The notes beneath the pieces are model-generated. The model saw only the letters and a program-made list of their open reading frames with translations. It was not told where the DNA came from and ran no database searches. Shown here one piece after another: positions 1-64,000 of a stretch of 64,000 bases of DNA. The translations under genes and the position numbers were made by a program. Position 1 is the stretch's first letter; each line of letters opens with the position of its first letter. The stretch comes from Nitrospira sp. (lineage in GTDB: Bacteria; Nitrospirota; Nitrospiria; Nitrospirales; Nitrospiraceae): the NCBI GenBank assembly GCA_030123605.1, contig CP126123.1, positions 3,935,237-3,999,236 on the forward strand, written 5' to 3'.

Positions 1-448
1 CGAGGTCGGTCATGCGATTCATACGGTGACCACGCGGGAACGTGTGTCACTTCGCGTCTGGTGTGCTACTTCGGTTCGGTTGACGAGCCCAATCGTCGGA
101 TTCCTGGTGCGCAATCGGTTCGGTCAGTCATTGTTCGGCGCAAATACCTGGATGTCCGAGACCGCATTCCCGAAACCATTACTCCCCGGCACCCGGTTTC
201 TTGCCGAACTGGAGTTTGTGATGCCGGTGTTACATCCGGGCGACTATGCGATGAGTATCGCGCTCGCTGACGGCACGCAACAGCAACATGTCCAGCATCA
301 TTGGATGCATGACGCGTTGGCTTTCACGTCGGCCCCCTCTGAATTCTGTTTCGGACTCATTGCTGTCGAGATGGTCCGGGCACAGGTCATCCGTGTCGAA
401 GCTCGGGATAGAGACCATGAACGAACGAACGATTCCATCGCCCTGTAG
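1..448 (+). CDS. Wzt-like polysaccharide ABC exporter, C-terminal domain (5' end missing)
   Basis: The reading frame is open from base 2, so the gene begins before the window. The visible residues match the C-terminal carbohydrate-binding beta-sandwich of Wzt-type ATP-binding subunits, which recognise the finished non-reducing end of an O-antigen-like chain before export. Visible hallmarks are the motif SPIVGFLVRNRFGQ followed by FGANTW, and later the segment LHPGDYAMSIALADG. The ATPase domain and the membrane partner (Wzm) must lie upstream. The 3' end overlaps the next methyltransferase by 32 bases, pointing to one operon. The family call rests on the C-terminal domain alone. Confidence 0.72.
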   Translation, partial: EVGHAIHTVTTRERVSLRVWCATSVRLTSPIVGFLVRNRFGQSLFGANTWMSETAFPKPLLPGTRFLAELEFVMPVLHPGDYAMSIALADGTQQQHVQHHWMHDALAFTSAPSEFCFGLIAVEMVRAQVIRVEARDRDHERTNDSIAL

Positions 449-1151
449 GGTGTGCGGCGGCCTCGCCTTTGCGCATCACGATGTGTTGTGGCGTGAGCTT
501 ATCGCCCAGTGGGGCTTGTCCTCAGGGGAAGCGAACTACATCAACGTCCAACAGGGGACCTCCTGCACCCGGTGCGGTTCGAATGTGCGGTCGATCGCGC
601 TGGCCGCAGCCTTGTTACGATGGACTTGCGCCACGATAACGTTGAAGGAATGGGTGGACACGCCTGCAGCCCGCCGATGCGATCTGTTGGAAATCAACGA
701 GGCGGGAATGTTGAGTGGAATGCTGTCGCTACTGCCGGGCCATCGACTGGTTCGGTATCCGGAATACGACATGATGGCGTTGCCGTTCGAGTCGCGTTCG
801 TTTGATGTCGTGCTTCATTCCGATACGTTGGAGCATGTGCCTGATGCGATGCAGGGGTTGCGGGAGTGCCGGCGCGTGCTTCGTCCCGGCGGGGCCTGCC
901 TGTTTACGGTTCCTGTAGTCGTGGGACGGTTGACCCGTGGGCGTCAGGGGTTGCCGGTAAGTGTGCATGGCAGTGAAGGATGTATGGACGCGGCATTGAC
1001 CGTGCATACTGAGTTTGGCGCCGATGTCTGGTGTCAGGTGCTTGAAAGCGGTTTTGATGAATGCCGGATCGTGCCCTACCGATATCCTGCGGGAATTGCG
1101 TTGATCGCGCAGGTGGCGAAACCGATGCCCACAGAAGGGGGGCAGTGGTGA
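417..1151 (+). CDS. SAM-dependent methyltransferase with N-terminal Cys cluster
   Basis: A 244-residue class I methyltransferase. The start ATG at 417 is chosen because the protein then begins directly before a CRVCGG motif; the same frame continues upstream but overlaps the exporter gene. Two CxxC pairs (CRVCGG near residue 9 and CTRCGS near 51) suggest a small zinc-binding head. The C-terminal half carries the motif order of Methyltransf_11 proteins: PFESRSFDVVLHSDTLEHVPD, then LRECRRVLRPGG. The usual glycine-rich SAM loop is weak (CDLLEINEAGM). The next gene starts inside its stop codon (GTGA). Neighbourhood suggests methylation of a surface sugar; the acceptor is unknown. Confidence 0.72.
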   Translation: MNERTIPSPCRVCGGLAFAHHDVLWRELIAQWGLSSGEANYINVQQGTSCTRCGSNVRSIALAAALLRWTCATITLKEWVDTPAARRCDLLEINEAGMLSGMLSLLPGHRLVRYPEYDMMALPFESRSFDVVLHSDTLEHVPDAMQGLRECRRVLRPGGACLFTVPVVVGRLTRGRQGLPVSVHGSEGCMDAALTVHTEFGADVWCQVLESGFDECRIVPYRYPAGIALIAQVAKPMPTEGGQW

Positions 1152-2089
1152 ACGAGACGGGCAACCAACCGACCGTGCTTGAAGCGACCGGGGAGCGGTT
1201 CCTCCCGGAGATGCAGGGGACCATAGCTCTGGAACATTTTCATCGCTATGCCTTGGCGAAGGATTTTGCCTTTGGGAAAATCGTCCTCGATATTGCCTGC
1301 GGAGAAGGATACGGTTCATCTCTGCTGGCCGGGACCGCAGCCCGTGTGTATGGCGTAGACATCGCGCCCGATGCGATTGTCCATGCGAAAGCCGTTTATG
1401 GACGGCCCAATCTTGAGTTCCTGGTTGGGCGATGCGCGCAGATTCCGCTTCCGGACGGTGCGGTCGATCTGGTGGTCAGTTTCGAGACCATTGAACATCA
1501 CGCCGAACATGAGGAGATGTTCAGAGAAATCAAACGTGTCCTCCGGCCTGGCGGCCTGATGATCATGTCCAGCCCTGACAAGTTGGAATACACCGAACGA
1601 GCACATCATGCCAATGCGTATCATGCCAAGGAACTCTATGCGGATGAGTTCCGGAAACTGGTCGAGGGTTTTTTCAGTCACGTGGCGATATTGGGGCAGC
1701 GTGCGCTCTATGCATCCGCCATCCTTCCCGTGGGGATTCACGGAGAAGTGATTGAGTATTTCCGGGAACAGGGTGGCGCCATTCAGTCGGCACAGGGAGT
1801 GGTGCGTCCCTGTTATCAAGTCGCCATGGCCTCAGATGGTGCCTTGCCTTCGATGCCCTCCTCGCTCTTCGAGCACATTGGCGAGTCTGATCCGGAAATT
1901 ACACAGCTTCGGTATCAGTTGGATCATGCGCAGCAGCGAATCCTGGGCTTGGAGGCGGAGGTGTCGGGCCTCAAATCGGCGATCGACCTGATGCTGCGCT
2001 CACATTCGTGGAAAGCGACTAAACCCCTTCGCGCGGTGGCCAATCTCCTCCGGTCCGTCAGCAGACATCGCTCCGAGGAACAGCCGTAA
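1148..2089 (+). CDS. SAM-dependent methyltransferase with C-terminal coiled coil
   Basis: 313 residues from a GTG at 1148 that overlaps the upstream stop (GTGA), with a purine-rich AGAAGGGGGG stretch before it. The SAM site is clear: VLDIACGEGYGSSLLA, then the acidic loop GVDIAP and the motif FETIEHHAEHEEMF. The tail after about residue 245 changes character: ITQLRYQLDHAQQRILGLEA is a predicted coiled coil, then a basic segment ending in RHRSEEQP. Coiled coils on polymer-modifying methyltransferases can act as spacers or docking arms, as in WbdD of E. coli O9a; whether that applies here is inference. Confidence 0.78.
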   Translation: MNETGNQPTVLEATGERFLPEMQGTIALEHFHRYALAKDFAFGKIVLDIACGEGYGSSLLAGTAARVYGVDIAPDAIVHAKAVYGRPNLEFLVGRCAQIPLPDGAVDLVVSFETIEHHAEHEEMFREIKRVLRPGGLMIMSSPDKLEYTERAHHANAYHAKELYADEFRKLVEGFFSHVAILGQRALYASAILPVGIHGEVIEYFREQGGAIQSAQGVVRPCYQVAMASDGALPSMPSSLFEHIGESDPEITQLRYQLDHAQQRILGLEAEVSGLKSAIDLMLRSHSWKATKPLRAVANLLRSVSRHRSEEQP

Positions 2090-2139
2090 GTCTTCGCCCG
2101 GTAAGGGGCGTTCATGTTTCCTGACAGAGCGAGTCCGTG

Positions 2140-5100
2140 ATGTCTATGCCCAAACGTGTGGTGAAAGTTTTCCGATTTGCGCGCTTCTCCCTGGCGGAAG
2201 GCCTCGCGTGGTATCGCCGTCACGGTCGTCCTCCGAAGCGATCAGAAGTCTTCGCCCTTTTCCGGAAAGCTTTTTCCCGTTTCAAGATTCTTTCTCAGCG
2301 AAATGCTCCGGTTCCGAAAACGATTGAGCCGGTGTTTTCCCCCTACGACGCTTGGTTGCGGGTCAATGTTTGGAATCAGCGAAGACGAGATGACTTGTTG
2401 GACCGTCTGAGTCGACATGCGGGGCAGTTGCCGACGATTTCGTTGGTCATGCCCGTGCACGACCCGCCGCTTGAGTGGCTCACCAGGGCGATTGAATCGG
2501 TACGAGCGCAAGTCTGTGGGGAATGGGAACTCTGCATCGCCGATGATTGCAGTACGAATCCTGCCGTGCGCGCCGAACTGGAACTGTGGCGTACCATCGA
2601 CTCCAGAATTCATGTCACCTATCTGCAGCAGAATGTCAATATCAGCGAGGCAACGAACTCCGCCGTGATGCTGGCAACCGGGGAGTTTCTTCTTTTTCTG
2701 GACCATGATGATGAATTGACTCCGGATGCAGTCGGAGAGGTCCTTCTTTATCTGGCAGAACACTCAGACACCGATGTGCTGTATTCGGACGACGATAAGA
2801 TTGATCTATCCGGGAGACGTTACGCACCGCAATTCAAACCGGATTGGTCGCCGGAACTGCTGCTGTCTTATATGTATCTGAGTCATGTGTTCGTCGTGCG
2901 ACGGGCCTTATTCCATACCGTCGGCGCCATGCGGACTGGATTTGAAGGGGCTCAAGACTATGATCTGGCGCTCCGCCTCGCTGAGAGGACCATCGCTGTC
3001 GGACATATTCCGAAAGTGCTCTACCATTGGCGGGCCTTGCCGGGATCGACCGCCACCAACGGCGCTGCAAAGCCTGCCGGTCTTGACGCGGGGCGACGAG
3101 CCATTGCCGAAGCGTTCGAGCGGCGCGGCATCGTGGCACGGGTGATTCAGCCTGAGTTTGCATCCGCTGGGAAGTTGGGAATCTACGCCCATGAGTTTCC
3201 CGACGACGGGCCGAGTGTCACGATTCTTATTCCAACTAAGAACCAGGCTCCCATCCTGCGTCAATGTATCGAGTCGCTTGGCAAGACCACCTATCGAAAT
3301 TATGAGATCGTCATCATTGATAACGAGAGCGACGAGTCGGACACGCTGACCTATCTCCGGTCGCTTCCCCATCGCGTGCTCCGGATCGGGACCCCTTCCG
3401 GGCGGTTCAATTTTTCGACGATCAATAATCGTGCGGTGGAGCAAGTCAGCGGGGAGTTTGTGCTGTTCTTGAATAACGACACGGAAGTGAAAGCTCCTCG
3501 TTGGTTGAGCCAGATGATCGGGTATGCGCAAATGCCTGGCGTCGGCGCCGTCGGAGCCAAGCTCATGTTTGCCGACGGGCGCATTCAGCATGCAGGTGTG
3601 ATTCACGGCCTGTACCACGGACTGGCCGGGCCCGCATTCAAACTGACTCCGGCATGGGAGCATGGGTACCTGGCCTATGCGTCAGTGGTGCGCAACTATT
3701 CAGCCGTTACTGCCGCCTGTCTCCTCACGTCACGTCGGCGATTTTTGGAACTCGGCGGTTTCAACGAGGATGAGTTCGGTGTGGCCTACAACGACGTCGA
3801 CTATTGTTATCGACTCGTCGAGCAAGGATATCGGTGCGTCTATTGCCCCGACGCACAGCTCAATCATTATGAAGGCTATTCGAGAGGGTTTTGTGACGAT
3901 CCGGCGGAAATTGCGGCCTTTAAGCAGACCTACAGGAATCGGAAGGATCCCTGGTATAGCCCGCATCTGTCCCTTACGGACGAACAGTTCAATCTGATCC
4001 CCCGTACGATTGCTGTCAGGCGGCAGAAGCCGATCCCGATCGCCATGACGGCGTTGAGCTTGAATTACGAAGGGGCGCCATGGAGTCAGTATGAGTTGAC
4101 GAAAGAACTGGTCAAACGGAACGTCATTCAACCCATTGTCTTTTCGCCCGTCGACGGCCCGCTGCGGGCGTTATACGAGGAACAGGGTATAGCCGTCATG
4201 GTCGACCGGCATCCGTTGTGGGGTGTCACGAATTTGAGCGAGTATGAAGCAGCGATACAGGCTTTTTCCCGGAAGTGCCTCTCGTGGGGGGCGGAATTGG
4301 TCTATGCCAATACCCTCCAAAGTTTTTATGCCGTTGCGGCAGCGCGTAAAGCCGGTTTGCCGTCGGTGTGGAATCCGAGGGAAAGCGAACCGTGGCAAAC
4401 GTATTTTGATTATTTGCCTGACGGAGTCATCCAAAAAGCCTACGATTGTTTTGCATGGCCTTACCGGGTGGTCTTTGTCGCGGATGCCACGCGCGACGCC
4501 TATACGGCTCTCAACACGCGCCACAATTTCACGGTGATCCGTAACGGGTTGGACTGTACGCGTATTGAACAGGCTTGCCGGGAGTGGTCCAAATCGAAGG
4601 CCCGCACGTTGCTGGGGGTGCAAGGCGATGAGGTGGTGGTGTTGTTGCTGGGGACGGTGTGTTCACGGAAGGGGCAGCAGGATCTGGTCAATGCACTGTC
4701 TCGGCTTCCAGCAGACTGTCAGGAACGAGTGTGTTGTTATATTGTCGGCGATCGACCGAGTGAATACAGTAAGGCCTTGCACGCGTTGACCAAGGAACTC
4801 CCTTCCACACTACGAGACCGTGTGCATATTGTGCCGGAGACTCGCCAAACTACACCCTACTACCGAGCTGCAGATCTGTTCGTGTGTACCTCGAAGTTGG
4901 AAAGTTATCCGCGTGTGGTACTGGAAGCGATGGCTTATGGCCTGCCGATCGTGACCACTCCGGTGTTCGGAATTCGTGAGCAGGTCCGCGAGGGAGTGAA
5001 TGCGTTGTTGTATGAACCGGGTGACATCGGGGCGCTGGCGTCGCAGCTTTGCAGTCTGTTGCGGGATGAGGGGTTTCGGTCGCGTATGGGGGCGAACAGC

Positions 5101-5202
5101 GTCAGTGTCTTGGCGATTGGGACGAATTTCGAGGAAATGGTGGAGAGCTACGCCGAGGTGTTTACGGAGGCCTGGTTGAGTGGCGGAGGGCCTGCAGCAT
5201 GA
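2140..5202 (+). CDS. Three-domain glycosyltransferase (GT2-GT2-GT4)
   Basis: About 1020 residues; ATG at 2140 directly follows a possible GTG start at 2137. Domain 1 (about residues 95-310) is a GT2 GT-A fold with SLVMPVHDPP, DDCSTNP and the metal-binding DHDDE. Domain 2 (about 360-600) is a second GT2 with ILIPTKNQ, IIDNESDESDT and LFLNNDTEV. Domain 3 (about 630-1015) is a GT-B/GT4 domain with LLGTVCSRKG and the nucleotide-sugar motif ESYPRVVLEAMAYGLPIV. Such proteins can add several sugars in sequence from one polypeptide in O-antigen or capsule pathways. The last bases overlap the next ATG (ATGA), so the genes are translationally coupled. Confidence 0.88.
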   Translation: MSMPKRVVKVFRFARFSLAEGLAWYRRHGRPPKRSEVFALFRKAFSRFKILSQRNAPVPKTIEPVFSPYDAWLRVNVWNQRRRDDLLDRLSRHAGQLPTISLVMPVHDPPLEWLTRAIESVRAQVCGEWELCIADDCSTNPAVRAELELWRTIDSRIHVTYLQQNVNISEATNSAVMLATGEFLLFLDHDDELTPDAVGEVLLYLAEHSDTDVLYSDDDKIDLSGRRYAPQFKPDWSPELLLSYMYLSHVFVVRRALFHTVGAMRTGFEGAQDYDLALRLAERTIAVGHIPKVLYHWRALPGSTATNGAAKPAGLDAGRRAIAEAFERRGIVARVIQPEFASAGKLGIYAHEFPDDGPSVTILIPTKNQAPILRQCIESLGKTTYRNYEIVIIDNESDESDTLTYLRSLPHRVLRIGTPSGRFNFSTINNRAVEQVSGEFVLFLNNDTEVKAPRWLSQMIGYAQMPGVGAVGAKLMFADGRIQHAGVIHGLYHGLAGPAFKLTPAWEHGYLAYASVVRNYSAVTAACLLTSRRRFLELGGFNEDEFGVAYNDVDYCYRLVEQGYRCVYCPDAQLNHYEGYSRGFCDDPAEIAAFKQTYRNRKDPWYSPHLSLTDEQFNLIPRTIAVRRQKPIPIAMTALSLNYEGAPWSQYELTKELVKRNVIQPIVFSPVDGPLRALYEEQGIAVMVDRHPLWGVTNLSEYEAAIQAFSRKCLSWGAELVYANTLQSFYAVAAARKAGLPSVWNPRESEPWQTYFDYLPDGVIQKAYDCFAWPYRVVFVADATRDAYTALNTRHNFTVIRNGLDCTRIEQACREWSKSKARTLLGVQGDEVVVLLLGTVCSRKGQQDLVNALSRLPADCQERVCCYIVGDRPSEYSKALHALTKELPSTLRDRVHIVPETRQTTPYYRAADLFVCTSKLESYPRVVLEAMAYGLPIVTTPVFGIREQVREGVNALLYEPGDIGALASQLCSLLRDEGFRSRMGANSVSVLAIGTNFEEMVESYAEVFTEAWLSGGGPAA

Positions 5203-6338
5203 ACGCCAGGTTTAATTTAGAGACGCCGGGGGGAGATAGGCTGGACACCATTACACGATTTTCAGGTTGGTACATCCCAGATCATGGCCGTCGTCCTCAT
5301 CTCTATGTTTCATGCAACGGAAAGCGAGAGGCGACCTTGGAGTGGGGAAGCATCAGGCCTGATGTGTCCTCGGTCTACCCATCCCAGTCGCGATCGATCG
5401 TCAGTGGATTTCAAGGCGATGTGTTGGTGGGGGAGTATGAGCAGGCGCCTGAGCTTGAAGTCGCGGTGTTCGACGCTGCCGGGCAGGGCCGGGAGCTTTT
5501 TCGTCGAAGGTATGCTGTCGGGCCCTATCATCCGCCGACTCTCCGTGATCGGTCCTTTACGCTCTTCGACCTTCTCGTGTGCTCCGAATGCCGTTCTCCT
5601 CTCGCCAAGCATGAGATGGAGTGGGCTTGTCTCCGTTGCGGGGTGCCGATTCCTGTGCGGAGAGGCGTACCGCATTTTCTCCAGGCGGAGGGAACACCAT
5701 GTCTTCATCTGAGCGAGCAGACGAACACCCATCCCTATTCTTCGGAGGTGCTCGACATCATTGAGTGCCATCGAGCGGGGCTGGTCCTGGATTTCGGAGC
5801 CGGCCATACACCCAGGGATCTCTTGCGACCCCATGTCGTCTATCTTGATGCGGTTCAGTATCAATGGACCGATCTAGTCTGTACGCGTGGCCGGTTGCCG
5901 TTTCGAGATCAGACGTTCGGTGCGGTGGTGAGCCAGGCGGTCTTCGAACATTTAGAGGATCCGCACCTCACGGCACGGGAGCTGTGTCGGATTCTCCGAC
6001 CGGGCGGCATCATTCACCTCGATACGGCGTTCATGCAGCCATTACACGGCGATCCCTGGCACTTTTTCAATATGACACAGCACGGGTTGCGGAAGGTCAT
6101 GGCGCCCTTTGAGGAAATCCGCTGCGGCATCAAGAGCTACCAGCATCCCTCGGCAAGTTTGTTGATGCAATTCGACGCCATCGCGCCGTTTCTCAGATCG
6201 AAAAAATGGCGCAACACCGTTGCGAGGTGGCGTAAAGAGCTGCAGACCGGAGCGGGAGACTTCGACGACGCACTCGGCGAAGTCGGACGGACCACCCTGG
6301 CGGCAGGATTCTATTTTGAAGGGCGTCGTCCGCAGTAG
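5199..6338 (+). CDS. Methyltransferase with Trm112-like zinc ribbon
   Basis: 379 residues starting in an ATGA overlap with the glycosyltransferase. Residues 1-110 have no family I recognise. Around residues 128-155 two cysteine pairs, CSECRSPL and CLRCGVPI, followed by RRGVPHFL, form the zinc ribbon typical of Trm112-like domains fused to methyltransferases. The methyltransferase part has VLDFGAGHTP, SQAVFEHLEDP and LCRILRPGG. The acidic end of the SAM site (VYLDAVQYQW) is present. The position inside the glycan cluster suggests a sugar or glycolipid acceptor; nothing visible fixes the substrate. Confidence 0.78.
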   Translation: MNARFNLETPGGDRLDTITRFSGWYIPDHGRRPHLYVSCNGKREATLEWGSIRPDVSSVYPSQSRSIVSGFQGDVLVGEYEQAPELEVAVFDAAGQGRELFRRRYAVGPYHPPTLRDRSFTLFDLLVCSECRSPLAKHEMEWACLRCGVPIPVRRGVPHFLQAEGTPCLHLSEQTNTHPYSSEVLDIIECHRAGLVLDFGAGHTPRDLLRPHVVYLDAVQYQWTDLVCTRGRLPFRDQTFGAVVSQAVFEHLEDPHLTARELCRILRPGGIIHLDTAFMQPLHGDPWHFFNMTQHGLRKVMAPFEEIRCGIKSYQHPSASLLMQFDAIAPFLRSKKWRNTVARWRKELQTGAGDFDDALGEVGRTTLAAGFYFEGRRPQ

Positions 6339-6450
6339 TCGTTGGGAGTGAAGCCACCACTTCGTATCGGTCCAGGAGGCAGGGGACCAGCGTGGCAGGG
6401 CAACGTGGATGACGAACTGAAGCGCAGGGTGAGTCTGGTGTGAGGGGGTG

Positions 6451-7512
6451 ATGTTGGGAACGGGTGTCGTAGAACAACGGTTGCGGAGGATGTTGCTTCC
6501 TGGAGTGAGGAGGCTGGGGCTGTTGCCGATACTCCGAAAACTTCGCGCGAACGTTCGGTCACGTTACGAATCCGGACCTGTAGCTGCCGGCAACGCTGGA
6601 TGTGACCAACACCGGGTGTCCGATTACTGGGGGCAACAGTTTCATGCCATGAGAGCAGACAACTCCTACTGGCTCAACAACAAGCTGGTCGAGGAAGCGA
6701 CCTATCGATTGATGACGGGTGCACCCACGCATTGGTTGGAGTGGCTGTTAAACGAGTATTTTGCCCAACGCACATTTGAGCGCTCACTCAGTGTGTGCTG
6801 CGGGGATGGCGCCCATGAGATTCAGTTGTATACATCGGGCAAAGTGCGATTCGTGAGTGGGGTGGATATTTCAGGAAGCGCGATCACACAGGCGAGAGCC
6901 AAGTTTGAATCGGCCGGAGCCCCACAGGATCGATATCGCTTTGAAGTCGGAGACGTCAACCGCTTTACAATCGATGGCACGTTCGATCTGATCTTGTCGA
7001 CGGGCGCGTTGCATCACGCGACTAATCTGGAACGATTGTTGTCGGCGGTGCAAGACGCATTAACGCCTGATGGCTATTTCATCGTAGTGGAATTCATCGG
7101 GCCAGACCGGTTTCAGTGGACCGATCGGCAGATCGAGATCGCCAACCAGGTGCTGAGTGCTCTTGATCCTGCGTACTTGCGGGATGGAAGGAATACCAGG
7201 TTTGAGCGCCCCACCATCGAGAACATGTTGGCCGGCGATCCGTCGGAGGCCGTCCGATCGTCCGAGGTCTATCCTTTGGTGAAGCAGCATTTCGATGTGC
7301 GGTATGAACGGTTGTATAACGGCACGCTGCTTCATCAACTGCACCCCCTGTTGCGCACCGAGTTGGCGAATCAAGGGAAGCGCGATTTCGATTCGATTGT
7401 GCGATTGATTCTCCTCCTGGAAGATCTGCTGGTCAAAGGTAACATTCTTCCCTCAGATTTCGTATTCCTCATTTGTCAAAAGCCGGCATCGGGATCTCGA
7501 CGACCGGAGTAA
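6451..7512 (+). CDS. SAM-dependent methyltransferase
   Basis: About 353 residues. The start is uncertain: a GTG at 6448 and ATG at 6451 lie immediately after an AGGGGG run that is too close to serve as a good ribosome site, and a later ATG exists at 6490. The SAM motif is SVCCGDGAHEIQLY (about residues 110-125), followed by SGVDISGSAI, VGDVNRF and DLILSTGALHHATNLERLL. It is the fourth methyltransferase in 7.5 kb. It ends 16 bases before asnB, so the two are probably cotranscribed. Confidence 0.75.
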   Translation: MLGTGVVEQRLRRMLLPGVRRLGLLPILRKLRANVRSRYESGPVAAGNAGCDQHRVSDYWGQQFHAMRADNSYWLNNKLVEEATYRLMTGAPTHWLEWLLNEYFAQRTFERSLSVCCGDGAHEIQLYTSGKVRFVSGVDISGSAITQARAKFESAGAPQDRYRFEVGDVNRFTIDGTFDLILSTGALHHATNLERLLSAVQDALTPDGYFIVVEFIGPDRFQWTDRQIEIANQVLSALDPAYLRDGRNTRFERPTIENMLAGDPSEAVRSSEVYPLVKQHFDVRYERLYNGTLLHQLHPLLRTELANQGKRDFDSIVRLILLLEDLLVKGNILPSDFVFLICQKPASGSRRPE

Positions 7513-7528
7513 GCGAGGGCCTCGGCGC

Positions 7529-9346
7529 ATGTGCGGCATTGTCGGCGTGTGTGATCGCATGAAACCGCAGCAGGCTCGACAGCTTCTGGATCGCCTGTTG
7601 GCGACCATGGAGGCGCGCGGACCAGACGGGGCGGGACAGTATATTCAAGACGACCTCGTCATGGGGATGCGTCGACTCGCGGTGATCGATGTGAAGGGCG
7701 GCGGGCAACCCCTGCTGAGCTGCGACGGCCAAGTCGTGGCGTTTCAAAACGGAGAAATTTATAACCATGCAGAGCTCCGTCGTGAATTGGAGCGATGCGG
7801 TGCCCGGTTTAAGACCTCCAGCGACACGGAAGTGCTGGCTCATGGCTACGACTATTGGGGCATGGAGGGCTTGCTGGCGAAGCTCGACGGCATGTATGCC
7901 CTCGCCATACTCGATCGGCGGACACGTCGATTGCACCTGGCGCGTGATCGGTTCGGGGAGAAGCCGCTGTTCTACAGCCGGGCCGGCGAGAAGTTTGCCT
8001 ACAGCTCAAATATTATCGCGCTGGCTCTGTTGCCCTGGGTGGATCTCGATATTGATCTGGGAAGCGTGGATCGGTACCTGGCGCTACATTATGTGCCGGG
8101 CCGGCGCACGATTTTTACAGGCATCCACCGCCTGTTGCCGGGAGAACGGTTGACTCTTTCCCTCGATGCGTTCGACATAAGCCGGGAGATGTATTATCGC
8201 CCGAGACTCACGCCGGTTGAACCGGTAGAGCCGCGCGACTTGCTCGCTTGCATTGAGTCCGCCGTAACGAGTCGGCTGGTTGCTGATGTCCCAGTGGGCG
8301 TATTCCTTTCAGGAGGAATCGATAGCTCGATCGTGGCGGCCGTTGCGGCGAAGCACCACCCTGCGATTGATACGTTTTCCATGGGATTCAAGGATGCGCG
8401 CTTTGACGAGTCGGCCCATGCGCAGGCGGTGGCTCATGCGGTCGGGGCGTCGCACCATCATTTCACGTTTGATGAAACGGCGTTCCACGAACTCCTGCCG
8501 ACGGTTGTTGAGGCACTCGATGAGCCGAATGGAGATCAGGCGCTGCTTCCCACGTATTGGTTGTGCCGGGAAGCAAAGCGACATGTAACGGTGGTGTTGT
8601 CCGGAGAAGGCGCGGATGAGCTGTTTGCGGGATACGCGTATTACGAGACCATGCTGACGCGGCGTTCGTGGCGATTCTGCCTGAAAGAATGGATCGAAGG
8701 CCGGGCGGCTGCCGTTCCGCTTCAATGGCTCTGTCAGAATATCCAACCGGTGACGCCGTCGGGGTTCCCGTTGGTGATGGATGCGGCAGGCCGAGGCAGG
8801 TTACTAGGCGAGTCTATGCCTGAGACGGACCCATGGGAGGAGTCGTTCCGGTCTATGCTGACACAGGCGGGCAGTTCGCTTCAGCGGGCAACACTTGCCG
8901 ACGTCCTGACATGGTTACCTGATGATCTATTGGTCAAACTGGATCGTATGGCCATGGCCAACAGTCTCGAAGGACGAGCCCCGTTTCTGTCTCCTGCCTT
9001 GGCGGAAATCGCTCTTCGATTGCCGGAACCCCAACGAATGACCACCATGCGCAGCAAAGTCGTGCTTCGGGAAGTGGCCGCGTTGCTGTTACCGCCGAAC
9101 ATCGTGCAGCGACGGAAGCAAGGTTTTGTTCTGCCGATGGAGCGATGGCTGAGGCAGTGGCTGGCGAGGGTGGGGAGCCTCCGATCGTATTTCGATCTGT
9201 CGCGCATTCCCGCATTCAATACCGCAGCGGCGGTTTCCTTGATCGAATGGGAATTGGCCTTATCACAGCCGAACGAGCGCCTGCTATTTGCTCTCGTCAT
9301 GTTGGCGGAGTGGCATCATTCTTTCTTTCGTCGCCTTCGTCTCTGA
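7529..9346 (+). CDS. asnB: Asparagine synthase (glutamine-hydrolysing)
   Basis: 605 residues, full length for class B asparagine synthetases. Met-Cys-Gly-Ile at the start gives the N-terminal catalytic cysteine after Met removal; the glutaminase domain covers about 1-200 with the conserved FQNGEIYNH. The synthase domain has the PP-loop LSGGIDSS near residue 262 and VVLSGEGADELFAGY. Copies inside glycan clusters may amidate uronic-acid sugars or peptides rather than make free asparagine; that is inference from position. No other asparagine synthase is visible in the window. Confidence 0.9.
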   Translation: MCGIVGVCDRMKPQQARQLLDRLLATMEARGPDGAGQYIQDDLVMGMRRLAVIDVKGGGQPLLSCDGQVVAFQNGEIYNHAELRRELERCGARFKTSSDTEVLAHGYDYWGMEGLLAKLDGMYALAILDRRTRRLHLARDRFGEKPLFYSRAGEKFAYSSNIIALALLPWVDLDIDLGSVDRYLALHYVPGRRTIFTGIHRLLPGERLTLSLDAFDISREMYYRPRLTPVEPVEPRDLLACIESAVTSRLVADVPVGVFLSGGIDSSIVAAVAAKHHPAIDTFSMGFKDARFDESAHAQAVAHAVGASHHHFTFDETAFHELLPTVVEALDEPNGDQALLPTYWLCREAKRHVTVVLSGEGADELFAGYAYYETMLTRRSWRFCLKEWIEGRAAAVPLQWLCQNIQPVTPSGFPLVMDAAGRGRLLGESMPETDPWEESFRSMLTQAGSSLQRATLADVLTWLPDDLLVKLDRMAMANSLEGRAPFLSPALAEIALRLPEPQRMTTMRSKVVLREVAALLLPPNIVQRRKQGFVLPMERWLRQWLARVGSLRSYFDLSRIPAFNTAAAVSLIEWELALSQPNERLLFALVMLAEWHHSFFRRLRL

Positions 9347-9455
9347 GCCTGACGGTGAAAGATCCCGGCCGGTATGACCTTGTTTCTCAGGCCGTGGGTT
9401 CCCCCCGCAGCGAGCCTCGCGCACCCGCGTAAAAACATCGAAAAACCTATCCTTG

Positions 9456-9469
9456 CCGGAGATCTCCGG
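9456..9469. terminator. Possible terminator or operator palindrome
   Basis: A perfect 14-base palindrome CCGGAGATCTCCGG (5-bp stem with a GATC loop) lies between asnB and the next glycosyltransferase and is followed by the T-rich stretch TACTATTTGTTTATT. It could be a weak intrinsic terminator or a dyad operator; the stem is short. Confidence 0.3.
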
Positions 9470-9540
9470 TACTATTTGTTTATTCGGCGGGAATGTGCCG
9501 CCGGCTGCGATTTTGAGGCATCTGTGGAGAAACACGTGCG

Positions 9541-10680
9541 ATGACGGTCACGTATTTCTCGAAAACCTCGATCATCGGTCCCAGCAGTCGTTATCGCGTC
9601 TTTCAATTCCTGCCTTATTTCCAGGCCGGAGGAATTGACTGTCGGGTGGATCCTTTGTTTGGGGAGATCTATTTCTCAATCCTTGAGGTGCGCCGGCCCG
9701 CGTTGCGGACGTTGCTCAAATTTCCCTATGTGCTCGCTCGTTTTCTGCGGCGGCTGTGGACGTTGCTGACGCTGGGGGGGCGAGATCTTGTCGTGATCGA
9801 AGGGCAGCTCTTTCCCTATGTGCCTCCGTTGGCTGAACGACTGCTGCGCTGGTGCCGGTATCGGATGGTGGTCGAAATGGATGACGCGATCTATCTCACG
9901 CGCGGGCACGACAAGAAAATGCCTGTCCTGTTGTCGATGGCGACGGGAACCATCGTCGGGAATGAACGGCTTGCCGCATATGCGAAACGATTTTCCTCTC
10001 GGGCGTGTGTCGTACCGACAGTGGTCGATACAGACCGATTCATTCCGGATCGTTCCCGGTTCGGCGGCACGACCGATCGTTCGTCCGAGCCGATCACCAT
10101 TGTGTGGATAGGATTGGCCTACAATCTGAAATATCTAGATCTGGTGGCGCCTGCCATCGGCACTCTTCAATCTCGCTTCCCCGTGAAATTGCGTGTGGTC
10201 TGTTCGCGTCCTCCCGAGATGCCTCGTGTGGACATTGAGTTCAGATCATGGGATTTCAGTGGTGAGGTGTCCGATTTGCAAGATGCCGACATCGGCGTGA
10301 TGCCGCTTGAGGATACCGAATGGGCGCGAGGCAAGTGTGGGCTCAAGCTGCTGCAGTATCTCGCGGTGGGCTTGCCGGTCGTGGCCTCGCCGGTCGGGGT
10401 CAACTGCGACATCATTACGAACGGGGAAAACGGGTTTCTCGCCTCCACCGGGCAAGAGTGGTACGACAGCCTCGAACGCCTCTGCCGCCAACCTGATTTG
10501 CGCATGAGGATCGGGCGGGCCGGACGGCGGACCGTGGAAGAACGCTATTCCTTGGCGGTCTGGGGCCCTCGCCTTGTTGACCTGTATCGGACATTTGCTC
10601 AGAGCGAACGAGGCGATGTGACGGAAGGGCCTGTCCACAGACCCCTCTCAGGCCACGGCCAGTCGACAGGCATGCGATGA
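9541..10680 (+). CDS. Glycosyltransferase family 4 (GT-B fold)
   Basis: 379 residues. The N-terminal Rossmann half contains GPSSRYRVFQFLPYF and a long aromatic/basic segment that could touch the membrane (about residues 55-80). The C-terminal half has VWIGLAYNLKYL, GVMPLEDTEWARGKCGLKLLQYLAVGLPVV, the usual place where the donor nucleotide sugar binds. The protein ends with about 25 polar residues of no known domain. The start ATG at 9541 has only a distant GGAG; no better start is visible. It overlaps the following gene by four bases (ATGA), so it belongs to the same transcript. Confidence 0.82.
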   Translation: MTVTYFSKTSIIGPSSRYRVFQFLPYFQAGGIDCRVDPLFGEIYFSILEVRRPALRTLLKFPYVLARFLRRLWTLLTLGGRDLVVIEGQLFPYVPPLAERLLRWCRYRMVVEMDDAIYLTRGHDKKMPVLLSMATGTIVGNERLAAYAKRFSSRACVVPTVVDTDRFIPDRSRFGGTTDRSSEPITIVWIGLAYNLKYLDLVAPAIGTLQSRFPVKLRVVCSRPPEMPRVDIEFRSWDFSGEVSDLQDADIGVMPLEDTEWARGKCGLKLLQYLAVGLPVVASPVGVNCDIITNGENGFLASTGQEWYDSLERLCRQPDLRMRIGRAGRRTVEERYSLAVWGPRLVDLYRTFAQSERGDVTEGPVHRPLSGHGQSTGMR

Positions 10681-11732
10681 TTCTGCTCACGCTGACATTC
10701 ATAGCTGCGGTACTCCTGTCGTTCTATGGCGTACCGATTGCGCGGCGCGCCGCGTTGAAATTCGGCATCGTCGATAGTCCGGACGGCCGGCTGAAACATC
10801 AGCGCGAACCGGTCCCCTATCTGGGCGGCTTGGCTATCTACCTTGCCTTCCTCGTGAGTCTGGCCTTTACGTTCGAGTTCCGACAGGACGTGCTCGGCAT
10901 CGTGCTGGCCGGCACGTTGATCGTCATGTTGGGGTTGATCGATGATTTCGGTGTCTTGTCGCCGGGGACGAAATTGGCGGGGCAATTCCTGGCGGTGTTC
11001 GTGTTGATCAAGAGCGGCATCCGTATCGAGATCGCGTCGCTCCCGGACTGGGTCGATCTCGCGCTCACGGTGTTCTGGATGGTCGGCATCATCAATGCGT
11101 TCAACCTCTTGGATATCATGGACGGGTTGTCCGCCGGCGTCGGCCTCATCAGCGCCGCCTTTCTCTGCGTGGTGGCGATCCTGAACGGGGATCAGACCAT
11201 CGCCTTCATGTTGGCGGCGCTCATGGGCAGTCTGCTGGGATTTCTCCGCTACAACTGGCGGCCGGCATCGATCTACATGGGTGATTCAGGTGCGATGTTC
11301 ATCGGGCTCATGCTTGGCGCGTTGTCGATGATCGGCAAGTACACCGAAGGCCATTCCGTGTCGCTGCTGACTCCGATCATGATCCTGGGGATGCCGATCT
11401 TCGACACCCTGTTCGTGATGTACATCCGGTTCTTGCGCGGGTTACCGGTGTTTCTCGGCAGCCCTGATCATATGGCGATTCGCTTGCGCCATTGGGGCCT
11501 CTCGGTGACGCAAGTCGTCGTGATCAGTTATCTCGGCGCCGCGCTACTCGGCGCCGCCGGTCTTCTCGTCATGGCTGTCCGTCAGGATCTCGCCGTGGTC
11601 TTGAGCGGTGTCACCTTGTTGTGCCTGGCCGTTGCCGCCGTGGCGTTGACCCGCGTGAATGTTTCCGGCGGAAGTGCGGCATTGAGCAGTGAGGCGGCGT
11701 CTCACCCGGCAGGAAGGAGCGGCACGCTATGA
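10677..11732 (+). CDS. WecA/MraY-type polyprenyl-phosphate sugar-1-phosphate transferase
   Basis: 351 residues with about ten hydrophobic helices. It matches the family that moves a HexNAc-1-phosphate from a UDP-sugar to undecaprenyl phosphate, the first lipid-linked step of glycan assembly at the inner membrane. Hallmarks: KHQREPVPYLGGLAIYLAF near residue 40, MLGLIDDFGVLSPGTK near 83, the NAFNLLDIMDG motif near 141, and YMGDSGAMFIG near 199. The histidine cluster expected in WecA (HIHH) is replaced by SPDHMAIRLRHWG. The four-base overlaps on both sides place it at the centre of the operon. The donor sugar cannot be read from sequence. Confidence 0.87.
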   Translation: MILLTLTFIAAVLLSFYGVPIARRAALKFGIVDSPDGRLKHQREPVPYLGGLAIYLAFLVSLAFTFEFRQDVLGIVLAGTLIVMLGLIDDFGVLSPGTKLAGQFLAVFVLIKSGIRIEIASLPDWVDLALTVFWMVGIINAFNLLDIMDGLSAGVGLISAAFLCVVAILNGDQTIAFMLAALMGSLLGFLRYNWRPASIYMGDSGAMFIGLMLGALSMIGKYTEGHSVSLLTPIMILGMPIFDTLFVMYIRFLRGLPVFLGSPDHMAIRLRHWGLSVTQVVVISYLGAALLGAAGLLVMAVRQDLAVVLSGVTLLCLAVAAVALTRVNVSGGSAALSSEAASHPAGRSGTL

Positions 11733-13039
11733 TCCTGATCGTGGGAGCCGGATTGGCGGGGCTCAGTACGGCCTATCACTTGCGCGGGCTGCCCTACAAG
11801 ATCCTGGAGCGTGAGCAGGAGGTCGGCGGGCTCTGCCGCTCCTACGTCAAGGACGGCTTCACGTTCGATTACACCGGGCATTTGCTCCATTTCCGTCAAA
11901 TGGCCATCAAGGCGCTGGTGGAACGTTTGCTGCCTACCCAGTTACAGCGGCATGCGCGTAAGTCCTATGTCTTCTCGCATGACACCTATACGGAATATCC
12001 GTTCCAAGTGAATACGTATGGCTTACCGCCCGAGGTCGTTCGCGAATGTTTGTTGGGGTTCATCGCGACCCTGTCGAATCCCTCCTCCAAGCCGCCGGCT
12101 GAGAACCGCTCGTTCAAGCAATGGATCATCGATAGTCTCGGCGAGGGCATTGCGAAACATTTCATGGTGCCCTTCAATGAAAAACTCTGGCAGGTGCCCC
12201 TCGATGAACTGACTTCCGAGTGGGTGTCCTGGTTGGTGCCGAAGCCGGAGGTGAAAGATGTCGTCAGCGGCGCCCTCGGCATCAAGGACAAGGCGTTCGG
12301 CTATAACCCTTCGTTCCTCTATCCTGCGAGCGGAGGGATCAAGGTGTTGCCGGAGGCGTTTCTTCCTTCGGTCGAGCACCTCTCGTATGACTCCGAACTG
12401 GTCGAAATCGAGACGGGCCGGCGGCGGGCGCTGTTCTGCAGTGCTCAGGGCGAACGAACGGAGGAATATGAACGGGTCGTCTCGACGATCCCCTTGCCCG
12501 AATTGGTACGCCGCTGCGTCGATTTGCCGGCATCGATGCGTGAATTGGCGGCGACGTTGCGATGGGTCTCCGTCTCCAACGTGAATCTGGCCGTTGCGCG
12601 CGAACGGATCTCCGACAAACATTGGATTTACTTTCCTGAGCACCACTATCCCTTCTATCGCGCCGGTTTTCCCATGAACTTTTCCTCCGCCATGGGTCGC
12701 CCCGGCTGCAGTTCCCTCTACGCCGAAATCTCGCATCGACCGACTGAGCGCCGATCGGATGCGTCCCTTATCGAACTGGTTCGGCGAGGGCTGGAACAGG
12801 CCGGGGTGCTGCGGCGGAGCGACGAACTCGTCATGGCGGATGTGAAGGACCTGTATTATGCGTACGTGCTGTTCGACCGGCATCGCGGCAAGGCCGTACA
12901 AGAATTACTGGCCGAGCTGGAGAGACGCGGTATTTCTTCGATCGGGCGGTATGGATTGTGGGAGCATACTTCGATGGAAGATGCGATTGCTCAGGGGCAG
13001 CAGGTCGCCGCGCGGTTGCGGATGAGGGCCGCAGCCTGA
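11729..13039 (+). CDS. FAD-dependent amine-oxidase/UGM-like oxidoreductase
   Basis: 436 residues starting with the dinucleotide-binding motif ILIVGAGLAGLSTAYHL and the FAD-clamping EVGGLCRSY. The protoporphyrinogen-oxidase/amine-oxidase fold is shared by UDP-galactopyranose mutases, and relatives in exopolysaccharide clusters probably act on nucleotide sugars or lipid-linked sugars. No heme-pathway genes are near, so a haem role is unlikely. The ATG overlaps the preceding stop (ATGA). Substrate not determinable. Confidence 0.78.
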   Translation: MILIVGAGLAGLSTAYHLRGLPYKILEREQEVGGLCRSYVKDGFTFDYTGHLLHFRQMAIKALVERLLPTQLQRHARKSYVFSHDTYTEYPFQVNTYGLPPEVVRECLLGFIATLSNPSSKPPAENRSFKQWIIDSLGEGIAKHFMVPFNEKLWQVPLDELTSEWVSWLVPKPEVKDVVSGALGIKDKAFGYNPSFLYPASGGIKVLPEAFLPSVEHLSYDSELVEIETGRRRALFCSAQGERTEEYERVVSTIPLPELVRRCVDLPASMRELAATLRWVSVSNVNLAVARERISDKHWIYFPEHHYPFYRAGFPMNFSSAMGRPGCSSLYAEISHRPTERRSDASLIELVRRGLEQAGVLRRSDELVMADVKDLYYAYVLFDRHRGKAVQELLAELERRGISSIGRYGLWEHTSMEDAIAQGQQVAARLRMRAAA

Positions 13040-13052
13040 GTGCGGGAACGGT

Positions 13053-14243
13053 ATGGATGTAGTCTGTCACGTCATCACCAAGCTGGAACTGGGCGGCGCC
13101 CAGGAAGTGGCGATGCAGGTGGTGTCCGGCCTGGACCGGCGACACTTCCGTCCGGTCCTGATCGCGGGGCCCGGAGGGCTGTTGACCGAGGAGGCACGGG
13201 CGCTCGATGGGGTGGAGGTTCACATCGCCCCGACGCTCATCCGCGAGATTCATCCGTTGAAAGACCTGCGCGCCCTATGGGAGTTGGTCGGCACGTTTCG
13301 GCGCCTGCAGCCAAAGATTGTGCACACCCATAGTTCAAAAGCTGGTATCCTAGGGCGGCTGGCGGCTTGGCTGGCCGGTGTTCCCTGTGTTCTGCATACG
13401 ATTCATGGATACGGGGTGACCCCTGCGCAGCCCGGTTGGTTGAGAAAATCGTTGGTTGCGCTTGAACGGATGGTCGGCCTGGTCACCACCCATTGGATCG
13501 CGGTGTCGCAAGCGGATCGCCGCCAGGGGATTGCGTGGGGATTGTTCACCGCGTCGAAGGTGTCGGTGGTGAGGCCCGGTATCGATCCGGCGCCGTTTGT
13601 CACGAGAATTGGTTCGGCGGAGCGTGACCGTCTTCGGGCGTTATTGGGCGTGAAGCCCGAGCATTTGCTGGTGGGAACGGTGTCATGTCTGAAGCCGCAA
13701 AAATCGCCCCACGACTTTGTTCTTGTCGCCTCGCTCGTATGTCAACGGAATCCGAGGGCAAGGTTCGTCCTCGTCGGCGACGGGGTGTTGCGGCCGCAGA
13801 TCGAAGCATTGTTGCAGGAGCATGGACTTCGGGAGCGCGTCATGTTGCTCGGATGGCGGAGGGACGTGGCGGCCCTTCTGAAGGCCTTCGACCTGTTCCT
13901 TCTGACATCCCATTGGGAAGGGTTGCCCTGCGTGCTCCTGGAGGCCAGAGCCGATCGGCTACCGATCGTGGCCACGCGGGTAGGCGGCGCCGCCGAAGCG
14001 ATTGAGGAGCCGACGCACGGCATACTCTGCGCAGCCGGTGATGTGCAGGCCATGGCCGAGCAGGTCTGCCGGATACTGGAAGACGAAGGCTATCGCTCCA
14101 AGCTCCGGGAAAGTGCGGAAACATTTCCGGAGGAGTTTACGATTCAAGAGACGATCAAGCAGTACCAGTCTCTGTATACTCATCTTCTGCGCGCCGTGCG
14201 TCCGAACGAGGGCGTGATGGGATTGCAGACGAATCGATCGTGA
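13053..14243 (+). CDS. Glycosyltransferase family 4
   Basis: 396 residues. N-terminal motif ITKLELGGAQEVAMQVVSGL is the acceptor-side signature of GT4 enzymes, followed by IVHTHSSKAGILGRLAA. The donor-binding half contains VGTVSCLKPQKSPHDFV, LVGDGVLRPQIEALL, and FLLTSHWEGLPCVLLEARA with the conserved E-x7-E arrangement near residues 291-299. It begins 13 bases after the oxidoreductase with GGGAA as ribosome site. It likely adds one sugar of the repeating unit on the cytoplasmic face. Confidence 0.87.
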   Translation: MDVVCHVITKLELGGAQEVAMQVVSGLDRRHFRPVLIAGPGGLLTEEARALDGVEVHIAPTLIREIHPLKDLRALWELVGTFRRLQPKIVHTHSSKAGILGRLAAWLAGVPCVLHTIHGYGVTPAQPGWLRKSLVALERMVGLVTTHWIAVSQADRRQGIAWGLFTASKVSVVRPGIDPAPFVTRIGSAERDRLRALLGVKPEHLLVGTVSCLKPQKSPHDFVLVASLVCQRNPRARFVLVGDGVLRPQIEALLQEHGLRERVMLLGWRRDVAALLKAFDLFLLTSHWEGLPCVLLEARADRLPIVATRVGGAAEAIEEPTHGILCAAGDVQAMAEQVCRILEDEGYRSKLRESAETFPEEFTIQETIKQYQSLYTHLLRAVRPNEGVMGLQTNRS

Positions 14244-14261
14244 GGGTGAACGGGGGGAACG

Positions 14262-15380
14262 ATGAACATTCCGTTGCTTGATCTGAAGGCGCAGTATCAA
14301 TCGATGCGCGGAGAAATTCTGGCTGCGATCGAAGCCACTTGTGACGAGCAAGGCTTTATCCTTGGTCCGCGCGTGGTGGCGCTGGAGCAGGCGGTGGCGG
14401 CCTATGTCGGCAGCTCTCACGCGATCGGAGTGGCCTCAGGAAGCGACGCGCTCCTGCTGGCCTTGATGGCGCTGGGGGTGAAAGCCGGTGATGAAGTAGT
14501 CACGGTGCCCTTTACATTCTTCGCAACGGCGGGGGCCATCTCTCGACTGGGAGCCAAACCGGTATTCATCGATATCTGTCCGGATAGTTTCAATATGGAT
14601 CCGAACCTCCTGGAGCGTGCCGTTACCGGACGGACCAAGGCGATCATCCCGGTGCATCTCTTCGGCCAATGCGCTGATATGGACGCCATCAATGAGATTG
14701 CGCGCCGACGCAAGATCGGCGTGATTGAAGATGCCTGCCAGGCCATCGGCGCAGAACGGAACGGGCGACGTGCCGGTGTATTGGGGGACCTCGCCTGTTT
14801 CAGCTTCTTCCCTTCCAAAAACCTGGGAGGCTTCGGCGATGCCGGCATGGTGACCACGAACGATCGAACACTGGCGGAATCCATCGCTATGTTGAGGGTC
14901 CATGGGAGCCGGGTGCGCTATGTTCATGAGGCGATCGGCATCAACAGCCGGCTGGATGCCTTGCAGGCGGCGGTCCTGTCGGTGAAACTGAAGTGGCTGG
15001 ACCAGTGGGCGGATGGCCGCCGGCGGAATGCCGCGCGTTATGTGCAGTTGTTCACGGAGGCGAAGCTGCTGGAGCGCGTGACCCTACCGAGCGTGGAGGC
15101 CGGCCACGTCCACGTCTTCAATCAATTCACGCTTCGCGTCAGAAAGCGAGACGAGCTGCGAACCTTCCTGAAAGACAATGGGGTGGGGACGGAGGTGTAT
15201 TACCCGCTCCCGCTGCACTTGCAGAACTGTTATCGGGACCTCGGCTATCACAAGGGCGCGTTTCCGCAATCGGAGCGCGCCGCTGGAGAGGTGCTCTCGC
15301 TTCCGATCTATGCCGAACTGACGGACGAGCAGCTGCAGTACGTGGTACAGACGATCGCTGCGTTCTATCGCAAACATTAA
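14262..15380 (+). CDS. DegT/DnrJ/EryC1/StrS sugar aminotransferase
   Basis: 372 residues, usual family length. PLP-dependent transamination of a 3- or 4-keto nucleotide sugar. Visible residues: DLKAQYQSM at the N-terminus, [13 protein letters not shown] (phosphate cup), [10 protein letters not shown] with the PLP-ring Asp, and the Schiff-base Lys186 in FFPSKNLGG. The Lys is present, so it is a true aminotransferase rather than a PLP-binding dehydratase. It closely resembles the WbpE/WlbC type that makes UDP-2-acetamido-3-amino sugars; a Gfo/Idh/MocA oxidoreductase that would supply such a 3-keto substrate lies 3.4 kb downstream. Last gene of the cluster's tight run. Confidence 0.88.
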
Positions 15381-15510
15381 CCGGCAGCCGATCGGTTCAC
15401 ATGTCCCGCCGGCCTTGGCCGCCGGACTATTCACCGCTTCTCACCTTCAACGATTCCACATCCTGTGTCGTTCCGATAGTCCGTGGCCTGTTGTTTCGAT
15501 TCGGCACGGT

Positions 15511-15534
15511 GCCTGCCGCTTGCCTGTGGCAGGC
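15511..15534. repeat. Inverted repeat, 7-bp stem
   Basis: GCCTGCC and GGCAGGC flank a 10-base loop. The stem is GC-rich but no T run follows on either strand, so a classic intrinsic terminator is not proven. Confidence 0.5.
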
Positions 15535-15612
15535 GACAAGAGGGCCAGTGCAGCATGACCTGCTTCAAAGAACAGTCAATTAGCAACAGCGACCGGTCGT
15601 CATGACCACGAC

Positions 15613-15646
15613 AAGCCGAAATCGGCTTATCGTTCAAGTCTGAACG
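15613..15646. repeat. Two adjacent perfect hairpins
   Basis: AAGCCGA-AA-TCGGCTT (15613-15628) is followed after two bases by CGTTCA-AGTC-TGAACG (15631-15646). Two perfect dyads in a row suggest a regulator-binding region or RNA structure upstream of the histidine kinase. Confidence 0.5.
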
Positions 15647-15799
15647 AAGCAGATGCGGCAATGTACAGTCCGGCGTGAAGGCGACCGAATCGCCCGGTGC
15701 CCTTTAAAGACCGGCCTTGGCCTGATAGCCCTTGTGGGATGACGTCACGATCGATGTTCTGCAATCGGCCGTGAGGGCATGGGGATTGCTCCTACGTAG

Positions 15800-17662
15800 A
15801 TGCGGCGGAGGAAATTCGTCGTTCAAACCATGACAATACCATCCTCTTTTTTTCTCGACATGACACGCAGCAATTACCCGGTGTTGGGGATGGCGGTGAC
15901 GTTGATCGCCGTGATTTTTTCCGTGGACTGGTGGCTTCCGCTGGGATTGACCATCACGACCCTATATGTGGTGCCGGTCTTGATCGCCTCTCGTGTTCCT
16001 CATCCACGCACCACGTTTTGGGTGGCGGCGCTGGCGTCGCTGGCCACGATGATCGGCCTCTTTCGCAGTCCGTTGTTGACGGTGACGTGGGTCGTGATGA
16101 TGAATCGAGCCTTCGCCCTCATGGTCATTTGGGTGACGGCGCTCTTGTGCTTGCGCCGGCAGCACGACGAAGCCGAGTTGGTGCGCATCAACGAAGACAT
16201 CGAGCAACAGGTTCAGGAACGCACGGCCGACCTGGCCGCCGCCAATCAGGAATTGGAAGCACTGCGCGCAGAGGCGGTGTCCGAATTGGTCGCCATCGTC
16301 AAATCCTCCGACGACGCGATCGTCGGGATGACGTTGAACGGCATGATTCAAAGTTGGAACAGGGGGGCGGAATGCGTCTACGGGTACCGTGCGGAGGAAG
16401 TCCTCGGGCGGTCGATTTCCTTGCTCTGTCCGCCGAATCGGTTGGACGAAGTGCCGGCCATGCTGGACCGTATCGCGAACGGCGAACATGTGCGCAACGT
16501 GGAGACGGTGCAGCGCCGGAAGAAGGGGGACCGGATCGATGTGTCGTTGACGATTTCACCGGTGAAAGACACGGACGGCAGCGTCATGGGCGCGTCGGCC
16601 ATCGCGCGCGATGTCACGGAGAAGCAACGCATCGAAGCGGCTCTGCGGGACAGCGAAGCCCGCTTCCGCATGATGGCGGACACGGCTCCGGTCATGGTGT
16701 GGATGGCAGGGCCCGATACCCATATTACCTTCATCAACAAACGCTGGCTGGAATTCACCGGGCGCACGGTGCAGGAAGAGATCGGCGACAATTGGTTCAC
16801 CGGCATTCACCACGACGACCTGGATCGTTGTCGAACCTCCTACCTGGAGGCGTTCAAATCGGAGCAGCCGTTTTACCTGGAGTATCGCCTGCGGCGTCAC
16901 GACGGCGAATATCGGTGGATCATGGACACCGGAGTGCCGCTCTTCGACGAACGGGGGCGCTTCGGCGGCTACATCGGCACATGCATGGATTTAACCGAAC
17001 GAAAGGATATGGAGGACCAGCTCCGCCGCATGTTGAAGGAGAAAGAAAGCCTGTTGCGTGAAGTCCATCATCGGGTCAAAAACAACCTGCAAGTCATTTC
17101 CAGTCTGCTGAATCTGCAATCGGCCTCCATCAAGGACCCCGTGGTCAACCAGTTGTTCCGAGAGTGCCAGGTCCGCATCACATCGATTGCGTTGCTCCAC
17201 GAGACCCTGCATCGGTCCAGTGATCTCTCGCGGATCAAAATGGGTGACTACATCCGTACGTTGACCGGCCACCTGTTTCGTTCGTACGGAGTCGATCCCA
17301 ACGTCATCATGTTGGATTTGAACGTCGATGACGTCGAGTTCGACATCGACACGGGGCTGACCTGCGGGTTGATCGTCGACGAGCTGGTGTCCAATTGCCT
17401 GAAACATGCGTTTCTCGATGGCGGCGGTGGGAAGGTCCATATCGACCTGTTGGACCATATGGATGGCACCTTTACGCTCTGCGTCAGCGATGACGGCATC
17501 GGCATTCCCAAGGACGGCGTACTCAACAATCCCGATTCGCTGGGATTGGAACTGGTGTCGCTGTTGGCGGAAAAGTTGGACGGCAACACGGAACTCAGGA
17601 GCGGGGCCGGCACCGAATGGCAGATACGGTTTCATCAACTGCACTATTCAGAAAGGGTGTGA
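15800..17662 (+). CDS. Membrane sensor histidine kinase, PAS-PAS-HisKA_2
   Basis: 620 residues from ATG 15800; ATG 15830 is an alternative start. Residues about 25-125 are hydrophobic with around four membrane helices and no large periplasmic loop, followed by a coiled coil (about 130-160). Two PAS domains follow (about 165-285 and 290-410); the second ends in a PAC-like GGYIGTCMDLTERK. The kinase core is of the HisKA_2 class: the phosphorylated His lies in REVHHRVKNNLQ (His423 or 424), and the ATPase domain has LIVDELVSNCLKHAF and VSDDGIGIP. Such kinases usually partner single-domain or REC-PAS regulators; the next gene, five bases on, is exactly that. Confidence 0.88.
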   Translation: MRRRKFVVQTMTIPSSFFLDMTRSNYPVLGMAVTLIAVIFSVDWWLPLGLTITTLYVVPVLIASRVPHPRTTFWVAALASLATMIGLFRSPLLTVTWVVMMNRAFALMVIWVTALLCLRRQHDEAELVRINEDIEQQVQERTADLAAANQELEALRAEAVSELVAIVKSSDDAIVGMTLNGMIQSWNRGAECVYGYRAEEVLGRSISLLCPPNRLDEVPAMLDRIANGEHVRNVETVQRRKKGDRIDVSLTISPVKDTDGSVMGASAIARDVTEKQRIEAALRDSEARFRMMADTAPVMVWMAGPDTHITFINKRWLEFTGRTVQEEIGDNWFTGIHHDDLDRCRTSYLEAFKSEQPFYLEYRLRRHDGEYRWIMDTGVPLFDERGRFGGYIGTCMDLTERKDMEDQLRRMLKEKESLLREVHHRVKNNLQVISSLLNLQSASIKDPVVNQLFRECQVRITSIALLHETLHRSSDLSRIKMGDYIRTLTGHLFRSYGVDPNVIMLDLNVDDVEFDIDTGLTCGLIVDELVSNCLKHAFLDGGGGKVHIDLLDHMDGTFTLCVSDDGIGIPKDGVLNNPDSLGLELVSLLAEKLDGNTELRSGAGTEWQIRFHQLHYSERV

Positions 17663-17667
17663 ACGCC

Positions 17668-18666
17668 ATGGAACCAGCCAACATCTTGGTCGTGGAGGAT
17701 GAGCCGGTCGTCGCGAAAGACATTCAACTCAGCCTGCAACGGCTTGGCTATCGGGTTCCTGTCACGGCCACATCCGGTGAAGACGCGATCCGCAAAGCCG
17801 GCGATACGCATCCCGACCTGATCCTGATGGACATCGTCTTGAAGGGAAAAATGGACGGAGTCGAAACCGCCCGCCAGATCATGCGGAAGCAGGATGTGCC
17901 GGTCATCTACCTGACGGCCTATGCCGACGACCATACGTTGGAACGGGCGAAGGTGACCTCGCCGGCCGGGTATATGCTCAAGCCCTATCAAGCGAATGAA
18001 TTACGGACCACGATCGAACTGGCGTTGCATCGAGCCCGGCATGATCGCCACATGCGGGAGAGCCTGCGATGGATCGCCACCACGGTCCGCTGCATCGGCG
18101 ACGGCATCGTGACGACCGACTGCGCGGGCCGAGTGACCTATCTGAACCCGGCTGCCGAAACCTTCACAGGCTGGGGTCATGAGGAAGCGACGGGTATGCC
18201 CGTGACGGCCTTGATGGGACTCCAGTCAGAAGGGCCGATCCATCAAGTTGAGAATCCGGCTCTGCAGGCCATGGCGACTAGGCGCCTCGTGACGATCGAC
18301 GAGGCGATCCTCGTCTCGAAACAGGGCCGGCGCCGCGTCATTCGCGGCACGGTAGCGCCGGTGGTCGACGACGGCGGGACTGTGCTGGGTTCCGTCCTCG
18401 TCTTCCATGAGACCCTGTCCGGTGATCGTGATCTCCGTCGCGCGGGCGGGCCCGGCGAGGCGTTGCGTGAAGTAGAAGAATGGCTCGGACGCCCACAAGG
18501 GATCATCAATCTTTGTTCCTGGTGCAAGCGCGTTCCGGACCAATCCGGCGAGTGGTACGATCTGGCCACGTTCATCGCGGAGCGTTCGGCGATCCAGTTC
18601 AATGGTGGTCTTTGTCCGGAATGTATGGATCGCTGTTTTCCCCGCGACGGCAACCGAGGACTGTGA
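17668..18666 (+). CDS. Response regulator with PAS domain and Cys-rich tail
   Basis: 332 residues; ATG 17668 is chosen because GAAAGGG lies 10 bases upstream and the REC domain begins right after it. REC domain: acidic VEDEP, phospho-acceptor Asp55 in LILMDIVLKG, Thr in YLTAYAD, Lys in MLKPYQ. A PAS domain follows (about 130-245). The C-terminus carries CSWCKRVP and, about 25 residues on, CPECMDRCF; this four-cysteine tail recurs in PAS signalling proteins and looks like a small zinc site. There is no DNA-binding or enzymatic output domain, so the output is probably protein-protein. Cotranscribed with the kinase before it. Confidence 0.87.
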   Translation: MEPANILVVEDEPVVAKDIQLSLQRLGYRVPVTATSGEDAIRKAGDTHPDLILMDIVLKGKMDGVETARQIMRKQDVPVIYLTAYADDHTLERAKVTSPAGYMLKPYQANELRTTIELALHRARHDRHMRESLRWIATTVRCIGDGIVTTDCAGRVTYLNPAAETFTGWGHEEATGMPVTALMGLQSEGPIHQVENPALQAMATRRLVTIDEAILVSKQGRRRVIRGTVAPVVDDGGTVLGSVLVFHETLSGDRDLRRAGGPGEALREVEEWLGRPQGIINLCSWCKRVPDQSGEWYDLATFIAERSAIQFNGGLCPECMDRCFPRDGNRGL

Positions 18667-18697
18667 TCCGCCCGTCTGTGGTAATTTTCGAGAAGGC

Positions 18698-18726
18698 TTC
18701 AAGAAACCGCTCGAATAGCATATAGT
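18698..18726 (+). promoter_or_regulatory. Candidate promoter with start-proximal -10
   Basis: TATAGT at 18721-18726 with a poor -35 TTCAAG 17 bases upstream (18698-18703). The predicted mRNA start (about 18733) is only 5-8 bases before the GTG/ATG of the fusion gene, so the leader would be very short and no clear ribosome site precedes the start. Confidence 0.4.
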
Positions 18727-18740
18727 AGGGCTGCACAGTG

Positions 18741-20765
18741 ATGCCGCCCGTGACGAACTCAAACCCTACAACTCCGGATTCACGTCCACTACGAATCGCC
18801 CTCATCGGCGCAGGCCGTCATGCGCAGCACCACGCCCGCGCGATTGTGCGCTGTCCCGGCGTTCGACTCGTCGCGGTGGCGGACCCGTTCGACGCCGCCC
18901 TGGCCGCCATGCGCGACATTGTGCCGGGGATCGGATGTTTCAAAACGCCGGAAGAACTCTTTGAATCCGAACAGCTCGATGTAGTGCATATCATTACCCC
19001 TCCGGCTTCTCATGCTCCGCTTGCCAGGATGGCGCTGAAGGCCGGGTGTCACATCTATGTCGAGAAGCCCTTTACCGAGTCGGTGGAGGATGCGCAACAG
19101 ATCCTGGAGACGGCGAAGGCGAAGGGGCTTCGGGTCTGCGCCGGCCACCAGCTGCTCTATGAGCCACCTACCAGGCTGTTGGCTCAGTACCTGCCTGCGA
19201 TCGGCCGCGTCGTACATGTGGAAAGTTATTTTTCGTTTCGAACCGTCCGCCATGCGCCTGGTGGCCGCAAGGTGCTCCGCGCGGACCATCAGCTGCTCGA
19301 CATTCTGCCTCATCCGGTCTATCTGCTGCTTCAGGTGTTGGAACAGGCCGGTGAAGGGCGTACCGAGCTGCTGTCTTTGGAGGTCAGTCAGGCGGGGACG
19401 GTTCATGCGCTTGTGAGACGCGGCGGCGTGACAGGGACCTTGATCGTGACGCTGGAGGGCCGTCCCGTCGAGAGTTATCTGCGGGTGATCGGGCGAAACG
19501 GGTCGTTGTTTGCCGACTATGTCCGGAGTACCACGCAACGCGCCATCGGGCCGGGCTCGTCCGGCATCGACAAGTTGTTTGCGCCCTACCGCCAGGCCTG
19601 GCAGTTGCTCGTCGGCACGACCTCGGCCATGGCGAACCGTTTTCTGAAGAGCCAACGCAGTTATCCAGGGCTGGCCGAACTCTTTTCCGCCTTCTATGAG
19701 TCGGCGCGCAGCGGTGGGTCGTCGCCGCTCTCGCCTGAGAGTTTGCTGGAGACCGTGCGCATCTGTGAGCGGGTGGCGCAGGCCCTCAAAGTCGGGGAGG
19801 CCAGGGCGTTGGCGGCAGCTGTTCCGAAACCGGTCGACAGCCGGGGTGTGTTGGTGACCGGCGGAACAGGATTTTTGGGGAAGGAAATCGTGCGGGCATT
19901 GCTCTCCCGCGGTCGTCCGGTCCGTGTGGTGGCACGGCGTGAGCCGTCTCCATGGGAGCGGGTTGCCGGTGCGGAATATGTGGTGGCCGATGTCGCGACG
20001 GGAGTCGCGACGCATTTCTTCAAGGGCGTGGACACGGTCATTCATGCGGCAGCGGAAACCGCCGGTGGCTGGCCGGAGCATCAACGAAATTCGTTGGATG
20101 CCACGGAACACATGGTTCGAGGTGCGGCAGCGGCAGGCATTGCGCGCTTCGTCCATGTCAGCAGCTTGGCGGTGTTGGCGCAGGGAACCGGTCGTCCGAT
20201 CGGTGACGACCACCCGTTGGAGCCGGACAGCAAGGGGTCCGGGCCCTATGTGTGGGGAAAGCTTGAGTCCGAGCGACTCGCGGTTCAACTGGGGAAGGAC
20301 CTCAATCTGTCCGTGAAGGTCGTGCGTCCCGGTGCATTGGTAGACTATCGTGATTTCGAACCACCTGGCCGGCTCGGAAAACGATTGGGGAACATCTTCG
20401 TGGCTGTCGGCTCAGCGAGCGATCGTCTCGGAGTCGTGGATGTGAGGTTCTCCGGTCGGTTCCTCGCCTGGATGACGGACGCCTGGGACGCGGTGCCGAG
20501 TCCCTTGAATCTGCTCGATCCGGTCTCGCCTACGAAGCGGGAATTGCTGGATCATCTCCGCTTGGCCAATCCCGACCTCAGCGTGGTCTGGCTTCCGACC
20601 ATGGTGCTCGTGCCGATTTCGTGGATGGCGACGCTGGCGCAAAAGGTCCTGCGTCCCGGCAAGCCTGCCATCGATGTGGCCAAGGTCTTCAGCGTGTTGC
20701 CTTACGACACATCCAGGATCGCCACGCTTGCCTCCCAGGTCGATCAGCCGGCCGATAGGCGATGA
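18741..20765 (+). CDS. Fusion of Gfo/Idh/MocA oxidoreductase and NAD-dependent epimerase
   Basis: 674 residues; GTG at 18738 precedes the ATG. Residues about 15-340 form a Gfo/Idh/MocA dehydrogenase: IALIGAGRHAQHHARAI and the substrate/catalytic motif YVEKPFTESVEDAQ, with AGHQLLYEP. Residues about 365-675 form an extended short-chain dehydrogenase: GVLVTGGTGFLGKEIVRALL, VIHAAAETAGG, VSSLAVLA, and catalytic YVWGK. Both halves keep their NAD(P)-binding and catalytic residues. Known families of both types convert nucleotide sugars, so this may catalyse two consecutive steps on one substrate. It stands 3.4 kb after the sugar aminotransferase. No frameshift joins the halves. Confidence 0.85.
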   Translation: MPPVTNSNPTTPDSRPLRIALIGAGRHAQHHARAIVRCPGVRLVAVADPFDAALAAMRDIVPGIGCFKTPEELFESEQLDVVHIITPPASHAPLARMALKAGCHIYVEKPFTESVEDAQQILETAKAKGLRVCAGHQLLYEPPTRLLAQYLPAIGRVVHVESYFSFRTVRHAPGGRKVLRADHQLLDILPHPVYLLLQVLEQAGEGRTELLSLEVSQAGTVHALVRRGGVTGTLIVTLEGRPVESYLRVIGRNGSLFADYVRSTTQRAIGPGSSGIDKLFAPYRQAWQLLVGTTSAMANRFLKSQRSYPGLAELFSAFYESARSGGSSPLSPESLLETVRICERVAQALKVGEARALAAAVPKPVDSRGVLVTGGTGFLGKEIVRALLSRGRPVRVVARREPSPWERVAGAEYVVADVATGVATHFFKGVDTVIHAAAETAGGWPEHQRNSLDATEHMVRGAAAAGIARFVHVSSLAVLAQGTGRPIGDDHPLEPDSKGSGPYVWGKLESERLAVQLGKDLNLSVKVVRPGALVDYRDFEPPGRLGKRLGNIFVAVGSASDRLGVVDVRFSGRFLAWMTDAWDAVPSPLNLLDPVSPTKRELLDHLRLANPDLSVVWLPTMVLVPISWMATLAQKVLRPGKPAIDVAKVFSVLPYDTSRIATLASQVDQPADRR

Positions 20766-21013
20766 ATGCTCATTGCCCGTCGCGCTCCCGTTATCGGGAA
20801 ACCTTCTGCCGACGGTACTCCGTCGTCGCCGGCCGTCATGCGAGGAAATGACGAAGCCATTGAAAAGATAGACGATGTTCGACGGAGGCGAAAAAGATCT
20901 TTCCACGGGGTTGATTTGAGGTGCCAGAGAGGGGTAAGTCTGTATTGGTTGAATTCCACGACCCAAGTCAAGCCGCAAACAACACCATCCTCACAACCGA
21001 AGAGTTGATCATC

Positions 21014-22261
21014 ATGAATATTGGATTGCGCACCCGCTCTTTTACCCTCGGCATGGTCCTGTTGGGTGTTCTCACCGGTTGTGCGCAGGATCAGCGATGG
21101 CGTTCCGCCATGCGGGACGGCAATGTCGCCATGCAGTCCGGCGACTACGCCCATGCGGAGGAGTCGTTTACGGCGGCCCGTAAGGAGGCAGAGACTCTCG
21201 ACCCACAAGGCAAGCGAATGGCCGAGACCTTAAGCCAACTGGGCGAAGTCAATCGGGAGTTGGGCCGCTATCCGCGAGCCGAGGCACTTTTTCAGGAGGC
21301 GCTGGCGATCAGAGAACGGGTCTATGGGCCGGACCATGGTGAGACGGCGGCGAGTCTCACGGATTTGGGTGAACTGTACAGGCTGCAGGGGCTCTATGTG
21401 CAATCGGAGGCGCTCCATCAACGGGCCAGGGAAATTCGCGAAAAGGTCTTCGGCGCGGACAGCAGCAAGACAGCGGAGAGCCTGAATAACATCGCCGTCG
21501 TCTATCAAGACCAGCGGCGCTTCGCCGATGCCGAACCGGTGTTGCAACGGGCGCTCGTGATCTTTGAAAAACAACTGGGGCCTGAACATAGCCTCACGGC
21601 TATCACCCGTGACAACCTCGCGAAGATGTATCAGGCGCAGGGGCAACATGCCCGCGCCATGCCGCTTTATCAACGCGCCCTCACGATTCATGAAAAGGTG
21701 TTCGGCCCCCACCATCCCATCGTGGCCAGGAACCTTGAGAATCTGGGGGATACCTATCGGGCTCAGCATCAATATCCCCAGGCCGAAGCGCTGTATCAGC
21801 GTGCGGTCAGCATCTTCAAGAAATCTTTGGGAAACGACCATGTGGAGACCGCCGAAGCGATGAGCCGCCTGGGGCAACTCTACGAGTTGCAGGGCCTCTA
21901 TTCGCAGGCAGAGCCGCTCTTTCAACAGGCGATCGCCATTCGGGAGAAGCGGCAAGGAGCGGAGAATCCTCACGTGGCCGATGAGATCAAAAACTTGGCC
22001 GCGTTGTACCAATCCCAGAATCGACTGGAGCAGTCCGAAGACCTCTATAAGCAGGCGCTGGGCATCTATGAACGGTCTGTGGGGTATGATCTGGAAGCCT
22101 ACGCCAAAACGTTGAAGAACTACGCCTCGCTGTTGAGGAGGAAGCAGCGATCCGGCGAGGCCGAACGTTTGGAAGAGCGGGCCAGCGTGGTCCTGAAGCG
22201 TCTGTCCCTGGAGAGTCAGAACAAGGGGAAAACCGCTGCAGATGTTCCTCCCGCGCCCTGA
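21014..22261 (+). CDS. Tetratricopeptide-repeat lipoprotein
   Basis: 415 residues from ATG 21014, chosen because it gives a lipoprotein signal peptide ending in LTGCAQ (lipidated Cys23). The mature protein consists almost entirely of about eight 42-residue TPR units of the kinesin-light-chain type, with the recurring pattern A-E-x-L-x-Q-R-A-L-x-I-x-E-K-x-x-G-x-x-H. These form a superhelical protein-binding surface. Location should be periplasmic, on the outer or inner membrane. The 248 bases before it hold no gene. Partner unknown. Confidence 0.82.
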   Translation: MNIGLRTRSFTLGMVLLGVLTGCAQDQRWRSAMRDGNVAMQSGDYAHAEESFTAARKEAETLDPQGKRMAETLSQLGEVNRELGRYPRAEALFQEALAIRERVYGPDHGETAASLTDLGELYRLQGLYVQSEALHQRAREIREKVFGADSSKTAESLNNIAVVYQDQRRFADAEPVLQRALVIFEKQLGPEHSLTAITRDNLAKMYQAQGQHARAMPLYQRALTIHEKVFGPHHPIVARNLENLGDTYRAQHQYPQAEALYQRAVSIFKKSLGNDHVETAEAMSRLGQLYELQGLYSQAEPLFQQAIAIREKRQGAENPHVADEIKNLAALYQSQNRLEQSEDLYKQALGIYERSVGYDLEAYAKTLKNYASLLRRKQRSGEAERLEERASVVLKRLSLESQNKGKTAADVPPAP

Positions 22262-22496
22262 GCCGCGTGTGTTTGATTCTCGATCCCAACCTCTGCGTCC
22301 GTTCCAGGATGCTGCGAAGCCGTTTCCCGTTTGATGATCTCCGGCTGCGGTGAGGCCGTCTGTTCTATGATGATCGATCATGGAGTGACGCTTTTCTGCG
22401 GGCGAAATCGTTCGGACGTACGTATTGAAGCGGAACGCGTGCCTTCATCCAGTGGGGCCTCCAGACAGGCTGGTTTGATCACCCGGAGGGAATTCT

Positions 22497-23249
22497 ATGA
22501 ATCGAAAGATGATCGTGATCGTCACCTTGGCACTCATGGTCACCGGGGCCTGTTCCGGCAAGCCGACGAAGAAACAGTTCCAACTGCTGGCTGGGGAATT
22601 CGTCTCTCCGGTTCACATCACCAAGCCGGTTGATCAACAGAGCGCGGTGATCGGCATCACCGTCAAGAGTCCCCTCTGGACGCCGAATACGGAAGATCGT
22701 CTGTACCTGGTGAAGATCGAGAACGATCGTGATCTGTTCCACGGCACCAGGTTGATTCCTACGAGCATCGTCGCTCCGCCGCCCGGTGGCGGGGGAGGCG
22801 GCACGGTCTATGTGCAGAATGTGCCGCCCGGACGGTACGCCGCCGTCGCCTTCAGCACGTCGGAAAAGGGATACGGCAAGATACGCGAAGTCACGTTGTA
22901 TCTGCTGCCCAAGGATGTCGTGAAACAGAGCGACACGACCGTGGCTCCCGGCGGCATCGGCTTCATGGGAGAATATGAGTTGGGCCCCTCCACGATGATC
23001 CTGAACGAGAAGGCTGCAGATGAGGTGGAGGAACATTACTTCGAAGTGTTTTGGGGCAAGCCGCTGGCGCAGGTCGTCGCCGACTTGCAGGCGATCGGCA
23101 CGCCGGCCTATTTCGCAGCCCATACCGTCGGCGTCACGAAGGCCGATCGGGATGCCGTCGCCGAAGAGCGTTTTCTGGCCACCGCCAAGCGCGATCTTGA
23201 ACCGAGTTGGACGCCGCTGATCGAACGGCGCCGAACGGCAGCCAAGTAA
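22497..23249 (+). CDS. Lipoprotein of unknown function
   Basis: 250 residues with GGAGGG ten bases before the ATG. The signal peptide ends in VTGACSG, a lipobox with Cys19. The mature part is beta-rich, with a glycine/proline turn APPPGGGGGG near residue 100 and a PGRYAAVAFSTS segment that recalls carboxypeptidase-regulatory-like or DUF4198-like beta-sandwiches, but I do not recognise a family with certainty. It lies between the TPR lipoprotein (same strand, 235-base gap) and ppk (opposite strand). Confidence 0.68.
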   Translation: MNRKMIVIVTLALMVTGACSGKPTKKQFQLLAGEFVSPVHITKPVDQQSAVIGITVKSPLWTPNTEDRLYLVKIENDRDLFHGTRLIPTSIVAPPPGGGGGGTVYVQNVPPGRYAAVAFSTSEKGYGKIREVTLYLLPKDVVKQSDTTVAPGGIGFMGEYELGPSTMILNEKAADEVEEHYFEVFWGKPLAQVVADLQAIGTPAYFAAHTVGVTKADRDAVAEERFLATAKRDLEPSWTPLIERRRTAAK

Positions 23250-23550
23250 GGACCAACTCAACATTCACCCGCTGTGAAGCGCCGGTCCGTCCCGGAAGCC
23301 TGCGCGTCTATGGCAATCCCGTCGGACGGTCTCAGCGACCCTGTCCGACCGTCCCCACAGGTCGTACCGACAACTCCTGTCAACCAACCGTGGATCTCCT
23401 CTGTACGCTCCCGTTATCTTGAGCCTGTAAGATCTCCTTGCCGCGGCTCAAGGGGCGGCCTCAAGCCACCCTCTGCTCGGCCTGCATCGAGGAACGCCTC
23501 GAACGTTCGTCTGCCGATGCGTTGTAGCCGACCAATGGGGGAGAAGCCGT
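23250..23550. other. 301-bp convergent gap, nothing recognised
   Basis: It lies between the 3' ends of the lipoprotein gene and ppk. A short hairpin GAGGAACGCCTC occurs near 23490. No reading frame with plausible protein features was seen; probably transcription-termination space for both sides. Confidence 0.4.
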
Positions 23551-25689
23551 TTACGTAACGAGCCTGTTCATCAGCCATTGTTGGGCTGAACGGGGGGTCT
23601 TGCGGCCGGGAACCAGCCGTCTGTAGGAACCGTCTCGATGTAGAGTCCAGGCGTGGGTATTGTCATCCAGGTAGGGGCGGAGTCCCTCGTCGATCACCCG
23701 TTGCTTCAAAGTCTTGTCCAGTACCGGAAAGGCGACTTCGATACGCCTAAAAAAATTGCGGTCCATCCAATCGGCGCTCGAGAGGAACACCCGCTCGTCG
23801 CCGTCGTTCAGGAAGTAAAAGACCCGGCTGTGCTCGAGGAACCGTCCGAGGATCGAACGCACGTGGATGTGGTCGGAGAGGCCCGCGATGCCGGGTCGCA
23901 AGGCGCAGGGGCCGCGCACGATCAGGTCGATAGGCACGCCGGCTTGGGAGGCCTTGTAAAGGGATCGAATGATCTGGGGTTCCAGGAGTGCGTTCATCTT
24001 GGCGATGATCTTGGCCGGACGCCCCTGTTTGGCGCGGTCGGTTTCACGACCGATCCATTTCAGCAGCGTGGCGTGCAAGGTGAACGGCGACTGGAGCAGG
24101 TGCTTGAGGCGCCCCGGCCGGCCCGGCGAAGTCAATTGCTGAAAAATCATGCGGGCGTCCCGGCCGATCGCCGCATCGCAGGTGAGCAGTCCGAAGTCGG
24201 TATAGAGCCGGGCGTTGCGGACGTGGTAATTGCCGGTGCCGAGATGGGTATAGTGCCGCAGCTGTCGGCCTTCCCGGCGGAGGACGAGACTCATCTTGGC
24301 ATGCGTCTTGTGTCCTACCACGCCGTACACCACATGGGCGCCCGCTTCCTCCAAGTCGTGGGCCAGTTCGATGTTGGCCTCTTCATCGAAACGGGCCCGC
24401 AATTCGATCACGACCGTGACTTCTTTCCCGCCGCGCGCAGCATCGACCAGAGACTGCACGATCGCCGAGTCCGTTCCGGTTCGATACAGGGTCTGTTTGA
24501 TGGTGAGCACGTCGGGATCCGTCGCGGCCTGGCGCAGAAACTCGGTGACCGGCGCGAAGGATTGAAAGGGGTGGTGCAGCAGGACATCGCCCTGCCTGAT
24601 GGCTTCGAACCAATCTTCGCTCGGTACGGGGGTGGTGGGCACGCTTGGGGTGAACGGCTGGAACTTGAGATCGGGACGTTCCACGAGATCCGGCACCGCC
24701 ATGAGCCGATGCAGATTGACCGGCCCATGACATTGATACACGTCTTGCGCTTGGAGACGGAATTGTTCGCGCAGGAAATACACCATCTCGGGCGGGCAGT
24801 TGTCCGCCACCTCCAGACGGACCGCGTCGCCGAATCGTCGATCCGGCAGCTGGCCTTCGAGAGCACGCCGCAAGTCGTCGACGTCTTCCTCGTCCACGAA
24901 GAGATTGCTGTTTCGCGTCACGCGGAATTGATAACAACCGGTGACGTCCATGCCGGGGAAAAGGCGGTGGACGAACGCATGGATGACCGACGACAGGAAG
25001 GCGAAATCGTGCGGCCAGGCGTTGCTGCGGGCCGGTAGGCGAATCACGCGCGGGAGGGAACGAGGAACTTGCACGATGGCGGTTCCGTTGAGGCGGCCGA
25101 AGGCGTCGGTCCCTTCGAGGGTGACCAGAAAATTGAGGCTCTTGTTGAGCAGTTTCGGAAAGGGATGTGCGGGGTCCAACCCGACCGGGCTCAGGAGGGG
25201 CAGCAATTCCCGTGAAAAGAACCGGCGCATCCATCGAATGTGCGAGGGCGTCCATTCGGTGCGCTTCAGAAATCGGATACGTTGGTCGGCCAGTTGCGGG
25301 ATCAAGGATTGGTTCAGGACGACGTATTGTTCCTGGACCAGTTGGTGGGTGAGTGCGGCGATGCGGGTCAGGAGTTCGGACGGCGTCAGGCCGTCTGCGC
25401 CCGGCTGGTCGATTCCGTGGGTGACTTGTTCTTTCAGGCCAGCAACGCGGACCTCGAAAAATTCGTCGAGGTTGGAACTCACGATGCAGAGGAACTTCAA
25501 CCGTTCCAGCAGGGGAACCTTCTGGTCCTTGGCCAGGTCGAGCACCCGACGGTTGAACTCCAGGAGGCTCAGCTCACGATTCAAGAACCATTCGGGCCGG
25601 GACAGATCGCTCGTGACCGGCCGTTGCGAAGCGGTGCTCGAGGTTGGCGTGATGGCTTGCGGGCCAGGATCTGCGCGTTGCTGCGACAT
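23551..25689 (-). CDS. ppk1: Polyphosphate kinase 1
   Basis: 712 residues, normal PPK1 length. Makes polyphosphate reversibly from ATP. Domains in order: N domain with FLNRELSLLEFNRRVL and SSNLDEFFEVR (about 35-130), head domain, then two phospholipase-D-like catalytic domains. The autophosphorylated histidine lies in VVGHKTHAKMSL (about residue 460), with the conserved HLGTGNYH shortly after, and the second catalytic His in FLEHSRVFYF (about 620). All expected catalytic motifs are present. The N-terminus carries about 30 extra Ser/Thr/Pro-rich residues before the conserved core; a shorter start cannot be excluded. Downstream of the secreted protein and ilvD on the same strand but with a 102-base gap. 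Confidence 0.96.
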   Translation of the reverse strand: MSQQRADPGPQAITPTSSTASQRPVTSDLSRPEWFLNRELSLLEFNRRVLDLAKDQKVPLLERLKFLCIVSSNLDEFFEVRVAGLKEQVTHGIDQPGADGLTPSELLTRIAALTHQLVQEQYVVLNQSLIPQLADQRIRFLKRTEWTPSHIRWMRRFFSRELLPLLSPVGLDPAHPFPKLLNKSLNFLVTLEGTDAFGRLNGTAIVQVPRSLPRVIRLPARSNAWPHDFAFLSSVIHAFVHRLFPGMDVTGCYQFRVTRNSNLFVDEEDVDDLRRALEGQLPDRRFGDAVRLEVADNCPPEMVYFLREQFRLQAQDVYQCHGPVNLHRLMAVPDLVERPDLKFQPFTPSVPTTPVPSEDWFEAIRQGDVLLHHPFQSFAPVTEFLRQAATDPDVLTIKQTLYRTGTDSAIVQSLVDAARGGKEVTVVIELRARFDEEANIELAHDLEEAGAHVVYGVVGHKTHAKMSLVLRREGRQLRHYTHLGTGNYHVRNARLYTDFGLLTCDAAIGRDARMIFQQLTSPGRPGRLKHLLQSPFTLHATLLKWIGRETDRAKQGRPAKIIAKMNALLEPQIIRSLYKASQAGVPIDLIVRGPCALRPGIAGLSDHIHVRSILGRFLEHSRVFYFLNDGDERVFLSSADWMDRNFFRRIEVAFPVLDKTLKQRVIDEGLRPYLDDNTHAWTLHRDGSYRRLVPGRKTPRSAQQWLMNRLVT

Positions 25690-25791
25690 AACCGATGGAT
25701 CGGTAGCCTACCTCGGACATCTGAGGCGGTGGCTCAAGAAACCATTAACTCTTTTTGCGATGCATGTGGGGCGACCGGTTGACGGTGATCC

Positions 25792-26703
25792 TCATAGGGC
25801 ACAGCCGATACGGGCGGTGGAGACGACGAAATTGTCCCAGTAGCGCTGTTGGACCTGGGTGAACGGCATCGAGGACCAATATTGTTCGAGGTATATGGCG
25901 TTGATACCGTAATCGTCGTATGCGCCGACCCAATTCAGTCCGGTCCGCCGCGCCTCCGGCCGGTCGTCGATCCAATATTCGAAGATACCGTCGGCGGCGT
26001 CGCGGCTATTCAGCTTCATGTGAACCTCGATGCAGAACCATCGGCCGATGTTGGATGAATTGAACAACGGGGTCCTACCGCCCGCCGCCCCGATCCAGCG
26101 CAAGCGGGGAAAATCGTTGTAGGTGGTCGTACGCAAGTTGCCCGGTTCGTCGGTTCCGGAGGCCGGGTCGAGGTAGAGTCGTTCGGGGTCCGAGTCGGGA
26201 AGCGACCCGCTCCAGAGATGGCCGATGGCGGCCTGCGCAAACCGGTCGCTGGAAAGGATCGTGGCCCTGGTCAGTTTGTCTGCGCCGCCGCCGATCCATC
26301 CCGGTTGGAGGCGTAGGTCGAAACGCCAATAGATGTCGCGGTACCGTTCGTTGCCGGCATCGACCGGTTTCATATAGGAGCTCGGAGTCTTGCCGAAGGC
26401 GAGGTGAAGCGAGCCTGCATGGGGGTCACCCGGGAGGTATTCCGCCCGCATGCCGATCGAATGGCCGATACCGGCTCCGGCTTCGCGCACGAACCGACCA
26501 TGTCGAATGTCGTACTCGAAATAACTGGTGAGCCGATCGACCTCGAAGTCGTCGCACCAGAGCCATTCCGGATGGCGGCCTTGCCAGTCGGCGCAGGCCG
26601 CGGCCCCGGCCGGGTCCGCGGCCGAGAGCCGACGGTCCCCTGCATCGAACAACGCTGCAACAAGTATCGCCGCAACGAGACCCCATCGCAGCAGGCCCGG
26701 CAT
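25792..26703 (-). CDS. Secreted lectin/polysaccharide-lyase-like protein
   Basis: 303 residues. A hydrophobic N-terminus (GLVAAILVAALF) ending near SAADPAG is a likely signal peptide. The mature part is a beta-rich single domain with CDDFEVDRL, YWRFDLRLQPGWIGGG, CIEVHMKLNS and a C-terminal WDNFVVSTARIG. This order of strands recalls concanavalin-like jelly rolls such as polysaccharide lyase or LamG domains, where the last strand often reads WDNFV. No catalytic residue set can be assigned. It starts two bases after the ilvD stop, so it is probably cotranscribed with ilvD, an odd metabolic partner. Confidence 0.6.
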   Translation of the reverse strand: MPGLLRWGLVAAILVAALFDAGDRRLSAADPAGAAACADWQGRHPEWLWCDDFEVDRLTSYFEYDIRHGRFVREAGAGIGHSIGMRAEYLPGDPHAGSLHLAFGKTPSSYMKPVDAGNERYRDIYWRFDLRLQPGWIGGGADKLTRATILSSDRFAQAAIGHLWSGSLPDSDPERLYLDPASGTDEPGNLRTTTYNDFPRLRWIGAAGGRTPLFNSSNIGRWFCIEVHMKLNSRDAADGIFEYWIDDRPEARRTGLNWVGAYDDYGINAIYLEQYWSSMPFTQVQQRYWDNFVVSTARIGCAL

Positions 26704-26705
26704 GG

Positions 26706-28379
26706 TCAGTTCGTCACCGCGCCTTCCGAGGCAGAGGAGACGTGACGGGCATATTTCCCCATCACGCCAGACAAGTAACGGGGAGACGGATACTTCACCT
26801 TCTTGAGTCTGGCAGCCAGTTCCTTCTGAGTCAGTTCGACGTCCAATCGGCGCTTGGCGATATCAAACGTGACGATGTCGCCGTTCTTGACTGCGGCGAT
26901 CGGCCCGCCCTTAACCGCTTCAGGCGCGACATGGCCTGCCATGAGACCGTGGGTGGCGCCTGAGAATCGCCCGTCGGTCAGGAGTGCGACGGAATCGCCG
27001 AGTCCCGCACCGACGATGGCGGCCGTGACGCCCAGCATTTCCCTCATGCCGGGGCCTCCCGACGGGCCTTCGTACCGAATCACCACGACATCACCGGCCT
27101 TGATCTGACCGGCCTTCACCGCGGCGAAGGCATCCTCTTCCCGATCGTAGACCTTGGCCGGTCCGCGGAAGGTCATAATGGAGTGGCCGGCCACCTTGAC
27201 CACGCAGCCATCCGGCGCCAAGTTGCCCTTCAGAATGACCAGGCCTCCCGTCGGTTTGATTGGGTTGGACAAGGATCGCAGGACCTGTTGCCCAGGTTTC
27301 TCCTGGGCAGCCTTGGCCTCCTCGCCGATGGTGCGCCCCGTGACCGTGATTTGATCCGGGTGCAGGATCTTCGCGTCGATCAATCGTTTGGCCACGAGTG
27401 TGGTTCCGCCCGCCGCATAGAGATCCGCTGCCGTGAAGCGGCCGCCCGGCTTGAGGTCGGCCAGCAACGGCACCTTCCGGTTGATTTTGTCGAAATCGTC
27501 GATGGTCAGCCGCACCCCCATCTCGCGTGCCACGGCCAGCAGATGCAGCACGGCGTTGGTCGATCCGCCGGTCGTCGCCACGGCGGCGATCGCGTTTTCG
27601 ATCGAGCGGCGCGTGATGATTTGTTTGGGGCGAACGTCGTTCTTGAGCAGGTCCATGATGAGTGCGCCACACTCGAAAGCCACATCATCTTTGCGCTGAT
27701 CCATCGCAGGGACCCCGTTTCGGCCCATCGGGGAGATTCCGAGGAATTCAAAGGCAATCGACATGGTGTTCGCCGTGAACTGTCCCCCGCAGGCACCCGG
27801 GCCGGGACAGGCATGGTCTTCCAAATCTTTGAGTTCGGCATTCGTCATCTTGCCGGAGGCATGTTTGCCCACCGCTTCGAAGACATCTTGAATCGTGACG
27901 TCCTGTCCTTGGAAGTGCCCCGGCATGATGGAGCCGCCGTACAGCATGAGCGAGGGAATGTTCAGGCGGCAGAGCCCCATGACTGTGCCCGGGATCGTCT
28001 TGTCGCATCCCGAGAGGGCCACGACTCCGTCGAACAGGTGGCCGCGTGCGACCAACTCGACGGAGTCCGCAATGACCTCCCGGCTGATGAGCGACGCCTT
28101 CATACCCTCGGTCCCCATGGAAATGCCGTCGGAGACCGCGATGGTGTTGTATTCGATCGGGGTGCCGCCGGCGGCCCGGATGCCGGCCTTGACGCGCTCG
28201 GCGAGCCGGCGCAGGTGATAGTTGCAGGGCATGACCTCGATCCAGGTGTTGGCGACCCCGATCAAGGGGCGTTCGAGGTCGGCATCCGTAAACCCGACCG
28301 CCTTCAGCATGGCGCGAGCCGGTGCGCGGCCCGGTCCGTCGAGTAAGTTGTGGCTTTTGTGTCGTGAGTCGATCGTCAT
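26706..28379 (-). CDS. ilvD: Dihydroxy-acid dehydratase
   Basis: 557 residues from the ATG at 28379, which has AAGGAGT seven bases before it; an in-frame extension upstream has no such site. The enzyme dehydrates 2,3-dihydroxy-isovalerate and its methylvalerate homologue in valine, leucine and isoleucine synthesis. Iron-sulfur ligands are visible in SGCDKTIPG and [15 protein letters not shown], and the C-terminal [12 protein letters not shown] motif is intact. Length and motifs are those of a complete IlvD. No other branched-chain genes are in the window. Confidence 0.96.
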
Positions 28380-28575
28380 GAACACTCCTTCATCCGCGAA
28401 AAACAAACGGCCAATCCATTGAGTCTCTTCAATCGAACCTCTTCGACAGGAGTCGCAAACTTTCGCATAGATGGACGCAGGCGGTCAATCCGGCGATGCT
28501 GAGATCGGTCATGAATTCGTATGGGGGCGCGAAAAGGATGTCGAAAAAGTCGATGAATGGTGAGAGTGGAGAACG

Positions 28576-28611
28576 GAGGCCGGGCAATGTCCTGAGCCGC
28601 TGCCCGGCCTC
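28576..28611 (-). terminator. Terminator-like hairpin after the PepSY gene
   Basis: GAGGCCGGGCA and its exact complement TGCCCGGCCTC form an 11-bp perfect stem with a 14-base loop, eight bases past the PepSY stop in the direction of transcription. There is no clear T tract after it, so its termination strength is uncertain. Confidence 0.55.
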
Positions 28612-28618
28612 ATCTGAT

Positions 28619-28963
28619 TCAGTGTTTTTCTTTCTTGCCCTTCTTCTCGTGCTTGGCTTCGGTGTCGATCACCTCGCCGCTGGCGGCGTCGATATGCACT
28701 TCCATCACCTTGCCGTCTGCTCCCAGCACTTCAACTTCCCAGACCGTCTTGCCGTGTTTCTTTTCAAGCTCGGCTTCGACCACGGTGCCGGGAACCTTCT
28801 CCGAGGCCGTCTTGATCGCCTGATCGATGGTGACCTTGGCGTCCTTCGCCAACTCGGCGACGTGGCCATCCTTGCCCTTATGTCCCTTGTCGCTCCAAGC
28901 GGGGGTACTCAGGAGACAGAGTGCGCCGACCATCAGGGCCGGTAATACGATGGGCTTGATCAT
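28619..28963 (-). CDS. Periplasmic PepSY-domain protein
   Basis: 114 residues with GGAGG six bases before the ATG. A signal peptide ends at TPAWSDKG. The mature protein is one PepSY domain (about 40-105): TIDQAIKTASEKVPG, then VWEVEVLGADGKVMEVHIDAASGEVID. It ends in a lysine/histidine-rich tail (HEKKGKKEKH) that might bind metal. PepSY proteins are usually inhibitors or envelope sensors. It lies 35 bases downstream of the Spy-like gene on the same strand, so the two probably form an envelope-stress pair. Confidence 0.83.
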   Translation of the reverse strand: MIKPIVLPALMVGALCLLSTPAWSDKGHKGKDGHVAELAKDAKVTIDQAIKTASEKVPGTVVEAELEKKHGKTVWEVEVLGADGKVMEVHIDAASGEVIDTEAKHEKKGKKEKH

Positions 28964-28998
28964 GCGTAACCTCCGATCGTGTGTCGATGACAGGGTTA

Positions 28999-29592
28999 TT
29001 AAGGTTTGGCCTGCCCATGCGGGTTGGGGCCGGAAGGGTTGCCGCCATGCGGATTTTTCCCATGGGGAGCGTCATAACCGCCCTTATGTTGCTGCATCAT
29101 TTTGTCGTGTTCGGCCTGTTGTTTCGCCCGCTGTTCCGGTGTCAGGAGTGCCATCGCATCCCGTCTGGTCTTGATCGACAAGAGCCGGAGCCCGATCTGC
29201 ACATCCTCGCTCTGCTTGAGCTTGGATTCGATGGTCCCCATATCCGACTTTTCGTCCTCCATCAGAGATTTCAGTTCCCGTTCGGCGACCTGGATATCGG
29301 CTTCCATCTTGATGCGGTTTTTGTCGAGGGTGAGTTGCATGTCCTTGAGCTTGGTGACTTGATCCGCACTCAATCCGATGTCTTTTTCATGTTTCAGGAG
29401 GTGACGGATGAGGTGGCCCGCGCCGCCGTGCATCATCATTTCCATCATCGCCGCGCCCATGCCGTGCCGGCCCTTTTCATAGCCGCCGCCATGACCGCCG
29501 TAGCCGCCTTCCGGGTTCGCCCAGGCAGGGGAGATCGTCAGCGCGCAGGCGAGGGCCGATGCGGTGGCCAATGTGAACAATTTCGTTGTCAT
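28999..29592 (-). CDS. Spy/CpxP-like periplasmic protein
   Basis: 197 residues, AAGGAGG five bases before the ATG. Signal peptide ending in SPAWANPEGG. A Gly/His/Met-rich stretch follows (GGHGGGYEKGRHGMGAAMMEMMMHGG), then an alpha-helical LTxxQ region: IGLSADQVTKLKDMQLTLDKN and MALLTPEQRAKQQAE. It closes with a His/Gly/Asn/Pro-rich tail. Helical LTxxQ proteins act as ATP-independent chaperones or heavy-metal sensors in the periplasm. The many Met and His residues suggest copper or other metal binding. Located between PepSY and marC genes. Confidence 0.8.
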   Translation of the reverse strand: MTTKLFTLATASALACALTISPAWANPEGGYGGHGGGYEKGRHGMGAAMMEMMMHGGAGHLIRHLLKHEKDIGLSADQVTKLKDMQLTLDKNRIKMEADIQVAERELKSLMEDEKSDMGTIESKLKQSEDVQIGLRLLSIKTRRDAMALLTPEQRAKQQAEHDKMMQQHKGGYDAPHGKNPHGGNPSGPNPHGQAKP

Positions 29593-29616
29593 TCGTTCCT
29601 CCTTCAGTTAAGTCGA

Positions 29617-30264
29617 TTAATGTCCCGACAGTCCGCGTAACAACCCTTGGTCGCCGGTAAAGGCGTTCACGATGAATTGAACGGCCAGTGCGGCGAGCAA
29701 TAGCCCCATCAACCGTGAGATGATTTTCTCCGCGATGGGGTTGATCCACTTCGCGCCGCGTGCGCCGATCGCTAATATAATGTAACTCGCCAACCCGACG
29801 AGTACAAGGCACCCCAACAACACGGCACGCAACGCCAAGGTCTTGGCTTGCGTTTCCAGTAGGATGACGGTGGAGATCGCCGCCGGCCCCGCCAGCATGG
29901 GGACGGCGAGCGGCGCAATGGCGATGTCGTCCTTGTTGGTCCCGGCGGCCGTTTCTTCCGCCGTTTCCTGTACGGTGGACCGCTGCGCACGCAACATATC
30001 CAACGCCACCAGCAACAAGATGAGTCCGCCGGCGATCTGAACAGCCGGCAGCGTAATTCCCAATAACCGGAGGATCGTCTGCCCGAACAGGGCGAATCCG
30101 CTCAAGAGCCCGACGGCGACGATGCAGGCCATGCGGGCGGTTCGCAACCGCTGCGTCACCGAATCGCGCGGGGTCATCGCGAGGAAGGCCGGCACCACCG
30201 CGATCGGATCGACGATCACGAACAACGAACTGAACGCGAAGAGCGCGTATTCGACGACATTCAT
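29617..30264 (-). CDS. MarC-family membrane protein
   Basis: 215 residues, six hydrophobic helices. Family motifs: FVIVDPIAVVPAFLAMTP at the N-terminus, GGLILLLVALDMLRA in the third helix, and IAPLAVPMLAGPAAISTVILL in the fourth, the signature repeat of MarC/UPF0056 integral membrane proteins. Function of the family is not established; the historic link to multiple antibiotic resistance was not confirmed. Its gene starts 26 bases after the DnaJ relative on the same strand. Confidence 0.85.
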   Translation of the reverse strand: MNVVEYALFAFSSLFVIVDPIAVVPAFLAMTPRDSVTQRLRTARMACIVAVGLLSGFALFGQTILRLLGITLPAVQIAGGLILLLVALDMLRAQRSTVQETAEETAAGTNKDDIAIAPLAVPMLAGPAAISTVILLETQAKTLALRAVLLGCLVLVGLASYIILAIGARGAKWINPIAEKIISRLMGLLLAALAVQFIVNAFTGDQGLLRGLSGH

Positions 30265-30290
30265 GGGAGGGGCTACCTCAGTGGTGCTGT

Positions 30291-31319
30291 TTACGCTGAC
30301 TTGCGACGTGATGCGGCGAGAATATCGGCTCGCGGATCGCTGTGACGAACGTGGCCCAATTGTTCATAGAGCGCCCTCTCCTGGTCGGAAAGTGCGGTGG
30401 GCATGACGATCTTCAACTTCAGGAACAGATCTCCCTGGTCGCCGCTGCCGGTCGGGAGCCCCTTGCCCTTCAGGCGAAGCTTGCTGTCTGCCTTGCTGCC
30501 CGGTGGAATTTTGACCTTCACCGGTTCCGTCAAGGTCGGAGCCATGACTTCTGCGCCCAGTGCCGCTTCCCAGGGCCAGACCGGCAATGTGACCTGCACG
30601 TCGAACCCTTTCTGGCGGAAGATGCCGTCCGGTTCGATATGGACGCGCAGGTAGAGGTCGCCAGGCTTGCCTCCGTTGACTCCCGGCTGCCCCTTACCTG
30701 CGAGGCGGACACGGGTGTCGTTTTGGACGCCGGTCGGAATACGCACCTCGATTGTCCGTTTTTCGGTTTGTGTGCCGGAGCCGCCGCAGACGACGCAGGG
30801 GCGGCCGCGGACGATGGCGCTGCCGCCGCAGGCTTTGCAGACGACTCGTTCCGTGAGGTCGATCCGCCTGGTGACACCGGTCAGGACGTCGCGGATGCTG
30901 AGTTCGACGTCGGTTTCCAGATCTTCCCCATCGACGGCAAAGCCGGGCGATCCGCCTCCACGGCCGCGGCCTCCAAAGAAGGTGTCGAAAATGTCGCCGA
31001 AGTCGCCGCTGAATCCTCCGGCTGTTCCGCCGTGCCCCGGTTGAGGCCCTGCCTGTTGACGTGCTTTCTCATAAGCCTCGGCCTGCTCCCAGTTCTGGCC
31101 GTATTGATCGTATTTTTTTCGCTTGTCGGGATCCGACAGGACCTCGTGCGCTTCGTTCAGCTCCTTGAACTTCTTCTCCATCTCGGTTTTCTTTGCACCG
31201 GTATGGAGATCGGGATGGAATTCGCGGGCACGACGACGAAACGCCTTCTTGATGTCGTCGGCGGAGGCGCTGCGCTGGATGCCGAGGATGTCGTAGTAGC
31301 CGCGTTGTGTTGTTGCCAT
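30291..31319 (-). CDS. DnaJ-family cochaperone with a shortened zinc region
   Basis: 342 residues; ATG 31319 follows GGAAGG. J domain (about 7-75): [20 protein letters not shown] with HPD at REFHPDLH, so it can stimulate DnaK. A Gly/Phe-rich linker ([23 protein letters not shown]) follows. Instead of the four CxxCxGxG repeats of true DnaJ there is only one pair, CKACGG and CVVCGGSG, about 14 residues apart. Two C-terminal substrate-binding beta domains follow (about 165-330). The half zinc-finger is intermediate between DnaJ and CbpA types. No dnaK or grpE is adjacent. Confidence 0.85.
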
Positions 31320-31476
31320 CACGTCACGTCCGTGAAAAACCTTCCGTTGTACACCGGGAAAGAGCGCAATCCTTTCAGGAGCTTACGAGGTCTCACACCA
31401 CATTGCAAGCGAACGGGGATTTTCTCGATCATCAGTCCTGTCTTTCCATTAAGAGATAAGAAAGACGATCCGACAG

Positions 31477-32571
31477 TCAAGAGGGTGGGGAAAAAGCCTT
31501 GTCGAGCCGGCGGTCGTCGAAGAACAGGTGCAGCTTGTTCAGGGGGAGCGAAAGCGTCACGAAGCGGCCCGGTTTTTGGTCGATCGCCCGGACGGCACGT
31601 ACCACCAGCCTGAGGCGTCCGACCGTGCAATGGAGGAGCAGATCCGCTCCAAGGTCCTCGATAAGGTCTACTACCGCCACCACTCGAAGCGCATCGGTCT
31701 CATCCTCCAGTCGGATGTCTTCCGGGCGAATGCCAAGCGTGACGGCCGACTCCGGTGCCGGTTCTGGTGGGAGAGGGGGAAGCGGCAGGCTGAGATCTTC
31801 ACTTCGAAAAACGATTCGATGGTCCTGTCTGGTGATCGTTCCTTTCCAAAGGTTCATCGGCGGCGTGCCGATGAAGGAGGCAACGAAGGGGTTCGCCGGC
31901 GCCGCATAGATATCCCGAGGCGGTCCGACTTGGCGTATACGACCACGATCCAGCAGGATGATGCGGTCGCCCAAGGTCATGGCTTCGACCTGATCGTGGG
32001 TGACGTAGACCATGGTGGCCTGCAGGCGCTGCTGTAGCTTTTTCAGCTCGATCCGCATCGAGGTGCGGAGTTGCGCGTCCAGGTTGGACAGGGGCTCATC
32101 GAATAAAAACAGTTTGGGCTTTCGTACGATGGCCCGTCCCATCGCGACACGTTGCCGTTGGCCGCCGGACAGGTCCTTGGGTTTCCGGTCCAGCAGCTGG
32201 TGGATTTCCAACAACTGCGCGACTTCAGCGATACGATCGTCGATCACGTGGCGGGGGGTTCGACGTATGGTGAGGGCGAAGGCCAGGTTGTCGCGCACCG
32301 AGAGGTGCGGGTAGAGGGCGTATTGTTGAAAGACCATGGCGATGTCGCGTTCCGCAGGTGCAAGGTGATCGACCGCCGCACCGTCGATGAGGACCTGGCC
32401 CGATGTCTGGAGCTCAAGGCCGGCGATGATGCGCAGCAACGTCGATTTGCCGCAGCCGGAGGGGCCGAGCAGAATCGTGAAGATCCCATCCGGGACTCGG
32501 AGCGAGACGTCGTGTAGGACGGTCTGGTCGCGAAAGGATTTCGAGATGGTACGCAGTTCCAGTTCAGCCAT
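31477..32571 (-). CDS. Sugar ABC importer ATP-binding protein (MalK/UgpC type)
   Basis: 364 residues; ATG 32571 directly follows a possible GTG. Walker A GPSGCGKSTLL near residue 38, Q-loop FQQYALYPHLSV, ABC signature LSGGQRQRVAMGRA near 135, Walker B LFLFDEPLSNLDAQ, H-loop VTHDQVEAM. The C-terminal regulatory TOBE region (about 235-355) contains the typical LGIRPEDIRLE. Energises uptake with the two permeases and binding protein upstream in the same operon. It is the last gene of the operon; the 157 bases after it contain a 7-bp inverted repeat GTCTTTC/GAAAGAC near 31460. Confidence 0.93.
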   Translation of the reverse strand: MAELELRTISKSFRDQTVLHDVSLRVPDGIFTILLGPSGCGKSTLLRIIAGLELQTSGQVLIDGAAVDHLAPAERDIAMVFQQYALYPHLSVRDNLAFALTIRRTPRHVIDDRIAEVAQLLEIHQLLDRKPKDLSGGQRQRVAMGRAIVRKPKLFLFDEPLSNLDAQLRTSMRIELKKLQQRLQATMVYVTHDQVEAMTLGDRIILLDRGRIRQVGPPRDIYAAPANPFVASFIGTPPMNLWKGTITRQDHRIVFRSEDLSLPLPPLPPEPAPESAVTLGIRPEDIRLEDETDALRVVAVVDLIEDLGADLLLHCTVGRLRLVVRAVRAIDQKPGRFVTLSLPLNKLHLFFDDRRLDKAFSPPS

Positions 32572-32574
32572 CAC

Positions 32575-33390
32575 CTAGCCTTTCACCGCTCCCGCGGACA
32601 ACCCGCTGACGATCCATCGTTGGCACAACAACACGACCAGGATCAACGGCAGGGTCGCCACGACCGAGGCCGCGGCCAATTCTCCCCAGGGCATGGTGAA
32701 TTCCCCCTGGAAGAGTGCGATGCCCACCGGGAGCGTCTGTTGTTCCGGTTGGGTCAGGATCAGGAGGGCGAAGAAAAACTCGTTCCACGCATAGATCAGG
32801 ACCAGAATCGCGGCGGTAAAAATTCCCGGCGCCGCCAACGGGAGGGTGATGCGTAATAATGTCGTCCAGGGACCGCAGCCGTCGACGCGTGCGGCATCTT
32901 CCAACTCGGGCGGCAGTTCCTTGAAGAAACTGGCCAGGATCCAGATCGCCAACGGCAGGGTCAATGCGACGTAGGGAAGGACGAGGCCCCAGCGGTGGTT
33001 GAGCCCGCCGATGGCATCCAGCAGACGCCAGACCGGGCCGGCGATCGCCATCTGCGGAAACATCGAGACACACAGCAGGACCGCCAGAATACCCTGTTTG
33101 CCGGGGACGGCGAGCCGGGCCAGCGCGTATGCGGCAGGAATCGCAATCAGCAGGGCCAGCACGGTCGTCGAGCCTGCGACCACGATACTGTTGCCGACAT
33201 AGTCGAACAGGCGATGGTCGAAGAGGGCCGAACGATAGAAGCCCAGACTGCCGGAGGGCCACCAGGTGGGCGGCACGGCCTCGACCTCCGCTTGTGATTT
33301 GAACGAGGAGAGCAGGAACCAGAAGAACGGCAAGAGGCTCAGTCCGACGGTGGTGAGGATGCCCAGGGAGAGGAGGAATCGTCGATTCAT
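32575..33390 (-). CDS. Sugar ABC importer permease (MalG type)
   Basis: 271 residues from the ATG at 33390, which overlaps the stop of the preceding permease (ATGA); the frame is open further upstream but that part lies over the other permease gene. Six predicted membrane helices; the EAA loop that docks the ATPase reads LEDAARVDGCGPWTTLLRITLPL. Belongs to the CUT1 family of carbohydrate importers. Forms a heterodimer with the MalF-type protein encoded just upstream. Confidence 0.92.
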   Translation of the reverse strand: MNRRFLLSLGILTTVGLSLLPFFWFLLSSFKSQAEVEAVPPTWWPSGSLGFYRSALFDHRLFDYVGNSIVVAGSTTVLALLIAIPAAYALARLAVPGKQGILAVLLCVSMFPQMAIAGPVWRLLDAIGGLNHRWGLVLPYVALTLPLAIWILASFFKELPPELEDAARVDGCGPWTTLLRITLPLAAPGIFTAAILVLIYAWNEFFFALLILTQPEQQTLPVGIALFQGEFTMPWGELAAASVVATLPLILVVLLCQRWIVSGLSAGAVKG

Positions 33391-34298
33391 GCGCGGCCTC
33401 GTTCCAAGAGACTCGATCCGATCGCGCGAAGGTAGACCAGCGACAGGCTCAAGATCATCAGGAATACGGTCACGGACACGGCGGAACCATATCCGAGGCG
33501 GCCTTCGGTGAAGAGGGTCTGGTAGCCGTAGAACTGCAACACCTGGGTCGCGTCGCCGGGGCCGCCCTGCGTCATCACGAAGACGAGATCGAAGACCCGA
33601 AAGGCGTCCATGGTGCGAAACAGCAGGGCCAACAGCATGGCCGGTTTCAAGAGCGGCAGCGTGATATGCCGAAACCGTTGCCACAGATTTGCGCCGTCTA
33701 CCTTGGCCGCGTCGTACAGATCGTCGGGAATGACTTGGAGTCCCGCCAACATCAGCAAGGCGGCGAAAGAGGACGTTTTCCACACGTCGGCGAGGACGAT
33801 GATGCCGAACGCCACGGTCGGATAGGCCAGCCAGGGAACGTACTGGGTGATTCGGTCGCCGAACAGCAACAGATTCGCGAACCCGTACTGATCGTTGAAG
33901 ATGTAGCGCCACAATTGCGAGGCGACAACGGTGGGGATCGCCCAAGGAATGAGGATCGCCGCCCGGACGAGACCGCGCCCGCGAAAGTGCTCGTGGATCA
34001 CCAATGCGATCACCAGGCCGCAGGCCAGCTCCAACAGCGTCGAGAGGACGACGAAGGCGAAGGTGACGAACAATGCCTGATGGGCCGCCGGATCGAGGAG
34101 CAGCGCGAGATAGTTGTCCAGGCCGATGAAGGGCCGACCGAGCGTCGGGACGCCGACGAAAATGTGGTGCAGACTGAGCCAGAGCGAATCCAGCACGGGA
34201 TACAGCGCAAAGACGAGCGTGACGAACAGCGCCGGGGCGACCATCATCCAAGCCGCCGGGCCGTCGCGGTGCCGTGTGAGGCGTGATGAGCCGGTCAC
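33387..34298 (-). CDS. Sugar ABC importer permease (MalF type)
   Basis: 303 residues from a GTG at 34298 that overlaps the binding-protein stop (GTGA). Six membrane helices; EAA loop LYDAAKVDGANLWQRFRHITLPL near residue 200, then FDLVFVMTQGGPGDATQVL, a segment conserved in CUT1 permeases. The gene order binding protein - MalF-like - MalG-like - ATPase matches trehalose/maltose-type (ThuEFGK, LpqY-SugABC) importers, so a disaccharide is the likely cargo; this is inference. Confidence 0.92.
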   Translation of the reverse strand: MTGSSRLTRHRDGPAAWMMVAPALFVTLVFALYPVLDSLWLSLHHIFVGVPTLGRPFIGLDNYLALLLDPAAHQALFVTFAFVVLSTLLELACGLVIALVIHEHFRGRGLVRAAILIPWAIPTVVASQLWRYIFNDQYGFANLLLFGDRITQYVPWLAYPTVAFGIIVLADVWKTSSFAALLMLAGLQVIPDDLYDAAKVDGANLWQRFRHITLPLLKPAMLLALLFRTMDAFRVFDLVFVMTQGGPGDATQVLQFYGYQTLFTEGRLGYGSAVSVTVFLMILSLSLVYLRAIGSSLLERGRA

Positions 34299-35707
34299 GG
34301 TGCGGTCCTCGTCAGGGTCAGCAGTCGGTCGATCTGTGCATCGGTGAGGGCGGCTTCTTGCGCAAGGTCGAGGTGGTCGATCGCCAGCGCGCGGCTGAAA
34401 TACCGTTGTAGCAGGTGTGAGACGGCGGGATAGACCGGTGAACGGGGGCGGGCGGTCGCAGACTGCAGGACGGAAAAGTGGTTCCGCAGTTGAGGGGCGG
34501 CAACCAGGAGATCGGCATCGGAAAACAAGGCTGCTCGGGAAGGGGCGATGCCCGCCTCTTGCGCGAACCGCTTCTGCATCGCGTGGCCGGACAAGAATTC
34601 GATGAGCGCCCAGGCTTCGTCAGGATGCTGCGAGTAGGTGCTGATGCCGTAGAGCCAGCCTCCGAGCGCTGCGGCGGTGCGGCCGGGAGCGAATCCCGGC
34701 AGTGGCGCGACGGCGACCTTCCCGACGATGGTGGAGCGTGTCTCGTTGTTGGCGAGTTCCCAGGCATAGGGCCAATTGCGGTGGAAGACCGCATGGCCTT
34801 GGAGAAAGACGGAGAGCGATTCCGGCTCCTGGTAGGTGAGGGCGGCGCGTGGGGCGAGCCGGCCGATGATTCGGTCGCGGACGAACTGTACGGCCGCAAG
34901 GGTGTCCGGTGCGCTCAAGGTCGATGTGGTCCCATCGGCTGTCAACAGTGCGCCCCCATGTCCCGCGATGAACTCCAACATGTGGCAGACCAGCCCTTCA
35001 TATTGTTTGAACGGCGCCGAGTAGCCGCGCAACGTCGGGTGAGCCTGTCGTTCACCGGCCAGGATCTGTTCGGCCTGGTGGATAAGTTCCTCCCAGGTAG
35101 CCGGCGCAGTGAAGCCGTATTTCGCGAGCAAGTCCCGGCGATAGTAGAGGAGGCCGGCATCGATTCTGCTCGGCACACCGTAGAAGTGTTCGCCGTATCG
35201 ACCGACTGCCACGGTGGCCGGAAGAAATTCCTCGCGCATGATCGATGAAAATCGGCCGTCGAGCGGCCTGGCCCAACCGGCCGCGGCAAACTCCGGCACC
35301 CAGATCACATCCATGAAAAAGACATCGACCGTGGTGTCGCGGTTCTTCAACTTCTGCGTCAGGAGGTCGTGGTAGGCGGTCGAGGAGTGGGGAGCCAGTT
35401 CACGGACGACCGAAATGTGGGGATGGGCGTTGGTGAATTGCGTGATGGCTTCGTCCCACAGGCGCGGGTGATCGGGTTTCCAGGAGACGAAGCGAAGGGT
35501 AACCGAATGAGCAGATGAGGCAGGGCGATCCGTCGATGGTTGAGCCGGTGCGTCCGGCACAGACCGACAGAACGTTGCCAGGATCAGCAAGAAACAGATC
35601 GCTGTCGTGGCGACACGAGGGGCGTGACAGATCGCGTCCGACCGCCGAGTGGTGGTGCACAGATCGGTTCGGGGCCTACAGGCCATTCCACGTGAAACCT
35701 CCTGCAT
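34295..35707 (-). CDS. Sugar ABC importer solute-binding protein
   Basis: 470 residues from ATG 35707; a second ATG at 35686 has AGGAGG 11 bases ahead and is also possible. A basic N-terminus is followed by a hydrophobic stretch ATTAICFLLILATFC near residue 40, a long-n-region signal peptide. The mature protein is a family-1 extracellular sugar-binding protein: LRFVSWKPDHPRLWDEAI, VDVFFMDVIWVPEFAAAGWA, GRYGEHFYGVPSRIDAGLLYYRRDLL. Aromatic residues in FHRNWPYAWE probably stack on the ligand. First gene of the importer operon. Confidence 0.88.
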   Translation of the reverse strand: MQEVSRGMACRPRTDLCTTTRRSDAICHAPRVATTAICFLLILATFCRSVPDAPAQPSTDRPASSAHSVTLRFVSWKPDHPRLWDEAITQFTNAHPHISVVRELAPHSSTAYHDLLTQKLKNRDTTVDVFFMDVIWVPEFAAAGWARPLDGRFSSIMREEFLPATVAVGRYGEHFYGVPSRIDAGLLYYRRDLLAKYGFTAPATWEELIHQAEQILAGERQAHPTLRGYSAPFKQYEGLVCHMLEFIAGHGGALLTADGTTSTLSAPDTLAAVQFVRDRIIGRLAPRAALTYQEPESLSVFLQGHAVFHRNWPYAWELANNETRSTIVGKVAVAPLPGFAPGRTAAALGGWLYGISTYSQHPDEAWALIEFLSGHAMQKRFAQEAGIAPSRAALFSDADLLVAAPQLRNHFSVLQSATARPRSPVYPAVSHLLQRYFSRALAIDHLDLAQEAALTDAQIDRLLTLTRTAP

Positions 35708-35950
35708 CGTCTTCTTTATACACAGGGTGGGAGATGTGACGCAAAGGGGCGCCGGGGATCTTGCCCGGCGAAGGCGAACCCTCGGCAGGCTGGCTTCCGA
35801 TGAAGGTGTCGCGCACCATCCCTACGCGCCCGCCGACTCGATCCCCGGCTTCCAGCACACCGTGACCTTGGTTCTATCCTTCTGCAGCTCGGCGGCAGCC
35901 GTGAGTCCTGCCGGCCCCGCACCGGCGACGATGACGGATCGACCGCTCAG
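35676..35950 (-). pseudogene. Remnant of an FAD-dependent oxidoreductase gene
   Basis: Reading the minus strand from about 35950, the codons give SVIVAGAGPAGLTAAAELQK followed by VTVLEAGDRVGGRVG, an intact dinucleotide-binding beta-alpha-beta and the FAD/NAD clamp of amine-oxidase-type flavoproteins. After about 50 residues the similarity stops and about 45 residues with no recognisable domain lead to a stop at 35676, inside the next gene. No ATG or GTG precedes the Rossmann motif in frame. It is therefore a decayed fragment with the rest deleted. It is squeezed between the VOC gene and the importer operon, whose likely promoter lies in it. Confidence 0.6.
35715..35744 (-). promoter_or_regulatory. 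Candidate promoter of the sugar importer operon
   Basis: On the minus strand TTGCGT (35744-35739), an 18-base spacer and TATAAA (35720-35715). The -10 ends seven bases before ATG 35707, so the mRNA would start at or next to that codon; translation from ATG 35686 would then use the AGGAGG inside this short leader. Confidence 0.4.
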
Positions 35951-35975
35951 AAGGTGGCTCGGCCTGGTCAGCCCA

Positions 35976-36362
35976 CTACCGCTTGCTTCGGACAGCCAAT
36001 TCCCAACGATAGCCGTTCGGGTCGTGGAACCAAAGACCCATGTGGCGTGAGCCGGGAGCCACTGGTCCGATCTCGTCCCCCGGATCTTCCAGCGTGACCT
36101 TCAGCTTCTTGAGATGGGCCAAGGCCTTTTTCAGTGCGGCCATGGTCGGCAGCTGAAATGCGATATGTCCCACGGTTTTCGGTGACGGCCTGCCGGTGAC
36201 GAACACAATCAACACATTGCCGTTGCCGATCCCGACCGTGCCGTCATATTCGAACTGCTTGCTCAACCCCAGTACGTTCGTGAACCACTTGGCGCTCGCG
36301 TGCGGATCGGGGACGGCGAGTCCAAAATGCCAGACTGAGCCGAGTGTGAAGGGAACCGTCAT
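35976..36362 (-). CDS. VOC-family (glyoxalase-fold) protein
   Basis: 128 residues from ATG 36362, with GGAGG eight bases ahead. Two beta-alpha-beta-beta-beta modules of the vicinal-oxygen-chelate fold: VWHFGLAVPDPHASAKWFTNVLGL, then the second module ending in MGLWFHDPNGYRWELAV. Metal-ligand candidates are His in WHFGLAV, His in GHIAFQL and Glu in YRWELA, the usual three positions. Members include glyoxalase I, dioxygenases and antibiotic-binding proteins; the reaction here is unknown. Confidence 0.85.
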   Translation of the reverse strand: MTVPFTLGSVWHFGLAVPDPHASAKWFTNVLGLSKQFEYDGTVGIGNGNVLIVFVTGRPSPKTVGHIAFQLPTMAALKKALAHLKKLKVTLEDPGDEIGPVAPGSRHMGLWFHDPNGYRWELAVRSKR

Positions 36363-36425
36363 GGCTGTGACCTCCCGGTTGGAAAGAGAGACGTAATGCA
36401 CCATTCCTGTTTTGGCTGTCTTGTG

Positions 36426-36971
36426 TCACGCGGAGGAAAGAGAGGACCTCCGCACCGCCCGCTTCTCGTGATTCAGCAACCAGCGCTTCCGCTCCAGACC
36501 TCCACCGTAGCCGGTCAGCGAACCGTCGGCTCCGATCACACGATGGCAGGGCACGACGATGCCGATCGGATTGGCGCCGTTGGCCAGGCCGACGGCGCGC
36601 ACGGCAGCCGGCCGGCCGATTCGCTTTGCGAGTTCGCCATAGCTGAGAGTGTGCCCCACCGGAATGTGGCGCAGCGCGTGCCAGACACGTTTCTGGAATG
36701 GAGTGCCTTCCGTGGCCGTCGGGAGGGAATCGATGGCATGAAGGTCTCCATCAAAGTAGGCGGCGATGGCCGAGGCGGGGTTCGATAGGTGAGAAGCTCG
36801 CGTCAGCGTGACGCGGTCCTTTCCGTAATGACGCGTGAGGAGGCGGCACATACGGTCGTCATAGTCCGCCCAATCGGTCGCTCGCAGGCGACCCTCTTCA
36901 TCATAGATGACCACCAACTTGCCGATCGGTGTCGCGAGTGTTTCTGTCAGCAGCCGAAGTTGATCTGGCAT
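36426..36971 (-). CDS. ogt: Methylated-DNA-protein-cysteine methyltransferase
   Basis: 181 residues from ATG 36971; the frame is open upstream but that would run through the neighbouring repair gene. Removes methyl groups from O6-methylguanine by suicide transfer to Cys142, in the motif VVPCHRVIG. The DNA-binding helix-turn-helix with Arg finger (GRPAAVRAVGLANGANP) and the GYGGGLERKRWLL tail are intact. Its first 71 bases overlap the end of the Ada-AlkA gene in another frame, so the two repair proteins are made from one transcript. Confidence 0.94.
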   Translation of the reverse strand: MPDQLRLLTETLATPIGKLVVIYDEEGRLRATDWADYDDRMCRLLTRHYGKDRVTLTRASHLSNPASAIAAYFDGDLHAIDSLPTATEGTPFQKRVWHALRHIPVGHTLSYGELAKRIGRPAAVRAVGLANGANPIGIVVPCHRVIGADGSLTGYGGGLERKRWLLNHEKRAVRRSSLSSA

Positions 36972-38469
36972 GGCGTACCTCTTGTTGTACGTGGTCGGTA
37001 TGGCTGTCGGCAGTCCATAAGTGCTGGGCCGCATAAGCGCGCCATGGCCGCCAGGCCTCTGCGCGCCGGAGAAGTTGGGGCGCTGTGGGCGCTTGTCCCG
37101 CGAGGCGCGCGGCACCTCGCAAGATGCCCAGGTCGGTCGCCGGAAACGCATCCGGTTCATGCAGGGCGCGCAGGGCGATGTACTGAGCAGTCCATTCTCC
37201 GATCCCGCGAATGGCGCGGAGTTGCGCGACATTGTCCTCGATCGACCCCTGCGGCGAGAAGAGGCGCGGATTGTCAACCGTTGCTTGGGCCAGCGCCTTC
37301 ACCGTGGCCCGGCGCGTTGCGGGCATGCCGAGGGAGCTCAGGTCGGCCGTGGCCAGGCAGTGGACGGAAGGAAAGGTTCTAGTGAGACGGGGATCCTCGG
37401 CACAAGGAATCGTTTCGCCGAATCGGAGGACGAGTTTTCCGCCCAACCGCCGAGCGGCTTCGACCGTGACCTGTTGTCCCAATACGGCACGAACTGCGAC
37501 TTCAAACCCATCCCAACAGCCGGGGTTGCGCAGTCCCGGGCGGGAGGCAATCAAGGGAGCGAGCGTCCGGTCCTTGGCCAAATGCATGGTAATCCTGTCG
37601 ATGTCCGCTCCGACGTCGAACAGGTGCCGGATGCAGGTGACGATCGTTTGCAACACGCGGACCGACGGAAAGCGGATGGTGGCCAGCAGTGATTGCTGCC
37701 CCGGCACATGCGCGACTGCGACGGTACCCTGGATTCCTTCATGCGACAGGCTGCGCCGATAGACGCCGTCTTCGACGACCTCCATGCCTTCGATGGCCCG
37801 CGCGCGCAGATAGTCCAACATGGCTTCCCAATCGTAGGGAGGTCGATAGGGAATGTGCAGCATGATCGAAGCTTCAGCAGGAGCATCTGCTGCGGAGCGC
37901 ATGGTGCGGCGACGTAATTCGCTGGGTGGTCGGTGGTAGAGAGTGCGGAAGGCATCGTTGAATCGGCGCACGCTGCCGAATCCACCGGCCATGGCCACGT
38001 CGGCCATCGAGAGGCTGGTGTCATGAATCAACTGTTTTGCGAAGAGCAGGCGTCGCGTTTGGGCGACCGCGATCGGCGAGGCGCCGAGGTGCCGGTCGAA
38101 GAGCCGTCGTAACTGGCGTGTACCCATCCCGACATGCGCGGCGAGCGCGTCGATTGATCCGCCTTCCCGATCGAGAAAACCGTCGGCGATCAGCGCCAGG
38201 GCGCGAGAGACCGTGTTCGACGTGCCTCGCCAGCAGGCCAATTCGGGTGAGATTTCCGGGCGGCAGCGCAGGCAGGCGCGGAACCCCGCCGCCTGGGCGG
38301 TGGCGCTGCTGGAGAAAAATCTGCAGTGCTCCCGCTTGGGCGTGCGTGCCGGACAGATCGGGCGGCAATAGATTCCGGTGGAGACCACGCCCACGAACAG
38401 GCGGCCGTCGAAACGCGCATCACGCGTCTGGAGGGCGCGGTAGCAACGATCAGGGTCGAGAGGTTGCAT
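36901..38469 (-). CDS. Ada-type regulator fused to AlkA DNA glycosylase
   Basis: 522 residues from ATG 38469, placed right before the conserved RCYRALQTRDARFDG. Order: (1) Ada N-terminal zinc domain, about 5-75, with GIYCRPICPAR and CLRCRPE supplying four cysteines, one of which accepts methyl groups from phosphotriesters; (2) AraC-type helix-turn-helix, about 85-180; (3) AlkA N-terminal domain and HhH glycosylase, about 200-490, with the hairpin IRGIGEWTAQYIALRAL and catalytic Asp in FPATDLG. It senses alkylation and excises 3-methyladenine. About 25 residues after the usual end (AAQHLW) run into ogt. Likely autoregulated. Confidence 0.92.
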   Translation of the reverse strand: MQPLDPDRCYRALQTRDARFDGRLFVGVVSTGIYCRPICPARTPKREHCRFFSSSATAQAAGFRACLRCRPEISPELACWRGTSNTVSRALALIADGFLDREGGSIDALAAHVGMGTRQLRRLFDRHLGASPIAVAQTRRLLFAKQLIHDTSLSMADVAMAGGFGSVRRFNDAFRTLYHRPPSELRRRTMRSAADAPAEASIMLHIPYRPPYDWEAMLDYLRARAIEGMEVVEDGVYRRSLSHEGIQGTVAVAHVPGQQSLLATIRFPSVRVLQTIVTCIRHLFDVGADIDRITMHLAKDRTLAPLIASRPGLRNPGCWDGFEVAVRAVLGQQVTVEAARRLGGKLVLRFGETIPCAEDPRLTRTFPSVHCLATADLSSLGMPATRRATVKALAQATVDNPRLFSPQGSIEDNVAQLRAIRGIGEWTAQYIALRALHEPDAFPATDLGILRGAARLAGQAPTAPQLLRRAEAWRPWRAYAAQHLWTADSHTDHVQQEVRHARSTSAADRNTRDTDRQVGGHL

Positions 38470-38809
38470 GGACGGTACTTTGCCATATTCGACGGAGAAA
38501 TTCCGGCCATTTTCGGACGCGACCATACCTCATGACCGATCTTGTCACGAGCCTTCAGGTCCGCCAGCCGATATCGCATTTCGACGAGTCGGGTAGGACA
38601 AGATTCGAATCCGCTCACCTACGACCACTATTGGTGACGTGCCTGCCATGTTGAGAGGAAAAAAGCCTACCTTACCACTGCTCTTTTCTTGGAGGTTCGT
38701 CTGTTCGAGGGGCCTGGCTTGCGAGGCGTGAACGGTAGAGGGCGCAGGTTGCCCAGGACGTTTCGGTCGGGCGATCAATTGCTGCTAAAGGTATGGAGGA
38801 AGAAATGAA
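38470..38809. other. 340-bp gap, no intact gene seen
   Basis: It holds the upstream region of the minus-strand Ada-AlkA gene and the 5' side of the broken plus-strand gene. GATTCGAATCC near 38602-38612 resembles a tRNA T-loop but no cloverleaf can be drawn. GGAGGAAGAAATGAATTGG at 38794 looks like a ribosome site with ATG, but that frame stops after 17 codons. Confidence 0.4.
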
Positions 38810-39384
38810 TTGGCTCGAACAAGGTTTTCCAGCTCCAATTTTCAGCCAGCCGGTTTGATTGATGACCAGGAGGAGGCGAATCCATCTAGTCAGGTTGTGA
38901 GCCTATCCAGGTCGAACACCAGGCGGGTGACTTGGAGTAGTGGTGACAACGCGAATTGGTTGAGCGCCTCTCCTGCATCCGGGACGATGACGACCTCGGC
39001 ACAGGTGGTAGTGACGGTCAATACCAGCGGATTGGCGGCCGGTACCTACAACGGGAACGTGACGATTGCGCTCAGGGGGGAGGAAACGTATCCGTTCCTG
39101 TCACGCTCACGGTCGCTCCGACTTCGTCGGAGACTGCAGGTGGAACGAGCACGACAGCGACGTTGTCGTGGAATGCCAACATCGAGAGCGACCTTGCCGG
39201 ATACAGGGTTTATGTGGGTACCTCCTCGGGGCTCTATGGTTCACCGATCGACGTGGGAAAAGCGATGGCTTATGCGATGGCGAACCTGAAGGTTGGAATT
39301 ACCTACTATTCCGCAGTCACGGCGTACGATACGAGCGGAAACGAGAGTCTCCATTCGAGCGAAGTCAGCAAGAGTGTGTATTGA
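38810..39384 (+). pseudogene. Broken BACON/fibronectin-III surface protein gene
   Basis: Two frames together make one protein. The first (38810 to about 39078) encodes a BACON-like domain: VTWSSGDNANWLSASPASGT, VVVTVNTSGLAAGTYNGNV. At the G6 run 39075-39080 the sense shifts to the next frame, where GGNVSVPVTLTVAP completes the domain and a fibronectin-III domain follows (ATLSWNANIESDLAGYRVYVG to SLHSSEVSKSVY), ending in a stop at 39382-39384. One extra G would restore the frame. The 5' end lacks a signal peptide and a credible start, so it is also truncated there. Such proteins are normally secreted adhesins or carbohydrate binders. Confidence 0.68.
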
Positions 39385-39424
39385 CCTTACGTGTCATACA
39401 CCAGGAAGAGTGAAGCCGGAAGCG

Positions 39425-40366
39425 TTAGTGCGCCGCCGTCTTGGCCTTTGCCATCATCTTGCAATAGGAGCAGGTGTCGGCGGTGGTGGGCTGTCCGCAG
39501 GAAGGACAGGGATGGAGGGTCCGTTGATCTTTTGCAGCCATGGATTCAGGCGCTGACTCCGATTTGGCTTGCTTGTCCAGGAACCCCCAGTAGAAACGCT
39601 GCTTCGTGCCGGGCGATTCCGTTTCCAGCCGATTGAGGACTTCCTTGTACAGAAGCATCTTCGAGCCTTTCGCCATGGGACATTCCTCTACGATATAGTC
39701 GATGCGATTGAGGACCGCATAGGCGGCGATTTCCCGTTCGGACAGCCGACAGAGCGGCTTCACCTTTTTGGCGAAACCCTCGACGGAGGCGGGGAGGGCC
39801 GGGCCCTGCTTGTCCAGATATTCCTCCTGCCAGTGCAAGACGTTGCCCAACAGGCGTGCCGCTTCATCATCGAGGTTGTGGCCGGTAGCCATCACGTCGT
39901 AGTCGTGCTCCACCGCCGCACGATTGAATTGATAACGTTTGATGGTCCCGCAAGTCGAGCAGGTCGGGCGGTGAAGGACGGTGGCCAGTTCACGAATGCC
40001 TGCGCCTGCCTCCTGCTCGACCACATGGACCAGCAGGGTGGCGCCATGAGCGGCAGCGACCGTGTCGGCATAGAGCCGGACTTTTCGATGGGATTCTTCG
40101 GAGTAGCCGCCGATGCCGAGGTTCACGTACAGCGCGTCGGCGCGGTAGCCGAGTTTCAGCAGGATGTGCCAGAGGGCCAGGCTGTCCTTGCCGCCGGAGA
40201 CCGCCACGAGGATACGATCTTCCGGGGTGAACATCTTGTGCGACTTGACGGCGCGCGCCACCTGTTCGTGCACGAAGGTCGTGAAGCAGCCTTTACAAAA
40301 GGCGGCATTATGCCGGGGCAGACCGATCACGGCCTTGGTACTGGTCGGGCACTTGGTGCAATTCAT
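39425..40366 (-). CDS. TtuA-like tRNA 2-thiolation enzyme
   Basis: 313 residues. Adenylates a tRNA uridine (or cytidine) and replaces oxygen by sulfur. Order: N-terminal zinc finger CTKC...FCKGC (residues 3-26), PP-loop AVSGGKDSLALW near 54, the CSTC pair plus a distant Cys in EECPMAKGSK that bind an iron-sulfur cluster in TtuA, and a C-terminal zinc finger CPSC...CSYC. This four-part layout separates TtuA/CTU1 enzymes from TtcA and TilS. The gene just upstream in the operon encodes a ubiquitin-like carrier, the expected sulfur donor. Closest known role: 2-thiolation of T54 in thermophile tRNAs or wobble U34. Confidence 0.88.
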   Translation of the reverse strand: MNCTKCPTSTKAVIGLPRHNAAFCKGCFTTFVHEQVARAVKSHKMFTPEDRILVAVSGGKDSLALWHILLKLGYRADALYVNLGIGGYSEESHRKVRLYADTVAAAHGATLLVHVVEQEAGAGIRELATVLHRPTCSTCGTIKRYQFNRAAVEHDYDVMATGHNLDDEAARLLGNVLHWQEEYLDKQGPALPASVEGFAKKVKPLCRLSEREIAAYAVLNRIDYIVEECPMAKGSKMLLYKEVLNRLETESPGTKQRFYWGFLDKQAKSESAPESMAAKDQRTLHPCPSCGQPTTADTCSYCKMMAKAKTAAH

Positions 40367-40374
40367 AGCTTAGG

Positions 40375-40413
40375 CAATGCTGAATTGCCCGGGTCATTCA
40401 TAATTCAGAATTA
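40375..40413. repeat. AT-rich intergenic repeat copy R1
   Basis: The gap between the carrier gene and ttuA consists of GAATT/CATTC words around a CCCGGG centre (AATGCTGAATTGCCCGGG, then TCATTCATAATTCAG). It covers the last four codons and stop of the carrier gene. Related in word content to R2 and R3. Confidence 0.45.
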
Positions 40414-40613
40414 GCTCGTGCTCCCCCCGAGATCACCGGACGGATCTCGATCCGATCGGCGTCGGCCAGCATTTCATCTTCCGTCACGAGTTCGTCGCCT
40501 CGGATCACCAGATGCGCTTCGACGACCAGATTCAGTTCGCGCAGCAATTCCTTCGTGCGCTTGGGGCCCTTGATTTCGACCTGGCGAGTAGGATGGCTGA
40601 GTTGCACGATCAT
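40398..40613 (-). CDS. Ubiquitin-like sulfur carrier (ThiS/MoaD/TtuB type) with tail after Gly-Gly
   Basis: 71 residues from ATG 40613; a TTG at 40649 would add 12 residues. The protein has the beta-grasp pattern of ThiS/MoaD/TtuB: MIVQLSHPTRQVEIKG, KELLRELNLVVEAHLVIRGDELVTEDE, DADRIEIRPVISGG. The Gly63-Gly64 pair is normally the C-terminus that becomes a thiocarboxylate, but here ARANSEL follows. The carrier would need trimming, or the tail is a recent change: its last codons lie in repeat R1. Located directly before ttuA on the same strand, so it is the probable sulfur donor for tRNA thiolation. Confidence 0.82.
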   Translation of the reverse strand: MIVQLSHPTRQVEIKGPKRTKELLRELNLVVEAHLVIRGDELVTEDEMLADADRIEIRPVISGGARANSEL

Positions 40614-40680
40614 GCGGCGATGATACGGCTGACTCAGGCGAGATTGCAAACGGTTCGGGGAGGGCCTGCCGGATGAACGG

Positions 40681-41682
40681 TCAGATCACCGCGTCTCTGA
40701 GGGCCTTTGCCGCTTCTTCCGGCGAGACCGGGTTGATGTAAAACCCGGTGCCCCATTCGAATCCGGCCACCTGGGTGAGTTTCGGGATGATTTCCATGTG
40801 CCAGTGGTAAAAGTCCCCGGTCTTTTCGTGCAGCGGCGAGCTGTGCAGCATGAAGTTATAGGCCGGGCGCGCCAGCACTCTGTCCATCCGCCGCAGAGCT
40901 TCACAGAGCACCGGCGCCAGAAATTCGAATTGAGCCCGCTGGCTTTCCTCGAAATGCCCTGCATGGCGCTTGGGGAGAATCCACATTTCGAACGGGAAAC
41001 GCGGCGCATAGGGGGTGAGGCAGAGGAATTCCGGATTTTCCAACACTACACGCGTGCCCTCCGTCGATTCCTGCCGCAGGATGTCGCAGTAGATGCAGCG
41101 TTCCTTCTGTTGAAAGTGTCGGCGGCAACCGTCGATCTCGTCGAGGACGCTGGTGGGGACGACCGGCAAGGCGATGAGTTGGGAATGGCTGTGTTCCAGC
41201 GTCGCTCCCGCTGTCGCGCCGTGATTCTTAAAAATCAAAATGTACCGCAGCCGGAGGTCTTTCTTGAGATCCAGAATCCGGTCACGGTAGGCCCACAACA
41301 CGTCTTCCACCCGCTTGGCCGGCAGATCGGCGAGGCTGTCCTTATGGTTGGTGGTTTCGATGATGACTTCATGGGCGCCGATCCCGTTCATGCGGTCATA
41401 GAGGCCGTGGCCTTCCCTCCCCATGTCACCCTCTACCTGCAGGGCGGGAAACTTGTTGGGAATCACCCGCACGGTCCAATTGGGACTGTTGGGCTCCGAG
41501 GCCTGCGGACGGTAGGCGAGAATCTCCTTCGGGGTCAGCCGTTCCTGGCCCGGACAAAACGGACACATAGAGGAGGAAGGAAGCGGCAAGGACGGCTGCA
41601 ACAGGTCTTGAGGCCGTCCGCTGCGTTCGGTCGACACGATCACCCAGCGGCCGACGATCGGGTCTCTTCTCAGTTCAGGCAT
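40681..41682 (-). CDS. galT: Galactose-1-phosphate uridylyltransferase
   Basis: 333 residues from ATG 41682 with GGAG six bases ahead. Exchanges UMP between UDP-glucose and galactose-1-phosphate (Leloir pathway). Motifs: ELRRDPIVGRWVIV at the start, CPFCPG zinc site, IPNKFPAL, HEVIIET, the nucleophile region ATLEHSHSQLIALP near residue 167 (HSH instead of the HPH of E. coli GalT), and a second HIT-like half with FYHWHMEIIPKL. It is cotranscribed with the GH57 enzyme upstream, suggesting glycogen or galactoside handling. Confidence 0.93.
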   Translation of the reverse strand: MPELRRDPIVGRWVIVSTERSGRPQDLLQPSLPLPSSSMCPFCPGQERLTPKEILAYRPQASEPNSPNWTVRVIPNKFPALQVEGDMGREGHGLYDRMNGIGAHEVIIETTNHKDSLADLPAKRVEDVLWAYRDRILDLKKDLRLRYILIFKNHGATAGATLEHSHSQLIALPVVPTSVLDEIDGCRRHFQQKERCIYCDILRQESTEGTRVVLENPEFLCLTPYAPRFPFEMWILPKRHAGHFEESQRAQFEFLAPVLCEALRRMDRVLARPAYNFMLHSSPLHEKTGDFYHWHMEIIPKLTQVAGFEWGTGFYINPVSPEEAAKALRDAVI

Positions 41683-41701
41683 GTAGACTCCTGGCATTGC
41701 C

Positions 41702-41799
41702 AATGATGAATGATGAATGTCGAATGTCTAATGATAGGTTGAAACGAATGATGCGAAATTTCTCTGCAGTCATCATTCAGAACTCATCATTCGGCATTC
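41702..41799. repeat. AT-rich intergenic inverted repeat R2
   Basis: Left arm 41702-41727 (AATGATGAATGATGAATG...) and right arm 41770-41799 (TCATCATTCAGAACTCATC...) are imperfect inverted copies built of GAATGATGAAT words, with about 42 unrelated bases between. The element fills the gap between GH57 and galT, two minus-strand neighbours. Base composition is clearly more AT-rich than the flanks. Confidence 0.65.
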
Positions 41800-41803
41800 T
41801 CGG

Positions 41804-44008
41804 TCATACTCGCCACATCGTGGCTTCGAATTCATCTCCCGGTCGGTTGAAGGTGACCGGATTGTGATGAGGATATCGTGCAATTTCCATCTGCTGTTCC
41901 GACACCGTGATCGTCAACCGTAATGCACTTCCGATGTCGATTTCCAGATCCTTGAACGGTACGGCCAGTTCCAGGATTTTTCGTCTGCACACCGTGCTGT
42001 AGGATCCGACGTCACGATAGGCGCCGGACTCGTCCGCGCGGGCAAGCAGGAACGTATCGGTTCCGGCCGGCGCGAGGGCGAACGACAGCTTGTATTGCTG
42101 GATGCCCGATCCAATGTGCAGGTGTACGGTACACTGTTCCTGGCGTGTCTGGGACCGTTCATCGGGATCCAGCCGGAGGTACAGGCACTCTTGATCGAAG
42201 CCGAAGAAAATCGCCGTGAAGAGTCCCTCGGATTTCCACATCGCTCCCAGCGGCGGGGTGGGGTTGACGGTGCCGGCTCCGCGCCATTCGAAAAAATTGG
42301 ACACGGCGCCGTCGAGGGTCGGGTGAATGAAGGCCAGCGGGAGTTGCACCAGATCCAGTTCCTGGGACGTGCGGGCTTCCACCAACGGTTGATTCAAGAT
42401 GTCGGGCGGCGTCATCCCGGCGTAAGTCCAGACATTGCGGAGGTGGGTGCGAAAGAGGCGATCGAATTCCTGTTTGTAGTCGGTATCGAAGTCGTCGCCG
42501 TACCACCAAAACCAATCGCTCCCTTCGGCGGCATAGAGCTCATTCCAGGCCGCGCGCGCCTGCTCCGGCGTCAACGACGGTGTCAGCTCGACCAGCCGCG
42601 ACCTGGTATGTTGCAGGAGGTCCCAGCCGCGATTATCTTCCCGGTGGCCGATCCAGATTTTGAAGTCCTGGTTGATCCAAGAGCCGGAATGCAGATGGTC
42701 GAGGCGTTGAGTCGGCGGGACCGCCTCCAGGGCTCGACCGACCGTCTCCATCCGGATATGGATGTCATGGCCGATGTGGAGTCCATCCTGTTTGAAGGCG
42801 CGAAACAGCAGCGAAAGAAACCGTTCGCCGCCGTCATGGTAATGTTCCCAGGGATTCTCGCCGTCCAGGATTACGGCGATGAGGCCTCGTTCCAGGGGAA
42901 TATCGTGGGCGAGGCCTCGGATCCGCCTGAGGACGTCGTCTGCCGCGGATTCCGGGGTGGTCTTGTGGTAGACGAAGCCGAATGCGTCGGAGATATCCCG
43001 ATCGCGGAACAATATCGTGAGCGGTTGATCAGGGGCACCGACGGCGTAGGGCTGATACAGATGGTACTGACGATTCCAGCCCTGGTTCGTCGTCTGGAGC
43101 GAGCGGTAGAGGATGCCCTCGTCCGTCGCCAACCAGCGGATTCCTGCCTTCGCCGCCATCGGCAGCAGCTCCGGACAGACCGACCCCTCCGACGGCCAGA
43201 GTCCGACAGGGGGCCGGCCGAACGTCTTGGTATGGTACTCGACGGCGCGTTGCACCTGTGCCTCCGCGTCAGCCGGGGCGTGAAATCGCGCCGGAAGAGG
43301 CAGGTCCGGCCTGGCTCGGCGGGTGAATTCCGTGTCGATGATCAGAGGCAGGATCGGGTGAAAGAACGGGGTGGTGGTCAGTTCGATTTGCCCGCGTTCT
43401 TGGAGCGCCCTGTACATCGGGACGATGCGCCTGATCGCTTCTTGCTGCAGGGACAGGACTTCTTGTTTGTCCTCTTCCGTGAATCCGCGATTCTTATCGC
43501 GCAGCTCGACCAAGCGTGGAAATTGTTGCAGGCTGCCGTACCCGAACCAGGCCAGGTTGTGCCATACCTGGAGGTCGAGGAATTCCTGGGTGGAAAACTG
43601 TTTGGCCAGACGATCCAGATCGCGGCCCTGCACGTCGATGCCGCGCTTCACCAGCAGTTCCTGGTAACGGGGAAAGGGGCGTACCATGGTGGCCCAGTTC
43701 GCCGAGAAAAAATGGCGGATGAGAAACGCCTTTTCCTCCGGAGTGAGATCCGCGGCCGGCTGTTGCGCATATTCCAGAAAGAGGTCGCGGACGCGGCCGG
43801 TGGAAAATTCTTCGAGCTGGAGCAGAAGCGAAGGGGTGAAGTTAAACGTGGAACGCGCCTGCGGGAACTTGTCGAGCAGGAAGGCCATGTCGTAATAGGC
43901 CTTCGTGGCGTGCAAACGGACCCAAGGCATACTGGCGGAACCGGTGACCGGATCCGTATAGTACGGTTGGTGCATGTGCCAGAGGAAGCAGAGCTGGATG
44001 GTCTTCAT
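41804..44008 (-). CDS. Glycoside hydrolase family 57 protein
   Basis: 734 residues. GH57 enzymes act on alpha-glucans (amylase, 4-alpha-glucanotransferase, branching). Conserved regions are visible: FLWHMHQPYYTDP (residues 9-20), the acidic region GLWPSEGSVCPE with likely nucleophile Glu274, the region VILDGENPWEHY (about 379-389) with Asp382, and the SAGMTPPD-like helical part. The last about 170 residues form a beta-rich C-terminal domain. The mixture of residues fits the GH57 subgroup found next to glycogen genes. It heads the group with galT. A cytoplasmic protein: no signal peptide. Confidence 0.88.
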   Translation of the reverse strand: MKTIQLCFLWHMHQPYYTDPVTGSASMPWVRLHATKAYYDMAFLLDKFPQARSTFNFTPSLLLQLEEFSTGRVRDLFLEYAQQPAADLTPEEKAFLIRHFFSANWATMVRPFPRYQELLVKRGIDVQGRDLDRLAKQFSTQEFLDLQVWHNLAWFGYGSLQQFPRLVELRDKNRGFTEEDKQEVLSLQQEAIRRIVPMYRALQERGQIELTTTPFFHPILPLIIDTEFTRRARPDLPLPARFHAPADAEAQVQRAVEYHTKTFGRPPVGLWPSEGSVCPELLPMAAKAGIRWLATDEGILYRSLQTTNQGWNRQYHLYQPYAVGAPDQPLTILFRDRDISDAFGFVYHKTTPESAADDVLRRIRGLAHDIPLERGLIAVILDGENPWEHYHDGGERFLSLLFRAFKQDGLHIGHDIHIRMETVGRALEAVPPTQRLDHLHSGSWINQDFKIWIGHREDNRGWDLLQHTRSRLVELTPSLTPEQARAAWNELYAAEGSDWFWWYGDDFDTDYKQEFDRLFRTHLRNVWTYAGMTPPDILNQPLVEARTSQELDLVQLPLAFIHPTLDGAVSNFFEWRGAGTVNPTPPLGAMWKSEGLFTAIFFGFDQECLYLRLDPDERSQTRQEQCTVHLHIGSGIQQYKLSFALAPAGTDTFLLARADESGAYRDVGSYSTVCRRKILELAVPFKDLEIDIGSALRLTITVSEQQMEIARYPHHNPVTFNRPGDEFEATMWRV

Positions 44009-44165
44009 CGGGAAGTTTCTTGCAGACTCGTGGTCAGTATGTCATAGGGGTAGGAGGGTTGCAACGAACAAACGGCATTGTCCCTTGCCGGAATCGTCGG
44101 TACGGCAACGGCGTCGCCGTTCGGTGACGAGGGTCGGTTCTCCGAAGCGTGAGGAGTCGCGAACG

Positions 44166-44624
44166 ATGGCATCGGATCAGATTGTTTCGACCGGCCTGCG
44201 GATGGAGTCGTTCCATAGGCTTCGCTCGATTGTGCGATATTGGGGTCCGGTGTGGCTGTATGCCGCGTTGATTTTCGGAGGGTCATCCGTTTCGACCCCG
44301 CCGGAAGTCATTGCCTCCGTCCTCAAGGAAATTTCCGATAAGCTGTTGCACCTCTGTGAGTACGGCATTCTCGGTGTATTGAGTTATCGGGCTTGCCGCC
44401 ACGCGGCAGGACCGTGGGTGGCGCGGCATGCCGTCATGACGGCGGTGGTCGGCAGTGCCCTCTACGGCCTCACGGATGAAGTGCACCAACTGTATGTGCC
44501 GTTTCGCCAAGCGGACCCGTTCGATCTCATTGCCGATATGGCCGGAGCGTTGCTGGGAGCTTGGATCTGGCGTCGGCTGGAGCAGCGTGCCCTGTCGCGC
44601 CCTCTCCTCCGTCCAGGAGCCTAG
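44166..44624 (+). CDS. VanZ-like membrane protein
   Basis: 152 residues from ATG 44166 (GGAG ten bases before); ATG 44202 is an alternative. Four hydrophobic helices with the VanZ-family pattern: YAALIFGGSSVS, KLLHLCEYGILGVLSYRA, and the signature ALYGLTDEVHQLYVPFRQADPFDLIADMAGALLGAW. The DE-HQ-F-P-x-R-x-x-x-x-D-x-x-A-D motif is complete. Family roles range from teicoplanin resistance to phospholipid or envelope functions; none can be assigned. It stands alone on the plus strand. Confidence 0.85.
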   Translation: MASDQIVSTGLRMESFHRLRSIVRYWGPVWLYAALIFGGSSVSTPPEVIASVLKEISDKLLHLCEYGILGVLSYRACRHAAGPWVARHAVMTAVVGSALYGLTDEVHQLYVPFRQADPFDLIADMAGALLGAWIWRRLEQRALSRPLLRPGA

Positions 44625-44709
44625 CCTGGTCATTTCATCGGCGCTTCCCTGCCGAAGGTTCTCCTTCCCATCTGTCCGACCATGCTCACAGTCGATTGGT
44701 CAACCACCC

Positions 44710-45681
44710 TTACCACGCGTAGGCTTCCGGTGCGGCCCCTCCCGGGCCGGGAAAGATCTCGTCCAGCGTCTTGAGCGTCTCTTGCGTCAACCTCAACTCC
44801 AGACTCTGCAGGGCGTCGGTCAGTTGCCCCAACGTGCGGGGTCCGATGATGGGGGCGGTGACCGCCGGTCGGTGCAGCAGCCAGGCAAGAGCGACGGCGG
44901 CCGGCGTGACCTCCAAGGTTGCGCAGAGCCGCTCATAGGCTTCAAGCTTTCCGCGATGGGTTTCGATATCCTTGCGGACCTCCTCGGTCGCCCGCCGACC
45001 GGTCGAGCCTGTGTTCACTGCGCCACCGAGGAGGCCGCGCGCCAGGGGGCTCCAGGGAATGAGACCGATTCCATAGGCTTGGCAGGCAGGGATCACCTCC
45101 AACTCAACGGTCCGTTCGAGAAGATTGTAGAGGCTCTGTTCGGAGATGAGGCCCAGGAAACGGCGAGACTTGGCGAGTTCCTGCGCCTGCGCGATGTGCC
45201 AGCCGGCGAAGTTGCTGCTGCCGATGTAGAGCACCTTGCCCTCGCGACAGAGCTGCTCCATGGTCTGCCAGATTTCTTCCCAGGGACAATCACGATCGAT
45301 GTGATGCATCTGATAGAGGTCGAGATGGTCCGTTTGCAAGCGCCGCAGACTGGCTTCGCAGGCTTGCTTGATATGCAGCGCCGACAGGCGCGATTGGTTG
45401 GGCCAGTCGCCCATGCGCCCGTAGACCTTGGTGGCCAGCACGACCTTGTCTCGTCTGCCGCCGCCTTGGGCCAACCAACGGCCGACGATCTGTTCCGTCA
45501 CACCTTCGCCGACTTTCCACCCGTAGACGTTGGCGCTGTCGAAAAAGTTGATGCCCGCTTCGAGCGCCTGGTCCATGATGCGAAAGCTGTCGGCTTCGGA
45601 CGTGTAGGGTCCGAAATTCATCGTGCCGAGGCAGAGACGGCTGACCCGTATTCCTGCGCGACCGAGGTGGACGTAGTGCAT
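44710..45681 (-). CDS. Aldo/keto reductase
   Basis: 323 residues from ATG 45681, with GGAGG eight bases ahead; 34 extra in-frame codons upstream lack a ribosome site. NADPH-dependent oxidoreductase with a TIM barrel. Motifs: MHYVHLGRAGIRVSRLCLGTMNFG, FFDSANVYG with catalytic Asp/Tyr, KVVLATKV with the Lys, DLYQMHHID with the His, and the phosphate-binding PIIGPRTLGQL. It matches the AKR subgroup of general stress or YajO/Tas-type reductases; substrate unknown. Convergent with the VanZ-like gene. Confidence 0.9.
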   Translation of the reverse strand: MHYVHLGRAGIRVSRLCLGTMNFGPYTSEADSFRIMDQALEAGINFFDSANVYGWKVGEGVTEQIVGRWLAQGGGRRDKVVLATKVYGRMGDWPNQSRLSALHIKQACEASLRRLQTDHLDLYQMHHIDRDCPWEEIWQTMEQLCREGKVLYIGSSNFAGWHIAQAQELAKSRRFLGLISEQSLYNLLERTVELEVIPACQAYGIGLIPWSPLARGLLGGAVNTGSTGRRATEEVRKDIETHRGKLEAYERLCATLEVTPAAVALAWLLHRPAVTAPIIGPRTLGQLTDALQSLELRLTQETLKTLDEIFPGPGGAAPEAYAW

Positions 45682-45820
45682 ACGCGCCTCCTGCGAATAG
45701 ATGCGACAGGATACCGGCTCACGGTGGGGACTGACAACCGCATGGGGTGCGGCGGCGCGCAGGAGCGGGGAGCATGATGTCATGGGTTGTGCGGTGGACC
45801 GTGCAACAGGTGACTTTCTG

Positions 45821-45849
45821 CTGGCAGTTCAGGGTGGTTTGGCTATAAT
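45821..45849 (+). promoter_or_regulatory. Promoter of amgK, leaderless type
   Basis: CTGGCA (45821-45826), 17-base spacer, perfect TATAAT (45844-45849). Only nine bases separate the -10 box from ATG 45859, so transcription should begin within a few bases of, or at, the start codon. No Shine-Dalgarno sequence is present. Confidence 0.72.
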
Positions 45850-45858
45850 GCCGATCGT

Positions 45859-46959
45859 ATGACGACAACAAATCCCGTCGCAGCAGCCACGCCCCTTGCG
45901 CCTCCGGACCCGTCACTCATTGCCGAAACCGTCGCGACCGAACTGCCCGTTCGAGGCGAACTGGCCGCGTTGGTTCAACTCGCCGGTGATGCGTCCAATC
46001 GACGATATTTTCGCATCACCCTGAAGGGCATGCCTTCGTCTGTGATCCTCATGCAGCTGGCCGATCCGGAAGGTTTCAAGAAATCGGAGGAAGCCGTGAG
46101 CGGCGCCTCCGCTCCCATCACGGAACTTCCCTTCACCAACGTGCTCAGGCACCTGCGCCGCACCGGCGTGACGGTTCCGCAGCTATACCACTATGACCGC
46201 GAAGCCGGTCTGTTGTATTTGGAAGACTTCGGTGACCTGACGTTGGCGGAGGCCTGCCGCCAAGCGGATCCGATGGAGTTGGAATCGTTGTATCGCCTGG
46301 CGATCGATCAACTGGTGCAGTTTCAAGTGAAGGGGATGCAGCCGTCTGATCCAGGCTGCATTGCCTTTCACCGGCACTTCGATGTGCCGTTGTTGATGTG
46401 GGAGTTCGACCACTTTCTGGAATACGGGATCGTCGCTCGGCAGGGAAGGCCGATGTGTGCCGACGACTGGGCTCCCATCCGCGCCGAGTTTCAACGTATC
46501 GCTGAGTTGCTGGCCGGACAGCCGCAGGTCTTCGTCCACCGGGACTACCATTCACGCAACCTCATGGTGGAGGGATCGCGCATCGGCATCATCGATTTTC
46601 AGGATGCGTTGATGGGGCCTGCCACCTATGACCTGGCTTCCCTGTTGAAGGATGCCTATATCGAATTGGACGAGGCGGTGGTGGAGAGGCTCATCGACCA
46701 TTTTCTCGACAGCCTCGCCGTTCACGGGCAGGGTTGGGCCGATCGCACGGCATTTCGCCGCCTGTTCGACCTGACCAGCATCCAACGGAACCTCAAGGCC
46801 GCAGGCCGATTTGTCTATATCGACCGGGTGAAACATAATCCCAAATTTCTGGCCGACATCCCTCGTGTCCTGGGGTACGTGAAGCGCAACCTCTCCAAGT
46901 ATCCCGAGCTGGCGACGCTGCGTACCCACCTCGTACCCTACGTGGCTGAGCTGCAATAG
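45859..46959 (+). CDS. amgK: N-acetylmuramate/N-acetylglucosamine kinase
   Basis: 366 residues of the aminoglycoside-phosphotransferase fold. AmgK phosphorylates the anomeric position of MurNAc and GlcNAc recovered from cell-wall turnover. Motifs: LAGDASNRRYFRIT (P-loop-like), YLEDFGDLTL hinge, catalytic VHRDYHSRNLMV near residue 230 and IIDFQDALMGPATYDLASLL. The next gene on the strand is the MurU-type uridylyltransferase, the partner that makes this a complete recycling branch bypassing new synthesis of UDP-MurNAc. Probably leaderless mRNA. Confidence 0.88.
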   Translation: MTTTNPVAAATPLAPPDPSLIAETVATELPVRGELAALVQLAGDASNRRYFRITLKGMPSSVILMQLADPEGFKKSEEAVSGASAPITELPFTNVLRHLRRTGVTVPQLYHYDREAGLLYLEDFGDLTLAEACRQADPMELESLYRLAIDQLVQFQVKGMQPSDPGCIAFHRHFDVPLLMWEFDHFLEYGIVARQGRPMCADDWAPIRAEFQRIAELLAGQPQVFVHRDYHSRNLMVEGSRIGIIDFQDALMGPATYDLASLLKDAYIELDEAVVERLIDHFLDSLAVHGQGWADRTAFRRLFDLTSIQRNLKAAGRFVYIDRVKHNPKFLADIPRVLGYVKRNLSKYPELATLRTHLVPYVAELQ

Positions 46960-46968
46960 GTGAATGTG

Positions 46969-47074
46969 GAATTCTGAATGCTGAATTCTGAATGAACATC
47001 AAACTCCGTTTCAGAATTATCGTTCATGACGTACCGTTGTCAATTCATCATTTCTAATTCATCATTCAGCATTC
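46969..47074. repeat. AT-rich intergenic inverted repeat R3
   Basis: Left arm 46969-46996 (GAATTCTGAATG, then CTGAATTCTGAATGAA) and right arm 47043-47074 (ATTCATCATTTC, then TAATTCATCATTCAGCATTC) are imperfect inverted copies; 46 bases lie between. It fills almost the whole amgK-murU gap, ending four bases before the murU ATG. Same word family as R2. Confidence 0.68.
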
Positions 47075-47078
47075 TTGT

Positions 47079-47825
47079 ATGAGGGCCATGATCCTCGCAG
47101 CGGGCTTCGGCACCAGGCTGAGGCCCCTCACCGATGTGACGCCGAAGCCGCTCCTGCCCGTCGCCGGCACCCCGATGATCGTCTGGAACCTGTTGCTCCT
47201 GAAGCGGCACGGTATTCGGGAGGTGGTGATCAATCTCCATCATTTGGGAGCGATGATCCGGCAGGCGCTGGGCGACGGCGCGCAGTTCGGCATGCAGCTT
47301 ACCTATTCGCACGAGCCGGTGATTCTCGGGACCGGAGGCGGGATCAAGCAGGTCGAATCCGCTTTCCACGGCGAGCCGGTGCTGATCCTCAACGGCGACA
47401 CGTTGTTCGAACTGGACCTCAGCGCGCTGATGGCGTTTCACCGGGAGCAGCAGGCTGCGGCGACCCTGGTGTTGCGACAGGATCCCGAGGCTGCCCGTTG
47501 GGGGCTCGTCGAGGTAACTGAGCGGGCCGAGGTGGTGCGGATCACGGGGCGAGGCCGTTCCGGTACGGCACCGGTCGGCGAGCGTATGTTCGCCGGTATG
47601 CATATTCTCCATCCGCGCCTCTTGCGTTCCCTGCCGGTCGGTAAAGAATCATCCATCATCGATGCCTATGTGCAGGGCATTCACGAGGGCGAGCGGATTC
47701 TGGGGTACGATTTCGACGGCTATTGGACCGACGTGGGGACGCCGGAGCGTTACTCCCAGGTGGAACGGGATGCGGCGGCTGGATTGCTCAATCTGTCGGC
47801 ACGGAAAACCGATCGTCAGGAGTAA
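47079..47825 (+). CDS. murU: N-acetylmuramate-1-phosphate uridylyltransferase
   Basis: 248 residues of the sugar-nucleotidyltransferase family. Converts MurNAc-1-phosphate (product of AmgK) to UDP-MurNAc. Motifs: MILAAGFGTRLRPLTDVTPKPLLPV, metal-binding LNGDTLFELD near residue 109, EPVILGTGGGIKQ and WTDVGTPERYSQ. The length and its place next to amgK support MurU over RmlA- or GlmU-type enzymes. No ribosome-binding site is visible before the ATG; repeat R3 occupies that place. Confidence 0.88.
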   Translation: MRAMILAAGFGTRLRPLTDVTPKPLLPVAGTPMIVWNLLLLKRHGIREVVINLHHLGAMIRQALGDGAQFGMQLTYSHEPVILGTGGGIKQVESAFHGEPVLILNGDTLFELDLSALMAFHREQQAAATLVLRQDPEAARWGLVEVTERAEVVRITGRGRSGTAPVGERMFAGMHILHPRLLRSLPVGKESSIIDAYVQGIHEGERILGYDFDGYWTDVGTPERYSQVERDAAAGLLNLSARKTDRQE

Positions 47826-47864
47826 CGGGATTCACCGGACAGCCTGTTTGGACCTCCTACCCAC

Positions 47865-49256
47865 TCAGTCGCCGGCGTTGGGTTTCCGTTGCTTGATCAA
47901 ACGGGCGAGATAGGTCCGTTGCAGGTCGAGGAACTCCGCCGCCTTGGTTTGATTGCCAGCCGCCTTCTCCAGCGCCCGTTCGATGATAAAGGCGCTGTGT
48001 GCTTCCATGGACTCATGGTAGGTGAGATTGATGTAGGCGGGGTGATTCTCCGAACCGCCTTTCCCCGCCGTCTCGTCCGGGGACAAGGCCAGGATGTCCG
48101 GTTCGATGACGTCTCCGGGACTAAGGACGACCGCCCGCGAGATGACGTTGTCGAGTTCGCGGATGTTGCCGGGCCAAGGATAATGGGTTAGCGCGGCGTG
48201 AGCCGCCTGGCTCAGCGTGATGTTCGGGCGTTTCGCCTCGTAGGCATGGCGCCTGAGGAAAAATTCCGCGAGTATAGGGATATCCTCACTGCGTTCCCGC
48301 AATGGGGGGAGCGTAAAGCTCACGACGTTGAGTCGGAAAAAGAGATCTTCCCTGAACTGTCCGGCCTTCACGGCCTGTTTGAGATCTTTGTTGGTGGCCG
48401 CCACGAAGCGGATGTTGACGGAGACGGGGCGTGTGCCGCCGACCCGTTGGAATTCCTTGTCCTGCAGCACGCGCAGGAGTTTGGCCTGCAGCGGTAAGGA
48501 CATGTCCCCGATCTCGTCGAGAAACACCGTCCCTCCGTCGGCCATTTCGAGTTTTCCCTTTTGCATCCGGTCCGCGCCGGTGAACGATCCGCGTTCATGG
48601 CCGAAGAGTTCGTTTTCGAGCAGGGTTTCCGTGAGCGCCACACAATTGATGACGACCATGGGCATGCCCTGGCGAGGGCTCCATTGGTGGATGGAGCGCG
48701 CGAAGAGTTCTTTGCCCGTCCCGCTCTCTCCGAGCAGAAGAATGCTGGCGTCCGACTTGGCTGCGCGTTGAGCCGATTCGATGATGGCCTTGATCTTCGG
48801 GCTGTCCCCCACGATGGTGGCATACCGGTTCTGCACGTCGGATTTGAGGGCGGCCACCTGCCGTTTCAGCGAGTCCCGCTCCAATGCCTTTTGAATCACG
48901 ATGAGCAGATGGTCTTTTTCGAGCGGCTTCGTGAGAAAGTCGTAGGCGCCCTGGCGCATGGCTTCGACGGCGTCGGGAATCGTGCCGGCGGCGGTCATGA
49001 CGATGACCGGGATATCGTCGATCTGCCGGTTCTGGGCCATACGCTTCAACACGTCCATGCCCTTGAGTCGGGGCAGATAGAGGTCGAGTAGCACCAGGTT
49101 GGGGAATTCCTGCTCGATGAGTTCGATCCCTCGCTGGCCGTCGCCGGCCGTCAGGGTCTTGTACCCGCCGGCATCGAGGCGATCCTGCAACATCGTCACG
49201 ATGTCCTGGTCGTCATCGACGATGAGCACCTTGGCCTTCACCGTGCTTCCGCTCAT
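47865..49256 (-). CDS. NtrC-family response regulator (sigma-54 activator)
   Basis: 463 residues. REC domain 1-125: acidic VDDDQD, phospho-acceptor Asp58 in LVLLDLYLP, Lys in LTKPLEKDH. AAA+ domain (about 148-380): Walker A LLGESGTGKELFARS, sigma-54 loop ERGSFTGADR (GSFTGA in place of the common GAFTGA), Walker B GGTVFLDEIGDM, then the arginine-finger region LRERSEDIPIL. A Fis-type helix-turn-helix follows (NQTKAAEFLDLQRTYLARLIKQ). It activates sigma-54 promoters. The ATG overlaps the DUF1015 stop (ATGA); no sensor kinase is adjacent, so its partner lies elsewhere. Confidence 0.94.
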   Translation of the reverse strand: MSGSTVKAKVLIVDDDQDIVTMLQDRLDAGGYKTLTAGDGQRGIELIEQEFPNLVLLDLYLPRLKGMDVLKRMAQNRQIDDIPVIVMTAAGTIPDAVEAMRQGAYDFLTKPLEKDHLLIVIQKALERDSLKRQVAALKSDVQNRYATIVGDSPKIKAIIESAQRAAKSDASILLLGESGTGKELFARSIHQWSPRQGMPMVVINCVALTETLLENELFGHERGSFTGADRMQKGKLEMADGGTVFLDEIGDMSLPLQAKLLRVLQDKEFQRVGGTRPVSVNIRFVAATNKDLKQAVKAGQFREDLFFRLNVVSFTLPPLRERSEDIPILAEFFLRRHAYEAKRPNITLSQAAHAALTHYPWPGNIRELDNVISRAVVLSPGDVIEPDILALSPDETAGKGGSENHPAYINLTYHESMEAHSAFIIERALEKAAGNQTKAAEFLDLQRTYLARLIKQRKPNAGD

Positions 49257-50575
49257 CCTTCCATCACATTCATGACCAAACCGGTCAACGGCTTAGGGAA
49301 GAAGTACGTCGACTTGTGGGGCATCCGTTCGCCTGCGGAGGCCACGGCCTGCACTTCCGCGACCCTGGTCGGATTCAGCAGCAACGAGGCGGTGCCGATG
49401 CCTTGGCGCACCCAGTCCAACGCTTCATGGTCGTCCTTCGAATAAAGAATCGCTTCCTGTTCCTGTTGGGTCCGGCAGAGGGTCGTAACCATATGTTGCT
49501 GCAGCAGCGACACGTCCAGCCGATCGCGCGGCGAGGCGGAGGCCGAAGGGCGATGTGAGGCTCGGAGGGTCAGCAGGTAATAGTGCGGATCATGCTGTAA
49601 CGCCAGGCCGAACATCGGCAGGGACTGCCCGCGACTGCGCAGGGTCTCAATGAATTGCCCGCGCACCTGCGGTTCATTGTTCGGCTGGAAGGGAAAGGGT
49701 GTGACCTCAAAGACCGGATCGAGCCTGCGCAGCAGGTCCGCGGCAGCCGGCACCGGTGTCGTCAGGACGCGATGCGTCGGCAACACGGTCAAGCCTTTGT
49801 CTTCCAGGCTTGCGAAGAGCATCAGGACGTTGTCGTAGGGCTGGGGCGTCGCCGGTGCGTCGGCTTGCTGCCGCCGAGCGCGACGATAATTCAGCGCCGT
49901 TTCATAGCGATGGTGGCCGTCGGCGATGAAGAGGAGCTTGGTTTTCATGATCTGGACGACCCTGTCGAGCACAGCCACGTCCGTGACGTTCCACAGCCGT
50001 TGCCGAAAACCCACGTCGTCCTGAAAGTCGATGCGGGGCTTGTCCGAGGCGACGGCCCGTTCGAGCAGGGCGAGAATCTCGTCCTGCGGGTCCGAGTAGA
50101 GGGAGATGATCGGGCTGAAGTTCGCGCGACAGGCCTCCAACAGATTGAGCCGGTCCGTCTTGGCCGCGGCGCGCGTGTTCTCGTGCGGATAGATTTTCCC
50201 CGACCCGAACTCTTCCAATTCCACCGTCGAGAGGAAGCCCTTGAACAGCTTGGTCGCGGTGCCGGGCGCCGAATAGGGCGGCTGGTATTCGATCGTGTGG
50301 TAATAGACGGCCGGTTGGGAGTCTCGACGTAGGGCGCCGGTGTTCATCCAGTCCTTCAGCGCTGCCGCAGCACGACGGTATTTGTTGTCGGACGCGCCGT
50401 CGCCCGGCTGTTCGTACCCGAGTTCCAGGCGGATGACGTTGTGCGGATGGCGGTCATGCAATGTCTTCTGCAAGGTACTGTCGATGATATCGTAGGGAGG
50501 CGCGACGACCTGGCGGACGTCGCCGACGGTTGCGGGATCGTAGAGCGTGCCGTGAAAGGGAATGACGTGTGCCAT
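49253..50575 (-). CDS. DUF1015 family protein
   Basis: 440 residues spanning the full DUF1015 family length. Conserved segments: QVVAPPYDIID near residue 24, NVIRLELGY, GSGKIYPHENTRAAAKTDRLNLL near 130, FIADGHHRYETALNYR near 220. The HENT and GHHRYET motifs suggest an enzyme active site, possibly related to SerK-like free-serine kinases that share this fold; that assignment would be inference. Coupled by a four-base overlap to the NtrC-type regulator. Confidence 0.87.
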   Translation of the reverse strand: MAHVIPFHGTLYDPATVGDVRQVVAPPYDIIDSTLQKTLHDRHPHNVIRLELGYEQPGDGASDNKYRRAAAALKDWMNTGALRRDSQPAVYYHTIEYQPPYSAPGTATKLFKGFLSTVELEEFGSGKIYPHENTRAAAKTDRLNLLEACRANFSPIISLYSDPQDEILALLERAVASDKPRIDFQDDVGFRQRLWNVTDVAVLDRVVQIMKTKLLFIADGHHRYETALNYRRARRQQADAPATPQPYDNVLMLFASLEDKGLTVLPTHRVLTTPVPAAADLLRRLDPVFEVTPFPFQPNNEPQVRGQFIETLRSRGQSLPMFGLALQHDPHYYLLTLRASHRPSASASPRDRLDVSLLQQHMVTTLCRTQQEQEAILYSKDDHEALDWVRQGIGTASLLLNPTRVAEVQAVASAGERMPHKSTYFFPKPLTGLVMNVMEG

Positions 50576-50704
50576 GCGGGTTTCTATCCTTTTCTTTCGT
50601 TGATGCGGTGTGACCCTGCTCGTCCGCCGGTGAGCCGGGGTGGTGCCTGAACGGATGCGCTGCGTCAGCAGAGCATGGGCATTGTGAAACCGAGCGGCGG
50701 CGAT

Positions 50705-51709
50705 TCAGCGGTCGCGAGTTACCATGTAATCGGCGGTGATGGACAGGGCGCGCTTGGCGGTGTTGTCGTGGAACAGGTCGAGATCGCGCTTGGCGGCGGC
50801 GACGAAAGCCCGTGCCCGCTCTATGGCATAGGCGATGGACCCATACTCCTGCATCAAGGCCACGATGCGGCGGAGCTCCTCATCCGTCAAGGTTCGTGTC
50901 TCCATCCGATCCTTGATCAACTCCCGATCTTGCTCCGAGCAATGCTGCAAGAGATGCAGCAGCGGGAGGGTCGCTTTGCCTTGTCGAAGGTCCTGCCCGA
51001 GCGCCTTGCCCAGTTGCTCGCCGTTGGCGGTGTAGTCCAGCGTGTCGTCCGCCAGTTGGAACGCAATGCCCAACCGCTGTCCGAACCGGAACAGCGCCTC
51101 CTGTAATTCTTCGGTAGCCCCGCCGACGATTGCGCCGATCTTGCACGATGCCGCAATGAGGCCGGCCGTCTTGTGCTCGATGATGCGGAGATATTCCGGT
51201 TCCGGCATCAACGGATTGCCGTTGTAATAGAGCTGCAAGACCTCGCCTTCGGCCATCTTCCGGCAGGCCTCGGCCATGGCTTCGTTGATCCCTTGATTGC
51301 GGAAATCGACGATTTGGCAGATCGCGCGCGAGTAGAGATAGTCGCCGACGAGAATGCTGATTTGGTTGCCCCAGACCTTGCTCGCGGTTCTGCGACCTCG
51401 ACGCAGGTCGGCGTCATCCACGACGTCGTCGTGCAGCAAGGTCGCGGTGTGGATGAATTCGACCAGGCTGCCGAGTGCGTGATGGTCGCGGCCGGCATAT
51501 TCGCAGAGCCTGGCACTGAGTAGGACGAAGAGCGGCCGGATGCGTTTGCCGCCGCTGTTGAGGATGTGGGCGGCTACCGTGTTGACCAGGGCCACGCTGG
51601 AATCGAGGTTTTTTCGAATCTGGTCCTCGACCCCTTCCAGCTCCTCACGGTACACATCCCACACATCAGCCATGCTGTGGAGCGTGAGGGTGGTCGGTCC
51701 GTTCGGCAT
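50705..51709 (-). CDS. ispB: Polyprenyl synthetase (octaprenyl-diphosphate synthase type)
   Basis: 334 residues. Elongates farnesyl diphosphate with isopentenyl diphosphate to the side chain of quinones. First Asp-rich motif LLHDDVVDDADLRRG (Asp94-Asp99), second motif FQLADDTLDYTA near residue 220, GGKRIRPL near 54 and the Lys/Arg-rich substrate clamp. Small residues before the first motif (HTATLLHDD) fit long-chain products; IspB is preferred over IspA for that reason, chain length cannot be fixed. ATG 51709 is supported by the promoter seven bases before it; ATG 51673 is an alternative. Confidence 0.92.
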   Translation of the reverse strand: MPNGPTTLTLHSMADVWDVYREELEGVEDQIRKNLDSSVALVNTVAAHILNSGGKRIRPLFVLLSARLCEYAGRDHHALGSLVEFIHTATLLHDDVVDDADLRRGRRTASKVWGNQISILVGDYLYSRAICQIVDFRNQGINEAMAEACRKMAEGEVLQLYYNGNPLMPEPEYLRIIEHKTAGLIAASCKIGAIVGGATEELQEALFRFGQRLGIAFQLADDTLDYTANGEQLGKALGQDLRQGKATLPLLHLLQHCSEQDRELIKDRMETRTLTDEELRRIVALMQEYGSIAYAIERARAFVAAAKRDLDLFHDNTAKRALSITADYMVTRDR

Positions 51710-51716
51710 GGGGCGG

Positions 51717-51746
51717 ATAGTAGGGCAGGAAACTCCCTTAAGTCAA
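51717..51746 (-). promoter_or_regulatory. Promoter of ispB, leaderless type
   Basis: On the minus strand TTGACT (51746-51741), 18-base spacer, TACTAT (51722-51717). Seven bases separate the -10 box from ATG 51709, so the transcript is expected to start at the ATG; no ribosome site is present. Confidence 0.66.
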
Positions 51747-51789
51747 GTTTCAGCCGATCGGTTCGCCGCCGGATCGCGCCGCCGTTCTC

Positions 51790-51819
51790 TTGACAGTTTC
51801 CCGTTTCTTCCAGTAAGGT
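51790..51819 (+). promoter_or_regulatory. Candidate gltB promoter
   Basis: Perfect -35 TTGACA (51790-51795) with TAAGGT (51814-51819) 18 bases further. The -10 is poor. The leader to ATG 51965 would be about 140 bases long, enough for regulation; nothing recognisable (such as a glutamine riboswitch) was seen in it. Confidence 0.38.
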
Positions 51820-51964
51820 GACTTCTCATTTTTGTGTCCTCGACTTATCGTGTGTCCGCGGAAAGATGCGCGCAGTCACCGTAACCGTTCGACGGCTTCA
51901 ACGTCCCCGCGAGGGGAGTCTGTTCCTCAGGTAATTGCCTGCCTGTTCGACGAGAATACGTGCC

Positions 51965-56485
<4,521 letters not shown>

Positions 56486-56513
56486 CCGTGAACGTCTGGC
56501 CGAAAAGCCTGGA

Positions 56514-56546
56514 ACGAGATACGAGAGACGAACGACGGGATACGAG
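56514..56546. repeat. Degenerate repeat R4 between gltB and gltD
   Basis: ACGAGATACGAGAGACGAA followed by CGACGGGATACGAG: three near-copies of the word ACGAGATACGAG. It takes up most of the gltB-gltD gap. It resembles in word form the segment inside the membrane-protein gene at 60723. Confidence 0.5.
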
Positions 56547-56552
56547 TAGAAC

Positions 56553-57989
56553 ATGGGTGATCCAAAGGGCTTTTTGAAATACGCCCGCGAAGGGCCGAAG
56601 CGGAAACCGGTCGAGCTGCGCGTGCTCGATTGGAAGGAAATGTACGAGCCCATTTCCGAGGACAAGCTCAAGATCCAGGGCGCGCGTTGCATGGACTGCG
56701 GCGTGCCCTTCTGTCAGGGCAATACCGGCTGCCCCGTCGTGAACCTGATTCCCGAGTGGAACGATCTCGTCTATCGCGGGCGCTGGAAAGACGCGCTCAA
56801 GGCACTGCATACCACGAACAATTTCCCCGAGTTCACCGGACGCCTCTGCCCGGCTCCCTGTGAAGGGGCCTGTGTGCTGGGGATCAACAGCGATCCGGTG
56901 TCGATCCGCATCATCGAATGGAACATCATCGATCGCGGCTTCAACGAGGGCCTGGTCGAACCGGCCCTCCCGGTGAGGAAGACCGGGAAAACCGTCGCGA
57001 TCGTCGGCTCCGGCCCGGCAGGCCTGGCCGCCGCGCAACAGTTGGCGCGGGCGGGCCACGCGGTGACCCTGTTCGAAAAAGCCGATCGTATCGGCGGGCT
57101 CCTGCGTTACGGCATCCCGGATTTCAAAATGGAAAAATGGGTCATCGATCGGCGGCTCGAGCAGATGAAGGCCGAGGGAGTCGAGTTCAAGACCGGCGTC
57201 TCCGTAGGGATGGACATCACCGGCGAGCAACTGCGTCGGCAGTTCGATGCGATCGGGTTGACCATGGGGGCCGAACAGGCGCGCGATCTGCCGATACCAG
57301 GCCGCGAACTCAAGGGCGTACACTTCGCCATGGAGTACCTCACGCAGCAGAACAAGCGAACGGCCGGTATCTCTGTGGCCGACGAACCGATCACCGCCAA
57401 GGGGAAGCGGGTGATCATCATCGGCGGCGGTGATACGGGGTCGGACTGTCTGGGGACCGCGCATCGTCAAGGTTGCACCGAAGCCTATCAGTTCGAGCTG
57501 CTGCCGGAGCCTCCGCTCGCTCGCGCGGAGTCTACGCCATGGCCGCTGTGGCCGCTCCAGCTCCGCACCTCGCATGCGCATGAAGAAGGGTGCGACCGCC
57601 AGTGGAGCGTGTCCACCACCAGGTTCACCGGCCACAACGGACATGTCACCAAGCTGCACGCGCAGCGCGTGAAGTTCGAGGGCGGCACATTCGTGCCGAT
57701 GCCGAATACGGAGTTTGAATTGGCTGCCGACCTCGTCCTCCTCGCCATGGGTTTCACCGGTCCGGTGCGAAGCGGTCTTCTCGACAGCCTCGGCGTCGCC
57801 TACGATGCGCGTGGCTGTGTGACGGTCGACGGTAACTTCATGACCAACCTCGACGGCGTCTTCGCCGGCGGCGATACCAAGCGCGGCGCTTCGCTCATCG
57901 TCTGGGCCATCGCCGAAGGGCGTAAGATGGCGGCGGGGATCGATAAGTATCTGCAGGCGGGAAAGTCTGCCGGCACATTGGCGAAATGA
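56553..57989 (+). CDS. gltD: Glutamate synthase small subunit
   Basis: 478 residues. Passes electrons from NADPH through FAD and two 4Fe-4S clusters to GltB. The cluster-binding N-terminus has CMDCGVPFCQGNTGCP and CPAPCEGACVLG. FAD site: VAIVGSGPAGLAAAQQLARAG; NADPH site: IIIGGGDTGSDCLGTA; C-terminal GVFAGGDTKRGASLIVWAI. Complete length. The stop overlaps the next start (ATGA), so a small unknown gene is translationally coupled to it. Confidence 0.96.
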   Translation: MGDPKGFLKYAREGPKRKPVELRVLDWKEMYEPISEDKLKIQGARCMDCGVPFCQGNTGCPVVNLIPEWNDLVYRGRWKDALKALHTTNNFPEFTGRLCPAPCEGACVLGINSDPVSIRIIEWNIIDRGFNEGLVEPALPVRKTGKTVAIVGSGPAGLAAAQQLARAGHAVTLFEKADRIGGLLRYGIPDFKMEKWVIDRRLEQMKAEGVEFKTGVSVGMDITGEQLRRQFDAIGLTMGAEQARDLPIPGRELKGVHFAMEYLTQQNKRTAGISVADEPITAKGKRVIIIGGGDTGSDCLGTAHRQGCTEAYQFELLPEPPLARAESTPWPLWPLQLRTSHAHEEGCDRQWSVSTTRFTGHNGHVTKLHAQRVKFEGGTFVPMPNTEFELAADLVLLAMGFTGPVRSGLLDSLGVAYDARGCVTVDGNFMTNLDGVFAGGDTKRGASLIVWAIAEGRKMAAGIDKYLQAGKSAGTLAK

Positions 57990-58213
57990 CGAAGAAAGAA
58001 GCCCGCGAGTATCTCCATCGTTGGAGCCTGGTGACGCAAGTCCTCGACGAGGAGCTTCGCCGCACACCGATGGAGGTGAAGTTTAGAAAGATGGACGCAG
58101 CCTATCGAATGGCAATCGGCTTAGGGGTTCTGCCGAGGATGAAGGCCTTGAAGAACCGGACCGTGAAAGAGGTTAGGCTGAGGTGGCTTCGACTGAAGAT
58201 GATCCATCCATAA
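57986..58213 (+). CDS. Small basic protein, unknown
   Basis: 75 residues, Lys/Arg-rich, mostly helical (KKEAREYLHRWSLVTQVLDEELRR). Its ATG overlaps the gltD stop. Small proteins of this kind often stand before a nucleotidyltransferase of the AbiEii/MNT type, which is what follows here with a 31-base overlap, so it may be the partner in a toxin-antitoxin-like pair. I do not recognise the family with certainty. Confidence 0.55.
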   Translation: MTKKEAREYLHRWSLVTQVLDEELRRTPMEVKFRKMDAAYRMAIGLGVLPRMKALKNRTVKEVRLRWLRLKMIHP

Positions 58214-58563
58214 CCACCCCCTCGCTTGTCTCGCTCGTGCCTGCCCTCCGTGCCTTGTGTGCGCTTCTGAAAGCTTCCGGGACATCTGGAATGATTATCG
58301 GCGGTGTCGCTGCCAGTCTGCAGGGACAGGCTCGAGCTACCGAAGATGTGGACGCCTCGATTCTGCTGGATGAATCGTCGCTCACTCGTTTCATGAAAAT
58401 GGCCGCGGCCGAGGGATTACGACCGCGGATTGCGGACGCGGTCGCCTTCGCCAGGCGCTCGGCCGTCCTGCTCCCCTTGAAATTGAGACCACCTTCACAG
58501 CATGGATATGAGAAGATGGCAAGATGGCAGCAAGGCATGCCTGCGATTATCATTTCTTTGTAG
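58183..58563 (+). pseudogene. Nucleotidyltransferase (AbiEii/MNT-like), C-terminus lost
   Basis: 126 codons from a GTG at 58183. The N-terminal half has the nucleotidyltransferase core: MIIGGVAASLQGQARATEDVDASILLDE, with the G-G and D-x-D metal motif. After FARRSAVLLPL (near codon 100) the expected third Asp and the helical rest (about 80-100 residues) are missing and an unrelated PSQHGYEKMARWQQGMPA tail leads to a stop. The truncation point is about 58475, where base composition also becomes less GC-rich. It is best read as a broken gene. Confidence 0.6.
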
Positions 58564-58625
58564 GCTCGTCTGTACTATTCTTTGCTCGCGTGTATGGTTC
58601 GAGCGAATGCAGTACGCGGGATCAC

Positions 58626-58820
58626 ATGCGCTGTAACATTGAGATCAATGAGAATCTCTTACGGAAAGCGTTGAAAACCACCGGTTTTGGCAGTACTCGT
58701 GCGGTGGTTGAAGAGGGGTTACGTTTGCTCGTCAAAGTTAAAGGGCAGGAAACCATTCGCCACCTTCGAGGGAAGATCCCGTTTGATCGCGGTTCTCGTA
58801 AAAAAGAAACTGGAGAGTAG
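58626..58820 (+). CDS. VapB-type antitoxin, no toxin gene next to it
   Basis: 64 residues from ATG 58626. Ribbon-helix-helix-like antitoxin: RCNIEINENLLRKALKTTGF, then STRAVVEEGLRLLVKVKGQETIRHLRGKIP, the pattern of VapB proteins that pair with PIN-domain VapC. The following gene (five bases away) is a DUF5069 protein, not a VapC, and no PIN-domain frame was found on either side. It is probably an orphan antitoxin or relic. Less GC-rich than its neighbours. Confidence 0.75.
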   Translation: MRCNIEINENLLRKALKTTGFGSTRAVVEEGLRLLVKVKGQETIRHLRGKIPFDRGSRKKETGE

Positions 58821-58825
58821 CGAAA

Positions 58826-59263
58826 ATGACGCAAGAAGAATATCCCCGCAGTCCAAAGGTGCTCCTCGGTGGCATCGCCCATCTCGGGCGGTTTATCGAC
58901 AAGATTCGCCTGCGGCATGCAGGAAAAATCCAGGACTACAATTACATCACGGTCGGGTTCGATAAGTACCTGATCGATTTCCTGCAGATCGATGCCAAGG
59001 CCTTCGAACAGCGCGTGTTGGCTGGTGGAAGTGACGACGACTTGCTGGTTTGGGTGAGGGCCAACGGCTGCCAGCGGTCCGATCAGGAGATCGCGCAATG
59101 GTCGCAGGGCCTTTTGGTCGGAGGCCCGAAGGATGACGCGGCGCGGCAGCGCTTCCAGGGGCGGGTGCAGGATATCGCCACCAAGCGCGGCGTGCCTGTC
59201 GCAGCTCTGCCTCCTGTGAGCACCTGGGCCGATGTGATCGAACTCGACGAAAATCGGATGTAA
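58826..59263 (+). CDS. DUF5069 family protein
   Basis: 145 residues, full family length. Conserved: RSPKVLLGGIAHLGRFIDKIRL, GKIQDYNYITVGFDKYLIDFL, WVRANGCQRSDQEIAQW. The family occurs in several environmental phyla; the function is unknown. A cytoplasmic protein without signal peptide. It lies directly after the orphan antitoxin; whether they share a transcript is unclear. Confidence 0.85.
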   Translation: MTQEEYPRSPKVLLGGIAHLGRFIDKIRLRHAGKIQDYNYITVGFDKYLIDFLQIDAKAFEQRVLAGGSDDDLLVWVRANGCQRSDQEIAQWSQGLLVGGPKDDAARQRFQGRVQDIATKRGVPVAALPPVSTWADVIELDENRM

Positions 59264-59709
59264 GGATGTCGGCGAGGCGCGCTAGCCTTTATCGCACGTC
59301 GGTCCAGTCGGTGGGTTGTGACTTGAGGACCAAGGTGCGGGCGGACGTGCGTACGACCATGCCGCTTTGGCTGCCGTCCACGGAGAGCGCGCGTTCGTCC
59401 GGCGACCAACAAATGGTGAAAAAGCTGCAGCGCTCCCGCCTTGGCCTTGCGCCGACGTAAATCCTCACAATAGGCTTGCGGTCCACGTCGTGATGGCAAT
59501 CAACCATGTCGTCATTGATCGAGGCATGCATGTCCTTCACCGACATGCAGCGTACCCAACCACAGCAGAACCTCTCAGCGATGACTGATCGGCGGAATTG
59601 AACAGCCTGTGAAGGAGGCGAGTGCGATAAGAAAGAGAGTGGGGCACGGATGTTGGGGAGGGCAGAGCCATCGCAACGATGGCTCTGCCCTGTCGAGTGT
59701 TCCGTGCGG
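59264..59709. other. 446-bp gap, no recognised gene
   Basis: A minus-strand frame (59289-59546, 85 codons) begins with SVKDMHASINDDMVDCHHDV and ends in LVLKSQPTDWTDVR, but it has no ribosome site and no family I know. The plus-strand frames look random. The region ends in a strong hairpin listed separately. Confidence 0.4.
59660..59690. terminator. Strong hairpin, terminator-like
   Basis: GGGCAGAGCCATCG and its exact complement CGATGGCTCTGCCC with a three-base loop CAA: a perfect 14-bp stem, 20 bases past the FKBP stop on the minus strand. No T run follows on either strand, so it may also act as an RNA 3'-end stabiliser. Confidence 0.6.
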
Positions 59710-60204
59710 CTAAGCTTTTGGTTTCACAGTGAGCACGACCACATCCAAAACGATTTGTTTCCCGGCGAGGGGATGATTGAAGTCGATCACTGCGGAATCG
59801 TTCTCCAGCGCGACGACCGTGAACGGTTGGCCTTCCTTCGTGGCTGAGACTTCTCCCACGGTAAGGTCGGCCGGCAATTGCGCGCGTGGCACGGTCACCT
59901 TCTTTTGGGCGTCATATTGGCCGAATGCATGGTCGGCATCGAGTTCAACTCGTTTCTTTTCCCCCGCATGCATACCGGTCAGGGCCTGTTCGAGCCCTGG
60001 TATCAACTGCTTCGCCCCGTGAGTATATTCGCTCGTACGCGGTGGGATCATCACATGGTCCGTGGGCACGCTGATGGTCAGTTCGAGCGTGACCTTGGAA
60101 CCGTCCTCTATTGAGGGCCGGCTGGTCTGTGCGTAAAGCGGACCGGTCGCAATGATGCATGCCGCAAAGGCAGCGGTCAGATACGTGAGAGCGAATCTTG
60201 GCAT
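59710..60204 (-). CDS. Secreted FKBP-type peptidyl-prolyl isomerase (SlyD-like)
   Basis: 164 residues from ATG 60204, with GGAGG six bases ahead. Signal peptide ending at TGPLYAQTS, so the enzyme works in the periplasm, unlike cytoplasmic SlyD. The FKBP core: VTLELTISVP, LIPGLEQALTGMHAGEKKRVELDADHAFGQYD, and the insert-in-flap PRAQLPADLTVG, then VIDFNHPLAGKQIVLDVVVL. The FNHPLAGK motif is the SlyD signature. There is no His-rich metal tail. Catalyses prolyl cis-trans isomerisation of exported proteins. Confidence 0.9.
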   Translation of the reverse strand: MPRFALTYLTAAFAACIIATGPLYAQTSRPSIEDGSKVTLELTISVPTDHVMIPPRTSEYTHGAKQLIPGLEQALTGMHAGEKKRVELDADHAFGQYDAQKKVTVPRAQLPADLTVGEVSATKEGQPFTVVALENDSAVIDFNHPLAGKQIVLDVVVLTVKPKA

Positions 60205-60475
60205 GACATACCTCCACAAGAAGCCTCGATCAGACCATTCTGATCGAAAGAACCCAGAATTGCGCGCACGAGGAGGCTGAGTCAACCGTTATAATTTTGA
60301 TCATGGGTCTGGGAGGTTGATTTCCGGTGTGCATGTGTCATCCTTCGACAAACCTAGGCGAATCGCGGCGAAGTCGGTCGTGAAGGCGTCGAACAATGAC
60401 ACCGTACCGCTTGCAGTCCAATAGCCATAGTCTTTCCGTCACAAGCCCACGGGCGGACGGAATGGGTCATGTGTG

Positions 60476-61744
60476 ATGAGAAACACAGGTTTGCCGCAGA
60501 GTGAAGTGCCGCATCGATGGGGCGGCGCTTGGCTCACGATCGCGCTGGCGACGGCGGCTCTTGTCTTGCTTCCGTTAATCGGTGTCGCGCTCGCAGGTTT
60601 CGATGTGCGGGCCTATCTTGAATTCCCGCCGACCACCCGCTATGTCGTCCACGAGCCGTTCTCCTGGCCCGTGTTCATCTGGCTGACAATGGTGACCATC
60701 GGCATGGTCGCACCGTTTGTTGTTCGTCTTTCGTCGTCCCTCTCTCGTCTTTCGACGGCAGCGCGTCTTAATTCACGACCATCGACAGATCCGAAGCACC
60801 GGTCACGTTTGACGCTTCACGAGAGACGCCTCACGGCGGGCGTCTTTCCCTGGTGGGGCCGGCTCGCTGTCCTCTGGACCCTTGCCGCCTGGTCGTTGGC
60901 CTGGACCAGGTTCGAATGGATGCGCCCGTTTCAAACCTTCACGTTTACTCCGCTGTGGCTGGGCTACATCGTGCTGGTGAACGCCTTGACGTTCCGGCGC
61001 GTCGGCCGTTGTATGTTGCTGCATCGGCCTCGCTACTTCTTGTCGCTCTTTCCGCTGAGCGCCGCCTTCTGGTGGTTTTTCGAATACCTGAATCGCTTCG
61101 TGCAGAACTGGTATTACCTGGGCGGGCGGGACCTGACTGCCTGGGACTATCTGTGGCAGGCCACGCTGCCCTTCTCGACCGTGCTTCCTGCCGTGCTCGG
61201 CACGGCTGAACTGCTGACGGCCTCTCCTCGATTCTCAGCGGGACTGGAGCAGTTCGTCAAGATCGACTTCGGTCGATCTGCGAGGTGGGGATGGGGACTC
61301 TCGGCTGCGGCTGCGCTCGGCCTGTTGGGCATCGGCCTCTGGCCCGACTATCTATTTTCGTTGGTCTGGGTGGCGCCGCTGTTGTCGATCACGGCGCTGC
61401 AATTGATTCGTGGTGAACCGACGATCTTCGACGGGACGGCGAGGGGTGATTGGCGAACCCTGTGGTCGGCGGCGGTCGCGGCGCTGATCTGCGGGTGTTT
61501 TTGGGAATTGTGGAACCAGTATAGCTTGGCCCATTGGGAATATGTCGTGCCGTTCGTGCAGCGGTTCGAATTGTTCCAGATGCCGCTGCTGGGGTATGCG
61601 GGTTACCTGCCGTTCGGGCTTGAATGTTTGGCCGTCGCCGATTTGTGCCTCGCGAGGAAATTTTCGGGAGGGGTCGACTATTATCGTGGGCTCGAAGGCG
61701 ATGCGGATTTCGCACAGCGGAAACCGACGGTCGGTGAACGCTGA
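60476..61744 (+). CDS. Polytopic membrane protein, unknown
   Basis: 422 residues (GTG at 60473 just before the ATG). About nine membrane helices with many Trp/Phe/Tyr residues. Helices 1-2 cover about 18-85; residues 83-121 (RLSSSLSRLSTAARL to LTLHERRLTAG) are a very basic, low-complexity loop encoded by repeat-like DNA (R5). The motifs FWWFFEYLNRFVQNWYYLGG and CGCFWELWNQYS are conserved-looking but I know no family name. The 3' end overlaps the convergent FGE-like gene by 64 bases. No ribosome site. Confidence 0.68.
   Translation: MRNTGLPQSEVPHRWGGAWLTIALATAALVLLPLIGVALAGFDVRAYLEFPPTTRYVVHEPFSWPVFIWLTMVTIGMVAPFVVRLSSSLSRLSTAARLNSRPSTDPKHRSRLTLHERRLTAGVFPWWGRLAVLWTLAAWSLAWTRFEWMRPFQTFTFTPLWLGYIVLVNALTFRRVGRCMLLHRPRYFLSLFPLSAAFWWFFEYLNRFVQNWYYLGGRDLTAWDYLWQATLPFSTVLPAVLGTAELLTASPRFSAGLEQFVKIDFGRSARWGWGLSAAAALGLLGIGLWPDYLFSLVWVAPLLSITALQLIRGEPTIFDGTARGDWRTLWSAAVAALICGCFWELWNQYSLAHWEYVVPFVQRFELFQMPLLGYAGYLPFGLECLAVADLCLARKFSGGVDYYRGLEGDADFAQRKPTVGER
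60723..60838. repeat. Repeat-like segment R5 inside a coding region
   Basis: 60723-60756 (TTCGTCTTTCGTCGTCCCTC and on to TCTTTCGAC) and 60804-60838 (ACGTTTGACGCTTCACGAGAGACG and on) share the words TCGTCTTTCG/ACGAGAGACG in opposite orientation and enclose about 47 bases. Word use matches R4. The reading frame runs through it, giving a basic loop in a membrane protein. Confidence 0.42.
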
Positions 61745-62625
61745 TCGGCCGGTGAGCCGCCGCGGGTGGCGGTGCGGAGCATATTGGGTTTGCTTTTCCA
61801 CGAGCCGCCTCGCACGCCCTTGTAGCGGCCGCTGGTGGGGCCGGGGGGATTTCGTTCCGGCATATAGGCGTAATAGTCGAAGCCGAACCAGTCATTGACC
61901 CACTCGGCGACGTTGCCCGCCATGTGGTGCAGTCCGTAATAACTCTTTCCCTCTTCTCCGCTGTTCACGGCCGCCAGGATCGGGATTTCGTGCACATGGT
62001 GTTGTCCGAACATCGCCAGGGTGCTGTCAGGTGCGGCCTGCCCCCAAGGAAACAGATTGCCGTCGGGGCCGCGGGCGGCTTTTTCCCACTCCGCTTCCGT
62101 CGGCAGTCGTTTGCCCTGTGAGCGACAGAGGCCGTCGGCTTCCGTCCAGGTCACATAGAGGGCAGGCCATTGGGCCAGCGTCGCATCGGTGACGGCATGC
62201 ACGGTGATGACGTGCCAAATGAGGTGCTGCAAGTCCGCCGACGGATGGAGTTTGCGCGTCCGGAGATAAGCCAGATATTCACCCAGGCTCACTTCGTCGC
62301 GGTCGATCGCGAAGGGATCGAGCCAGACCTTATGTTGGGGGAGTTCGGTGTCGTCGTATTGTGTTCCCATGCCGTAGGGATCGTCGTCCACCCGCAGGCT
62401 GCCGAGTAAGAACGGCCCTTCGGGAATGAGGATGGCCGGCGAACCTGCGGCGAGTTTCGCGATCGACGCCAGGTGTGTGGCCAGCTCAGGAGTCGGCGTG
62501 GGAGTCTGTGTTCGAGCGGCCGTCGAGAGGGTCGGGCCGTACAAGGCGCAGGCCAGGAACAAGATCACGAAGCGTGCCAAGTGCGGAAGAGACGTCATTC
62601 CCGATGGAGCCGGGCGGGGGGGCAT
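61681..62625 (-). CDS. Secreted FGE/SUMF1-like protein without active-site cysteines
   Basis: 314 residues from ATG 62625 (GTG 62628 also possible). A signal peptide (about 1-37) and a Thr/Pro linker precede the FGE-sulfatase-modifying domain (about 60-310): IPEGPFLLGS, WTEADGLCRSQGKRLPTEAEWEKAARG, MAGNVAEWVNDWF, GVRGGSWKS, and TVGFRCAKS. True formylglycine-generating enzymes have two cysteines just after GGSW; here the segment KSKPNMLRTATRG has none, so the oxidase is unlikely to work. It may be a binding protein. The start is coupled to the lipoprotein stop before it. Confidence 0.85.
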   Translation of the reverse strand: MPPRPAPSGMTSLPHLARFVILFLACALYGPTLSTAARTQTPTPTPELATHLASIAKLAAGSPAILIPEGPFLLGSLRVDDDPYGMGTQYDDTELPQHKVWLDPFAIDRDEVSLGEYLAYLRTRKLHPSADLQHLIWHVITVHAVTDATLAQWPALYVTWTEADGLCRSQGKRLPTEAEWEKAARGPDGNLFPWGQAAPDSTLAMFGQHHVHEIPILAAVNSGEEGKSYYGLHHMAGNVAEWVNDWFGFDYYAYMPERNPPGPTSGRYKGVRGGSWKSKPNMLRTATRGGSPADQRSPTVGFRCAKSASPSSPR

Positions 62626-63380
62626 CACAGCTTACTCGGCGAGGAGACGGCTTTTCCGATTTCGGCGATGAGCCGCCGCTCGATTTCGGCCGTTTCTTCG
62701 GCATTCACCGGCAGGACACGACCGCCTTGGATCAACTTCTCGAAGTCGGCCTTCACGCTCAATCTGGTCACGTTGGACGGCAAGGCCTGGAGGGACAATA
62801 CATACTGGTTGCGGAACCCCGACATCTCCAGCGAGGTCGGAGTAGACACCTTGCGTTCGGTGACATAGATCGCTTTCTGGTCGGTCTTCACGCTGACCTT
62901 CACGTGGTAGCCGTTGCGGGCCAGGGCTTCTTCGGCAGCTTTCCCGACCAGGGCCAGGGGGCGCGGGAGATCCTCCACCTGCGAGCCCTTGTCCTCCACA
63001 CGGAGATTGTCCGTGGCCTGGGCCATTTTCGCGGCGGTCCGTTGAATTTCTCCCGACAATTTTTTCGATTCGGCCAGTTGGGAATCCAGTTTCGTGCCCA
63101 ACGTCTTGGCCTCCGCCTGCAGTGCTTTCGCCTCGGACTGGGCCTGTTCGGCCTGCTTCCTGGCGTCTCGCAGTTCTTGATTGAGCAGGTCGATCTGCTG
63201 TTGCATGACCTTGTTGCCGTCTTGCAACGAGTTCATGACCGATTCCTGCTTGGCCAGTTGCTTGCGCAGGCTTTCGTTTTCCTGTCGAAAGGGAGACTCG
63301 TCCGGTGCGCATCCGACAGAGCACGAGAGCACGGCGAGGCTGAAGAGGAGAGCGAGCGATCGCTGGGGGACCTTGATCAT
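62625..63380 (-). CDS. Coiled-coil lipoprotein
   Basis: 251 residues. Signal peptide with lipobox VGCAPD (Cys24). Residues about 33-120 form a long coiled coil (ENESLRKQLAKQESVMNSLQ, then EQAQSEAKALQAEAKTLGTK). A C-terminal domain (about 135-245) with mixed strands and helices includes GYHVKVSVKTDQKAIYVTERK; similar endings occur in outer-membrane-anchored proteins, but no family is recognised. Cotranscribed with the FGE-like gene that follows. Confidence 0.72.
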   Translation of the reverse strand: MIKVPQRSLALLFSLAVLSCSVGCAPDESPFRQENESLRKQLAKQESVMNSLQDGNKVMQQQIDLLNQELRDARKQAEQAQSEAKALQAEAKTLGTKLDSQLAESKKLSGEIQRTAAKMAQATDNLRVEDKGSQVEDLPRPLALVGKAAEEALARNGYHVKVSVKTDQKAIYVTERKVSTPTSLEMSGFRNQYVLSLQALPSNVTRLSVKADFEKLIQGGRVLPVNAEETAEIERRLIAEIGKAVSSPSKL

Positions 63381-63403
63381 AGTTTGGGTAGCACATTCAG
63401 ACC

Positions 63404-63431
63404 ATTATCAGAGTCGGGCCCCCCTTGTCCA
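63404..63431 (-). promoter_or_regulatory. Promoter of the lipoprotein/FGE-like pair
   Basis: On the minus strand TGGACA (63431-63426), 16-base spacer, GATAAT (63409-63404). Both boxes match the sigma-70 consensus in five of six positions. The leader to ATG 63380 would be about 17 bases. Confidence 0.6.
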
Positions 63432-63453
63432 TCTTCATTCGCGTTTAGACGGT

Positions 63454-63483
63454 TTGACCGGCAGTGAAACAAGCGGCTATTCT
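63454..63483 (+). promoter_or_regulatory. Promoter of the last gene, leaderless type
   Basis: TTGACC (63454-63459), 18-base spacer, TATTCT (63478-63483), and six bases later ATG 63490. Transcription should start at about the A of the ATG. It is divergent from the lipoprotein promoter. Confidence 0.6.
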
Positions 63484-63489
63484 GTCTCC

Positions 63490-64000
63490 ATGTCTGTATG
63501 GAGCGAAGGGCTGTTGCTGCTGTGCCTGATGCTGCTTCAACCGGCGGCGACGGTGCAGGCCGTCGTGTTGCCGGAGCAGTCCGAGTCCGTGCCGGCCGAC
63601 GAGTATACGTTCTATGATCTGGCGGTCGATGCGAAGTTTCTCACCTCGCAGACGAGGCTGGTCGTCCTCGAACGGATGACGACTACGCAACTCGATCCCG
63701 ACAAGCCGCAGCCGCCGACGGTCGCCTGGTTTGCCGAACAACCGTTGTTCGACAGCCGGTTGCCGCAGGATTTGATCCGGGATTTCGTCGCAAAAAACCA
63801 ACGTTCCGCGCGGCTGGAGGCCCGTTTTTCCTTCGGGGTTCGTTACCGTTTCGTGTCCGGCGCCGGCGAGCCGGAGAACGAGACCGCTGTTCCGGCCGTC
63901 CCCGCCGCATGGCCGGTGCAGGACCTCGATCTCGACACGATCGATCGGTTGGCATTTTCCCGCGTGGGGCTGACCGTACGCGGTGATCAGGCATTGCTGT
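63490..64000 (+). CDS. Secreted protein of unknown function, 3' end missing
   Basis: The frame stays open to the end of the window (170 codons visible). The start SVWSEGLLLLCLMLLQPAATVQA is a signal peptide. The mature part begins with PEQSESVPADEYTFYDLAVDAKFL, then RLVVLERMTTTQLDPD and a segment with FDSRLPQDLIRDFVAKNQRS. I do not recognise a family. There is no ribosome site; the promoter directly before the ATG suggests a leaderless mRNA. Confidence 0.7.
   Translation, partial: MSVWSEGLLLLCLMLLQPAATVQAVVLPEQSESVPADEYTFYDLAVDAKFLTSQTRLVVLERMTTTQLDPDKPQPPTVAWFAEQPLFDSRLPQDLIRDFVAKNQRSARLEARFSFGVRYRFVSGAGEPENETAVPAVPAAWPVQDLDLDTIDRLAFSRVGLTVRGDQALL

Follow-up and report, generated by a model that had tools for sequence, protein, structure and literature searches.

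The ttuB-like gene and its neighbours

The window, a stretch of 64,000 nucleotides, belongs to a complete genome of Nitrospira type (4.32 Mb, one contig, 99.98% complete). A ttuB-like sulfur-carrier gene occupies positions 40398-40613 on the minus strand, with an ATG at 40613 and a TGA stop at 40400-40398, and its 71 codons encode the protein MIVQLSHP...EIRPVISGG-ARANSEL, in which Gly63-Gly64 is followed by ARANSEL. A TTG start at 40649 alters the N-terminus only, and the relatives align from the ATG. The β-grasp core, residues 1-64, ends in ...RPVISGG (40422-40613, minus strand); its two glycine codons, GGG GGA, lie at 40422-40427, and the seven tail codons at 40401-40421 are present only in this genome among 107 loci.

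Profile search matched the carrier to Pfam ThiS above the gathering score (E 4.8e-6), and the solved Thermus TtuB 5ztb matched its sequence (E 2.6e-7), so that the original prediction of a TtuB/ThiS/MoaD-type carrier with seven residues after Gly-Gly was borne out. The modelled fold agreed with 5ztb_E at TM-scores of 0.82/0.89, with a confident block over residues 1-60 (pLDDT 91-96) and low values (50 and 41) for residues 61-71, where the ARANSEL tail had no structure. This model was built from 34 diverse sequences; 20 close relatives alone gave a poor pLDDT of 49.

A ttuA-like tRNA sulfurtransferase gene, the probable partner enzyme, starts 31 nt downstream of ttuB (39425-40366, minus strand). 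Its product matched 5gha with E 3.9e-76 and TtuA_LIM_N above the gathering score, and scored 265.8 bits with the NCBIfam TtuA model, under its cut-off of 450. Alignment with Thermus TtuA showed that the Fe-S cysteines (CSTCG, EECP) and the Lys after CxxC are kept. An imperfect inverted repeat with arms at 40376-40386 and 40402-40412 spans 40376-40412 between the two genes. Upstream lies a galactose-1-phosphate uridylyltransferase-like gene (40681-41703, minus strand; open reading frame and profile match), with no evident functional link to ttuB. Since the genome also holds an MnmA gene for U34, the ttuB/ttuA pair probably serves U54/T54 of tRNA rather than U34, judging by the TtuA family.

The carrier thus has the ThiS/MoaD β-grasp fold closest to TtuB, a conserved Gly-Gly closing the domain, a TtuA partner with Fe-S cysteines and, in the same genome, full-length E1 proteins. 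Because ARANSEL follows Gly-Gly where a TtuB would be encoded to end, we treat it as a TtuB homolog whose gene encodes a precursor, and not as a canonical TtuB; it is a real, functional-looking one. Bacterial sulfur carriers are usually described with a Gly-Gly terminus, whereas in eukaryotes ubiquitin and many ubiquitin-like proteins are synthesised in precursor form.

Origin of the tail and its turnover across Nitrospirota

The last tail codons and the stop codon fall within an AT-rich gene-end repeat, GCTAATTCTGAATTATGA (40398-40415, minus strand), identified by repeat search and by alignment with the relative G002, in agreement with the earlier suggestion that such a repeat encodes part of the tail. 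The 17-mer TCATAATTCAGAATTAG at 40398-40414 has a chance expectation of 0.04 per window when up to three mismatches are allowed. Genome-wide, three additional copies were found with up to two mismatches and none for the reversed control, and these copies sit inside degenerate 14-nt (2 x 7) repeats. A tandem-repeat scan of the window did not flag the tail region. Elsewhere in the window, behind another gene, 2.4 tandem copies of TGAATGCGGAATTC at 46961-46994 resemble the 7/14-nt gene-end repeats at the carrier tail.

The Ser-Gly-Gly codons TCG GGG GGA contain a stretch of six G (40423-40428), and the tail is read in a frame that depends on this homopolymer. When aligned with G002, the gene shows a one-base gap exactly at this run, and GCTAATTCTGAATTATGA after the gap is common to both; the G002 carrier reads ISGG-SLG and then stops in frame at the TAA of the same repeat. 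With one extra G the window's gene would likewise read ISGG-STS followed by the repeat TAA, and the exact tail could then be a frameshift product, whether by a real slip or by sequencing error. We consider this possible but somewhat doubtful, as GGA GCA ahead of the stop also occurs in the relatives L009 and L027 (GGAGCATAG), which fits the assembled frame, and the genome is a single contig of 99.98% completeness. Even then a three-residue tail would remain, and this explanation concerns length only and is compatible with trimming: with either G count, the encoded carrier would extend past Gly-Gly. The length of exactly seven comes from the AT-rich gene-end repeat, with a slip in the G run, real or technical, as a possible contributor.

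Comparison with relatives, which the original prediction had called for, showed that Gly-Gly is invariant in all 107 Nitrospira-lineage loci, 90 of them distinct, and in 54/54 further phylum loci, mostly from other Nitrospirota genera and families. Residues follow Gly-Gly in 41 of the 90 distinct loci, and the other 49 stop right there. Tails of one residue occur in 14 distinct loci, of two in seven, of three in one and of 8 to 25 in 18; the seven-residue tail is confined to the window's genome. Among the 54 further loci, 36 have residues after Gly-Gly, namely 1 to 38 residues in 33 and TtuA directly in three. The nearest sampled relative, G021, has 98% of TtuB+TtuA columns in common with the window's genome; a single Val follows Gly-Gly in its carrier (GG-V). 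The carrier of N. defluvii continues after ...RPVIS as GG-SV. Mapped on a tree of 50 TtuB+TtuA sequences, presence or absence of a tail must have switched at least 14 times, and exact tail length at least 28 times. Neither the length nor the sequence of the tails is conserved between loci: six tails of 15 residues differed by 39 synonymous versus 67 non-synonymous codon changes, against 295 versus 121 in the cores of the same carriers. From these sequences, the tails appear to change fast while Gly-Gly stays fixed. The tail as an exception, as first supposed, did not survive this comparison, since tails are common on TtuB across Nitrospirota and also occur on the ThiS and MoaD of these genomes; the single tail of the window's carrier is ordinary, and the phylum-wide pattern is more interesting. 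A degenerate second ttuB-like copy was seen at L210 (G312:C1:3649467-3649619); it ends EIRPVISGG plus stop, and its N-terminal half has largely diverged.

An encoded tail blocks C-terminal adenylation, and an inactive carrier, the product of a decaying gene with a lost stop, had accordingly been raised as an alternative to trimming. Fixed Gly-Gly despite tail turnover is not expected of carriers that have lost function. Gly-Gly is kept in all tailed relatives across the phylum, the core of the window's carrier shares 98% identity with the core found in the nearest relative, and ttuA is intact. On this conservation we rejected the inactive-gene reading, which we regard as very improbable.

Two sources of tails are visible in the sequences, overlap with the next gene and gene-end repeats. 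Among 109 loci with ttuA just downstream (related loci, some genomes being counted twice), ttuB and ttuA overlap as ATGA in 33/76 tailed carriers and in 0/33 tail-less ones; with loci related in this way, the p-value computed from these counts should not be read literally. TtuB and TtuA are fused in three Nitrospirota genomes, all from a single family (L188, 539-1669 (+); L189; L190): the junction reads ...PVISGG-MKCxVC..., and the ttuA ATG continues the frame immediately behind the codon for the second Gly. In L192, a relative belonging to that family, the carrier reads GG-FL before overlapping ttuA as ATGA. In L191, 100 masked bases cover the junction of a possible further fusion. The open-access literature yielded no description of TtuB-TtuA fusions or of tailed TtuB (subscription journals lay outside its scope). 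Such fusions and the long tails could suggest that the tail is retained and serves a purpose, such as that of a linker or a regulatory extension, with a different activation chemistry. This too seems highly improbable, for the tail sequences are unconserved and track repeats or gene overlaps, tail-less forms are common in close relatives, and E1 genes are present. A conserved tail joined to a different chemistry, the pattern named beforehand as speaking against the prediction, is not what the relatives show, their tails being unconserved.

Other carriers, E1 enzymes and the JAMM protease

Five ThiS-family domains are encoded in the window's genome, and four of the five carry residues after GG or GGG. 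A CysO-like carrier ends in AIAGG with nothing after it; the others are the TtuB-like carrier (ISGG-ARANSEL), a carrier before cysM (MGGG-R), ThiS (IGGG-AE) and MoaD, which continues as FAGG-NREERS-MoaE. For the cysM-linked carrier, tail R overlaps with the GTG at which cysM starts, and the ThiS tail AE (GCG GAG) holds GGAG ahead of the thiG ATG. In seven of seven genus genomes, ThiS has GGG and then AE or AR (L046:4421-4654(+); L143, L146, L150, L151, L153, L154), and where the codons are GCG GAG they contain the likely Shine-Dalgarno sequence of thiG. The moaD stop has been lost, with in-frame reading into moaE (L047:4037-4852(-), G000:C1:1433028-1433267(-) onward): the codon is TAG in relatives such as G021 and GAG in the window's genome. 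Of the seven genus genomes compared, the window's alone has this MoaD-MoaE fusion, and profile search recovered both domains in the fusion protein.

Two full-length ThiF-family E1 proteins are encoded in the genome, both in one cluster with the order carrier, cysM, E1, threonine-synthase-like, CysO-like, NIL, E1 and JAMM. The JAMM metalloprotease matched Prok-JAB with E 7.1e-18, its open reading frame has the intact E...HxHx7SxxD motif (HSHPKDPARPSHTD), and its gene begins one base past the stop of the second E1. The protease, encoded at G000:C1:1134739-1135248, adjoins the CysO-like carrier and the E1 genes, and not ttuB: JAMM is located at C1:1134757 and ttuB at C1:3975637, some 1.5 Mb or more apart on the chromosome.

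The proposal that a JAMM enzyme trims the carrier stood in so far as a JAMM gene with an intact motif occurs in a genome whose carrier has residues after Gly-Gly. It gained nothing from the distribution of the protease: JAMM was detected in 37/37 phylum genomes tested, tailed and tail-less alike, and its presence does not discriminate. All three genomes with a TtuB-TtuA fusion have it. Within the genus it was found in 26/29 genomes, a count that sets aside weak matches of frames of about 240-280 residues, present in nearly all and taken to be RadC-like. The other three are G002, G009 and G015. G002 is 66% complete, and its cluster is interrupted by a contig end. G015 and G009 were rejected as controls for JAMM absence; they have no full E1 either, though ThiS and MoaD are kept (and TtuB in G015), which makes it most likely that these assemblies lack the cluster as a whole.

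No association between JAMM and tails was shown across genomes, and in most of the MAGs with no match the cluster is truncated or unassembled. JAMM was not matched in five tailed MAGs (G038, G039, G042, G045, G047): a contig end interrupts the cluster in G039 and G042, and the cluster was not found in G038 and G047. G045 is an unexplained case, as its contig extends past NIL with neither E1 nor JAMM. The CysO-like carrier of G045 (L134:1885-2172(+)) ends AIAGG-APCRM and overlaps the NIL gene, and its TtuB is also tailed. The absent correlation, and JAMM missing from its usual place in G045 despite two tailed carriers, could point to another protease or a carboxypeptidase that removes the tail and leaves the carrier functional. 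We think this unlikely, given that prokaryotic Gly-Gly trimming is known from JAMM enzymes (PMC8832034, PMC6043591) and that JAMM adjoins the E1 genes here; the protease that acts on MoaX was not named (PMC4326299).

Several reports bear on JAMM processing. JAMM enzymes cleave precursors after Gly-Gly, including those of the SAMPs and of Caldiarchaeum ubiquitin, the latter extended by nine residues (PMC6043591), DRJAMM cleaves a MoaD-MoaE fusion (PMC8832034), and MoaX requires cleavage at its Gly-Gly (PMC4326299). Thermus uses a single E1 for TtuB, MoaD and ThiS, and its tRNA thiouridine falls by about half when a JAMM is deleted (PMC3980101), which makes a shared E1-plus-JAMM module a reasonable reading. 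Judging by genome content, JAMM processing of the window's carrier is plausible, the presence of the protease being permissive rather than proof.

Proposed maturation and known systems

Considering the above results, we favor as probable a functional carrier that is made as a precursor and then trimmed, most likely by the JAMM of the genome. In the scheme that we infer, a 71-residue precursor would be synthesised, and a protease, most likely the JAMM of the CysO-like cluster, would cut after Gly64 and release ARANSEL. One of the two ThiF/MoeB-type E1 enzymes from the JAMM cluster would then adenylate the freed Gly64, leading to the thiocarboxylate, and the neighbouring TtuA would hand the sulfur on, U54/T54 of tRNA being the most likely site. 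With the tail discarded, as proposed, there would be little constraint on where the stop lies, and tail length would be set by gene-end repeats or by overlap with the start of ttuA. More tentatively, with somewhat less confidence than in trimming of this one carrier, JAMM may be a general maturase in Nitrospirota, where most carriers (TtuB, ThiS, MoaD and the cysM-linked one), with tails up to fused TtuA or MoaE, would be cut at Gly-Gly before E1 activation, freeing the stop to evolve with gene overlaps and repeats.

A phylum in which TtuB, ThiS and MoaD often carry tails, of many kinds and with no apparent harm, could be a natural setting for asking whether bacterial JAMMs are primarily precursor-processing enzymes. 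It is also a warning for annotation, as residues after Gly-Gly are no reason to call carriers defective or fusions misassembled.

The closest known system is TtuB/TtuA of Thermus thermophilus (5ztb, 5gha), which resembles the window's pair in fold, sequence, the adjacent TtuA and the same ISGG domain ending. Thermus TtuB ends at Gly-Gly, whereas the window's carrier is encoded with seven more residues; the genus Nitrospira is largely mesophilic, in contrast to Thermus. QbsE/QbsD and HcyS/HcyD are systems in which a carrier has one or two residues after Gly-Gly, a JAMM enzyme removes them, and carrier and protease share one gene cluster; unlike these, ttuB lies apart from the JAMM gene. Caldiarchaeum pre-ubiquitin and the SAMP precursors with Rpn11/JAMM are similar in combining a β-grasp protein, a short extension after Gly-Gly and a genomic JAMM, but their cut was demonstrated by mass spectrometry, whereas a cut in Nitrospira would follow by analogy and its extension varies between close relatives (PMC6043591). 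MoaD-MoaE with DRJAMM (PMC8832034) and MoaX (PMC4326299) likewise have Gly-Gly inside a longer chain, and the likeness to MoaD-MoaE/DRJAMM extends to the MoaD-MoaE fusion of the window's genome and the TtuB-TtuA fusion of related genomes. The tail of the window's carrier differs from those of MoaD-MoaE and MoaX in being a short peptide with no sign of a function of its own.
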